Source: Diphasiastrum complanatum
Taxonomy: Eukaryota > Streptophyta > Lycopodiopsida > Lycopodiales > Lycopodiaceae
DNA: 64,000 bases
Direction of reading: 5' to 3'
Assembly (NCBI GenBank): GCA_029204225.1
Contig: CM055095.1
Coordinates: 40,416,141-40,480,140 of the forward strand
Shown here one piece after another: positions 1 through 64,000 of this stretch. The notes beneath the pieces were generated by a model that saw only the letters and a list, made by a program, of their open reading frames with translations, was not told the DNA's origin and ran no database searches. The translations under genes and the position numbers were made by a program. The stretch's first letter is position 1. The number at the start of each line of letters is the position of its first letter.

Positions 1-675
1 TCTGATTAGTCATTGCTGCTATTATATGAGGATCTGCAGATTCATATAGAAGCCTTTGGACTAGTTACTAAACTGAACTACTCTTGGAAGGGACGATGTC
101 ATCATAAAAATGGCCTTTCCACCACACCTTTCTATTACAATCTGCTTTCGCATCTTTGCTAGGTGTTGGAGCTCCACGCGCTTTCAGCAGGTTTTGGTTT
201 GGACTATTATTGCTGATTTTGTCAGTCTAGATTTTTGTCTAATGCAGCAGGTTGTGGGTTCTCAAAGGACGTGATCTTTTGCTTTCTGAGCTTGTCTTAT
301 CACAGTGGAAGTTATGGTTGGCTGTCGTAAAGCTGTGTGCAGTTGAAGCTGTGTTCAGTTCTGATTTGGGTGGGTTTTATATCCTTAGAGGATTCCTTTC
401 CTTGTTATTCAATTCATCTCAATTGTTACCTTCGACTTAGATGTGCTTGCTTTGCTGTGTCCGTAGATTTAAAGCCAGGGACACGTGCAACTTGTTTAGT
501 ATGATTCATTATAAGTTCCAGTCTGCCAGTCCCCAAAATTTTAGCAGCAACTCTACCAACAAATCCGCTTACTAATCCTCCAGTGCTTGTAGCTTAGGCA
601 GCTCCATAGCAAGAACTGGGCCATCTAGTTGCATGCATGAGAGGTTTCCACACATTTTTCAGAGCTCCACAATTT
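1..675. other. No gene recognised
   Basis: No reading frame here resembles a known protein and no splice-compatible exon was recognised. Short open frames carry no motif. The stretch may be intergenic or decayed repeat DNA. Confidence 0.4.
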
Positions 676-1018
676 CAGGTGTGCGAGTCATTTCAAGGTT
701 TTTTGCCTTCTTCCGATCTGTGAGCATATTTGTTGTGCGAGTCTTTCCAAGAGCTGTTGTGCGAGTCATTTTCTGAGGTGTACGAGTCATTTTTGTCAGA
801 TCTGAGTCATTACCTCTACCATTTTGTTATACGAGTCATTTTTGAGGTGTACGAGTCATTTTTGAGGTGTACAAGTCATTTTTGAGGTGTACAAGTCACT
901 TTTGTCAAATCTGAGTCATTACCTCTACCATTCTTGTGCGAGTCATTCTTCAACTGTGCGAGTCATTTTCTTTCAAACCTGTGCGAGTCATTTTCAAGTT
1001 TGTACGAGTCATTTTCCT
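676..1018. repeat. Minisatellite of TGYRCGAGTCATTTTT units
   Basis: About a dozen copies of GAGTCATT, each usually preceded by TGTGC or TGTAC and followed by a T-rich stretch, recur at irregular 20-45 base spacing. Within the array a larger unit is repeated: the text GAGTCATTACCTCTACC appears near 804 and again near 915. Further scattered CGAGT and CGCCC motifs continue to about 1540 without clear periodicity. It is non-coding. Confidence 0.8.
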
Positions 1019-1954
1019 TATGATATTCTATGAACAACTTTCCATTAAACCAACCACTCGCTTTCCATTAATTGATGCGAGTTTATAAACCTTCCGAGTC
1101 AAGTATGCGGGTACACACAGTCAGGTAAATTGTGCTTAATCCCAACCGCGGTATTTCAGCAAGTAAACCACTCGCCCAACATGAAAATCGATGTGTGGTA
1201 AGCTGATCTACACTCTAATGAAGTGGGCAAGTACTCCCTGAGACCAAATGGTATGACATTTATTAATAATAAAAAAACTCCTCTCGGAAACACCAAATTA
1301 CATCAAAAATTCACCTGTACGACTTGCTTCGTGGTCATTTGAGTTGACGAGTCATTCCTTGATATTTGCACTGACTCTTGTCAGCTACAAGAGCACTAGA
1401 GAAGGTGAGACCAAAAAAAAAAATGAAGACAAAATCTTAAATTCGCCCAAACGGGTGACATAAGCTACTCGCTCACCACATTTTGGGCCTCCACTGATCA
1501 TAGTTGAAAGCTTTTATCAATGGGCGAGTACGTTATTCACACAGATTCTCAACATAGAAGAAATTGTCGTTTGAGCAAAACGTCTAGCCACTTGTGTGCA
1601 TTTCTTGAAAAACCCTGAGCATTTTGTGTTGACCAAGCTTTGCCCACTTGCCCAGCTATCTAGCATCTCTCAAACGTATTCGACCAACCGACCATCCCAA
1701 CTGTGTGGCATTTTAACTCCGTTCACTCTGCATTTTAGCATCAATCCTTGCCACTACAATGACGATGGTTACGCATACCTCAGATCTGATGGATCTCATC
1801 GCCCATCCTTGTACATAGCCATCACACCGAAGCAATCCAATACTACTTATTCTAGTTGGGACAGGTCTTAGACATCTCCAGTAGGAAATGCCTTGGACGT
1901 GCACTAGCAGGAAGCCATAGACCACCATTCTAAAGAGTAGTGACACCCGCTTAG
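1019..1954. other. No gene recognised
   Basis: AT-rich DNA with scattered CGAGT/CTCGCCC words that look like decayed relatives of the upstream minisatellite. Overlapping open frames at 1596-1946 on both strands show no domain. Confidence 0.35.
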
Positions 1955-2512
1955 ATCAAGATGCAAGGCCCTTGGAATCCACCGCGGGTAGAGAAGAGAA
2001 TACCCTGGATAGACGCACAAGTATGACGGGGAATCAGACCCAGTCAGATTCCTCCAGGATTTCGACAATGCTTTATGGCGACAGCTCTGAAACCGAAAAG
2101 GTGAGGTTGTTCCCTATGATTCTTCAAGGCGACGCCAAGGAATGGCTTTTAAACCTTGAAGGCCCGGACAACACATCTTGGGAGACCATCACCGCAACAC
2201 TCATCAAAAGGTTTAGACCTTCCAAGCTCACCCAAAGCCCTTCTATCCAATTGACTCTGATCAAGATGTGAAGTAAAGAATCAGTATGCACCTACATCGA
2301 GCACTTCAAGCATCTTAAAGTAGACTATGTCGATGATAAAATCACTGAGAAAATGGCCATTAAATTATTTCTAGTTGAGTTACCCAAGGCCATTAGAAGA
2401 GAATTGAACCCCGTAGACTCTTACATGATGCTAAAGGACGTGATGGATGATGTCATCCGAGAAGAAGATGAAAGGTCTGATGAGGATTACGATTATCGCG
2501 AGAAAAAGGGTA
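1955..2512 (+). pseudogene. Gypsy-1 gag fragment (retrotransposon gag domain)
   Basis: Translation gives a Ty3/gypsy-type capsid segment (FLQDFDNAL, ILQGDAKEWLLNL, WETITATLIKRF, YIEHFKHLK, LVELPKAIRRELNP) ending in an acidic stretch. It needs at least one frame change near 2075 and crosses a stop at 2269-2271, so it is broken. The fragment is cut at 2512 by the copia insertion. The same plus-strand element seems to resume after 7024, with RNase H and integrase remnants out to 8774. Capsid assembly would be its role in an intact element. Confidence 0.7.
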
Positions 2513-3194
2513 TGTAAAAATTAAAGCAAATAAGGATCCTAAAACACTTGAAATGATGAGGGAAACAATAGATTATGATTTCATAAGATTAGCACAAGTT
2601 GAACCATCAAAATCCATCAAAAATCTATGCTTGAACCTCACTAAATGGCCCAAATCCTTGAAGAAGGCTTCACACGTGTGAAAGTACGGCCTCCCACAGT
2701 CTGAGTACTATACACTAGACCTACATTCAATCCTATAATCATTAGTAATCACAAGTACTCAAACAATTATGAGCATAGAGAGCAATTGCACCATTATGAG
2801 AGAAAAAACATGAAATTGCTTGATTAATTTTGGTGAGATATCATCACCTATATATACATGATCCATCACGGTTTTGGGCAGGTATGAGTAGCCCTAAACC
2901 TATCCCTAATGCTAATTTTGGTGGATCTTTCATCCCTACCAAGTTAGGGTTGGAATCTTGGAGATCCCTCAACAATGCAAAAATTACCAAAAATAGCTCC
3001 TATTTTTTCTCCCTTGTATCTAAGCATAATTTGGACTCATTCCAAAGGTTCTAACACTTAGGTCTACTTGAGAACATCCTTATGAATGGAATCCTATGCT
3101 ATTTGGCATGTGTGACAAGCCACATCATGACCATCTAACTATTTACAAGTCATATGACCAAAACTAGTCAAGCTAGAATTGTGAATTTTTAACA
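2513..3194 (-). repeat. Copia-A 3' LTR (682 bp)
   Basis: Runs TGTAAAAATT...AATTTTTAACA. It matches the LTR at 6603-7024 with about five substitutions, but carries 260 extra bases (2661-2920) that the other copy lacks. Confidence 0.9.
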
Positions 3195-3207
3195 CTCCTC
3201 CTCACTA
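3195..3207 (-). other. Copia-A polypurine tract
   Basis: On the minus strand the purine run GTGAGGAGGAG abuts the 3' LTR. In LTR elements this primes plus-strand DNA synthesis. Confidence 0.75.
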
Positions 3208-3208
3208 T

Positions 3209-3736
3209 CTAGCTTGGTTCAATCATTGCTTTACTAATCACTCCAAGTGATGATCTGAACTTCATAAAAGGTGTCTTTTGAAGTGGTTTAGTAAGTAGAT
3301 CAGCTACACATTCATTTCTTGGAACATGCTCCAAAGCAATCTCCTTGGCTTGCACCATTTCTCTCACAAAGTGATGGCATATCTCAATGTGCTTAGATCT
3401 TGCATGGAAGATTGGGTTAGATGCAAGGTGTTGGGCTGATATATTGTCATTGTAGATGATTGGTGCCTCCTCTGAATCCATGATCTTTAGCTCCACCAAT
3501 AATCTCTTGATCCAAAGTACCTCCTTTGTAGTGGTTGTCAAAGCTTTGTACTTGGCCTCGGTTGAAGATAGAGATATAGTTTCTTGTTTTTTTGAAAGCC
3601 ATGAAACCACACCTTCTCCTATGAAAGTTGAATAGGCACTTGTTAATTTCCTATCCCTCTTGTCCCCTACAAAATCTGAATCACTAAATGCATGAAGGTC
3701 AATCACATCTCCTCTATATAGAATCCCAAAATCCAA
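3209..3736 (-). pseudogene. Copia-A RNase H (C-terminal pol, frameshifted)
   Basis: The 175-residue frame carries the copia RNase H signature: a DSDFVGD start, SWLSKKQETISLSSTEAKY around the catalytic Glu, LASNPIFHARSKHIEI and the final ADLLTKPL. It overlaps the main pol frame at 3703-3736 and is out of frame with it, so one frameshift separates reverse transcriptase from RNase H. In an intact element this domain degrades the RNA strand during reverse transcription. Confidence 0.88.
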
Positions 3737-6336
3737 TGTACCCGAATGTATCTTAGAATCCTCTTAGCCTTTTTCCAATGGATATTCAATGGCTTTTGCA
3801 TGGATTGGCTCAACCTACATACACTAAAGCTAAGATCTGGTCTAGTTATAGTGATCCACATTAAGAAACCTATAAGTTGCCTAAACAAAGTGATGTCCAT
3901 GAAGGATCTTTCATCACCTTCATTTGGCACTTTTACATCTTGCTCCATTGGTGTGTCAACACTTTTGCATACTTCCATCTTAAACTTCTTCAAAAGACTT
4001 TGAGCATAGTTTACTTGACTTATAAAGATAAGATCAGACCCTCTAAGTACTTCTATGCCTAAGATGAAGTGAAGACACCCTAGATCTACCATCTTGAACT
4101 CTAAGAATAGATCTATCTTGATTTTTTCAATACCATCAACACTATTTTCACTAATGATGATGTCATCTACATAAATGAGTAAAAGTACAATACCAACATC
4201 ATCAAACTGAATGTAAAGAGTGAGATCATATTCACTTTGAACAAAAGAAAGTGAAATAAGATAGCAATGTAGTCTTGAATTCCAAGATCTCGAGGCTTGC
4301 TTCAAGCCATAGATGCTTCTTTGGAGATGACATACTTTGTTCTCCATTCCATGCTTGATGAACCCTTGTGGCTGCTCCATATAGATATCCTCTTCCAAAA
4401 AACCATTCAAGAGAGCATTAGAGACATCCATTTGACATAGAATCGATCCAAAATGTGATGCAAGTGCAATGATTAGCCTTATTGTAACCATCTTGGCCAC
4501 GGGTGCAAAAGTTTCCTCATAGTCTATCCCTCTCTCTTGAGCATAACCTTTTGCAACTAATTTTGCTTTATGTTTGTTAACACTCCCATTTGCATTCAAC
4601 TTAAGCTTGAAGACCCACTTGCATCCTCTTACATTCCTTTGAGGTCTCTCAACAAGCAACCAAGTTTCATTCTCAATCAAGGCATCATACTCATCCAACA
4701 TAGCTTTATACCATTCTTTGGAGTTCAATGCATCTTCAACATTAGATGGTTCTTCAAAACTAGATAAAGCATAAGAAGTGGATGAGATACCCTCAACTTG
4801 CTGTCCTTTGCCTTGATATGTGAGCCTTGATGGCTCCACTTTTGCCCTTGAAGATCTCCTTGGTGTAATAGGTGGGTTTGGTGCTTGCTCCTCCATGAGC
4901 TCCTCCTCAAAACCAAGATCTTGCTCCTCGGCCATCTTCTTCTTGATTGTTGGAGCACTTGAGCCTTCTTCAAGCATATGCATATGATGTTCATCAAAGA
5001 TGACATCCCTTGAAACAACAAATTTGTTCAAGGATGGGAGATAGACTTTGTAGCCCTTGCTTGAGCTTGCATATCCAAGCATGATCCCTCTTGTGGAAGA
5101 TGGATCCTCCTTGGTTCTTGTTTCCAATGGCACATGCACATAACATATACACCCAAAAACTTTCAAGTGATTAAGATTGGGTTTCTTTCCATACAACATC
5201 TCATAAGGAGTTTTGCCTTCAATTGCTTTGCAAGACACCCTATTCATCAAGTAGTTTGCACATACAAGAGACTGACCCCAAAAGGATTTGGGCAAACAAG
5301 CATCTAATCTTAAAGCCTTAGAACATTCACATAATGTTCTATTCCTTCTTTCAGCAACTCCATTTTGTTGAGGAGTGTAAGGACAAGAAGTCTCTTTCTT
5401 GATCCCTTCCTCCTCACAAAAGGCCTTGAACTCATTGGAGATGAATTCTCCACCATTGTCACTTCTAAGAATCTTGATGCTATGATTATGATGCTTTTCC
5501 ACAAACAACTTGAACTTTACAAAAGTGTCAAATACTCGAGACTTGAAGAAAAGTAAGAACACCCAACAATATCTTGAGTAGTCATCAATGAAGGTTAAAA
5601 ACATGGATGAACCTCCATTAGATTTGGTGCTAGCAATGTGCACATCCGAGTGTATGAGTTCAAGAGGATGAGATGACTTTGTGATGGAGTTAGGAAACAC
5701 CTTCTTATGTGCCTTGGATAAGGCACAAGCTTCACAAACCTTGTCTTCCTTCCCAATAGACCTTGGTAGGCCTAAAGCATACTCCTCCTTGATCATAGCC
5801 TCCATGGAACCCGAGTTGACATGTCCAAGTCTTTTGTGCCATAAAGTAAAGGTAGATATCTTGCTCTTCTCGGCCAACATGACAACATTAGTATCCACAA
5901 ATGCATCCAACTTATAAAGTTTGCCAAGTCTAGTGCCCTTAGCCACTATCTTACCCTTCTTCTTGATGAAACATTCATTTGAAGCAAAGTCAACATTGAA
6001 ACCATTGTCTACCATTTGGCCAACACTTAGTAGATTCTTTGTTATTGTAGGAATGTACAAAACACCTTCTATGTTGATCTTTTTGGAAGATCCTAAGCAA
6101 AGGGGAATGCTACCAACTCCTTCAATCTTACAAGCTTCATCATTTGCTGTAGAGATAGACTTTATAGGTCCATCATAAGATAAGAGAGAAGAGAAAAATT
6201 CTCTTTTACTAGTCATGTGTGAACTAGCACCCGAGTCAATCCACCAAGGATCTTTACCTTTGAAGCTTGTTGAAGAAAATATGGACATCATGAGAGAGTC
6301 CTCATGTGAACTCTCCTCCTCCTCCTCTTTGCTCAT
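3703..6336 (-). pseudogene. Copia-A pol polyprotein: protease, integrase, reverse transcriptase
   Basis: An 877-residue frame. Retropepsin (WIDSGASSHMT) is near residues 32-42. The GAG-pre-integrase motif LWHKRLGHVN follows. The integrase core keeps its three acidic residues in IHSDVH, LRSDNGGEF and NGVAERRN. Copia reverse transcriptase runs from CKWVFKLK through YGLKQASR to the catalytic YVDDIIIS. It stays open from protease to the end of reverse transcriptase. It lacks gag upstream and RNase H is shifted out of frame, so it is coding-like but not a full working polyprotein. A stop replaces the last Cys of the zinc knuckle just upstream. Confidence 0.92.
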
Positions 6337-6520
6337 GTTGGCTTGGCTTTGATCTTGCTTCCTCTTGAATCATTTTGAGGCATAATGCCCCATCTTGCTA
6401 CAATAGTAGCACTTCACCTTTGATTTGTCCTTCTTGACTTTGGTGGTTGATGGAGATGCCTTTGAGGGTCCTTCTTGATCCTCAAGCTTTGTAGACTTCT
6501 TGAATGTTGATCCAATCTAC
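6337..6520 (-). pseudogene. Copia-A gag remnant with broken CCHC zinc knuckle
   Basis: Upstream of pol the minus strand reads CYYCSKMGHYASK followed by TGA where the last cysteine of the C-X2-C-X4-H-X4-C knuckle is expected. A lysine-rich stretch precedes it. Little other gag sequence remains before the leader, implying a deletion of about a kilobase. Confidence 0.7.
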
Positions 6521-6590
6521 ACAAGGTTTAGATCAAAAATTGTGATCAAATTGAATGAAAACCAAGGATTTAGCTCATTTTAGCCTTTAG

Positions 6591-6602
6591 GCTCTGATAC
6601 CA
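6591..6602 (-). other. Copia-A primer binding site (initiator Met-tRNA)
   Basis: The minus strand reads TGGTATCAGAGC directly after the 5' LTR, complementary to the 3' end of plant initiator tRNA-Met. Confidence 0.9.
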
Positions 6603-7024
6603 TGTAAAAATTACAGCAAAAAAGGATCCTAAAACACTTGAAATGATGAGGGAAACAATAGATTATGATTTCATAAGATTAGCACAAGTTGAACCATCAA
6701 AATCCATCAAAAATCTATGCTTGAACCTCACTAAATGGCCCAAATCCTTGGTGGATCTTTCATCCGTACCAAGTTAGGGTTGGAATCTTGGAGATCCCTC
6801 AACAATGCAAAAATTACCAAAAATAGCTCCTATTTTTTCTCCCTTGTATCTAAGCATAATTTGGACTCATTCCAAAGGTTCTAACACTTAGGTCTACTTG
6901 AGAACATCCTTATGAATGGAATCCTATGCTATTTGGCACGTGTGACAAGCCACATCATGACCATTTAACTATTTACAAGTCATATGACCAAAACTAGTCA
7001 AGCTAGAATTGTGAATTTTTAACA
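6603..7024 (-). repeat. Copia-A 5' LTR (422 bp, internally deleted)
   Basis: Same ends as the 2513-3194 LTR but missing the 260 bases equivalent to 2661-2920. The breakpoint is at a short shared TTG. Confidence 0.9.
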
Positions 7025-7934
7025 AGGTAAGGGGCTGGTTCATTTTTCACTTTTACTAGTGGAGGATAAGGTACTTTTGTAGATTTTTATTTCTGTTGTG
7101 GATTGTATTTCTGACACCCATTAGATCCATTTAGCAGATTTTTGAGCTGTTTATGGCTAGAAGTATATGGCGAGGACAGAGCAAACTGCAAGGGAGCCTG
7201 ACAGAATCAGGATATTTGCGCAGCAGCTGCAGACTATTAGGCGAAATGAGATTTTGAGAAATCTTCGCATGGCAACCCGTGTCTGTTGAGCCCTCCAACT
7301 ACACCTCGAATCCCCATGCCAGCGAACGAAGAACTCCGTAATTTAATCGAATCCGACATGCAGGATGGACAACTGAAGCCACTGAGGCTTCTCACAAAAA
7401 CAAGAAGGCCTTAGTCACTGCACCAATCCTTCGACCCCCTATCTGGACCATAGAGTTCCATGTCCATACAGACGCTTCTAAGTATGTCATAGGGAGTGTT
7501 CTGACACAGTCTAGGGAGTAGAAGAAGGATTACCCGATTTATTTCTCCAGTAGGCAGTTGATTCCCGCAGAGATAAACTATACAACCATCGAACGAGAAG
7601 CACTAGCCATGGTATATAGCATGAAGAAATTTCACCGTTACCTGTTAGCCAATCCATTCGTCTTCTTCGTAGATCACCAAGTCCTACTATATCTAGTAAA
7701 CAGACCATGCACAATCGGACGGATCACTTGATGATAGTTGCTTGCAAGGGGAAACAACACTGTCTGGCTGATCACCTCTCACGGATCCGCAATGTTCATG
7801 AGAGCAGAGGGATCGATGATGAACTCCTTAACACTATCCTATTCCACGTCGATGCCATCCCTGAGTGGGCTGCCGATATAGTTGGATATCTTATGTCAAG
7901 ACGGCCTCCCTCTGAGATGAGCAAGGTAGAATGA
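7025..7934 (+). pseudogene. Gypsy-1 pol remnant (RNase H region)
   Basis: After roughly 350 bases without recognisable coding, the plus strand from about 7405 gives a gypsy RNase H: APILRPPIWTIEFHVHTDASKYVIGSVLTQ, then IYFSSRQLIPAEINYTTIEREALAMVY and FFVDHQVLLYLV. A stop at 7519-7521 and another near 7729 break it, with a frame change near 7707. It is followed by the integrase remnant and belongs with the gag piece at 1955-2512. Confidence 0.75.
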
Positions 7935-8195
7935 TGCAAGTTGATCATTAAATCTGCTCCTTTTACATTGATAGCAGGACAGCTCTATCACATTTGTAAC
8001 GATGGAATTATACGCCGTTGTGTCCTACCACACGAAGTGTCCCAAGTCATAAGTATCGCCCACGAAGGAATAGGGGGGTGACACTTTGCTACCGAAGCTA
8101 CCAGTAGGAAAGTGCTACAACACAGCCTATGGTGGCCCACAATGTTCAAAGACATTCACTATCAGGTTAAAAGGTGTGACGTGTGAAAGGATAGA

Positions 8196-8774
8196 ATGTC
8201 ATTACAACCTATTTTGGCTGAAATGTCGTTTGAGAAATGGGGCATTGTCTATGTCGGCCCTATTCGTGTAGCTACCCGTGGCCCCCAAGCTCGCTATATC
8301 ATTGTAGCCACCAACTACTTGACCAAATGGGTAGAAGCCAAAGTAGTGAGAAAAGCCGATGGCAACTCCACTACTAAATTCTTGTACGAGAATATCTTAG
8401 TGCGTTTTGGGTGCCCGCTGGAACTTGTGAGTGATCGCGGAACACATTTTCTAAATGAGACTATCACTCACTTGTTATCCTCTTATCTGGTTGTCCATAG
8501 GAAGAGTACACGCTATTACCCACGTTGCAATGGACAAGCAGAATCATCGAACAAGATCCTATGTGGAATTATCACGAAGATGGTTGAAGCTTCACGATCG
8601 GATTGGGAACATAAGATTCATGCAACTTTATGGGCTTTCAGAACCACATTCAAAGTGAGTACTGGACAAACTCCATTTCAAATGGTGTATGGACAAGAAG
8701 CCGTAATGCCTGCTGAGTTTGTCATTCCAAGTTTGAGAGTGGCGATCGCCGAACGACTTATGTTGTTCTTTTAG
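8196..8774 (+). pseudogene. Gypsy-1 integrase core remnant
   Basis: The 192-residue frame aligns with the gypsy integrase core: YIIVATNYLTKWVEAK, LVSDRGTHF (second Asp), YYPRCNGQAESSNKIL (catalytic Glu) and WAFRTTFKVSTGQTPFQMVYG. The first catalytic Asp, expected in a W-G-x-D-F-V-G-P motif, is replaced (YVGPI), so the enzyme would be dead. The frame stops shortly after the core and no C-terminal domain is visible. Confidence 0.8.
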
Positions 8775-8779
8775 TTTTT

Positions 8780-9403
8780 TTCTATGTTCTATTATGGCGG
8801 TCTCCCATCTAATAGAATTAGAAGGATCCTAAAATGTGTTGTGTAGGGTGAGTATGAGTAGGATCCACTCTATTCATGGTTTCTATTGTTTGTCTATGGG
8901 TTCTTCTATGGCGGTCTCCCAACTAGAAGAGAACTAAAAATGAAAGAATGAATAAACTACACCAAGGCGATCTCCCTATTAGTGTAATGCAAGGGACTAA
9001 ACAAATCCTAAACTAACTCCACAAGGGAATGGAAGCAAAGTGAACGAAAGATAATCCCATAATAACATTCACATAAATTAACCAAATGAGGAAAGCTTAG
9101 TGGGGCTCGAGCACCTACCACCAAGTATTCTATCCACAAGTGGGAACACAAGTTGCATGCATAAAGAATCACAAAAATGTCTTTATTATCACAATGCTTA
9201 TACAAGTGTTGTTGGAGGCCCAAATCCACTCCCATATATAGAAAGAGTGGTGGGCCTAAGCTTAAACATGCTTATGGGACTAAGTCCAAACTTAAAGCTA
9301 ACTAACTTGTGCACTTACACTAACTTAGAATTAAACTTACCTTGAACTTAGGGAAAACACATGCCACAATAATTCCTATGTTGGGCTAACATAAGGGACA
9401 ACA
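8780..9403 (-). repeat. Probable LTR of a minus-strand element
   Basis: Non-coding sequence with repeated GGCGGTCTCCCAACTAG-like words. It ends GGGACAACA next to TTATCCCCCTCTTT, which on the minus strand is a polypurine tract followed by TGTTGTCCC. That is the layout of a 3' LTR. The same GGCGGTCTCCCAACTAG word occurs near 18226, where similar DNA precedes another copia fragment. The outer boundary was not found. Confidence 0.45.
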
Positions 9404-9711
9404 TTATCCCCCTCTTTATTGGATTGGCGGTCCCATGCCGATGGCAGCTGCTCTTTGTCGAGTTGTGTCGTCATAGGTCTCCTTATTGAGGGTGACTCTG
9501 ATGGCATGCAGCTCTTTGCCAACGTGCTCCAACATTTGCCACCGTAGCTTGTTCAAAAAGGGCCGCGGGCCATAATAGTAGAGCATGTTCTGGAGGAAGC
9601 CATGTGGTGCCCGATTTCCATCATGTCGACATGTAGGGCACTTGTCATGGCCGCATGGGATGAAGATTAAAAACTGATTAGTCGATTAGTAGGAAGGAGA
9701 ATAATCCAACA
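9404..9711. other. Non-coding remnant ending at a Copia-B LTR edge
   Basis: GC-richer DNA without a recognised gene. It ends CCAACA directly before a polypurine tract (minus strand AAGGAGGAG), so its last part is probably the end of the Copia-B 3' LTR. Confidence 0.4.
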
Positions 9712-9718
9712 CTCCTCC

Positions 9719-11017
9719 TTAATCTGAATCCATGAATGCCTTGACCTTCAAACTTAGTTCCGCACAGAACTTTTTGTGTGCTTCCAAGCTTAATGCTTTA
9801 GTAAAAATATCCGTTGTCATATCTTGCGTTCGATAGTACTGCAATTTGACCTCTTTGTCGAGAACTTTGTTTCTGACATAGTGATACTTCAGTTCAATGT
9901 GCTTACTCCTAGAATGAGCTATAGGGTTGGCTGACAAGGCAATGGCACTTTGATTCTCACAAAATAATGATGTCGGAGCATATTGATTCAGACTGATATC
10001 TAAAAGTAAGTCTCTCAACCAAATTGCTTCCTTTGCAGCTTGAGAGGTTGCGATATACTCTGATTCTGTAGAAGATAGAGCTATCGAAGATTGCTTGCGA
10101 CCGTTCCAGGAAATTGGACCATTGTTGAGGAAGAATGCAAATCCAGAAGTGGATTTATGAGTGTCTACATCTCCTGCCCAACTTGCATCTGTAAAACCAA
10201 TGAGTAAATTGAGTTTGTCATTGTCTATTGCTCAATAACAAATGCAAAAGTCCATAGTAGCTCGAAGATATCTCATGGCTCTGATAAGAGCCTTCCAATG
10301 TGTCACACCAGGGTTGGCCATATACTGACTTAGGGAGCTGACTGCAAAAGCTATGTCTGGCCTGGTACAGATCATGGCGTACACAAGAGATCCTATAATA
10401 GAACGGTAATGATACTCATGCATCTGCTCCTTTTCTTGAATTGTTTGAGGACACTTGTCCTTTGACAATTTGAGACCTAATTCCATTGGTGAGAGAGGCA
10501 ACGTGCAATTAACCAGATTATATCTGACTAACATATTGTAAATGTACCTCTGTTGAGTAATGTATATCAACTTATGTTTTCTGTCTCTGTGGATTTGAAT
10601 ACCAAGGCAAAAATGAGCTTCGCCCAGATCGGTCATGTCGAATTCGGAAGATAGCATTGTCTTGGCCTCTTTTATCATGTCGGTACTATTGTTGAAAAGC
10701 AATGTATCATCCACGTATAAAGTAATAATGATAAAAGACTGTTGTACTGCTTTGAAGTAAACATTGGAATCTGAAGAGCTAGGTGTGTAGTCGTGATCAA
10801 TAAGAAAAGTACTGATCCTTTGAAACCATGCTCGAGCATATTGCTTCAAGCCATTAAGTGCCTTATGGAGTTTACACACATGATTGTGTTTACCCTTGAT
10901 AATGTAACCTTCGGGTTGCACCATGTAAATGTCTTCTTTGATAACTCCATTGAGATATGTTATCTGTACATCCATTTGATGTATTTCCAAATCTGCTGCA
11001 ACAACAAACGATAGCAA
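9719..11017 (-). pseudogene. Copia-B reverse transcriptase and RNase H
   Basis: Reverse transcriptase (10232-11017) shows DVQITYLNG, LNGLKQYARAW, LYVDDTLLF at the active site and SIIGSLVYAMICTRPDIAFAVS. After a stop near 10230, RNase H continues to 9719 with DASWAGD, SSIALSSTESEYIA, FCENQSAIALSANPIAHSRSKHIE and TDIFTKAL. The catalytic Asp pair is intact but the stop separates the domains. The N-terminal part of reverse transcriptase beyond 11017 is degenerate. Confidence 0.87.
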
Positions 11018-11880
11018 AAGTCCAAGAAGAATGCTTGACTACTAGATTGAAAGTCTCAGTGTAATCGACATTGTATACCTAAGAAAATCTTTTGGCGATA
11101 AGTCAGGCCTTTCTTTTGTCGATGCTTCCGTTTGCTTTGTACTTGACTTTGAAAATAACTATGCTTCTGCTAGCAGGTAATTCGGCAATCGTCCATGTCT
11201 GGTTCTTGATAAGAGATGAATACTCTTTATCCTAGCTTCTTTCTAGAGATTGGAATATGGTTAACTGAGTGCCTCTTTGACAGTCATTGGCTCGTGAACA
11301 AGACAGGCTGCAGACTCATCGATATACCTGATAGGTGGTCTGCTAGCTCTCGATGATCTTTTGGAAAATAGAGGAAGTTGATCATTTTCATCATACTGTA
11401 GTTGTTGAACTGCAACATCATCAACTTCTGATTCATCGTTGATATGTTGTTCGTCGAAAGTAGATGAGCTTGGACCTTCAATGGGAATAGTCGACTGAGG
11501 AACTGGGAAGTTCAATATGTCAGAAGAATCTGACAGGTCGGCTAAGTGGGCATTGTCTTTTCCTTTGAGGTCGATAAACTGATCTTCGATGAAGATGATA
11601 TGCCAGCTAATGAATATCTTCAACTCAATGGGATCGGACAACTTATAGGCTTGATCTGAAGTAGTGTAACTGATGAAAATACATTTGATACTCTTTAAGT
11701 CGAGCTTTTTCCTGAGATCATGAGGAATCTACGCATAAGCAGTACATCCAAAAATTCGTAAGTTTGATAAAGAAAGTTTGGTACTTGTCCAAACTTCGAA
11801 TGGTGTTTTGTCTGAGAGACCTTTAGTAGGACATCTGTTCTGAATATAGGTTGCTGTTGAAACAGCTTCAACCTAGAAGA
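11018..11880 (-). pseudogene. Copia-B integrase tail and linker to reverse transcriptase
   Basis: Translating the minus strand from about 11880 gives a copia integrase tail (NRCPTKGLSDKTPFEVW, then IFGCTAYA) with stops. A serine- and acid-rich linker follows at 11261-11641, ending in RRSS-like and P-P-I-R-Y motifs, with EPMTVKEAL before reverse transcriptase. The catalytic integrase core is missing. Confidence 0.65.
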
Positions 11881-12064
11881 ACTTCAGAAGTGTCACATGT
11901 GATAACATGCACTTTTCCTAAACGATGATGCCATAGTAATGCTTTATTGAGCTCCGGAATCTAGAAACCAAGAATCATCCAAAACTGTGCTTTGGCCTTT
12001 GACCATAAATTCGTCTTCATCCACTTCGACCTGGGGAGATGATGTAACTGTATTTATTTGTTGA

Positions 12065-12863
12065 TCAGGTTGCTTGGATGCATTCTTTGCTTGAGAATTT
12101 GGCAATCCTGAATCTCATGGTTATTGTGCTTGCAATATTCGCAAAATATCTTCTCCTTCGATTGTGGATTTGATGATTGTCCTTGACTTTGAGTTGGCTT
12201 CTGATTCGTTGCAGACTTCTTGGAGCTTTTCTACTTTTGTCGTTTTGAGCCTTTGTTGATGTATAGAGCCTGAGATGAGAAAGTAAACGAAGTGTCTTGA
12301 TTTCTTCGATATCTTCTTGCAGCAACATAGTGATAACTTTGGTAAGAGTTAAATCTGAGTTTGTTGTGATGATCATCACCTAGTTCTCATATGTAGAGGG
12401 CAGACTTGAAAGCAATGTCATAATTGCATCTTGATCGTTTGACTGATCCGACAGCGTCCATCTATTGCAAGAGATTCTTAAATTGGTTAATATGACTCTG
12501 AAGAGAATCACCATTTGACATCTTGAGTGTGAAGAATTTTCTTCGTAGGTGTAACTTGGTAGTTACGTTTCTCACATCATATAGTGAGCTCAGGATGTCC
12601 CAAACTTCTTTTGAAGTTTTGGCTTCAGCTATGTGTCCACTCTGCATATCTAATATATTGAGCATGATAAGCACGAAAGCTTTACCATCCTTCGATTTCC
12701 ACTTTGAGTCTTTTGTGTCGTCTTCACGTTTGACTTCGATACCTGTAACAACATCCCACAACTCGTTGGCAATTAGCAAGGTCTTCATCTTAAATTTTCA
12801 TAAATGATATTTGGATCCATTCAGCTTGTCTGCGATAAGACCGACTTTACTTTGAGAATCCAT
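12065..12863 (-). pseudogene. Copia-B gag with CCHC knuckle
   Basis: The frame starts at ATG 12861-12863 (MDSQSKVGLIADKLNGS) and meets a stop where a Trp is usual. It then continues as a copia gag (LWDVVTGIE, AKTSKEVWDILSSLYD, MSNGDSLQSHINQFKNLL). A shifted frame near 12130 encodes CEYCKHNNHEIQDC, an intact C-X2-C-X4-H-X4-C zinc knuckle. Role when intact: nucleocapsid and particle assembly. Confidence 0.75.
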
Positions 12864-12899
12864 ATGGGACTTAGTCTGTCGATTGTATCGATGATGCTA

Positions 12900-13216
12900 G
12901 TATGTAGTGATGCCAACAATAGGAAATCAGTTCTCTGATATTGAAAAAGATGATATGAACCGAAGAATATGATATCAATTTGATATCATGAAAAATATCA
13001 AGTATTAGAGCTATGCGCTTTGATATTGTGATAGTATTAGGCCTTGATAAAGATCACGTCTGATACCGTGGCGGTTCAGATAAAGAGAGTAGTAAAAACT
13101 ACTCTGATATCGTGATCTAGCACTAATACTATGATGGATCAATCTGATAAGAGATTAGAAATATTTTGATACTAGATTAAAATGCTTTGATACCAAATTA
13201 GAATGCTCTGATACCA
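12900..13216 (-). repeat. Copia-B leader with repeated primer-site-like words
   Basis: The leader between gag and the 5' LTR contains many copies of TGATAYC. Two are close imitations of the primer site region (AATGCTTTGATACCA near 13180 and AATGCTCTGATACCA at 13203-13216). The second is the true primer binding site next to the LTR. Confidence 0.6.
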
Positions 13217-13365
13217 TGTCGGAAATAGGTGAGTAATAGAATATCAAAAACTTCCTACTTCCAATGCATGACTACGCTTATCAATATTGAACAAAACAAT
13301 AGTGATGGAAATCACGTTCAATCTTTAGTAACTAACCTTGAAATCGCTAGAAACTAAGTGATTAC
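13217..13365 (-). repeat. Copia-B 5' LTR, truncated
   Basis: Begins TGTCGGAAATAGG immediately after the primer site. The matching end is not found before the plus-strand copia integrase begins at 13366, so the LTR appears cut. Confidence 0.5.
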
Positions 13366-14275
13366 GTGGGTAAGATGTCACGTACTCCTTTTGTCAAGGA
13401 CTCCTTCAGAACGACAAAGATTCTAGAGCTACTACATTCAGACATTTGTGGACCTTTCAACATGATCTCAATAGGAGGCTCGAAATACTATATCACCTTT
13501 ATTGATGATTGCAGTAAGTTTTCCAGAGTCTACTTCATTCACAATAAATCAGATGCATTTGACAAATTCACAGAGTTTGTGAACTGGACAGAAAGATGCA
13601 CAAAAAACAAGGTGAAACAGATCAGAACTTATCGGGGTGGAGAATACATCTCAAATCGATTTACTGATTTCTACAATAATCAAGGAATCATTCACAGAAG
13701 GACAACATCCTATACACCGCAGCACAATGGTCTTGCGAAAAGAAAGAACATGACTCTTATGGAAGCCGTTAGCTGCATGATGGCCTATTTGAAGGCTCCA
13801 AGAGTGTTGTGGCCTGAAGCAGTAGCTACAGCTGCTTACATTTAGAATAGGACAGGAAAATCTGGTGTTCCTCATACAACACCACACGAACTATGGTGGG
13901 GTGAGAAACCCAATCTGACTCATATTGGAATCTTTGGTTGTGCAGCATATGCACATGTTCCTGACAAGCTTTGAAAGAATCTTGATGAGAAAGCAGAACA
14001 AGGATATCTTGTAGGATATGACAATCATTCGTCATATTACATCATCTATATGCTAGAGACAAACACAGTGAAGACAATCAGAGACGTCAAGTTCGATGAG
14101 AGCAGAACAATGGCCAACAATGATCTTGTCAGTTATGAAGTCCTTGGAAGACAATATTATGATCTACCAAACGTGACAAAGGGAGCAGAGGACAAACACT
14201 CAGATGAAGATGTTCGAGTCACGAGCGACAAATCAGACGAAGAAAGATTCACAAGCCTACTGCTACAACACTTGT
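13366..14275 (+). pseudogene. Copia-C integrase and following linker
   Basis: Plus-strand copia integrase: LLHSDICGPF (first Asp), YYITFIDDCSKF, and a second site that reads IRTYRGGEYI, where Tyr replaces the usual catalytic Asp. SYTPQHNGLAKRKN follows with Lys at the usual Glu. Two of three catalytic residues are therefore lost. Stops occur at 13843-13845 and 13972-13974. The frame continues through WWGEKPNLTHI and VRDVKFDES-type sequence. It lacks gag and protease upstream, beginning abruptly at the Copia-B boundary. Confidence 0.85.
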
Positions 14276-14379
14276 AAACCAAAATGGTTCTGGAGCTAGC
14301 AGAACAGATAAAGACAAGAGCATTGCAATACCAGAAGGATCTGCTAGAAGATCACAAGAGAACAAAGAGCACCAGCAAG

Positions 14380-15567
14380 ATTTGTGTTACTATTTGCATA
14401 TGCAGCCGCTTATGATCTCAAGATTCACATCGTGGATGAGAAAATTGTTCTTACATGGTGAGCTAGACGAAGAAGTCTACATGGATCAACCTCCAGGCTA
14501 CATTTCGAATGCAAAATGCACATGAGTATCTACGGCCTGAAGCAATCAACGCGACAATGGTATAAGAAGATAGATCAAGCCCTAAAATCCTTAGGATTCA
14601 AGCCACTAATAGCTGATTCCAATGTTTTGTAAGAATTACAGATGGGAAGATCATCATTATAGTTGTATATGTGGATGACACTCTGATACTCTGCAAAAGT
14701 AAAGAACTTATTGCTGAGGTGAAGTATGACATCTCGAAACATTTTGAGATCACAAACCTAGGGGAAGCCAGATATTATCTTGGCTTACAGATTGATAGAG
14801 ACTATGACAAAGAGAAATTGTACCTTCATCAGTCCAGATATACCCAAAAAATCCTAGAAGATTTTGGGATGATGAATTGCAAAGGAGAAAATACTCCAAT
14901 GCTTGCAGGAACAATCCTGACAAATGAAGATTGCTCGAAGACTGAAGAAGAAAGAGAATTGATGGAGCATACACCATATAGGAAGTTAATCGGATCACTA
15001 ATGTATCTTGCAGATAACACACGTCCTGACATTGCTTATGCCGTGTTCAGAATGAGCCAATTCAGTACAAATCTAGACTCGACTCATTGGAAGATCGCAA
15101 AATGAATCTTGCAATACCTTCAATTAAATAAGCATTTTGGATTGTGTTATTCTCGTGATGCAGGGTTCCAGATGCTTTCATACAGTGATGCTAGCTGGGC
15201 ATCTCTCAAGGACGACTGCAAAAGTGTCTCGGGAGGATGTACCATCACATCAGGAGCAGCAATTCTCTGGGTTTGCAAAAAGCAGACCATCGTGGCTCAG
15301 TCATCCTACGAAGCAGAGTACGTAGCAACAACAAATATGGCCAATGAAATCACTTGGTTCAAACAGTTCCTTGACGAACAAGGTGAAAAGAAGATGGTTG
15401 CTATCTTCACAAAGGCCTTAGACAAAGGTCTGTTCGAGAAACAAAGGAGCAGTTTTGGAGTCATCAAGCTATTACGCTTTGAGAGGGAGCTGAAGAAACA
15501 AAATGTTTCTGTTATTAAAGCTCTACTAGCTCTTGACTCCCAACCTGATGAAAAGACACGAAAATGA
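14380..15567 (+). pseudogene. Copia-C reverse transcriptase and RNase H, broken
   Basis: Pieces of copia reverse transcriptase appear with several frame changes: LDEEVYMDQPPGY, MSIYGLKQSTRQWYKKID, VDDTLILCKSKE (Tyr-Val-Asp-Asp site at about 14668-14679) and LADNTRPDIAYAVFRMSQF. A stop at 15103-15105 precedes RNase H (SYSDASWASLKDDCKSVSGG, TIVAQSSYEAEYVA). The RNase H then loses its middle and jumps to FTKALDKGLFEKQ, an internal deletion. The frame ends at 15567, about 165 bases before the H3-Ulp1 gene. Confidence 0.85.
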
Positions 15568-15731
15568 AATGTTCATGAACAACATGAACAATAGGAGAAA
15601 GTCAAACGACACGAAGAGAAAATGTTCGCGACACAACAGGAGTCAAACAATGCGAAGCGACACAAATTTTTTTGTTTTGATCCACGTTTGTTCTGTTCAA
15701 ACTTCTTTTTGTTAATTTTCTTCTTCCGAGA
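15568..15731 (+). promoter_or_regulatory. Presumed 5' leader of the H3-Ulp1 gene
   Basis: Between the end of copia RNase H and the H3-like start codon. The last 60 bases are pyrimidine-rich (TTTTTGTTAATTTTCTTCTTCC), as in many plant leaders. No clear TATA box was identified, so the promoter may lie within the copia sequence. Confidence 0.3.
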
Positions 15732-17841
15732 ATGATGGCCAGGACCAAATGCACCGCCCGTGCCATCACCACTGTACAACCATCCCATTCCTGTATTCCC
15801 CCTGGTATTGGCCGTAGGCATGGCAAGAAGCAAGTCTGGCTGAGGGAGATCAGAAAACTTCAGAGATCAACTGAATTGTTGATCCCTAGAGCTCCTTTCG
15901 GTCGATCTGTATGGAATGTCACTCTGTTATTTGGGCTGGATGTTCCTTTTGTCATGATAGGCATGCAGGCCTTGCAGGGTGCTGCAGAAGATTTTTTGTC
16001 CCAGTTTTTTGAGGATACTTGTCTTTTGGCAGTGCATGGTAAGCGTGTCACCATCATGCCAAAGGATTTTGTCATTCTCAAAAGGCTTCGGGACAAATAT
16101 TCTGGTCTGCATGTTGATAATGTCGGCACCTCCAGAGACCTGCCTCTAGATAGAACCAACGTGCCTATTATCTCTAGGAGGAAGAGAAAGCAGGTTGTCC
16201 CCAAGAAGGCTGAATCTCGAAGGCCAGCTGCTTCCCTTCCTCCTATACATATCTCGGCCAAGAGACCTCGTGTCTTCCTGAGCTCTGAGTCAGATGCTGG
16301 AGAATCTGACTCAGATCGAGAATTTTCACCCAGTCCTCCTCCTGTTATTCGTCCAGCTCCTCAGCAGGTTTCATCACCAAAAGTATTGATTACCCAAGAG
16401 GAGCTAGACCAAATAATAGAGAAATCTGTAAATATTCTTTTCACTTTTGTTTTTGCTCCTGTACATAATGTTTTTGTGAGAATTCCATACGATCCAGCCC
16501 AAGTTTTTTTTTATTCTGACCATTATAATCAATACGAGGCCTACCTAGCTAGCAACATTGATCTTCTTGACAACTTTTTTGATTTTTTTCTTCTAGATAC
16601 ACGTATAAGCTTTAGATTAGGTCCCAAATTTTGTGTCGAGCTAAAAGATAAGACCTCAAAAATTTCAGATGCAATAGTAGAGGCTGGAGTTTCTTTTTTG
16701 CAGAATAGTATTAGTTTCGATTCTCGTGGTACAGTTTTTGTAGTTAGTCCATTTTTCATGGGAGCGATAAAGGCGAAAGAAGCCAATTTTGAGAAGGCTG
16801 TCTATTTTATCGAGTGCAGTCTTATGGCGAAACCTTATTTGATTCCATATGAAAATAAGTAAGGATTGCTCTTTTGTTTTTGTTGCTTTAATCTGGATTG
16901 TTGCATGTGTCATTGCTTTAATAAGAACGGAATTTTTTCATAAATATGAACTTAACAATATTTGTATCTTGGCTGTTGCAGTCGGCATTGGAGCCTAAAC
17001 ATTCTTTTTGTAAAGATAAATAAGGAGGGAGTATCAAATTTTCTATGTGTGAAAATAAACTCAGCTGCAAATACACATAGAGAATTTGATTCTCTACTTC
17101 ATGATGCCGTTCGGGAAATACCGACAACGACAATTTCAATTGGAGATATAACCATTAAATCTCTCAAGGTATATTCAATTTATCTCAGATATGCATGTAT
17201 TTCTTTTTTAATTCAAATGTATCGTCATAGCATAAATAAAATTTCTATCATAATATTACTAATTTTCGTTCTGTATATGTAGTGTGTACAGCAAAATGAC
17301 GTTTTTAGTTGTGCATGGTTCGTCTTGTACAATACGAAGCTATTTTTTGAATGGTATAATTTACAAACGGATGTAGATATTGAAAAGGTAATATTCTATT
17401 CATTTGTAGTTCATTTCATTCTGATTCATATTTTATTACTATCATTGTTTGTAATTTGCTGATTCTTGTGTTTTGTGATGACAGTTCACTCTTGAGCTGT
17501 ATACTCCTGATGATGTATATAGATTTTGGCAAGAGTTAATCAGAACCTTTGCTCAGTACGGTGTAAGCGTTGCACCTGCAATCAAGGGCCCTCAAAAGGA
17601 AGCTGCTCCTGTCTTAACAGCCTTTCAGGTTGTTCAGGATGCAGATATTATTTCATATGATCAAAAAGGAATAAAAGTCCTTCCTAATACAGAGGAAGGC
17701 AATTTTGTAGCAGATATTTCTCTTGTCTTAAAAGGCATTGAGGCCCTTCCCGAAACAAAAGAGGGTGAGATTTTAGAAGGAGCTATTGATTCATCAGTTC
17801 CTAATACTGATATAGAAAATATAGAAAAATTGATTGAATAG
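15732..17841 (+). CDS. Histone H3-like / Ulp1 (C48) SUMO-protease fusion protein
   Basis: Predicted exons are 15732-16858, 16982-17168, 17283-17387 and 17485-17841. All introns are GT-AG and the join is open for 591 residues. Residues 3-10 read ARTKCTAR, a histone H3 N-terminus. Residues 38-121 form an H3 fold (LREIRK, STELLI, ALQGAAEDFL, FEDT, HGKRVTIMPKD) with no loop-1 insertion. A basic cluster (149-164), an acidic serine patch (184-196) and a proline-rich segment follow. Residues about 248-475 fit Ulp1/SENP peptidase: DFF helix, SPFFMGAI, LIPYENNRHWSL with His378, EFDSL with Asp412, and QQNDVFSC with Gln442 and Cys448. Gln-Cys spacing is six, as in yeast Ulp1. Residues 474-591 are an unassigned tail. 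Inference: a chromatin-targeted deSUMOylase. A second Met at codon 2 would expose ARTK after processing. Expression and splicing are unproven; pseudogene or transposon cargo remain possible. Confidence 0.82.
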
Positions 17842-18215
17842 AGATCTATTTGTAAATCGAGAGACATATAAGAAAAAAGATACAATCATTTTACTTGTAA
17901 GCAACTCGTTTATGGGTTTTTTTTCATTGATATCACAATAGATTCTTACAATCAGCTTGTGTCCATAGTCTAATAATGGAATGCAATTTTTCTATAATGA
18001 TAAAAAGACATTGGCATGTATTTGCCGATAGTGAATCTCAATGTTCTTCCATAAGTTAGAATTAGTACAGAGTTTGTATTAGAAAGTTTTGATTGAAACT
18101 ATTCATAAAAGATCGAGTGTTTAAAGACTTACGAGTTTACCATTGAAAATGAATCTGAAGTCTGAAAGTACATCATCTTGTAGGAGCAATAGTTTCTGCC
18201 GAATGTAGTTTAGAC
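17842..18215. other. 3' flank of the H3-Ulp1 gene
   Basis: AT-rich non-coding DNA with no recognised gene. It probably contains the 3' untranslated region. No strong AATAAA signal was identified. Confidence 0.3.
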
Positions 18216-18911
18216 TAGCGTATATGGCGGTCTCCCAACTAGCATGCACTATGGCTTAATCCAACTAGCATGGCTGGCCAAGGGATAGCATGGTGGTGAG
18301 TATTGTGAGGGTAAGATCCACTTTTTCTTGCATAAGCTCATATTGTTGCTAACACAAATGAGAAAATACTATTAAGAAATCCTAGATTAATCACTATGGC
18401 TGCCCCAACTAGTGGCTAAGATTAAATCTAAAGATGAAACCCTAATCTTCCTTGAATCCCAACCCTTAATTTGAGGCATTCCCTTCCAAACTAAGGTGGC
18501 TATCCTATACTCTCTCTTGAGGCTTACCCAACCAAGAGGACACAACTAACTCAATATTAATATATTTCATACAAGATGGGAAGATCCAAAATGTAGAATT
18601 CCTCTACAAGTGTTCGCCTACAAATGAGCTCTCCACATTGACTTATACTTGGAGGCCCTTGTTTTACAAAGAACCGTCAAAAACTTGAAACCTAATAATT
18701 TAGTTAAGTTACAAGCCGTAGTAATTTAAGTACAGAACTAAGTCACTTACAATAGGTTTCATGGGACAAACCCCCAATGGACCATATGACTTATTTTTAT
18801 AAGTTAGGTTCCATGGGACAGACCCCCAATGGACCTAAGCTAGAGTCCCCTTAAATAATATGACTTGAACTAATTTGAATTATCATATGGCTAGAATATT
18901 CATAGGGAATA
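18216..18911 (-). repeat. LTR-like DNA related to 8780-9403
   Basis: Contains GGCGGTCTCCCAACTAG, a GTGAGGGTAAGATCCACT-type word and TTGGAGGCCC. These are also found, in the same order, at 8780-9403. It lies immediately 3' (minus strand) of the Copia-D fragment, so it may be that element's 3' LTR. Ends were not resolved. Confidence 0.4.
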
Positions 18912-20260
18912 TTATCCTACAGATGGTTTTGAGTTTGATTTTGCAAGTTTCGAGTTCGATTCTGATTCGAACTTTTCTGCTGGAATTCGAACTGGTGATT
19001 CGAGTTTGTCAAGTACTCGATCTTGACCTCTCTCTGAATCTGGTAATTCTCTTTCATCTTCTGCTTGTTTTACTTCTGTCAACGTTGGTAGCTCATAATA
19101 GTTTTTGAGAATTTCATAGCCGACTAGATCACTGTCTGCTATGTATTTCGACTCATCAAATTTAACATCTCGAACAACTTTTATCTTGCGAGTTTCGGGT
19201 ACATAGACAAGATAATATGACGAACGTAACTCGAATCCTACCAGAAAACCTTGTTCTGTCTTTTCATCGAGTTTCTTTCTCAGCTTATCTGGTATGTGCA
19301 TATACACTGCGCATCCGAATGTCCGGACATGTGTTAGATTTGGCTTCGACTTCCACCATATCTCATGAGGAGTTTTATCCGGTATTCGAGATTTCAAGAT
19401 AGATTCTAAAGATAATTTGATGTAGCCACTACTTCTGCTCACAAATGTTTTGGTGCTTTCGCATGAGCCATCATACACCTTGCAGCTTCCATCAGTGTAC
19501 GATTCCTTCGTTCAGCTATTCCATTGTGCTGAGGTGTGTAAGATGCAGTCTTCATGTGCATAATACCTCGATCAGTGCAATAACCTTTGAATTCGTTGGA
19601 AATGTACTCACCTCCACGATCTGTGTGAATTTGCTATAGCTTATTGCTTGTCTGCTTCTCAGCCCAATTCGTATACTCAATGAATTTCTCGAAAGCTTCA
19701 GATTTAGTACGAATAAAGTATACTACAGCGAACTTGCTGAAGTCATCAATAAACGTAATGAAGTACTGTGCATCACCCAACGACAATACTCCGAATGGTC
19801 CACAATTATCTGAATGCACAATTTCAAGTACCTTAGTTGCTTTATAAACATCCTTACTGAAAGGTGTTCTAGTCATCTTGCCTTTAAGACAAGATTCGAA
19901 AGTAGTTCGAATATCTCTACTTTTGATTTCGACTCGAATTCTCTGACTTTTGTTGGCTTGGTACAAGGCTTCCATGTTCATGTGACATAGCCTCTTGTGC
20001 CACAGTACATCTGTTGATTCCTGAGTTTGATTGACTTGTTCGATTCTTGTTCGAATGTTCAGGTGATATAAATTTCCTTATCTGTTGCCTTTAGCAACCA
20101 GGTTATCAGAATCTTCCTCGAACAGTTTACAAGAGTTCTTCGTGAAGGTTACTGACATGCCTGTATCGATTATCTTAGCAACAGATAGAAGATCTTTATC
20201 AAGAGTAGGACATAGAAAACTTCCTCCAGTTTCTTGTCTCCCTGATTCGTGTCTAATCAT
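18912..20260 (-). pseudogene. Copia-D protease-integrase fragment
   Basis: Minus-strand copia segment in three frames. The protease end is FLCPTLDKDLLSVAKIIDTGM (20078-20260). Integrase at 19634-19981 shows TRTPFSKDVYKATK, VHSDNCGPFG and FITFIDDFSKF. The integrase tail at 18912-19478 shows KTPHEIWWKSKPNLTHVRTFGCAVY and VRDVKFDES. It shares the wording of Copia-C closely, so both come from related families, but lies in the opposite orientation. No reverse transcriptase remains. Confidence 0.85.
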
Positions 20261-20283
20261 AATACACCAGTTCCATCAACTAC

Positions 20284-22068
20284 GTGTTTAGAACCATCTC
20301 CAAGTATAATGAATCTCGAATAGTTCGTGATTGTGTGAATGTTGACTATGCCCAGCATCAGGATAATTGTACCTCTCCACTCCCGATCGATCATGACCAA
20401 CTACTTGATCTGAATACACCTATCATCAATATCAATTTTATTGATACTCTTCCACACCATGATGAACTGCTAAATGTTGCATGGCTACCTACTAATGAAT
20501 CAGACAATTTATTCATTGATGACGAGAACGTCTTACGAATTCAGAATTGCAAAGAAGATATGGACATTTCTGATATTCAGATCCTCAACTATATGGAAGC
20601 ACTCCCACCTAGGACCTATCCGCAACATGCTTCCAAGGTGGAACCAGTTGCCAAGGTTGCAATTGGAAAATCTGAGACAAAATTCTACCATCCCAAACGC
20701 TCACACTATCCATGGGATCTTTGTGAGGAGGAGACTATCTTATAAATTGATGTCGAGATCCTCCATGACATACCAATTGTCCCTCATCCACACACATCTC
20801 CACCACCGAAACCTCAACCACGTGGTCATACTATGAAAGAGAAAATGAAAAAACCACTTCAAATTCAACCGTCGGGTGACCTCACCATTGTTTGGGAAGT
20901 TCCTAAGATTACCTCTAGTCCTACACCAGTCCCCGAAAAATTCCAAGCGCCATCTTGGCAAGAGAAAAGCAAGGCTCCCCTCGAATCTCCAGCCCATGTT
21001 GTTCCTACATACTTTAAGGACTATACAATCGAGGATGTCACAATCCAATTACCCCAAGCTCAACGTGAGCCAATTGGTAATTCGCCCTACGAAGGCCTTG
21101 CACAAACCATAACCCTTTCCCTGAGTGAGCCAAATGGAACCAACGAATATCTTGTCCACGTCAGAGCTCATCTCAATCGCGAACAACGCATACGGCTTGA
21201 AAAGCTCCTGCAAAAATATCTACATGTCTTTGTTTGGACCTATAAAGACATGAAAGACATCTCACCCCAAGTAGTTGTGCATCGTATCCCGCTTAAACCG
21301 GGTGCGAGACCCACTACGAGTCGTCCATACAGATGCAATCCCATCTATAAGGCCAAGATCAAAGAAGATTTACAACGCCTCTTAGATGCGGGATTTATCT
21401 ATGAAATTGAGCATACTGAGTGGGTCTCCCCAATTGTCATCGTCCCCAAGAAAAATGGAAAACTCCGCATCTGTGTCGATTTTAAGAAACTTAACATCGT
21501 CACTAAACGTGATCATTTTCCATTACCTTTCGGATAATCCATCTTAGAAAATCTAGCAGGAGATGAGGCTTACTCATTCTTAGATGGCTTTAGTGGATAC
21601 AATATGATCCAAATCGCTGAAGAAGATCAACACAAAACCGCGTTTGCCACAGATCGCGAAACCTTTTGTTGGAAAGTCATGCCCTTTGGTCTCTGCAATG
21701 CTCCTAGCACCTTCCAACGTGTTATGCAAGTGGCCTTTTCTCAACAGATGGGCGATACCTTAGAAGTTTACTTGGACGATTTAGGAGCACATTTCGAAGA
21801 AATACGCCATCTGTCTGTGCTCGAAAATTTTTTAATCCAATGTCAACGCTTCGACATCTCTCTTAATCCTGAAAAATGCCAGATTTGGGTAACCCATGGT
21901 ATTGTATTAGGACATATTATCTCACGAAATGACATTGCCACTGACCATGAAAAGATCCTTATCATTCAAAATCTATCGGAATCGCGTACGATACGTGAAG
22001 TTTACTCCTTCCTTGGCCATGCCAACTACTATTGGTGCTTTATTTTCGATTTCGCTAACAAATGGTAG
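20284..22068 (+). pseudogene. Gypsy-2 reverse transcriptase fragment
   Basis: Plus-strand Ty3/gypsy pol. A linker (20284-20745) leads into reverse transcriptase: HRIPLKPGARPTTSRPYRCNP, AGFIYEIEHTEWVSPIVIVPKKNGKLRICVDFKKLN, then after a stop at 21535-21537 FLDGFSGYNMIQIAEED, FCWKVMPFGLCNAPSTFQRVM and YLDDLGAHF at the catalytic site. It reaches SFLGHANYYW and ends at 22068. Gag, protease active site, RNase H and integrase are absent on this strand. Confidence 0.87.
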
Positions 22069-22086
22069 CTAGACTGTGACTCCAGT

Positions 22087-22898
22087 TTATGATATCAGTA
22101 GATTTAACATAATGACCTTTTTCGTGGCTGGACTGGTATGGCTCAAATACTGAGTTGGTGGTTGAGGATCCCTCATCATGGATGCATGCAGGTTTGAGTT
22201 TACCCGTTGAGTCAATGGTGACAGAACTGTCATGATCTCCAAAAGTGACTCGACCTTTGCTCCAGTCATGAACGACTCGTGCATTGGTGAGCCACGGACG
22301 ACCAAATAGTAATTCATAAGAAGAGGCATTATTAGGAATATCAATACTACGAGATCAACAGAAAACTTGAGACCTCCTAGTTCAGCACGTGCGGAAGGAA
22401 ACCGATAGGTCGGACCACACTTTGATCAGCCATCCGAAGCTGACAAGTAGGTTTGGCTAGCTTGTCGCTCAGATTCCATTCCATCATGAGGGATGTGAAA
22501 ATGATATTGACCCTGGAACCTCCATCAAGTACTGCTAAAACTTCACGGGATTGATGATGGGTAGCTGGGATTTTGATGTTGTCTCGTTCGCTGAGTGGAT
22601 TGGTTAGATGTAAGGGCATTTCAAGCAACTTATCAGTAGTGGTGGTGGTATTGGATTGGATCTGTTGTTTCCACTGGCCAGCATGCTTCCAGAGTACATG
22701 GAAGGGAAGAGTGACATTGGCTTGTAGTAAATTCTCCCAAAAAACTATTGACGAGGGGATGGGTACTGATTTGGTACAGGTGGTCGTGGTTGGTAAACCC
22801 CTGTTCGTGGTACAGGTTGTTGTGGCGGGTAAGGGTGGTAAGCTCGATAGATGGTGGGTCTGGTGGCTGCTGGAAAATGATTTCGCAATTAAGGGCAT
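22087..22898 (-). pseudogene. Gypsy protease (retropepsin) fragment
   Basis: On the minus strand LAVLDGGSRVNIIFTSLM matches the gypsy retropepsin active-site region, where DGG replaces the usual D-S/T-G. LRMADQSVVRPIGFL follows. A shifted frame then reads ASSYELLFGRPWLTNARVVHDWSKG, the C-terminal retropepsin motif. It is frameshifted and lies between Gypsy-2 and Copia-E in opposite orientation to Gypsy-2, so it is a separate insertion or an inverted piece. Confidence 0.65.
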
Positions 22899-22904
22899 TC
22901 ATTA

Positions 22905-24406
22905 GCAGTGTGATGCTATGAGCAGATTGGACACCAGATATTTTCCCTTGCTGGAAAATGCCAACAACATAGCATATATCCGGTCTAGTTGTGGTAAGGT
23001 AAATTGAGCTCTCTACTAATTGTCTATACAATGTAGCATCAAATGACTGTGACTCATCAAGCTTAGAAGCTTTTTACCTAGTTCAATAGGAGTGTTTATT
23101 GGTTTGCAATCCTGCAACCTAAACCTGTGCAGCAACTTTTTGACATACTTCACCTATGTTAAACCCACTTCATGTCCTTTTTGACACACTTCTACTCCAA
23201 GGTAGTAATGCATCAGGTTGAGATCTGTCATCTCAAATTGCTCCATGAGGTCTTTCTTGATCATGTCTATCATCTGTTGATTATTTCCCGTAATAATCAA
23301 GTCATCAACATAAAGAGCAATCAAAGCAACCATACCATCAAAGCATAAGACATAAAGATTTGGATCAGAATGTGTCCTCACCATTCCCTTTGAACGAAAG
23401 TAGGCATCAATCTTGCTATACACGCATGTGGTGCTTGTTTAAGACCATAAAGCGCTTTCTTCAAGGGACATACTTTATTTTCCTGTCCCTTCGCTACAAA
23501 GCCTTCAGGTTGATCCATGAACACTTCTTCTTCTAACTCACCATTTAGAAAAGCAGATTTCACATCCATCTGATGCAAAGGCCAACCAATATGTGAAGCT
23601 AAAGCAACAAGTAGATGTAGAGTATTCCACTTACAAACTGGCGCAAAGTTCTCCTCATAGTCGATGCCTTTATCTTGTGCATACCCTTTGATCACCAATC
23701 TTGCCTTGTGCTTTGCTATACTTCCATCTGCATGGTACTTAGTCCTGTATACCCATTTGCAACCAATGGGTTTCTTGCCAACTGGTGGTTCTACTAAGTC
23801 CCATGTGCTATGCTTAGCAATTGACTCCATCTCCTCTCCCATGGCCTTGACCCAAATGTCATCATCCTTCGCTTCGCCATAAGTCGAAGCTTCTTTGCTT
23901 TGAATAATGCTAGATAAGAGAGCATAATTTGCTTCATACCTTTCAGGTTGAGTCTTCTCTCTTGTTGATCTTCGTAGCTCTCCCTGGTTAGATGATCCTG
24001 GAAAGTCATCTATGTCGCGGCTCTCCAACAATCTCTCAAACCACTTAGGGAGCTTCCTGTCAGGTGATCGGCTTCCTGGTGAAAATGTATCCCACGGTAC
24101 ATCTTTCTTCTTGCGTTTGTCACCTGCAACTTCAATCCTTCTTGCACCAAAAGATTTGTCCCTACCTCTCCAACCTGTCTCTTGAGGTTGAGTAGTAGTA
24201 TCTTGAGATGTATCCTCATGTTCATCACTCGGAAGGTCAATGAATGGATCATCATCAGGTGGTATCCTCACTATACCATCTTTCCCACTGGATGTGTCTA
24301 TCTTCTTAGCATCCTCGTCTTCATACATCTTGGATTCATCAAAGATAACATTACGGCTTATATGGATTTTGTTTTCCACTGGATCAAAACATCTATAGCC
24401 CTTCAC
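22905..24406 (-). pseudogene. Copia-E reverse transcriptase
   Basis: Starts after integrase with FDPVENKIHISRNVIFDES, an acidic linker and RRSTREKTQPERYEANYA. Reverse transcriptase follows: GCKWVYRTKYHADGSIAKHKARLVIKGYAQ, MDVKSAFLNGELEEEVFMDQPEGF, then a frameshift near 23400 to ALYVDDLIITGNNQQM at the catalytic site. A last piece at 22905-23031 reads YLTTTRPDICYVVGI. Frameshifted and truncated before RNase H. Confidence 0.88.
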
Positions 24407-24505
24407 ACGATCATCATATCCTAGGAATATGCACTTGATAGCTTTTACATCAAGTTTATGTCTCTCTTCCTTAGGAATGTGTACAAAGGCCTTACATCCA
24501 AAGAT

Positions 24506-25078
24506 TCACAAGTGGTTCACCTTTGGCTTCTTCTTCGTGAATGCTTCCTCAGGTGTTATCTTTGGTATGGCAATGGTAGGACTTCTATTTTGAAGATAGA
24601 CTGTCGTGCTACATGCTTCTGACCAAAAATCTTTTGGTAGTTTCATCTCAACTAGCATAGATCTGGCACTTTTCACAATTGTACGATTCTTGCGCTCAGC
24701 TACACCATTGAGAGCAGGAGTATGAGCTTGCGTAAATTGTCTTTTAATCCCACATTGATCACAAAGATCATTGAAGTCATTAGACTTGTACTCACCTCCA
24801 CTATCTGATCTTAGGACTTTGATCTTCCTACCTGTCTGATTTTCGACCAATGCTTTGAAGCTCTTGAAATTATCAAATGCATATGATTTCTTCTTCAAGA
24901 AGTAGATCCACGTCTTACGAGACATATCATCAATAAAGGTCATGAAATAGAAGGCTTTACCTAAGGACATGGTCCTCATAGGCCCGCATAAATCTGTGTG
25001 GATTAAATCCAGGATGTTCTTTGCTCTTGCAACAACCCCCTTTATTGAACTTCTCTCGATGCTGCTTCCCATATACAT
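24506..25078 (-). pseudogene. Copia-E integrase core
   Basis: The 190-residue frame keeps all three acidic residues of the catalytic core: LIHTDLCGPM, VLRSDSGGEY and LNGVAERKNRT. It then runs to PKDFWSEACSTTVYLQNRSPT and stops at a TGA in the tail. It overlaps the upstream protease frame at 24957-25078 in another frame, showing one frameshift. Confidence 0.88.
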
Positions 25079-25574
25079 AAGATTCGCACGTCGATTTCAA
25101 GTGATCTTCTATGGTAGGAAATCTTGTTACCATCTCCAATTTTCTCATCAAACTGAGACTTCCCAAGTTCAAGTGACCAAGCCTCTTATGCCACAACTTA
25201 GTGTGCAATGGAATGGATGATACAAGTCCATGTTGCCCCTTAATTGTAGCATTCAACCTGTACAATTTTGTATTGGGCTCTCTTACTCCATCCGCAATAA
25301 CTTTGAACTTTTGGTTCACATCCTTCACAAAGCAACGATCATGGGCGAATTCTACTTTCAATTTTTGATCAGTAATGACTCCAACAAAAAGTAGATTTTT
25401 CTTCAAACCCGGTACGTAAAGTACCTCCCTGATCATCCTGCTTTTGCCATCAGGTAGTTGGATTGAAACGATGCCTATCCCCTTGATCTTGCACACCTCA
25501 CCATTTGCTTGTGAAACAGATGTTCCATTATCCAACACCTTCAAACAACTGAACCAATTCTTGTTACCTGTCAT
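24957..25574 (-). pseudogene. Copia-E protease end and GAG-pre-integrase
   Basis: Carries the region after the retropepsin active site (VLDNGTSVSQANGEVCKIKGIG, REVLYVPGLKKNLLFVG) and the GAG-pre-integrase motif LWHKRLGHLNLGSLSLM with its zinc-binding His residues. It ends out of frame near the start of the integrase core. Confidence 0.8.
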
Positions 25575-26459
25575 GTGTCTTGTGGCTCCCGAGTCAATAT
25601 ACTATGCTTGATCATCTTGATTAGATGACAATGCAGATATGAAGATACTAGAGTCTTCAATCTCACCCTCATCGACAAGGTTACCTGCTTGTTTTGGTTT
25701 CCCCTTGCCTTGTTCCGCCAGGAATTTGCAACATTCACTCTTCCAATGGCCCTTTTTATCGCAATGGAAACACTTTCCTTTCTTCTTAGTTTTAGTGAAA
25801 GATCCCTCGTCCTCCTGAGACTTGGCAAATTGCTGCTTAGACTTCTTCTTGCCCTTGCCCTTGCCTTGTTTTTGCCGTGTCGCAAATGCCTGATCGTCAG
25901 TATTTTGATGTCTAGCTTTCACCATTTCTCTACGTTGCTCTTCCTGCATCAAGATTCTTGTGAGTTCGTCAAAGGTTGGCAATCTTTCTCTTGATGCTAT
26001 TCCACTCACAAACATCTGATAGGGTTCGACAATGCCGCACAATGTATTGTGCACCAGCTCCACATCACGTATGCGCTCACCAATAGAATGCAGTTCATCT
26101 CTCATTGTCTTGATTCTGGTCATGTACGTCTGAATGTGCTCTCCTTGCTCCATGCAGGCACTATTCAACTTTGACTTCAGAAACATGATTCTTGACGGAT
26201 TTGACGTCTCGAACTGCTCCTTTAGCACATCCCATGCCTGTCTGGGTGTAACAGCATCACAAATGTGGGTAATGATGTGATCCTTCACTGACAAGTTAAT
26301 GAAGGTCAAAGCTTTCCTCATCTTTTTGTCGAACACTTTGATATCTGCTTCATTTGGCGGCCTTCTCTCATCACCTGTGACAACTTCCCACACGTCTTTC
26401 TCCATCAATATGTTTTTCATTTTGAATTTCCACACTGCATAGTTGGAAATCCCATCCAA
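25571..26459 (-). pseudogene. Copia-E gag with CCHC knuckle
   Basis: A 285-residue copia gag begins MDGISNYAVWKFKMKNILMEKDVW. It continues through AVTPRQAWDVLKEQFETSNPSRIMFLKSKL, a lysine-rich stretch, and CFHCDKKGHWKSEC, an intact zinc knuckle. Close in wording to the gag at 62557-62946. The gag frame ends with a serine- and acid-rich tail before protease. Confidence 0.88.
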
Positions 26460-27022
26460 TTTACTCGCCTATGGATCAATTTGAGCATGATCTGAGGCCT
26501 GGAGCAAGGTTGTCCTACTGATTCCAAGTCTGTAGAGTGTTCACTCAAGAAATTCTGTGGAGAAACAGTGATTTTAGCTCAACTTGATAAAGTCACTTTT
26601 TTCACCTTTTATCGCAAATCTGCTAGGTTAACTGTCTGGAGACAAATCTCTGACATAAACCTCAAAATCTCTCCATGGCTGGTTGACAATGTGATTAGCT
26701 TCCTTCTTGTCCTTACGACATTCAAAACGGTGCACAAACAACGAAGAAATCACCAGTTATGTATAAAAACTGTAACCCCAAAACCAGTTTCAATTTTCAG
26801 CTGGCTTCAAAATTGTCAAATTTTCACCAAATTTTTCCCTGTCTGATGCTATGCACAGGCTAATAATCCCTCTGCTGAGCTTAGCAAGCCTCTATAAACT
26901 AGAAACCGTGCACCAGTGCTTCTCTTTCCATCTTCAACCCGTCGTAAACCCCGAACTCTCAGAAGACAGTTCTCCCGAAGCTCTCTTCAACGACGATTCT
27001 GTACTATGTACACTCCCTGTAC

Positions 27023-27035
27023 GGCTCTGATACCA
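27023..27035 (-). other. Copia-E primer binding site (initiator Met-tRNA)
   Basis: The minus strand reads TGGTATCAGAGCC directly inside the 5' LTR. Confidence 0.88.
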
Positions 27036-27309
27036 ACTTAGAATTTGCTTTGCACAGGAACACAGATCATGCTACACAGTAACACAGACAGAAAACACTC
27101 TACACAGCAAGCTCACATAGCAATTTTATTTCTCAAAATGAAGTTACACTGTACATATAGTTGTTCACTCAGGCAACCCATGCATGACCCAGGTTGCCGT
27201 TGGCGGGACGCGTGTCCCGTCGACTTGCCTCGTGGCGAGGCCAACTGATCCTTATCCATTGATAGGACCCACAGTATAGTAACACAGTGATTCTACTTTA
27301 ATTCTAACT
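27036..27309 (-). repeat. Copia-E 5' LTR (~274 bp)
   Basis: Ends are an inverted repeat TTAGAATT...AATTCTAA (27038-27045 and 27300-27307). The usual terminal TG/CA are altered to AC/CT. The other LTR is not in the window. Confidence 0.65.
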
Positions 27310-27694
27310 ATTTTAGCATGATAAATCCTAGTATTAATAGCAAGTACATGTTTTGTGATCTTGATCAATGTGATTTTCACAAGACATGGAGACATTAGAT
27401 TTCCTTCAAAGAGAAGTATCAAGATCAAGGAGCAAGTTTCAAGTTCATGTATCTTCACTCAACATGGAAGAAATCAAGTGCAAAGGTGCAAGGAAGAATC
27501 AAAACTCTTCAATTCATCTTGGAGGAGATCAAGATCAAAGAAGCTCTATCTTGGATATGGTGATAGATCATCTCCTCATCTTTAGGGGCTCATTAGTCAT
27601 CTTCAAACCTGAACATGATTCATTTTTTATGTTAAGATCAGGTCTTAGAATTGTACATAGATACATTATTGTTTCCAAGGCTAGATTTGAGGAG
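27310..27694 (+). other. Internal remnant preceding an LTR
   Basis: Non-coding sequence that ends TTTGAGGAG, a polypurine-like tract, directly before the LTR at 27695. It may be the last part of a deleted copia element. Confidence 0.4.
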
Positions 27695-28370
27695 TGTCAA
27701 AATAGCCTAATTTGGCAAATCTAGCCATGTAGAACTTTGTAAATATTGTGTATAGTTGGATTTCACACATGGAAGGCCAAGATGCCACGTGGCAACCCAC
27801 TCCTAATGTAGTTTAGGTCAAGTCAAGGGAGTTGCTCATGTCTATTTGGTGGTCATTCTTACTTTATAGGACCTACACGTAAGTTTAAGGTGAAAATTTG
27901 ACCAACTAGCTACCTACCAAGCATAACTCTAGGATCTAGGCTAGGGTTTCATTTTAGGACAAGAAGAGTGAGTTAACTTCCTTATTACATGCTGGAAATC
28001 CACCTAACTTCAAGAAGGAAGTCAAATTTGCTATGTATTCCAAGCTCTCATAGTGAGAAGATAGAATATTTTTGGAGCTCATTGGCAATCTCAAGCTAGT
28101 TCACTATGTACATTGAGTTTTTGTGACCAAATGCAACCAAATCAATTTCTACTTGTTTCTCAGCTTGAAGTCCATACTACAGCCTGTAGTACACACGTGT
28201 GGGCACGAATTTCAATGTCGATCAATGCTTTTGATTGTTAATGCTCATTGTTTGTCAAATTGCCAATATAGATCAACTTTTTTGTGTCTAGTTTTTTGAT
28301 AGATTGTTAAGCAAGCATCCAATCACTCTTGTGGATCTTTTGTAGATCCATTTATGGTACAGTACTTTCA
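27695..28370 (+). repeat. Copia LTR (plus orientation)
   Basis: Starts TGTCAAAATAG after a purine tract and ends AGTACTTTCA. It shares with 56981-57567 and (reverse complement) 63334-64000 the block ACACGTGTG...GCCAATNTAGATCAA...GATAGATTG...GGATCTTTTGTAGATCCATTTA near its 3' end. It is therefore a member of that LTR family. No primer site or coding region follows, so it is a solo or orphan 3' LTR. Confidence 0.7.
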
Positions 28371-30296
28371 CAGGTCTTTTGTCCAAGTCAGAGGACCCAA
28401 ATTTTATCAAACTGGGACCATCTTTTGAGCTAAATTTTCAATCTGAGATTCAACCCCCTTCAAAGTGCAGTTTTCTCTTTGTGATATTTATTGAGGTTGA
28501 AGGCATTATTAATGTACCTTTCAGACTTCAAGAATGAATTTTTTGGGTCCAATGAATTGCCCCCATCTATGTTGGCATGGGATTTAACAATGTTTGATCT
28601 TTTGGTCCTATAAACTGTGCAGCGAACAATCCTCAACACTTGCATGAAACATTTTGTATGCTAATTCCAGTGTGAAGTTTGGATGTGCAAATTAGTCCAC
28701 AACCAACTCCTTTCTCCTTTCATCAACACATAGTCTAAAATTATTTGAAAGTTTCTATCATGCTCTTTTAGCATTTGCATTGATGAAATTGTAAGTATCA
28801 TTGTCTTTTGGCATTACTTGTCTTTTGTGTAATATGTTTTACTTCTTGCCTAATGTTACATCAATAAATGCTTTTTCATATGAATTACATAGACTCTAGG
28901 ACACTTTGCACTTGTTGATAGTTTTTTTACGTCAACTATATGATTATGCGATGGTTTATTTATTTATTTATGTTTCTTGCCCTTGAAATACAAATTTGTT
29001 GGATATTCTATTTTTCACTATAAATACCCAATACCATAATGTTTCACTTTTGCACCGTATCCTAGACAATTTTGTACCCCACAAATATGTAAGATAAGCT
29101 AAGCAATCCAATACAAGTTTGGATGTTTCATTTAGACTAGATTTAATAAATACGATTTCAAAATATGTTTTTTTTTTTTTTGGCGTTCTGAGAGTCAAGT
29201 ATTCATTGGTTGATATCATATCTTCTTTTGCTAATGGAACACATTTGCCAAGAAGATCAAGTTTAGACATTTCAAAAACATGAATATAGAGCATCAACAA
29301 TGTTAGTTCAAAATACAGTCGTAATAGACTATATAAGAAGGGTACCTTGGACTGCACATTGGGCAATATATTATACAATAATATGTGTAGAATCATGTTT
29401 GAGTGAAAAAAAATTCTTCTTGCAAAATTTATAATGAAAATGGTGCTCATTATAGATAGCTGACTCAAAAGTTTATTGAAGAAGGAACAAACTAGAAGTT
29501 TCCAAGAGCCCTTGCCATACAATCAGAAAACTCTTAGGTGATTTCAAGATTTAAAAAAAAAAGTAGTGTTGTGTCTGTAGAAGGGAGGATGTTGTTGGTG
29601 GTTTGTGGGGGGAAAGGGGGGGAGAGGGGGGGGGGGGGGGGGGGGGGGGGGGTGGTTGAAAAAGATGGGACTCTTTAAAATTAAGATTCGAATCTTAAGT
29701 AGTTTTGAAGTTTTGACATAAGAATGAAATAATGGTGTTGACAACGTATTGCCAAATAGCAAGGCCCTTGATGAAGAGGGCATAGCTATTTGTTCAATGA
29801 GACAAAGTGGAGTGGAGGGATGTTGAAAAAGGTTGAATAGAGATGACGGAAGGTTGAAGGCAAAAAGGACAACCGAATTGAATGCCACCAAAAAAAAATG
29901 TCAACTAGAGGTATGCATGCTAAAACAAGTTTTAGAAGAAGCATTGGGATAAAGCAACGTTCAAGAAACCTTTTTTGAGTTATCTTTAAAAAAACCTGCA
30001 TTCTTTTAAGCTTTTCAATTTTTGAAGTACTATTACACATAAAAGGGTTTATTTGCCCATATAAAAAATTGTCAAAAATTTTGTGATGTTGATTTTTGAA
30101 AGAATATGTTAGTTTCATTTCTGAAGAGCTTTGGCATTTTGCGAGTAATTCATTTGCAAGTTTTGTGAATTTTGGAATTTTGTGGTTTGTGGACATTTGT
30201 TCTTGCCATATTTAATTTTTCTCTAGCTAAAATTTATTACCTAACTGATTACCACCATTTTCTTCAAGCTAAATTTTTTTATCCCAGTCATTACCA
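28371..30296. other. No gene recognised
   Basis: AT-rich DNA. Minus-strand frames of 184 and 136 residues (28968-30196) have no recognisable domain and low-complexity composition; a poly-proline stretch in another comes from a poly-G run. No splice-supported exon was found. Confidence 0.4.
29626..29652 (+). repeat. Poly-G run of 27 bases
   Basis: An uninterrupted run of 27 G, preceded by further G blocks from 29606. It can form G-quadruplex structures and is prone to sequencing error. Confidence 0.85.
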
Positions 30297-31250
30297 TCCT
30301 TGGCACTTGAAATTTCAAGCATGCCAACGTGCTCTCAACTTCGGCTACAATAAAAAGAAAATATCTAAATTTCATAGAATCAATGGATTCTACATACAAA
30401 ATGGACCATTTTTTGTTTTTGGATCATTTCAATCTGAGCTATATATAATAAAGGCTTTATAGCCGTTTAATGTTTTCAAAGTTAAGAACAAAATTTGTCC
30501 TCGGCACTTGAAATCCTGAGCACGCCGACATGCTCAAAATTTCAACTGCAAAGATAAATAAAATCTAAATCTGATTGAACCAATGGATTCTACATGCAAA
30601 ATGGAACATTTTTGCTTTTTGGATAATCTCAATCCGAGCTATATAATAAGGAAGTTATAGTCGTTCACAGTTTTCAAAGTTAAAAACAAAAATTTGCCCT
30701 TGGCACTTGAAATCTTGAGCACGTCAGCATGCTTAAGATTTCAACTGCAAAGACAAAATAGAAACCTAAATTTGATTGAACCAATGGATTCTACATACAA
30801 AATGGACATTTTTGCTTTTTGGATAATCTCAATCAGAGCTATCATAAGAAAGTTATAGTCATTCAAAGTCAAAAACAAAAATTTGTCCTTGGCACTTGAA
30901 ATCTTGAGCACGCCGACGTGCTCAAAATTTCAGCTGCAAAGATAAAATACAAACCTAAATTTGATTGAACCAATGGAACATTTTTGCTTTTTGGATCATC
31001 CCAATCTGAGCTATAATAAGAAAGTGACGGCTGTTCAAAGTTTTCAAGGCTACAAACGAAAATTTGCCCTTGGTAGCTAGAGTTGAGAGCATGTCGTCGT
31101 GCCACCAATTTCAGTTGCAAGGCTTACAGTTGAAATTGGTAGCACGCTGGCTCTCAATTCTAGGTGCCAAGGGCAAATTTTCTTTTCTAGCCTTGGAAAC
31201 TTTGAACGGTTGTAACTTTCTTATTACAACTCGGATTAGATTAAATCCCA
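30297..31250 (+). repeat. ~180-200 bp tandem array ending in an inverted unit
   Basis: Four to five units begin near 30299, 30500, 30700, 30889 and 31069 with CCTTGGCACTTGAAATC or a variant. Each contains TGATTGAACCAATGG, a CATTTTTGCTTTTTGGAT segment and GCTATAATAAGAAAGTTAT. Spacing shrinks from about 201 to 181 bases. The last unit (about 31010-31117) is followed after some nine bases by its own reverse complement (31127-31240), giving a palindrome with arms of about 110 bases. Confidence 0.85.
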
Positions 31251-33091
31251 AAAAAAAAAATATTCCATTTTTTATGTAGAATCAATTAGTGTAATCAAAT
31301 TAATATTTTATTTGACTACAAGTTGAGACTGGTCTACGGAGGATAACAAGATATATCCATCGCTTTCTAATGAGCCCTACACTATATATGAAAGATAGCA
31401 AAGCCTATACTTGATAGCATGTCATGTGTCAATCATGAAAGTTTAAAAGCTAGATAGGAAAAAAAAATCACAAAACTCGTAGGTAATTTACTCGCAGATT
31501 GTCAAAACCCATTCCTTAACATTGGGGTAAAGAGCACAAGCTAGACAATAATTAAAAGGCTATTCCAACTTGCTGCAGTCGAAATATATGTACTCTCAAT
31601 TTATCTTGCGAAAGATTGTGCCCAAGTCTATTTTGCACATTAAATCTTTCTCGATTTCCAATAACACGAGTGACTGTCTGGCATGTTGGAACTAGTGTCA
31701 AGATGAAGCCAAATTGGGATATTACATGAAGCGGCAAATAGGGAGCATGCATGTTGGAAAGAATTTCAATCAAGAAAGTTACCTTTTAGGCCATCACAGA
31801 AGGAACAACAAACTACACCATGCAAACTTGAGGGAAAAGGCCTACATAGCAAAAATGCAACTCCTCAAACATGATAGGGCAATGTAGCATGCCAACATAT
31901 TGAAAACTCTAAAAAGTTTCACATTTGACTTGAAATAAAGGGTGTTAGAAAGCTACAAATGAACAATAATGTCTTTGACATTTTGTTAACTCTCAAAGCT
32001 CTTTCCTTTCAAAAGCAAGGCTATATAGACTATAAAACCTTTGAGTATTTGGAGTTTGTGACTCCCATTGAACATGGAAGCAGGAGGGGACCCCATGATT
32101 GAGCCAACTTGTGTTTGCTTCTTCTAGCAAACCTTCAAGTCATGTACACCTATTCATTCCCTCATAATGTGAATGTGCTTCAAAGAACCTTTGCAAATGG
32201 AGTGTAGATGGTCTTTTATTGTTCCTACCTACCTTCTTGACAAACAATGATTTAGGTATAGATAGCATGAGATTGGACTAGCAAGAGGACAAGGGTGGTA
32301 TGGATCGCAAGATTACATGAGGGGTTTATAAAAAGTTTCACATGTCTTGACATTTTGTGACTCCCATTGAACATGGAAGCAATGGAATATTGGTTGGCTT
32401 CAAGATGTAATAGAAACAATATAGGCCTGGCTAGCTCAATCGCAAGTTTATAACCAATAGTGCTCCTGCAACGTGAAGACTCTGAAGAGTATATCCCAAA
32501 AACAGTAATTACATGAATAACCAGAATGCTTTTGATAGTTAATCAAGGATGTCCAATGGATGTGTAATGTAAATCAATAAGGCGAACCTCTTTTGTTGTG
32601 TCCCACTGATTGTTGATTTGCCCTTGAGAACCGGAATTGCAGGAATGCCAATAATTAGCTGAGCTAACCAAAAAAACATGAATACCGTTATAAACCAGTG
32701 AGAGCAGAAGGCTGTGAATTAAGAAAACAATACATTGGAGCCGGCAAAGGTAAAGGGTATTGATATCAACCATCTGACTTAAAAATTATACAAAGCTCAA
32801 TAAGAGTCTTCTGCTCTGCCTAAAACACAATGATGGCAGTTACCTCATCAATTACAGTACAGGACTGTGATTGTGTGAATAAACTCATGTATAATTGTAC
32901 CAAATGTGAATGGAACCTAGCAAACAATGGCTTTCCAAACATTGCTAGGTTTCAGTAACTTGGAAGCCTTCAATACAACAAACAGATAGTTTCCAAGAAA
33001 GCAATTGAATGTAGGAAACTAGTCACGAGTGTGCCAAGAAACCAAATCTGATACTCTTTCCACTGCTGGGAGTCGATTGTCAATCCTTCCA
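31251..33091. other. No gene recognised; 3' side of the AMMECR1-like gene
   Basis: AT-rich DNA without a recognised exon. Its right end probably includes the 3' untranslated region of the minus-strand AMMECR1-like gene, whose stop codon is at 33092-33094. Confidence 0.4.
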
Positions 33092-35659
<2,568 letters not shown>

Positions 35660-36242
35660 TTTTGACCACTTGATGCGGTTCGAGGCAAATAATAGATGCA
35701 GCTGAAGATCGAATCGATTTTAAATCAACAAATTGCTCTGATAAGACCACAGGCCCAGCCCAGAGTCTCAAGTACTACCCACCTTTACTGCCGTTGCGCG
35801 TCCGGGCTTCTACTATGCCCCAGGCTGGTTGAAAATATGATGGCTTAATTAGCTGATAATTTGTAAGAAATGCTTAAGGCAAAAATAAAAAATCTTTCTT
35901 GCATGCTGCCACTAATTAACAAGCGTCCAATTAGAAATGATAAGCATCATTGAACGCAAACAAATGCGCAGCTAGTAAAGAAGCATCAACTTACAAAGAA
36001 TAAGCGTTTATTGAACCGAAACAAATGCACAAAAGGCCCTACATTTTTGACCTCCACTCCTTTGTATTTGCAGCCAAGTTCACATTTCTACATTTGGAGC
36101 TTGTTGGCTTCTCCTTTTCTTGTTTTCCCTCCATTTTATGTTAGAAATACAATGATAATCTTCATTGACTAAGTTAGAATTAGAATAGGTTAAATCTAGT
36201 TGTACTCTAGACTATAGACTTATGACTAGTCAAACCCCTAGA

Positions 36243-36245
<3 letters not shown>

Positions 36246-36295
<50 letters not shown>
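36246..36295. repeat. (TC)n microsatellite
   Basis: About 25 uninterrupted TC units in the region between the two divergent genes. Confidence 0.9.
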
Positions 36296-36297
<2 letters not shown>

Positions 36298-37006
36298 GGA
36301 TGCTATTTAACAACACTATGATGTTTGCCAAATAGTTAGCCAAAACCCAATTCCACTTGTTTTTTTTTTGTGGGTTTTTACTACATGTCTTCAGTTCTCT
36401 TTGTAGGAGTGAAAATAGCTTACAAGCTTATACCTCTAAAGTGCACCTTCGACCCACCAAACTATTTAGAAAATCATTTGTACATAAGACAAACATTTCA
36501 TGAGGTCAGTATATGAATTTGTGAGAGTCCACGGTTGAGAGACCTATGCCAATAATCCGTGAGGGAAATTGCGACCAGATTTCAAATCATCTCTGAGAAC
36601 CTATTTCACAATGGATGCCAACCTTATTGCACTATAAAACAGACCTATTTCTAACAAAGAGAGCTATGACCTATCTCTGGGCATTCATTACACTTTCACA
36701 CATCCATAGCAAATGATTTTGGAGAAGGTATACTGCCTTTTGATACCTAAAATGTATTCACCTATAATGAATATTTTTGAACTACATTACTAACTAGAAT
36801 AATAGAATAACTATAGTTTTAAGCTTTCTTTATACAATGATTTAAAGTTCCATTTTTGGATAGTTTTACTACATGCTGAAACTCATTGCTGCGACAATCA
36901 ACCATACTTTGCTTTGCTTTGTTAGCTGGCATTTGGTGACTATTCATTAGATATCAAGCACACACTCTGACATCTTCTCAAGTGAGAATGAGCTGTTTCA
37001 TAATGT

Positions 37007-37034
37007 TGTGTGTGTGTGTGTGTGTGTGTGTGTG
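37007..37034. repeat. (TG)n microsatellite
   Basis: About 14 TG units upstream of RBD1 exon 1. Confidence 0.9.
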
Positions 37035-37557
37035 AACCTAACCAAACTAAACTATTCAAAACAAAATAGTTTTGCCAATGAACCATAAGTTAAGAAATTA
37101 TAAGTGAATCGTAACCGATGTCTTCCTTACTTTTCATAACATATTTGGGTTGAAGAGAAAACCCTCACTGCATCCATCCACAACAATAACCAAGTAAGAA
37201 TAGGGGAATCCTTGTGGGAACCACATGTGTCAATGCATTTTCTCAGTTGTTATCCATGTCACAACTCAAGAATATCGTATCAAGTACTAGACTATGTTTT
37301 CAATTATGTAACGAATTAGTATTTGTTTTTGTGTGAAGGTGAAGCCACTGAGTGGAAAAGCAAAGTACCAAAAAAGGCCATGGGTTGCTTGGGAGTGAAG
37401 TTTTTTTTTTTGGGGGGGGGGGTGGGGGTGGGGGGTTGGGGGTTTTAAGCACTCTATCCCTTCAGCCTCTGGGCAGCCTTTCAACCAACGGAGACATTCC
37501 CACCAACACAGGCAGCAAGAAGGAGGAGAAACGGTGCGCCAGAAACGGTGCGCCGCG

Positions 37558-37849
37558 ATGGCAATGGCGTCGATGTGGTCTATGAGGAGTGTTAACATCA
37601 GCAGCGGCTCGCCTTTGCACCAATGCAGCAGCGTAACAAGCCACCAGGGGTTGTTCACAACACACACCTTTCCTGCTGCTGCTACCTCCACATCCCGCAG
37701 TTCCTCGCAGTTGCGTACAACAAGAAGAAGAAGACTAGGTCATGGAATTGGCGACCCTTGTCCCTGCTGCATGTCCGCTGAGCTCAACAGTGAAAATTCG
37801 GTTGATTCCACCACATTGGATGACAGTTTGAGCCTAGACCCTCGAAAGG
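37558..37849 (+). CDS. RBD1: Rubredoxin RBD1, exon 1 (transit peptide)
   Basis: First coding exon of a chloroplast rubredoxin whose second exon is at 55478-55806. It begins MAMASMWSMRS; an alternative start two codons later, in GCAATGGCG, also has good plant context. The leader is rich in Ser, Thr, Arg and Ala and nearly free of acidic residues, typical of a plastid transit peptide. An acidic stretch (AELNSENSVDSTTLDD) and SLDPRKG follow, then donor GTACGC at 37850. The exon ends one base into a Gly codon, exactly complementing the two bases that open exon 2, and the joined text LDPRKGLEERFAIRNTGKYE matches the plant RBD1 pattern. The spliced protein is about 206 residues. The pairing over 17.6 kb is inferred from phase and family. 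Confidence 0.8.
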
Positions 37850-38579
37850 GTACGCAATTTCTTTAATTTTTGTTGGTATGTCAATTTCCTCTACTTAAGA
37901 GGCTATATAGAAGGCTAGGCTAGTTCATGCTTAGACAGGTCATCCGCTCAGGATTTTATCTTATTTTTCCTTGCATTTTGTGAAGAAGGTTCTTCATTGA
38001 AAGAAACCGAGCTCCGAGAGTTACTCTTACACCCTATTACTTGATTTGACATAGATAAGTCTAGTATTTAATTATCTAATCTAGCTCAAAAGTAGGTGAG
38101 GAAACATTTAGCATTCTCTTCATGGATGGAAGTGTACTAAGGCATATGTAGATTTTGAGCGTAGCAGTGTAGCTTGCCTTGCTTGATGTTGCACTTCTTT
38201 ATAAGACGTGCTAAGTGCACCAAATTGTTCTCGAGTCCCACCTATTGTCAAGATTCATATGTAACTCCCGACTCCCACGATCCATACTACACAGTACATA
38301 CATTTATGGTCAAGACTCAAGGGTCATGTAACATCCCTCGGCATGGTCTCGACCCTCTCTCAGCCCTACATCTAACATTAGACTCTAACTTCCAACACTA
38401 ATCTCACACTTATTAGTAAGCATACACTAATTTACTCTATTATCTAACGCTGATGATCAATAAGTAATGATCAATCTTAAGTTCTAACAAGTAATGATCA
38501 ATCCTAAGTTCTAACAGTGTTGTAGATTCTAATCTATGTTCCATCTCATTCCATACCCTCACACAAAAAAGCATTACTA

Positions 38580-38582
<3 letters not shown>

Positions 38583-38620
<38 letters not shown>
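38583..38620. repeat. (TC)n microsatellite
   Basis: About 19 TC units within the RBD1 intron. Confidence 0.9.
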
Positions 38621-38623
<3 letters not shown>

Positions 38624-39079
38624 CCCTACACAAAACATAAATCATATTCCATTTCAGAATCTATGCTTCTGTGCTTGGTCAGGGTTTCCTTTTATAGTTG
38701 ATAAAGCTTGAGTGGCACATTTACATTTAGATAGAATATACTCCTGTTTCAAAACAATTTGTTTTTGGCATAAGCTATATAGGTGGAATTGTGTGGAACT
38801 GAGGACTTAGAACGTATCATGCATGATAACATAGTCATCTGTAACCATGAGACACTAGCTTAGTTCATTGAGGTAAGACTCGTACACCATGCCTCTACTA
38901 CATATAAGGTTGTTGGGATGACAATATGTCATGTACTACATGTAATTAGCCCATGTGCTTAATAATTGCAATGCTAAATATAGCCATGGAGCTAAATTAG
39001 ATTATAATTAGTCAATAAGATAATCAATAAATTGGCTTAAACAACCGTGCTGTATTGTAGCGCGATTGTAGTAATGGTT

Positions 39080-39500
39080 GTAAGGCCCAGTTTAGCTAAA
39101 TAAGGGTTATAAGGCCTAGTTTAGCTAAATAAGGTCCCAAAATCATAGTAGAGGCACAAAGGATCACTATAAATAGTTGAGGTCATGCTAAATTTGGAGG
39201 CTATTCTACATTTGTGATTTTATGCACATGAACCACAAATTACATCAAGAAGGCTCTTAAAGAGAAGCTTAAAGAACACTAAGAGTTCAAAAATCACAAA
39301 TATAAAATAGCCTCTAAGACCTTAGCTATTTATAGTGGCCCGATTTAGCTAAATACGGCCCCAAACTTATACTAGAGACACAAAGGACCACTATAAATAG
39401 CTAAGGTCGTTCTAAATTTGGAGGCTATTCTATATCTGTGATTTTTGAACTCTTAGTGTTCTTGAGCTAAATACGGCCCCAAACTTATACTAGAGATCTA
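39080..39500. repeat. Cluster of direct and inverted repeats
   Basis: TTTAGCTAAATA(A/C)GG followed by CCAAA and a CACAAAGGAxCACTATAAAT block occurs more than once. The unit near 39379-39466 is inverted at about 39274-39343: AAGAACACTAAGAGTTC and its complement face each other, as do ATAAATAGCTAAGGTC and its complement. It looks like overlapping copies of a foldback element. Confidence 0.65.
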
Positions 39501-42500
39501 AGTTCTACAAATGCATTGGTTTGCTAGTAGATATCCACCCTTGGAGAAGTCATTCTCTTTGCTAGATGTTCTTGACTTTTGAATAGGGTCATCTCTTTCA
39601 TATTTTTTCGCAACAAAAGTTGGAAATACATACATTTTTGGGAGCATGGGATCAAGGCGCACCTATAGAAAAGACACATTGATCACAATTCTCTTTATTG
39701 AAAAATAAAAAAAATTGTACTTTTTACATTTTATTCGAACAACACTTTTCTATTCATCTTCTGAGTGGGCTACTTGTTTTATGTTGTTCTACATGCCTTA
39801 AGATCCACCGTGAAGTTATTGCAAATTCAAACTTTGGTCAAGTCGGAGTACTCCATTTTCTATTCTACAAGATTTAGTTTTAGATTTCTCTTATGTGTCA
39901 TGGGCTGGTTAAAATTGTGTTTGAATCGATTGGGCCTGGTTCAAATCATTGAATTTAGGTTTTTTCTTACAACTAATTTAATTGCTAATCTTTTGTTATA
40001 GCATAAATAAGTGCTAGTTTAATGTTTAGGGTGCAATAACAACTCTATGTAGTGTAGATTATAATCGATTGATTATCGAATCTTGTCTCTACTTCTTGCC
40101 ATTTGTCATCTCTTTGGATCACTTGGACTTTTGTTGGATGTTGGTTCCTTGAATCTTCTATGTTTCTTAGCTTACTCTTCAAGTGGTAAACTTGGTCTAT
40201 CTGATTGTCTTTGGGTATCGATTCTTTGCACTCTTGTGGATCCTTTTACATTGAGGGCTCTTTTTTCATGATGGTTCTATGTACAAGGGTGGCTTGGTTA
40301 TTTCACATATGGTAAAGGTTTGGTTACCAGAGTCTTTTATAACAATTTTTCCTGTATGCGTGGTCCCTTTAGATACCTTGGGATCTTTGTTGTTGGAGCT
40401 TAGTAAATTCTTTGAGTGGTTGGCTTGATCGCTCAAATTGGCTTTGGATATGTTTGATAACATGCTGCTATTTGATAATATAATTGGATTTCTGACAAGG
40501 TTCCTCCACTGACATTGGATGTAGATTTGAATTTCAACCCACATACAAGGATAGTGCAGGAACCGCCATTGGTTTCTTCTTCATAAATGTAGAGATTTGT
40601 GTTCTTCCTAGGGTTCTTTTGCTTATCGGTGTGCAAGTGGATATGAAACTATTCAATCTTCAGAGCAGTCCTGTTACACGTCTTTGGTGTATGTGTTTTC
40701 CATCAGATGCATCTTATTTAGTTCTTGCGCATGATGTCTTACATTCATTAGCTCTTGGTTTTGCTGTTATTCCAATTTCTGGTGCAAATTTCTGACATAT
40801 TTGGTTAATTCCTATGGCTTGGGATCTCCTTAGGCGTTGCAACATATATGGTAGTATATAGTCCTTAACCAAGGATCCTATTCTAAGCAAGCCAAAACAA
40901 GCAACCACAAAGGGAACGGATGGTGTGGACAAACCAACCCAACCAATTCTAGATCGAACGGATCTAGCCCCCAAGCTATGGATCAATCTCAAAGAGGAAT
41001 GGGGCATCACACCAGCAGCATACGACTACTAGTCTCACAATCAAGGATACACTAGTGAGAGCCCAATAGGTATACTTATACCCTCCAAGGCCCATGCACC
41101 ACTAGTAGTGCATTGTGACTATCTGGGCCACATCATCAGTTCCCCAATGACTCACTGATAGACCCATATAAATCCACCATCATGAGTTTAGGCCTACAAC
41201 CATTAATTATGACCTTATACACATAAGGGCCCCAATTCCCTTATAGTCACAATTAACTTACAGGTTGTTGGTCTACCGTTCCCTAGCGTGGACATGCTAC
41301 CCGAGACCAGTCGTGGGCATGACAGGTAGTGCTCTTCTATAGCTTTACTGGTTGACATGCGTGATCCATTGGAGGCGTGGTGGTTTTCATACCTTATCAG
41401 GGTTTATTTCATATTTTCCGTTGTTTTAGGAGCATTGGTACAATGATATAGCCTATTATCTAAAATGATATTCTTATTCATCTAGTTACAACATTTGTCC
41501 TATGGGGGAGGGGAGCTGCTTTGATGAACCTTTTGATACCTTTATGTGGTATCTTTGGACCATATGATTGGCTTAATATATCCACATTTGTAGTCACCTT
41601 TTTGGGAGACAATTACCATGCTGCCTTCATTTGGAATTCTTGTGCCATCCATGTTCTTGATAGAGCTTCATGAATGACACTCTTTGTGTTGTGCTTTATT
41701 TTGCTATGCACTTCTACAACATATATATTGCAGAAGCTACTATATTTTAGTTTCTATCATAGCCACATCGAGGGTAATGTTTTTGAGGGTGGGAGTTTTA
41801 TAAACAGATAGTTTCATACTTCTCTATAGGCATACCTCACAACTACTTTTGGGAGTCGCAACTATTTTATGATATCTTTTTATGAAGTTTAGACTCCCCT
41901 TTACTTTGGATCAGGTTATTTATAAGGATAAGAGTGTTATGCCCTGAGTTGGGTGCCTATAGGAAAGGAGCCTTCTAGAGATTTGCTAACTTGCTAAATA
42001 AGGGTCAAAGACTACCATTTTTGAATTTGACGAGTTTGGTGTTTCGAGCTTCTTGTAGGAGAGTTCTATATTTTTTGGAGATCTACTCGAGCTATCACCA
42101 TCCATTGATGCTCATTAAGTTTTTTTAGTCGGAGAATGCTTGGTGATTGTCAAAGATCCAAAGTGGTCATGATGGCTTAATCTCTAATCAATCATCCCAT
42201 TTCTAACTTTTAATGTAGGAAATTCTCTAAAAAAGATTTCTATGAGATGTGACGAGTTCCTTGGCTCTCCAACTATTTGCTCCTTTTGAGTTGGTGTTGT
42301 CTAAAACTAAAATTCCAAGTATCTGAAGGTTTCACCCTTGTATTGGTATGTGCATGCCTAGAGTGCCTAACACTAGGAGAATAGAGAGAATTGTTTAGGA
42401 GTTGACTGTTTTTACTGAATTCTCCAGATTCTCTTGCATATTGCACAATACTTCTGGTAAGCTATTTCAAATTTTGTTACTGATAGAATAATCATGTCTC

Positions 42501-43329
42501 TCTTGATTTTATGACCATCTTGTAACTCAACACATACTTTTGTCGTTGAAGAAAATTTCCTTTACTGACCAAGAGTATTTGCCTTTGACTTAATGGATCA
42601 TAGTTTACAACCTTAGTCCTAACTCTTTGATCATTAAGATCAAGCCAGGTATCAAAGTAGCAGTGTATTTAGGAATATATAGTCAACATCCAAACACAAC
42701 TTTAGAGATAACATCTTTAAAGTGTAAGATACCACAAGAAATCAACACATGCTTTAGTCATCACCTTGCTAATCAAATGTAGCTAGTCTTTCTATATAGG
42801 AATTGATCGGATTGCCAAAATCACTAGTAGTTGTCCTAACCATAATAGGTTTACTAGGATGAGTGATTTGTAAGTCTGGGAATTGAGACAATCAAATCCT
42901 AAGAATGACAAATTCTCTATAACTCCTCATTCCATAGATAGATATAACAACTTTACTTTTCCACATTGACAGATTTGTATATCATAGGAGTATTACTACT
43001 ATTCGTATGCTCCATTAAGTTCCTCAATTCACTTTACTATTGGAATCAGACATTGGTTAATTGTATTCATCTTGTTCAATTTTGATAAAGATAAAGCATA
43101 TGTAGTTTTCTTTTATGGAGCTTCTCAAGATAGTACTGAACTATTCAATCACCTGATGATCTTACAATCAATTTCATCATCTATATCACTGCTAACACGT
43201 CCAATTATACAAGCACTTTCCAAAGTGATCCCATAATCACCAAGAAACAAAATTCTCATTCAAGACCAAGTAGGGATAATCTTTGGTTATTATTGGGATT
43301 TGAGAAATATTGGCATCCGCACCAATAAT
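39501..43329. other. No gene recognised (intronic)
   Basis: Moderately AT-rich DNA with short open frames on both strands. None shows a domain or splice-supported exon. Some of it may be old retroelement sequence that has decayed past recognition. Confidence 0.35.
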
Positions 43330-45277
43330 ATTTAGGCCCAGGCAGCAGACTCTGGATCGTTGTGGATGGTAGAGAGAGCAGCATGCCCAATGCACCCGAT
43401 TGGTTGGTCAGTTCTTTTATGAGTGTGGCATCCCTTTTGCCATTGTTGACACTTTGGTATTTAGGGAGCTTTGCGAGCAGATTGCAGCAGTGGATGCTAC
43501 ATGGAGGCCTCCTAGGCGAGAGGCACTATGAGGCAGGATGCTCCGCCAGGAGGAGGAGACATCATGCGAGAGCTGAGTTCCATTCGCTCAGCGTGGCAGA
43601 GGTAAGATTTTTGTCTCCTAAAACTCTTTGCAAGTATTGCACTTTTTTGCATGTGGCTAATAAATGTTTTGTGGCAGATATGGATGGACGATATTGAGTG
43701 ATGGATGGACTGACATTCGTCGGTGATCCGTCATCAATATCTTGGTTTCTTGTCCGCTTGGCATAATCTTCTTGTGTGGCATGGATGCCACTCGAGGTGT
43801 CAGTTTCATCACCAAGAAGAAGCACGTGTTGGCCTTGTTTCGCACATTCTCGCCGCTGGACCTGAAGAAGCCAACACCCACTCGCTTTGCCTACTACTAC
43901 TTGGTTCTAGAGAGACGGCTGGCAGTAGGAGACCCCTTGTGGCGGATGGTCGTTAGTGAGGGCTTCCTGGATTTTAGAGGTGTCAGCGTAGATGCGATAC
44001 ATCTCCAAACCATTGTGTTTGGAGATGAGTTCCGGACACGGGCAGCGGAGCTTGTGGGGGTCCTTTGACCCATTTTCTAGTAGACTGTGAGGGGTGCACT
44101 CTCGGTCTCATTTACGAGTTCATGGACTGCATCAGACCTTGGCCTTGGATGAGGACATGTATGACTCTTCAGTGTCTTGTACTTTATTTGACTCAAGTTT
44201 GTTGTGTTTTCTTTTAAGCAACGACGCACTGATGATTGTAATGTGTGTCACAGGAAGGACGAGATCTTGCAGATTTGGGAGGCTAGATGGGATTACATCC
44301 ACCGACCCATCCATGTCGTAGCCTACATGTTGCTTCCGTTGTGGCACTCTACCAGAAATTTGGACGATCTAGAGCTGCACAGGGAATGGGTGGAGTACAA
44401 TGAGCGCGTATGGCCTGGACCAGGTGTATGTGAAAAACCGCTTAATAGTCATATTTGTTGTCAATGCATGTGTGTGAATTTAGTGGATCGACGTTTTCCA
44501 TGGTTCTTTTGCCAATAGGCCCGCTGCTCATGAACATAGCACGCCAGCTGGTTAACAAGACTGTTCAGCATCCGCTTGTGAGCAGAATTGGAACATCTGG
44601 GCCTTGTATCACACACAGAAGAGGAACATGCTATCCATCTAGCAGTGTAGGTGGTTGGTGTTTGTGAACACCAACGGATGTATGTTGAGAGACACACACG
44701 CGTAGAGGGCCAGATGATCGAGGTGAGTCACTTTATTACCCCATGTTGGAGATATGTAGTATTGATGAATTGAACTGCTTTCAAAATTTGCAATATTGCA
44801 AAGGATACATGTTTGACAACAACATTTGTTTGTGGTTGCAGGTGAACCCTGACTTGCTGGGTTGGCTCGGCAGCGGCGGCTGCTCCTCAGAAACCACTCA
44901 CATAGGAAGAGTTAGATGATGAGATCTATAGAGAGCTATATAGGCAGGCAGAGGAGGGCAAAGAGGGGGCGGGAGAGGGCTGAGGAGGGTGATGATGAGG
45001 GCTCGGAGGGTGGAGAGGAGCTCAGGGTTGATTATGAGAAGGAGGAGGAGTGGATAGAGGAGGGGGATATTGAGGGGGAGGACGAGAGGGGGCAGAGGCA
45101 CAGGGGGATTACCTAGCTGACCTGTTAGTGGACCCTGACGTGGAGACAGAGGAGGAGCCAGCCATTTCTGCACGTAGGCCTAGAGAGCGAATGGACGGTT
45201 GCGGATCGGAAGTGTGTCAACGTAGCAACAACTGTCAAGATGGATACAGTCTGTAACAAGAGGTTCGAGGGGGGGGG
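43330..45277 (+). pseudogene. hAT-family transposase (DUF659 type), decayed
   Basis: Plus-strand coding pieces match plant hAT transposases. 43360-43600 gives FFYECGIPFAIVDTLVFREL, with stops. A GT-AG intron (about 43602-43677) joins AWQR to YGWTILSDGWTDIRR, a DUF659 core with DGWTD. SVINILVSCPLGIIFLCGMD and AT follow, then LGLIYEFMDCIRP near 44110. A further exon after 44252 reads KDEILQIWEARWDYIHRPIH. The hAT dimerisation region appears as WNIWALYHTQKRNMLSI and LVFVNTN near 44590-44670. An acid-rich tail runs to about 45180. Stops and frameshifts show it is dead. In life such enzymes cut and paste hAT DNA. It is interrupted at 45277 by a chromovirus. Confidence 0.75.
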
Positions 45278-45635
45278 TGTTACGAGCTCGTAACCAGTGC
45301 CGAACCCTAGAGAACAGAGATAGGTCAGATACCACAGTCAAGGTCGTGTCCAGCGTACATGACCAACAGGGCAAGACAGTGTGAGTAGTGTGCCCCAGCA
45401 CGGTCCATAGCCATGGCGGGCCTAACACAGCCTAGGGACCCTGTCAGCAGGATAGGTCCCCCAGTTGGGTCCCGACGTGCAGTCGGCCACGTCAGTGCCA
45501 CGTGGCCGACACTTGGCAGTAGCATGCTACCAGTCCTCACACTGGGCTAGGAGGGGCTTACTCTATATCAGGGAGTAGGCAAGGTTGGGTGGATCAGTTA
45601 GTGTTTGCCCTACTGTGGTGTTAGGATCTATTACA
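45278..45635 (+). repeat. Gypsy-3 5' LTR (358 bp)
   Basis: TGTTACGAGC...GATCTATTACA. It matches the LTR at 51317-51592 except for 82 extra bases in the middle. Confidence 0.93.
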
Positions 45636-45636
45636 C

Positions 45637-45649
45637 TGGTATCAGAGCC
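45637..45649 (+). other. Gypsy-3 primer binding site (initiator Met-tRNA)
   Basis: TGGTATCAGAGCC lies one base inside the 5' LTR. Confidence 0.93.
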
Positions 45650-46532
45650 ATCTCCATCCTAGGGAACTCAGTTTTCAGCAGTGGAGAAAGTAGCTAGATT
45701 GCTCAGAACTTCTTCAAGTTCTCAGAAAGAAATAGAGGAGGAGACTCGCTGTAGGAACAGTCTCCTACTGAGGAAATCTTGGTGGATTTACTTGCTTTTT
45801 TGACAGAATCCGAACCAGAATTCAGGGGTAGTTCCATCGCTGCAAAATCAGATAATTACTTCTGATTTTTGAGTGTAAAACACTGTTATCTGAGCGGAAT
45901 TTCAAGGGAAAAAGATCCATCGTTGTATAGACAGCCCTCAACTCTGAAATTTGTGTGAAGTTTTGAGTAGATTAGAGCAAGTTCTAATCTGAATTAGTGT
46001 AGCAGGGTCAGCGCTGGACAAGGAGGAGAAAAGGTGAAAATTCATCCCTGTTTGTTGAGAATTCTCAGAAGTTTGAGCTTCAAACTTACTTGCTACAGAC
46101 CAGCGACCTACAGGCTTGGGTCAAATCGGAGATTTGAGGTGATTTTAGAGCTGTAAATTGGACAAATCGGGCCGGACAGGTTGCTGTCCAACCAGCGAGG
46201 GCAGGGACTTAAAAAATTCCGGATTTCTTTTTGTAAATTTCCGGCTTTTACTCGGTTTGTTGGAGCCCCACACCTGAAATCAGATCAGTTAACTACTCAA
46301 CTCAAGAACCGGGAAATTTGGCACCGTTTTGAAGCTTCAAACTGGCATTTTCCGGGACAGCAGGTCTGAAATCTTGGGTAAAAGAGCTAAGAGGGTTCCT
46401 CTTCATTCTTTCTTTGGAAGTACAGTCCTCAGAAACAGCTAAGTCATCTTTCCTTTCCCTTGTACAGTTGTAAATTAGCCTTTTAGACTTTTTTCCTTCA
46501 GAAGTTAAGGTAGCTCTCTTTCAGTTCCGAAG

Positions 46533-47916
46533 ATGACCACTCCTCAGGGACCTGATCAACCCTAGGAGAGAGGCTTCGACGAACTTGAAACAGAAGCCTT
46601 GGCTTACAGAAAAGGGAAGGAACTCATGGAAGTGGAAGAACAGGAACAGTTCGCCGAAGAACTCGACGAACTGGTTACCAAGGAGCAGTTTCTCCAATTG
46701 GTAACAGAAGTGGATGAACTGAAGTTGGCATTAGCCAGTTTCAAGTCCAATGTGGACGACTCGTTCGCTGAACTCAAAAACTTGATTTTGAGTTCCGCGA
46801 AAGGAAGCCTTCCCTCCACTTCTCAGTTATCCCCTTCTCCACTTCCATCAGTTTCGGGTGAGACTTTACGGTCTCACCCCAGTGTTTTTAAAGATTTAAA
46901 ACCACCTACTTTTAATGGGGAAGAGAAGGATAGAAATGCAGATATTCTACAAACATTCCTCAGCAAATGGAAGAACATTCATGCTCTTAAACAGACCCCT
47001 GACCATTTGCAAGCTATTGAGGCCAGTCTTTCCTTAGGGCCTATGGCCTATAAGTGGTGGTTAAATCTCCAAGAGACTGGGCAGACTCCCCGGTCATGGA
47101 AAGCTTTTGAAGAAGCTTTTCTAAGAGAATTTCTACCAGAAAATGAACTTGATAGAGCCTGGGAAGCCTGGGAAAGAACAGTAATGGACAAGTCCCTCAT
47201 CCAATATATCTCGCAGTATCGAGAAGCAATTTTAAAGATTAAAAATATGGATGACTATCAGAAAATTAGGGGATTTGTCCGTGGCCTCAAAGATGAATAT
47301 AAAGTAGAGGTCCAGAGAAACTCGCCTACTACCCTTGAGCAAGCTCTCAGATATGCTCAAATCTATGATGATTCAGTGGGTAGGAAGAGGGCGAGACAAC
47401 AACCACTTTCTGAGCAGCCTCCTCAGAAAGACTTTCAATTTAAAAAGACATTTTTTAAAAAGAAAGAAAGAAGATAAATTTAAAGGTGAAGCTCCTCAGA
47501 AACGCCCTTCACTCATACAGCCCTTAAAACCAGATGATTTTGAAAAAGCCAAACAAGAACATTTGTGCTTTGTGTGTATGGGCAAGGGACACACAGTCAG
47601 ACAGTGTCCCAAGGGGCCTTTCACTAAAAAAGATAAGAAAGATAAAAAACAAGTTCATCTTGTTCAGACTGTATGTTTCCCCAGTGACTCGGCAGCTTCC
47701 GAGATCAAAGTGTATCATGAAGATCATGAACACTGTTGCCAGCTGACCTCTGCAATGCTAGCGAGACCCTTCAGCTTTGGGCCGCATGACCTAGTACGTA
47801 TGCATGGGAAAGTTGGTAACCAGTCAGTAAGAGTCATGGTTGATGATGGGGCAACCCATAATTTCATCAACTACACCCTGGTTAAAACGCTTAAACTACC
47901 AGAAGTACCTAGTTAG
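46533..47916 (+). pseudogene. Gypsy-3 gag and start of protease
   Basis: ATG at 46533 (MTTPQGPDQP) meets TAG at 46563, after which the same frame stays open to 47477. It encodes the retrotransposon gag domain (FKDLKPPTFNGEEKDRNADI, AYKWWLNLQETG, WERTVMDKSLIQYISQYREAI). Near 47460 a frameshift moves to the frame holding CFVCMGKGHTVRQC, an intact CCHC knuckle. The retropepsin site reads VMVDDGATHNFIN, where Asp replaces the usual Ser or Thr of D-S/T-G. It ends at a stop at 47914-47916. Confidence 0.9.
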
Positions 47917-48870
47917 CACAGGTACATAGTTTCATTAGCTAAGGGTGAAGATAAAAAAATATGGGAAACTATGGTAAGTAAGTTAAATCTTGGTATTCAG
48001 GGGTACCAAGATGAAATAAACTTTCAGATAATGTACCTGGATCGAACAGACATTGTTCTCGGGAGAGATTGGCTCTACAGTTTAGGACCTTCCCTCCACA
48101 GAAACTATCAGGAGAACACCCTCAGCTTTCAGCATAAAGGCCGAGAGATCCAGTTGCATGGGGAGCATGATGTTCCCAACAGCCCTATGGTCTGCAGTTC
48201 AGAGCTCTGTCAGCTAATCGGAGACGAAGACCATCAGGTATTCTTATGTGACTTTCAGTTTATTCTTGAAGTTTCTATTTCCAGTTCTATTCAGCAGAAA
48301 ATCAGTAAATTAGAAACTTTATTGTCTAAATTTAAAGATGTTTTTCTTGAAGATTTGCCACATGGTTTACCACCTAGCAGAGAGGTAGATCATGTAATAA
48401 ACCTAGTACCAGGTACAACACCTGTTTCTAAACCTCCGTATCTGGTCAGCCGAACAGAGGATGAAGAAATAACTAGGCAGTTAACAGATTATCTTGGGAA
48501 AGGCCAAATTCAGACCAGTAGTTCACCATGGGCCTCACCAGTCCTTTTGGTGAAAAAGAAAGAGGGGTCTATGCGTCTTTGCGTAGACTACAGAGCCCTC
48601 AATAAAGTCACAATTAAGAATAAATACCCTATGCCTCGGGCAGACGAGTTGTTTGACCAACTCGACGGGGCTAAGTTTTTCAGCAAAATAGACCTCAGAT
48701 CGGGATATCATCAAGTCCGTATAAAATCGAAAGATGTCTCGAAAAAAGCTTTTAGGACTCGTCACGGTCATTATGAGTTTAAGGTGATGCCATTTGGGCT
48801 CACAAATGCTCCAGCTACCTTTATGACCTTGATGAACAGTGTCCTCAGACATACTTGGGTAAGTTTGTAG
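47917..48870 (+). pseudogene. Gypsy-3 protease end and reverse transcriptase N-terminus
   Basis: Contains the retropepsin C-terminal motif [13 protein letters not shown]. Reverse transcriptase begins with [76 protein letters not shown] and [19 protein letters not shown] one-base loss near 48855 throws it out of frame (RHTWVSL, then stop) where PYLGKF is expected. Confidence 0.9.
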
Positions 48871-50288
48871 TCGTATTTTTAGATGACATTCTCGTCTACA
48901 GCAAAACGAGGAAGGAGCATCTAAAACACCTCAGAAAGGTGTTTCGACTGCTCAGAAAGCATAAGCTCTATGCTAAACAATCCAAGTGTGAATTCTTCGT
49001 TGAAGAAGTAGCATATTTGGGTCATATTATCTCTTCAGATGGGATTAAGATGGACCCAAATAAGGTTAAAGCCATACTCAGTTGGCTGAGACCTCAGAAT
49101 ATTTTGGAACTTCAGATCTTTCTTGGTTTGGCGGGATATTACAGACGATTTGTCAAGGAATATGCTCAGATAGCAGTTCCTATGACAAATCTCCTTAAGG
49201 GGAAGGGAAAGGAGTTCATTTGGGAGTCCGCACAGCAGGAGAGCTTTGATGCTCTCAAAACAGCCTTAGCTACAGCACCAGTTTTAAAAGTCGTCGACCC
49301 CAATCAACCATTTGTGGTCGAAACAGATTCTAGCGACTTTGCAGTAGGTGCCGTGCTAACTCAGGGTGGACGACCAGTTGCGTTCGAGAGTAAAAAACTC
49401 GAGCCAGCTCAGACTAGGTACAGTGCCTATGAAAAGGAACTCTTTTCTATAGTCCATGCCCTTAAGACTTGGAGGCATTATTTGTATGGTGCCAACTTTG
49501 AGGTCCTGACAGACCATGAGAGTCTCAGATACCTTTGCAATCAACCTGAGCTTAGAGGTCGGAAAGCTCGTTGGGCAGAGTTGATGCAAGAGTTTGACAT
49601 GTCTATTAGATATAGACGTGGAAAATTCAATACAGTAGCAGATGCCCTTAGCAGAATGCCTATGATAAACGAGCTGAGTTTTACCCAGATTCGTAATGAG
49701 TTACTCGAGTCCTTGAGGGGGAAATGCCAGCATGATGCATTCTTCTCTACTATCTGGAACTCAGTCCAGAGCAGACAGTTACAGACTCCAGAACCAGTTC
49801 CCGGGGCTGGTGCCAGTTCATCCAAGAATACGGCAGCTTCCGTTGAGGATGATGATGAGTCCGAGTATACGTCGTCAGATGACGTTGAGGATTCTGAGCC
49901 TGTATTACCCAAGCAAACCCCAGTGGTTGAGGGTCAGTTGACTCAAGTATTCAAATGGAAACAGTATTCCATTCAGGATGAGTACTTGCTCTATAGAGAT
50001 AGAGTATGTGTCTCCAATTCAGAGGATTATAGGCAGCAGGTCCTATATGAATGTCATGACAATCCTAGTGCGGGACACCCAGGCATACAGAAGACCTATG
50101 AGCTTCTTCGTAGGCAATTTTTTTGGCCCAGTATGAAAAAGGACGTCCACCAGTATGTAACCAGTTGCCAGAAATGTCAAGTAAATAAAGCAGAGCGTTT
50201 AAAGGCAGGAGGGTTGTTGCATCCCTTAGAAATACCAGCTGGTAAATGGGAGAGTATCTCCATGGATTTTATAGACCCAAAAGGGTAA
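48855..50288 (+). pseudogene. Gypsy-3 reverse transcriptase end, RNase H, integrase zinc domain
   Basis: The 477-residue frame opens with [18 protein letters not shown], the catalytic FLDD. RNase H follows (VVETDSSDFAVGAVLTQGGR, YSAYEKELFSIVHALKTWRH, LTDHESLRYL). An acidic linker leads to the integrase HHCC zinc finger (H...GHPGIQKTYELLRRQFFW, CQKC). The integrase core starts with SMDFIDPKG and breaks at a stop at 50286-50288. Confidence 0.92.
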
Positions 50289-51056
50289 TGACGCTATATG
50301 GGTCACAGTTGACCGTCTGACCAAAATGGCTCATTTTATTCCGACCAAAACAACCATTAGAGCTCCAGAGTTAGCGAGGTTGTTTGTAGACGGGCTATTT
50401 AAATTGTACGGTCTACCTTCCGGCATAGTCATTGACCGGGACAGTAAGTTTACTGGAAATTTTTGGAGGGCAGTATTCCATCATCTCCATACTAAACTTA
50501 ATATGAGTACCACCGACCATCCACGGACGGACGGTCAAACAGAAAGGGTAAATCAAGTGCTGGAGGATATGCTTCGTGCATATGTCAGCAAGAAGCAGAC
50601 TAATTGGGAGGGGTATCTCTCGATATTAGAGTTTGCTTACAACAGTACCAAACATTCAGCTACGGGATACAACCCATTTATGTTGATGTACTGTTTTCAG
50701 CCACGCTCACCCACAGCTGTAGGGTTTAACAAGAAAAAGTTGAAGTAGCCAGAAACTTTTTAGAGGACCTAAACCAGATGATAGAACATGCTAAGCGTAG
50801 CATTATGCAGTCCCAGGATTGAGCCAGGCATTATGCAGATCCACACAGACGGGATGTGCAGTTCTCCACTGGTGAGAAAGTCTACTTGAGAGTCCCAGTT
50901 GACTCTAAAACCCTCAAATCAGGAGTGTGTGCTAAGTTGTCTCCAAGGTATTGTGGTCCCTTTACCATCAGTAGGAGACTAGGCGAGGTCACCTATGAAC
51001 TAGAACTCCCACACAGCAGTAAGGTTTTTCCAGTCTTTCATGTAAGTCAGTTATGA
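50289..51056 (+). pseudogene. Gypsy-3 integrase core and C-terminus
   Basis: Continues after a stop: VDRLTKMAHFIP, IDRDSKFTGNFWRA (second Asp), TDHPRTDGQTERVNQVLEDM (Glu), and FAYNSTKHSATGYNPFMLMY. A frame change near 50745 and a stop at 50821 precede the GPY/F-type C-terminal piece at 50856-51056 (FSTGEKVYLRVP, KLSPRYCGPFTISRRLGEVT, VFPVFHVSQL). Confidence 0.9.
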
Positions 51057-51110
51057 AAAGCCTTAACCAGATCAGACAATCTGGTAGGGGACAATGTTCT
51101 AGTTCTCCCA

Positions 51111-51305
51111 TTGGATCCTCAGCAACCTCCACATGAACCAGAGGAGATTCTTGATAGTAGAGAGACGCAGACTCGTCATACTCTATACCGAGAATATCTG
51201 GTTAAGTGGAATGATCAGCCTGTTGAGAATGCCACTTGGGAAAGAGGCAGCGTCCTTCGCAAGATTTTTCCAGACTTTGTCTTAGAGGACCAAGACGGTT
51301 CTTAA
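51111..51305 (+). pseudogene. Gypsy-3 integrase chromodomain
   Basis: PEEILDSRETQTRH, LYREYLVKWNDQPVENATWE and RGSVLRKIFPDFVLED match the chromodomain found at the C-terminus of chromovirus integrases. There it guides insertion to particular chromatin. The aromatic at the first cage position is not obvious; Trp in VKWND and ATWE are present. It is separated from integrase by stops. Confidence 0.85.
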
Positions 51306-51316
51306 GGGGGAGGGAG
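51304..51316 (+). other. Gypsy-3 polypurine tract
   Basis: AAGGGGGAGGGAG directly before the 3' LTR. Confidence 0.85.
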
Positions 51317-51592
51317 TGTTACGAGCTCGTAACCAGTGCCGAACCCTAGAGAACACAGATAGGTTAGATACCACAGTCAGGGTCGTGTCCAACGTACATG
51401 ACCAACAGGGCAAGACAGTGTGAGTAGTGTGCCCCAGCACGGTCCATAGCCATGCCACGTGGCCGACACTTGGCAGTAGCATGCTACCAGTCCTCACACT
51501 GGGCTAGGAGGGGCTTACTCTATATCAGGGAGTAGGCAAGGTTGGGTGGATCAGTTAGTGTTTGCCCTACTGTGGTGTTAGGATCTATTACA
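51317..51592 (+). repeat. Gypsy-3 3' LTR (276 bp, internally deleted)
   Basis: Same termini as 45278-45635 but lacking 82 bases after CCATAGCCATG. About four substitutions in the shared part. Confidence 0.93.
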
Positions 51593-52049
51593 GGGGGGGG
51601 TCGAGTTCACTTTTTGTAGAGAGGAGCAGAGCGTCACAGGTAGTTGTTGGCTAGGTATCATCACAGTGGGTAGAGCCATCCCAAGGTGTAGGATCATAGC
51701 CTCCCGACACACTCACACGCATGCAGAGACAGAGGGGGGGGGGGCGGAAACCAGAGGGGGGCCAGAGGAGGAGAGAGAGGCAGAATTAGGGGCAGGTCTA
51801 GGCACAACACCGACAACAGAGTTAGAGCTGGCAGTAGCAGAGCTAGAGTCTCGCCACGGTGTATGGTTCCCTCTGATTCATCTGTAGGCAGCAGACTGCC
51901 ACAGCCTCGGAGGATCTTAATTACCATGACGATGATGAGTCTTCTTAGTTGTATAGTTTTCATTGCGTTCATCGAACATCATTGTACCCCATTTTGGTGC
52001 CATGTGGCCCGATCTTATATTATATGATGGTTTTTTTCACACGCATGCC

Positions 52050-52053
<4 letters not shown>
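51593..52053 (+). other. Sequence resuming after the chromovirus; possible hAT 3' part
   Basis: This DNA was contiguous with 45277 before the chromovirus inserted. A short acidic, Glu-rich frame (51666-51887) resembles the acidic tail preceding 45180 in composition only. It is not certain that it belongs to the hAT gene. Confidence 0.35.

Positions 52054-52105
<52 letters not shown>
52054..52105. repeat. (GA)n microsatellite
   Basis: About 26 GA units just left of the MITE. Confidence 0.9.
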
Positions 52106-52108
<3 letters not shown>

Positions 52109-52113
52109 TTTAT

Positions 52114-52602
52114 TTTGGAATCATAGAACCCACGGTTCTCAGAACCGTGGGTCCTGGGAACCGTGGGGTGAACCGTACCACGGTTCATGTACCGTGGTAC
52201 GGTTCCTCTATTTAATTAATTAATCAATTAATTAAATACCAAATTCCCCACAAAACCCTCCCAAGGCATTTTTGGTCCTCATTTCACAGATTTCACAAAT
52301 GGTCCTCAGATTTCACAGACCATTTCACAGATTCAAATGATTTCACAGATTTTTGGCATTACACAGATTTCACAGATTCAAATGATTTCACAGATTTCAA
52401 AGATTCAAATGATTTCACAAATTTCACAGATTTTTTTGGCCTTTCTTTTGCATATTTTTGGGCTATTTTTGGGGGTGGAAAACTAAAAGAAAAATTAATC
52501 AATTAATTATACGGTTCACCATGGTTCCCCCTTAAATTTTCAGTGAACTGTACGGTTCTGAGAACTGTGGTGTACATGGTTCTCAAATTCTATGTTTGGA
52601 AT
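52114..52602. mobile_element. hAT-like palindromic MITE with 8-bp target duplication
   Basis: TTTGGAAT occurs at 52114-52121 and 52595-52602, flanking a non-coding unit (52122-52594) whose ends are CATAGAA and TTCTATG. Inside, the left part is strongly palindromic: ACCCACGGTTCT with its complement one base away, and GAACCGTACCACGGT with its complement across six bases. Related ACGGTTC words recur near the right end. The middle carries short TTTCACAGATT repeats (52282-52432). An 8-bp duplication is the hAT signature, so a hAT enzyme may have mobilised it. No coding capacity. Confidence 0.75.
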
Positions 52603-52720
52603 GCTGATTCCTGAAATGGAAATTTATAACATTTAATTTTCAGTCAATGCTGGATCGGTGGATCAATATGCATGAACGTGTTGTGGATCACTGATGTGCA
52701 ATCTTCTTCTTCACGATACT

Positions 52721-52721
<1 letters not shown>

Positions 52722-52788
<67 letters not shown>

Positions 52789-52845
52789 GCACGCGCGCGC
52801 ACACACGCACGCACACGTGCTCGCGCGTGCGCGCACAAGCACACA
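52722..52845. repeat. (TC)n(AC)n with GC/AC mixed tract
   Basis: TC repeats pass into AC repeats and then alternating CG/CA purine-pyrimidine DNA. Long frames here on both strands are artefacts of the repeat. Confidence 0.9.
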
Positions 52846-53035
52846 TTCCATGAAATTCTTGGAATCCTGTTGTAAAATGACAAGCCATTCGGAATTTTTA
52901 TCCGTGCCAGAATCCAACAGGGATTGAATCACCTAAATTGGACCACACTGTAACCAAAACACTCGGCAACCTACATAAATGCAATGCCCTTGATTAGAGC
53001 TTTAATTTGATACGCATATTGCCCACAAAAAAAAA

Positions 53036-53108
53036 CCGTTTCTGAGAAACGCTGGCCCAAACCAGAAACGTGGTTCAGAAACACATTTCTGAACGCGTTT
53101 CCACAAAC
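53036..53108. repeat. Small foldback of GTTTCTGA/TCAGAAAC words
   Basis: CGTTTCTGAGAAACG is a palindrome. Twenty-odd bases on, GTTCAGAAA faces TTTCTGAAC across a 5-base spacer, with further GAAACG and CGTTTCC words. Possibly an end of a decayed transposon. Confidence 0.5.
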
Positions 53109-54099
53109 GTAGTGCAACTATGGGCTAAGATTGCATGTCTCCTTTGTTATGTTAGGCATGATCATAGACATAGCTTTCATATATTTAAGGTGGATTAGGA
53201 TTTGATGACACTCCTCTATTTTTTAATGAAACCCATCGCAATATAAAAGGGTAGTCCAGAAAACGTGGGTTATACTTTACACATTCTTATCACCTAGCTC
53301 TAATCCCGGACATGTGCATTAAAACTTTTATTGTGTGATTAATCATCACATATATTCCTCCTCCAATGGCTACTTAACTAGCAATCAAGGAATGTCATGT
53401 ATCAATGTCACGATCCCCCTGGACTTGTCATAACATCATCCACATGTTTCAAGAAGTCTGCCTCTGAAATTTCCCTGATATTGCTTGCGCCAAGCAAATC
53501 CAAATTTCTGTGTGTTAATTTACATCAACAGCCTTGATGCAATAACAAACCATGGAGCTGATGCCTCCCTGTTATAGGGTTTTGGAATGTTGGTAACACT
53601 GTTTGCTTTAACCGTGGTTCATTCTACACTCCAAAGCAATGGATGAGTTATTTTCTTAATGTCTATATTATAAATGAAAGATACAGGTAGTCCTAGAGAG
53701 TAAGGGATTCTTGACATAGCACAACCACCACGTCACACATACAAAAGATAGAGATAGCAACAATACAAAGCACACAGCTTATGGACAACAACCATAATGT
53801 TCAACACATCACACACATTCATAGGCTAGGGGTTAGTCTCATCCTTAAGTCTCCATCAACTATGCGTATACCCCAATGGAGGTCCAAGTATAGGCCAATC
53901 ATAGACAGTAGACCCGCCTATGGATTGTTGACACAGCCTGCTGTTAGTAAATTTTCATTACATAATATGGTTTGCCTTATTGGCCCTGTCTAGCATTATA
54001 AGTCTACCCAATCCTCTCAGTATTGACCAAACATTTGGATAAGCTTGCTCGGTCTTATCTAGCTCCTCATCTTAACTTGCTGGATTTTCCAGTCAACTA

Positions 54100-55040
54100 T
54101 AAATAGGCATGATGCCTCCTTATCAGTTGGAACTTGGCCAGTGGAAAACTCAGCGTTTAGTTCAACTTAATTCAGTTTAATCTCAAATTATCATTACATA
54201 GAGCCTTATGTTGATGTCGTTTAGGCTATAATGTGGTATCAGATCTCTTTCTTGGGCTAGTGAGAGTATTTACATCACCCATCAACAGTCAAAAATGAAT
54301 TAAGATCTGGACTCATATGAAGCATTTGTTCCTTAATCATTTGTCTTCCCTGCCAGCTTCATCTTCTTTCAACTCCCTCCCCACCTCTTCCCCTCTTTTT
54401 TGTGCTGGCTCCCCTGGTCTTCTTTCTAGGATTAACTTGTGATTCAGAATCGATGACAGAAATCAGCAATGAAGGTCAGGAAGTATCTGAACGATTATGA
54501 GATGGAGTGCTCATGGAGCTCATGGGACCACAGAATGTTAGAAATGACAGCTCAATTTACCAACTCCTGAGAACCTTTAGTATGCTATTTTTCCAAGCAG
54601 CTTACTTAGCTTAGTTATATAGCATGCAATGTGGTGTATTGGCCTATTGGCTGCATCATGGCCGACTCACTGGGACACTTTGAATCAGTTCAGCTTTGAG
54701 CTTGCTGGTTCAAATTGAATTGGCCTCTTTGAATAAAAGTTAGTATGGTCCTCCTTAGGGATGGGATTCTAGTCAGCCTCATTCATGGGTTGCAGCAACC
54801 TCTCAAAGAGAAACCATTTCGTAGTTGAGGCCCAATTTGGGTGGTAGAAGCCAAAATAGGCAGATGCCTCTTGGCCCTAGACAGGGATGTCAATCTGCAA
54901 GTGACCAACTTGCAGAACTAGCAAGATATTTGAGGCCATTTGTGCTTCCCTTTCAATAGGATGGAAACATAGAAGCATAGTGTATTGTAGAGGAATAGGT
55001 CAGTTAGAGCTCAATTTTTTCCTTGAGAAAAATCATGAGT
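54100..55040 (+). pseudogene. Possible LTR-element relic with gag-like words
   Basis: TGTGGTATCAGATCT near 54232 resembles a Met-tRNA primer site following LTR-like DNA. Further on, a plus-strand stretch near 54780-54880 reads SLIHGLQQPLKEK and AKIGRCLLALDRD with a stop between, reminiscent of gypsy gag. No other domain is visible. Weak call. Confidence 0.3.
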
Positions 55041-55477
55041 TCACCTACCAGTTGAATCGGGTTTGCTATACTAGCAAAAGATGGAGAAAGTGTAGCAGGA
55101 GCCTGATTCTCTCTTTTTTACTTTGGCTCTGATTTATATTTTATATGATATGAAGCCTTTCCAAGCTGATTTTTTCAAAGTTCAATATTGAACATCTAAA
55201 TTAGCATATGTTTTCTGTGGAGTCATAATTATCATATCTGAAATGTGCAAGGAAGTGTATATATGTAAAGTTGCATTTGTAGCTGGTTTCACATGGGTTT
55301 AAACTTTGAAGCAGACACCACTTGAAGCTATATAATGGATTGATGCTAGGCCAGTTCAAATGCTTCAAAATGGGGGAGTAGAAATGCATTGTTATGGCTT
55401 GAAGTGATTCAAACCAGCTTTAGATTGAAACGCTGAAACTTATGATTCAAGAAAAACAAAATGGTGTGTATTTTCAG

Positions 55478-55806
55478 GCTTAGAAGAGCGATTTGCTATA
55501 CGAAATACAGGAAAGTACGAATGCCGTTCTTGTGGGCATGTCTATGATCAATCAGTAGGAGATCCGACATATCCAATTGCTGCAGGGTTGGAATTTCAGA
55601 AATTACCAGATGATTGGCGTTGTCCAACCTGTGGAGCTGCAAAATCTTATTTTAATAGCCTTAGTGTTGAGGTGGCAGGTTTTGCTCAGAATCAAAACTA
55701 TGGCTTGGGTACAAATACATTAACATCAGGTCAAAAAAGTATACTAATCTATGGGTCTCTCATACTGGCCTTCATCCTATTCCTAAGTGGATATTTTCTT
55801 CAATGA
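55478..55806 (+). CDS. RBD1: Rubredoxin RBD1, exon 2 (rubredoxin domain and membrane anchor)
   Basis: Acceptor TTTTCAG precedes LEERFAIRNTGKYE. Two Cys pairs, ECRSCGHVYD and WRCPTCGAAK, bind one iron as in rubredoxins. GDPTYPIAAGLEF and LPDDWRCP are typical. VEVAGFAQNQNYGLG and LTSGQK lead into a single membrane helix (ILIYGSLILAFILFLSGYFL) and the stop at 55804-55806. This architecture matches thylakoid RBD1, known in Arabidopsis, Chlamydomonas and (as RubA) cyanobacteria to be needed for photosystem II assembly. The exon is intact. It opens with two bases of a split Gly codon, complementing exon 1 at 37558-37849. Confidence 0.95.
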
Positions 55807-56980
55807 TAAAGCCTTTCAGTGCCTTATTTAGTGGTAAATAATTAGTCAGGCACATTGTATGATAGTGCAGATGTCAATTTCTGAAAACAAATGTTTAATA
55901 TAGCTATTGCACCGAGTTGCAATAAATGCTGAAAATATTCAATGTAGATGGGTAGTTTATACTTTTTGATTTCAACATGCTCTTCAAAGGAGCAGAATTA
56001 TCATCTCTGAACAAAGAAACCAAGATATAAAATAGTGAATAAAGTCACTAAGTACATTGTGTTTAGCTAGTGAGGGAAGACCAGATTAATTATTTATTGG
56101 AGACATGAGTGCAAATAAAGTGTGACAAATATAGGCCTGGAATGGAGCAAAGAGTTTAGTTACAGAAACTTTGAAAACCCGAAAAGTGCCAAGAACATTG
56201 CTGAATGGCCAAATAATCTAAAATACAGAATGAGCACATTCAATGAAGGAAGGGATGCCTAAATGTAGATTCTTGCTCATCACACTTGTTTTTGAAGTCA
56301 TCCTTGGAACCACTGATTGAATATAAAGAATTTTTACACATAACTAAAATAATAAATCGTCGGTACAACATAATAAACGGAATAAAAACATACCTGCCAA
56401 GAATGATGTGGCATCTTTTGTTCTGTGCAATAGTAGACTTCTATTTGTAGTTCTATTGCCCTTCTTTTGTTTTCAAATACCTTAAAAAATGCTAGAAAGC
56501 TTCTGTTTTTCATGTGCTGAAGTTCAATGGAACCAGCATAACCTATTGTCACCCCACTGGGAACCCCAAGCCTCCTAGATGGCAACATTCCTGAATTCTT
56601 TCTAGACTATGGGGAGCACATAAAATACAATCTTTGAAGCACAATGCAACCAGCTTTTTATTTGGGCACTTTTTCCTCCTACATTATTGAGGGCCTTCTA
56701 AAACTGATAACTAAAAGGGAATGCCCTAACCAAGTGAGCTATTTTAGACTCCTCACCATGTTAAACACAACCGACAATGTTTCATCCATACCTTTTTAAA
56801 ATGGATTTGAAATGGAAAAGAATTGGTCATATGGTTTTAGGTTTTCATTTATTGGAATTTATTTTTAGCCTTTTGTTATGGCATAAGCAAGTGCTTTTTT
56901 ATTATTTAGATTGCAATGTAAATTATGTCAATCAACAATCAATTTTGAATCTTGATTTGAGAGTTCGAACTCCCGAGTCC
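55807..56980. other. 3' flank of RBD1; no further gene recognised
   Basis: AT-rich DNA. The first few hundred bases are probably 3' untranslated sequence. Short frames at 56334-56588 (-) and 56777-56986 (+) show no domain. Confidence 0.4.
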
Positions 56981-57567
56981 TGTTAAAATTGTCACATGAA
57001 GTTAGATCCTAATCATAGGAGTTAGATAGGAAGTTTGGTCAAGTTTCTTGAAATCGAGGAGCTACCTCCAAAATTTAAAGAAGTTGGTGTTGATCTATCT
57101 ACCATAGATGGTATACCTAATGGTTAGGTCAAATTGACTTGAGTAGGTTAAAACCTAATGACTTTTTGGTACACACATGTTGTACCTGCTCAGCCAGTCA
57201 AGGATGGGATCTTTTTTGTACTTGCAAATCATCTAATCAATGTGAGAGAGATCATGATTTTGGAGCACTTGACAATTTTGAGTTTTTACACCATTTGTAT
57301 TGAGATTTTTTGATTGGAATGCAATCCAAATTTAGTAAAGTTGATTCTCTGTTATTAGGTCGTACTACAGATTGTACTTCACATGTGTGAGGTCGTTCTA
57401 TAGTGTTTTGATCAAAATTAGATTGTTCTTGCTTGATTAGATCAAAATTGCCAATCTAGATCAAGATTTGAGTGCTAGGTTTGCAATAGATTGATTAACC
57501 AGCTATCCAATCGCTGTTGAGGATCTTTTGTAGATCCATTTAGGGTTCTGAACATTGGTTTTCAACA
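56981..57567 (+). repeat. Copia-F 5' LTR (587 bp)
   Basis: Starts TGTTAAAATT and ends TTTTCAACA next to a primer site. Its 3' half matches 27695-28370 (+) and 63334-64000 (-) in several long blocks. No matching second LTR in plus orientation follows within the window. Confidence 0.82.
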
Positions 57568-57580
57568 TGGTATCAGAGAC
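57568..57580 (+). other. Copia-F primer binding site (initiator Met-tRNA)
   Basis: TGGTATCAGAGAC directly after the LTR, one base from the usual TGGTATCAGAGCC. Confidence 0.82.
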
Positions 57581-58225
57581 AAGTACAAGAGTTTAATTGT
57601 TGATCAAAACTTAATCCAAATTTTGCAAGTTTGATGGTAAAGAGCTAGTTTTGAGAGTGCGAGCTTATATTAAGTGATTGCTTCAAAGTTTGAGGTAGTT
57701 TGTTGATAGTGGGATGCAGGTGTTCTTTTCACACGTGGGGAGCTGCTATACCTACATTTAAAGTTCCATTATTGATAGGATCCTCATAAATTTTTCTACA
57801 CATCATCTTGATGAGATTTTTGATGCAAATCACAAAGGAAGCATCAAAGATCAAATGCCATTATTGAGATTTCCAATTAATGAGAGCTTAAAACAAGTCC
57901 TAAAAAGTGAATTTGCAGGTCTTGTTAGATCATCAAGAAGAAGGGGTGTAAGAGAGTCATTGTTTTGCCAAAATAATTGATTTTTTGATTTGATTAGAAT
58001 TTGAAGTGAACTCATCATACTTCCATTCAATCTTAGTCAGAGGGTGAGAGGGGCGAGACTAGAAGTCTTTTGGAAGGCTAGAAGTCTATTTTGAGTCATT
58101 CAAATCAAGTGAAGTCTTTGTCAACTTCTCGAATCAAATTTTCTCTATCAAGTGAGAGTTGTTTTTGTAGAGATCCTAGTGAGAGCCGAGAAGTACATTA
58201 TTGATTGTACAAGTCACTAGCAAAG

Positions 58226-58860
58226 ATGGGATCAAAAGCTGCATTCCTCTTAGAAGCGAGTGAGAGTTTAAACTCTACAAATTACTCCATTTGGAAAGTG
58301 AGGATGGAGTTATTCCTTGTGCTTCAAGACCTCTATGATCTTGTCCTAGATGAAGAGGATGGACCTCTAGGTGGACAAGACTAGCATTACAAGAAGAGGG
58401 CAAGACTAGCATTACATTGTGTGAGAATGAATGTTAGTAATAACCTTTTTAAGGAAGTTGCCACTTGCACTTCAGCCAAGGAAGTTTGGGATTCACTGGA
58501 GGCTATTTATGAATCCAACAACATTTCAAGAGTGCTCATGCTAAGAAACCAAGTTTGCAAAGCATGAGGAGAAGTGATCAAAGTGCACAAGAGTATGTGC
58601 TTACAATCAAATCTCTTAACAATAAATTTGCTTCAATAGGAGATAAGATTCATGATAATGAACTTGTTCAAGGGATCCTAAATGGATTTGGAGATGAGTA
58701 CTCCAACTTTGCCCAAAGATTTGTCATTCAAGAGAGGCACTTTCCATAGACAAGCTCCATAGTGTGCTTGTAGCCGATGAAATTGAAGACCCGTCTTCCT
58801 CATCGGAGTCAACTCACATATCTTTTTATGAATCAGCATCTAATGTCAACAAAAAACTTT
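58226..58860 (+). pseudogene. Copia-F gag, broken
   Basis: MGSKAAFLLEASESLNSTNY, then SIWKVRMELFLVLQDLYDLV, is a copia gag start. It stops at 58382-58384, where a 14-base segment AAGACTAGCATTAC is duplicated. The gag continues in other frames with TSAKEVWDSLEAIYESNNIS and RSDQSAQEYVLTIKSLNNKF ASIGDKIHDNELVQGILNGF. No protease or pol follows; the element is cut near 58860 by unrelated minus-strand sequence. Confidence 0.8.
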
Positions 58861-58906
58861 GTCAATTAGTTTTTTTTCTTCATTGGTGACGAATTGAGAA
58901 TGATGG

Positions 58907-60650
58907 TCATGCCATTAGCCCAAGTCGTTTTTTTAGAATACCTATAGTTGAGTTTTGTAAATAATTCGTCATTGCCAACTCAAAATTAAAAGCTAAGACA
59001 TATACATCTAGATCATTTAGATTTGAATCATCAATCCTTGGTAGATTTTTCAACAAACGTTTTCTTTTGCTTTTTGGATCTATTTGCAACATTTCCAAAT
59101 CATACCTTCTTCGAAAAACATTTTTTGAGGTAATCCACAACCAATGGACCCGTAATACTTTTGACTGATTATTGTTTGGAATGAATCCAAACACTTTTGC
59201 AATCCAAAATGGATGTTTTTCACTATTTTCTAAAGCCAACATTGCAATAAAATTTTCAATTTGAATTTCATTAAGATCACTACACTTCATTTTGGCAGAT
59301 TTTTAGTGTTTGTCTATTTAGTATTAGTTTGATTACACTTAATCTTAAACTGATGCTAGAAGCTATTGTGTTAATATTAGTTATGCAACGTTCTGTTTCA
59401 CTAACGTTGAAAATCATATGTATGTTGAATTAACACAAACGGTTTTGGCCAATATGATTCCTCAACAATATTGTAAAGCACTGGTAAAGAAAGTCCCTTT
59501 TTGTGTAAGTCTTTAAAAAAAATAGCTAAATATTTGATCAATTTGATCGTGTGGCCGACTAACAAAAATTCTATAATTTTAATTTTTTTTGAAAGGTCTA
59601 TTTTTTCGACCAATTCAGGCAAATATGTATGCACAGTTTGATTCATACATTCTCTCGTAGTGTTGTCAAACTACTAGTAACGTGTTTTTGGCCTATGAAG
59701 TCTTTGCAAGCTGTTTGGTAAATTCAAAGGTTCACAAGTTGACCAGACGGTCATGCTTGATTTGGTAGGAATCTTCACTAGAGCAAAATCTCTTTTTCAA
59801 ATTCTAAAGAACACGAATAACATGAATGTGGCCCATTTTTTTTCTTTGGAGAAGTCATTGCACATCATAAATATTTTTGATTTTGTAAAATTGTCAAAAA
59901 GGTGAAAATATAAAAATTTGGCAATTCTTTTCCATGCACATCTATGAAGTGCTTTAACCAAGCAGTCACATTCAAAGCATCTATAGATATTGTTTGTCCT
60001 TGCAAAGAGCTTTGTAATGTCATGTCTTTTTGCAATCTTACATGCATTCTTAGAAGTCTAGAATTTCCAATTGCATGAATGACCTTGTAAGCCTTATGAT
60101 AAATTTCTCGTGTTTAAAAAATAGGAATAACAACTTTTGTCTAATAGTTGCACATAAATAATAATTCTTTTCATCTTTGGTTTGTACAAAAACATTGATC
60201 GCAATTCTTTAATTTTTTTGGAATTTAGTTTATGCAAGGAAGAGGATGAACAACAAACTATGTACCCTTACAAATCTCAAGTCTGGCAAGCAATTGCTTT
60301 TGACGACCAATTAAAAGTGGTATAGATTGAAAGTTAGGCTTCTGTACTTTTTCTTTGTTTTTTTGTTCTAATTTGTACAACGATCTTGTAAAACATGCGG
60401 TTGTTAGCATTGATTGACCACCACTTGCTTCATGCAATGTTTGAAAAGAGTCACGTTCTCTAACTTTAGTGTCGACATTTTGATCTCCATAATTTCAACA
60501 TGTTGAACAGGTTATTTCAATTATTTAAACACAACGAAAATCATCGGGAGTGTTCTCATGAAAAACAGTTACATTATCAATTGTAGAAGATGAGCTCACT
60601 TGTTTCTCAGTGTTGAACCACAACGAAAGAGATGGTTAAAGAAGAGCTCC
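58907..60650 (-). pseudogene. Unidentified decayed coding stretch
   Basis: Several minus-strand pieces lie in order. 60047-59865 contains HVRLQKDMTLQSSLQGQTIS and VTAWLKHFIDVHGKELPN; 59646-59401 contains YLPELVEKIDLSKKIKIIEF and VEESYWPKPFVLIQ; 59290-58907 contains IENFIAMLALENSEKHPFWI, AKVFG and VHWLW. Upstream to 60650, interrupted translation gives CFTRSLYKLEQKNKEK and IPLLIGRQKQLLARLEICKG. Composition and phrasing look like real protein, not noise, with many stops and frame changes. I do not recognise the family. PFWIAKV...VHWL vaguely recalls chromatin-reader modules but that is not evidence. It may be a DNA transposon's protein or a dead gene. Confidence 0.45.
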
Positions 60651-61009
60651 TAGACATTGTAATATGCAAACATTTAATTTCACTAGTTATGCTCAATATT
60701 TGAAGTTGACAATAGTACAACAAATTATTTTAGTAATGTGAAAACAAAAATTAAAAATTGAACTAGTTGCTATGCTTGGCATGAGAACATATTAAAATGC
60801 TATGCAAAATTCACTAGTTTGAAACGAACAATAGAGTCAAAAAGTGCACAAAACAAATTTAAACCTTCGAAATAAAACAATAGGCATTGGGCACCTACAA
60901 GTATGTCTTTAAATATTTGTAGATTAGGGATAGAGGAGGGTTAGAGTAAGGGCTAGGGTGTGATAATGATGAAGATGAAGGTAGCAATGCATTCAATCCC
61001 TCTTTTGGA
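60651..61009. other. No gene recognised
   Basis: AT-rich DNA between the unidentified minus-strand stretch and Copia-G. Nothing identifiable. Confidence 0.4.
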
Positions 61010-62946
61010 TTGAGTAAAGTCCATTTGAAGTCCAAAAGTTTCAATATTCACAACCTACTGGTCTTTGTTAATAAAACTGGACCAATGCAACTTCTTCAAG
61101 CTATACCAAGAAACAAGCCAAGACAGTGGAAGTACTACAAGCTTTCAACCAATAGAAATTTGTCAAATCCATTTGTTTCGCCATTGATCGTGTGCTTTCT
61201 ACAATGGTGCAATTCTCCCTTTCCGCTTACTCCATTGCTTTGCAGCGTATGTGCTTGAGTAAGGTGCCTCTTTATTCCATGTTTATTGCAAAAAAAATCA
61301 AATTTACCTGATTTGTACTCACCCCTCTATCTGACCTCAACACCTTGATGCGTGCATCCATATGGTTCTCTACTAAGGTTTTGAACTCATTAAAACAAGC
61401 CAATGCATCTGACTTACTTTTCAAGAAGTAGATCCATGTCCTTTTAGAATAATCATTTATGAAAGTCGTTATATAGTAGAGGCTCTACCCAACGACATGG
61501 TCTTCATTGGACCACACATGTCACTATAAATCAATTTAAGTACCTTTTAGCCCTTGCGCTCCGCCCTTCTTGAATTTCTCTATGTGATGTTTTCCCATTA
61601 TGCAAGCTGGTAATCCACTCATAGTTTTTCAGCTTATCCATCAAACAAAACTATCATAGTTCAAATAGCTCATGTTACAGTGCCAAAACTCAAACTATTG
61701 ATGATGCTAAATCATACTCACCAGGTTTGGCCACTTCTAGCCTATAAAGATCACAATTGTTGTCCCAGTATCCTGTCGCAATTATCTTTTAGTCATGATC
61801 CATATCTTTCATCAAGCAACTATCTTTGATAAATTGAACTTTCAAATGTTGATTTGCCGTAACACCAACAGAAAGCAAATTTCTTTTAGCCTGAGCATGT
61901 AAAATACGTTGGTAATGTTCTTTTTTTTTTTTTAAATAGCACAGGTACATTGCATTCCTTTCCATCAGTTTGTGTGACTTTTTTTCCCATAATCAATTGG
62001 TAAAAATTTTCAAATCAATTTTGTTTTCCAATCAAGTGCCAAGTAGCACCCGAGTCACTGAACCACCTTGAGCCATCATCAGTCTGCGAAACCAATGCTG
62101 ATGAGAACACATATCTCATTATCTTCCGTATCTTTTCAGATAAGTTTTCTTGTTGTTTCGCTTTCCCTTGCTTGATGCTAGTTTTTTTCTTATAGCACTC
62201 TCTCACCCAATGGCCATGCTTATGGCAATATTAGAATTTACCTTTCTTTTTCTTTTGCTTTGTAGATGACTCTTCATTTTTCTCTGAGTCTTTGTCCTTC
62301 TTAAGAATATTCTTTCGATCTGTTTGCTTGCCTTTGGCCAACAATGCCTGATCTTCTTATGTGGCTTGCCTCGATTTCACCACCTCACATTTCTGTTTTT
62401 CTTTTGATAGAATCTTGTGCAGATCTTCAAAGGTCGGTAATCTCTTTCTTGACGCAATGCTACTTGCAAGTATTTGTCTTTAGTTACACCACTCATGGCC
62501 TCATGGACAAGCTCTACATCTCTAATGAGTTCACCAATCATGGGTAGTTGGTCCCACTATTCCTTGATTATGGTGAAAAATGATCTCGTGATCTCATTTT
62601 CCTCCATGTTTATGGTGTTCAACTTAGTCTTCAAGAACATCATGCATGATGGATTCGTGGTTTGATACTGAGTCCTCCATGCTTCCCAAGCACCTTTTGC
62701 CATAGCATCACTGATGTGTGCGATCACACGATCTTTCACGGATAAGTTTATCAATGATAATGTCTTTTGAGCCCTTTTGTCATATGCTCTCATATCTGCA
62801 AGAGTTGTGTTTGGCCTCAATTCCACTCTTGTCCCAATATCTCGTAGTTCCTTTTCCATAAGGATACTCTTCACTTTGAATTTTTGAATACTGTAACTGA
62901 ACACACTGTCCAATTCACTAGCATCTCCAAGCACGAATTTGTTCAA
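61010..62946 (-). mobile_element. Copia-G: degenerate copia element
   Basis: Minus-strand gag at 62557-62946 (SILMEKELRDIGTRVELRPN, AYDKRAQKTLSLINLSVKDR, CMMFLKTKLNTINMEENEIT) is close in wording to Copia-E gag. 62015-62206 holds the protease start WFSDSGATWHLIGKQ. Integrase scraps lie at 61300-61560 (CGPMKTMSLG, KSKSDALACFNEFKTLVENH, IKVLRSD) and 61130-61270 (GIKRHLTQAHTLQSNGV). Many stops; reverse transcriptase is absent. No primer site was found right of gag. Confidence 0.75.
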
Positions 62947-63333
62947 ACCTACTAGTGATCTTGGTAAGAACTACGATCCGTGAATTGATGCAAGACAAGA
63001 AATTCACTCTAACAACATATTCTTTTGAGATAATCTTCGGTTGAGATGTTGGAAAATAGCACTCTTTGAGAAATATTATCTCTTAGAGTTACCTGAGTTA
63101 CAAGGTTCTCAATTGAAAAAGTATTGTTTACAGATTGTGTGAAATCTGTAGAGATATGCTATGTAGTGAATCATTGTAAGATCACGATATCTTTGCACAT
63201 TTTCTTACTCGTGTAGATTTACAACGAGTTCCTTGGACTGAATTTATATGCTTGCATAAAATAATCAATAAAAACATAACCATATTGATGGGAATTGTTT
63301 GAAGACAATTACTCGTAGGTAATTATTGCTCGA

Positions 63334-64000
63334 TGAAAGTACAGTGCTTAGGACCCTAAATGGATCTACGAAAGATCTTCAAGAGTAACTGGTACTATCA
63401 ATCTATTGCAAAACTAGCACTCAAATCTTGATCTAGATTGGCAATTTTGATCTAAACAAGCAAGAACAATCAATTTTTGATCAAAACACTGAATCACCAC
63501 ACGTGTGAGAATCAGTCTGAAGTACGACCTAATATCATAGAATCAACTTTATTAAGTTTAGATTGCATTTACATCAAAAAATTTCCAAAACAAGTGGGTA
63601 AAAGCTCCAAATTGTCAATCGCTCCAAAATCGTGATCTCTCTCAATGGGCTTTTTCACACATGTGAGGACTCTCAAATCATGTGGTTGATCTTCTAAGGT
63701 AGGTGTGATTGCACATAGATCTACAAGATTGATTTACACAATCTCGATTGACAATTCTAAGGCAAGAGCACACAAAACATGCATCAATCATTCAACATGT
63801 ATCATTCACTATGAGAGACCACTTTTGAAGAGAAAACTAACTATGTAATTAGCTTGCTCTCGGGTAGAGAGAGAACGTACATGAGGCACTCAAGTAGAGA
63901 GAGAAGATGGAGACAAAACTAGGTCTAGAAGCTCTCAATCTCTTCAAAAAACTTAGTGCAAATGAGCTCTCTTTCACTCTCTAATAGTAGCTCGAGTTCC
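63334..64000 (-). repeat. Copia LTR in minus orientation, running off the window
   Basis: Begins TGAAAGTAC (the complement of the AGTACTTTCA end at 28370). It then matches the reverse complement of 56981-57567 in long blocks (CCTAAATGGATCTACRAAAGATC, AACCTAGCACTCAAATC-like, TTGATCTAGATTGGCAATTT). Its far end is outside the window. No primer site lies next to its inner edge. Confidence 0.72.

Follow-up and report, generated by a model that had tools for sequence, protein, structure and literature searches.

A histone H3-like/C48-like protease fusion as the second gene of an abundant DNA transposon in Diphasiastrum complanatum, with a putative anti-silencing role

The window analysed here, a stretch of 64,000 nucleotides from contig CM055095.1 of the lycopod Diphasiastrum complanatum, carries a spliced frame in which a histone H3-like module is followed by a C48-like (Ulp1/SENP-type) protease, and the locus raises the question of whether the two parts make one protein, to which genetic unit that protein belongs and what it would do. 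The initial annotation described a single spliced gene whose H3-like part would tether a deSUMOylase to chromatin or, if incorporated, bring a protease into the nucleosome. The fusion in one spliced frame stood, but as part of a high-copy DNA transposon, in which it is the second gene, and not as a single host gene; tethering of the protease to chromatin may still fairly be inferred, now on the transposon's behalf. The features of the locus are given below.

15663..18216, forward strand: DNA transposon fragment that retains the H3-protease gene but neither the transposase nor the inverted ends
15732-17841, forward strand: H3-like/C48-like fusion gene in four exons, 1,776 bases when joined, equal to 591 codons and a stop
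15732..16858, forward strand: exon 1, encoding the H3-like tail and fold (residues 1-121), a charged linker and the start of the protease
16859..16981, forward strand: intron 1, GT-AG, with GT in 25/30 and AG in 27/30 aligned copies
16982..17168, forward strand: exon 2, protease part with His378, Asn402 and Asp412
17169..17282, forward strand: intron 2, GT-AG, with GT in 30/30 and AG in 22/30 aligned copies
17283..17387, forward strand: exon 3, protease part with Gln442 and Cys448
17388..17484, forward strand: intron 3, GT-AG, with GT in 27/30 and AG in 23/30 aligned copies
17485..17841, forward strand: exon 4, C-terminal part of the protease, acidic C-terminus and stop (17839-17841)

When the exons were rejoined, the four exons, the three GT-AG introns and the 591 open codons originally proposed were all recovered, and His378, Asp412, Gln442 and Cys448 were found at the residue numbers originally given. 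Splice sites and residues were counted in a set of 30 aligned copies, made up of the window copy and 29 loci. Of the 30, only the window copy has joined exons free of a premature stop, and the majority frame of the window family was free of internal stops. A chance origin of the gene model was excluded, since the same sequence occurs at 39 other scored places in the genome.

The H3 domain was supported by a Pfam match of the window protein to PF00125 (residues 28-116, E = 5.5e-19, 69.1 bits against a cut-off of 26.4), and the best relatives of the N-terminal part in the PDB were H3 chains, with a best E of 1.2e-19 among the best 60 of 181 matches. The fold was identical to the canonical H3 of the same genome (L002) at 46 of 88 positions, in keeping with the earlier estimate by eye of about half identity to plant H3. 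Among the 24 copies with a tail, A1, R2, T3, K4 and R8 were found in 22, 17, 22, 23 and 12, respectively, with Ala at position 9 in 22 and Ile at position 10 in all 24; the tail thus retains most of ARTKxTAR and is 13 residues shorter than that of the host H3. Within the fold, H113 and D123 were present in 29/29 copies each, K115 in 28/29 and R116 in 18/29. R72 was found in 21/26 copies and R83 in 12/26, the window copy having Trp and Pro at these positions, respectively, while position 63 was Pro in 22/26 and the interface positions L126 and I130 were occupied by I and L instead. The roles of the scored H3 residues, with H113, D123 and others as H3-H3 or H3-H4 interface positions, are those that we take to hold for H3 in general. 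Compared with core histone H3, the module shares the full fold, the ARTKxTAR start of the tail and, in most copies, H113, K115, T118 and D123, but differs in being about half identical, in the loss of K9, in its short tail and in being fused to a protease and borne by a transposon.

The protease assignment fared less evenly. The window protein matched PF02902 at residues 375-475 below the cut-off (E = 0.098, 12.9 bits against 20.7), whereas the protease of a second family in this genome (L086) exceeded it with 27.8 bits when its pieces were joined at the inferred junctions. All six members of A1 matched PF02902 at E <= 5, the best at 2e-4. Cys448 and Gln442 were conserved in 30/30 copies, Asp412 in 29/30 and His378 in 27/30, and the active-site His, Gln and Cys were retained in the second family too. 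Asp412 is present as annotated, but its role as the third catalytic residue is uncertain and Asn402 may be the better placed relative to His, being nearer to the His-to-Asp spacing that we take to be usual in C48 and that is likewise seen in P0002, an environmental protein considered below. The protease part alone (residues 225-500) had no relative at E <= 1, and no C48 structure was found for it in the PDB by sequence. A genome-wide PF02902 search gave three matches, none from the window family, which it misses because the domain is split by exons.

A DNA query covering window positions 15500-18100 returned 3,691 first-look candidates in the 1.74 Gb genome, and the 40 that were scored comprised the window itself and 39 others with matching sequence. 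The near copies were 89-94% alike to the window copy, with the exception of one on C387 at about 99%; this copy (98.7% alike) is rearranged and lies beside sequence matching window positions 8893-10285. Similarly, PF00125 returned 6,325 first-look candidates in the same genome, and the 150 rows listed included 13 canonical H3 genes, most of the remaining rows scoring 95-110 bits. The window aligns with the other copies between 15661-15663 and 18216, the other copies continuing past both points, and a search of the window for the other parts of the unit present in the C23 copy found none. The window copy is a truncated, decaying orphan remnant of a very abundant DNA transposon and probably has no present function. 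Broken frames flank the fragment (13351-15567 on the forward strand, 18912-20077 on the reverse), and by eye these resemble the integrase, reverse transcriptase and RNase H of a Copia retrotransposon.

Two copies, C23 and C3, were extended outwards, and the limits of the transposon were established from its recurring ends. The 3' end recurred with 19 distinct flanks, and among the 7,688 candidates of a 3'-end DNA query, all 39 other scored matches stopped at query positions 714-734. The 5' end, CATTA, recurred with 9 distinct flanks; 36 of the 39 other scored matches to a 5'-end query started at positions 1-4 and 3 started further in. This query began 3 bases outside the element end and eight matches start at its first base; it is the distinct flanks, and not the query match starts alone, that fix the 5' end. 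The inverted ends of the C23 copy were 80% alike over 46 columns (E = 0.001) and bound a unit of 10.06 kb. Both ends and the H3-protease gene were found within one unit in C23 and C4, the H3 in C4 lacking its initial part. None of four independent units (C23, C7, C13 and C4) showed a target-site duplication; C6 is a twin of C7 with identical flanks, and for C1289 no 5' end could be located. A 296-codon open frame lies between the transposase and the H3-protease gene of the C23 unit (L039, minus strand, about 4354-5241), and a similar frame is present in L077. At L002 and L003 (C11), canonical host H3 genes have an end of this transposon about 1.3 kb away.

Other kinds of element were also considered. 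The 3' end appeared Helitron-like at first, but the Helitron assignment was rejected on finding that the 5' end CATTA is an inverted copy of the 3' end, the features looked for being a 5' TC, a 3' hairpin with CTRR and the absence of inverted ends. An LTR element was rejected because the two sides of the C23 copy share no direct repeat, and a viral origin after viral contigs yielded no confirmed relative of either P0002 or the transposase family. Similarly, no relative of P0009 was confirmed in prokaryote contigs, and a search of the literature on Diphasiastrum complanatum found no genome paper with a Helitron.

The transposase was found upstream of the H3-protease gene and on the same strand in the C23 copy and in seven of the 29 loci, each taken with only 1.5 kb of flank (L013, L014, L023, L034, L035, L036 and L037, three of these being near-duplicate pairs); at L017, transposase sequence lies on the opposite strand. 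When the transposase P0008 was searched against the genome, 19,057 candidates were obtained and 57 places were scored. After 13 canonical and 3 partial rows had been dropped, 134 of the 150 listed H3-like rows were compared with these 57 places, giving four pairs within 15 kb where 0.13 were expected, all on the same strand with the H3 1.6-2.9 kb downstream of the transposase; C9 carries two of these pairs, one of which may duplicate the other. Comparison of 34 of the 40 5'-end query rows with the H3 places gave two pairs: the first follows the expected order, and in the second, a window-family 5' piece upstream of an H3 place, the strands are opposite. The H3-protease gene is the second gene of the transposon, downstream of the transposase and on the same strand. 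The transposase itself has a RAG1/Transib-type fold according to the fold predicted for an environmental relative. An hmmsearch of the A2 transposase profile against the PDB gave three matches, none of them RAG1, and of 44 weak Pfam names, the 25 shown included no transposase family. The candidate catalytic residues, assigned by eye, included a first Asp in 22/22 rows with any residue at that place, a second Asp in 24/25 and a Glu in only 6 of the 10 rows reaching its position.

Short stretches examined at eight listed H3 places yielded at least four non-canonical kinds, namely the window family (L082), the L085-L087 type, the type of L056, L057, L081 and L084, and L080. In the L086 family, a protease with HW, QQND and NCGW lies downstream of the H3; it is 39% identical to the window protease over the aligned part, and its matches break at two exon junctions equivalent to those of the window gene, while the H3 parts of the two families were identical at 64 of 103 compared codons. 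No protease match was found at L056 and L057. These two and L079 (C156, C17) belong to a second repeat family whose protein begins with ARTKQTAR, followed by a very long stretch rich in proline and by an H3 fold, and L080 (C13:7458050-7458450) is a further, more diverged H3-like sequence. The shared order of H3 and protease and the equivalent junctions in the L086 family indicate, at the level of sequence, that the H3-like and C48-like parts are genuinely fused in a single spliced frame and that this is an ancient arrangement, older than the divergence of at least two families of this genome.

The selection analysis gave different results within and between families. The window copy carries 60 nonsynonymous and 20 synonymous changes, the neutral ratio being 2.58, and drifts neutrally. 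Singletons across the window family numbered 422 nonsynonymous to 146 synonymous, against the same neutral expectation, and variants in at least five copies 61 to 33 (p = 0.08, one-sided). Codon positions 1, 2 and 3 differed within the window family by 0.056, 0.052 and 0.047, respectively, and introns diverged no faster (0.042 versus 0.052). Between the window family and L086, however, the H3 codon positions differed by 0.33, 0.28 and 0.58, and between the window family and the host H3 by 0.47, 0.36 and 0.64. The constraint between families argues that the ancestral gene worked, and together with the neutrality within the family it shows a gene that was under constraint as the transposon lineage evolved and whose individual copies decay once inserted.

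Where copies were functional, their protein may have protected the transposon from silencing by the host. By pairing with host H4, its H3 part would reach chromatin, or it would instead occupy H3 chaperones, and the C48 part would strip SUMO or a similar modifier from nearby silencing proteins. Such a tail could bear K4 marks, as most of ARTKxTAR is retained, but not the K9 silencing mark, given Ala at position 9, Ile at position 10 and the missing 13 residues. The gene would thus encode an accessory chromatin factor, probably with an anti-silencing function, by analogy with the ULP1-bearing VANDAL transposons, and may represent a new route by which a transposon acts on host chromatin. The full reading, in which a plant DNA transposon, present in high copy number and bounded by inverted ends, carries the fusion as an accessory to its RAG1/Transib-type transposase and uses it against silencing, is judged to have about an even chance of being correct. 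Points against it are the failure of sequence searches to link the window family's protease part to C48 structures or to P0002, the imperfect H3 module, with Pro at position 63 in most copies and Arg at 83 in 12/26, the incomplete H3 of the C4 unit, a RAG1 likeness drawn from a predicted fold and not seen by sequence profiles, and the missing target-site duplications. A more specific version, in which nucleosomes containing a transposon-made H3 with K4 kept and K9 absent escape the K9 mark and, through the SUMO-type protease, shed SUMO-dependent silencers, is put forward tentatively and is rather doubtful; if true, it would make a histone a transposon weapon.

Several alternatives were weighed against the anti-silencing reading. 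The H3-like and protease parts might be separate genes that never form one protein, but the H3 fold, the linker and roughly the first 145 protease-side residues share one stop-free exon, and the H3-then-protease order is repeated in the second family and in P0002, making this extremely improbable. Adoption of the window copy by the host as a working gene is very unlikely. Its frame is the sole open one among the 30 aligned copies, and about 3.4 stops would be expected from its changes, with a chance of about 0.03 of having none; nevertheless, its 60:20 ratio is set against the neutral 2.58, its private changes number 21 to 4 (p = 0.26), and chance would be expected to leave about one copy in 30 open, this one having been picked by the earlier reader for being so.

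The fusion might also be a captured host gene pair that was amplified passively and never worked for the transposon. Every copy examined decays neutrally after insertion, and host pieces are common in plant transposons. A Culex Helentron carries dead histone fragments, as far as the available text of PMC4067079 describes. The retention of the fusion and of its His, Gln and Cys by two families with well-diverged H3, the uneven codon-position differences between them (0.33, 0.28 and 0.58) and the majority frame without an internal stop argue against passive capture, which is considered unlikely. A part in the transposition machinery, with the H3-like module docking the transposase complex on nucleosomes or chaperones and the protease trimming the complex, would suit the fixed position beside the transposase gene. 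RAG2, the animal partner of RAG1, reads H3K4me3 according to the accessible part of PMC8355894, so that an H3-tailed partner would make good sense as a connection; such a part is nevertheless improbable.

The anti-silencing reading was compared with known systems. VANDAL transposons carry ULP1 together with VANC anti-silencing proteins, the role of ULP1 itself being undefined in the available portion of PMC13317346. The Kaonashi and VANDAL MULEs (KIU, VANC) resemble the present element as plant DNA transposons with an accessory C48 gene and a link to escape from silencing, as outlined in the accessible sections of PMC13317346 and PMC6117577, but they have another transposase family and no histone domain, and inverted ends are present in the H3-protease element. 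The RAG1/RAG2-like (ProtoRAG, RAGL) and Transib transposons share the predicted transposase fold and ends beginning with CA, and RAGL also has a second gene adjoining the transposase; this gene is RAG2 in RAGL and H3-protease here, and the present element lacks a RAG1 sequence match and any visible target-site duplication, a 5 bp duplication being typical of Transib and RAG transposons in the parts available of PMC4411706 and PMC8355894. Transib-like proteins are known from plants, 39 being counted in the available text of PMC9435367. ULP1-bearing plant transposons are thus already known, whereas in the open-access literature searched no description was found of a transposon with a maintained histone gene, or of one with such a gene in its own set beside a RAG1-fold transposase. 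If true, the anti-silencing reading would connect histone tails and SUMO with the silencing of transposons in a way open to testing. It would also add a RAG1-fold branch whose partner acts on chromatin, which would bear on the origin of the histone-reading partners in RAG transposons.

The environmental protein P0002 (549 residues) has PF00125 followed by PF02902 in one chain and resembles the fusion in this order of H3 and C48 in a single protein, but its H3 is near-canonical and kinship of the proteases is unsupported, hhalign of the protease profile against P0002 giving a probability of 0.2%. Culex Helentrons also bear histone sequence, though as broken H4 and H1 fragments in eight copies according to the available part of PMC4067079, in contrast to the ancestrally open, constrained H3 fusion of the present element with its thousands of candidate places. 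Two Helitron-like sequences were additionally observed: outside the C23 unit, a frame at L055:127-405 resembles the C-terminus of a Helitron helicase by eye, with no Pfam match, and at G000:C19:33997427-33997933 a Helitron_like_N match lies within an open frame of 3,591 residues.
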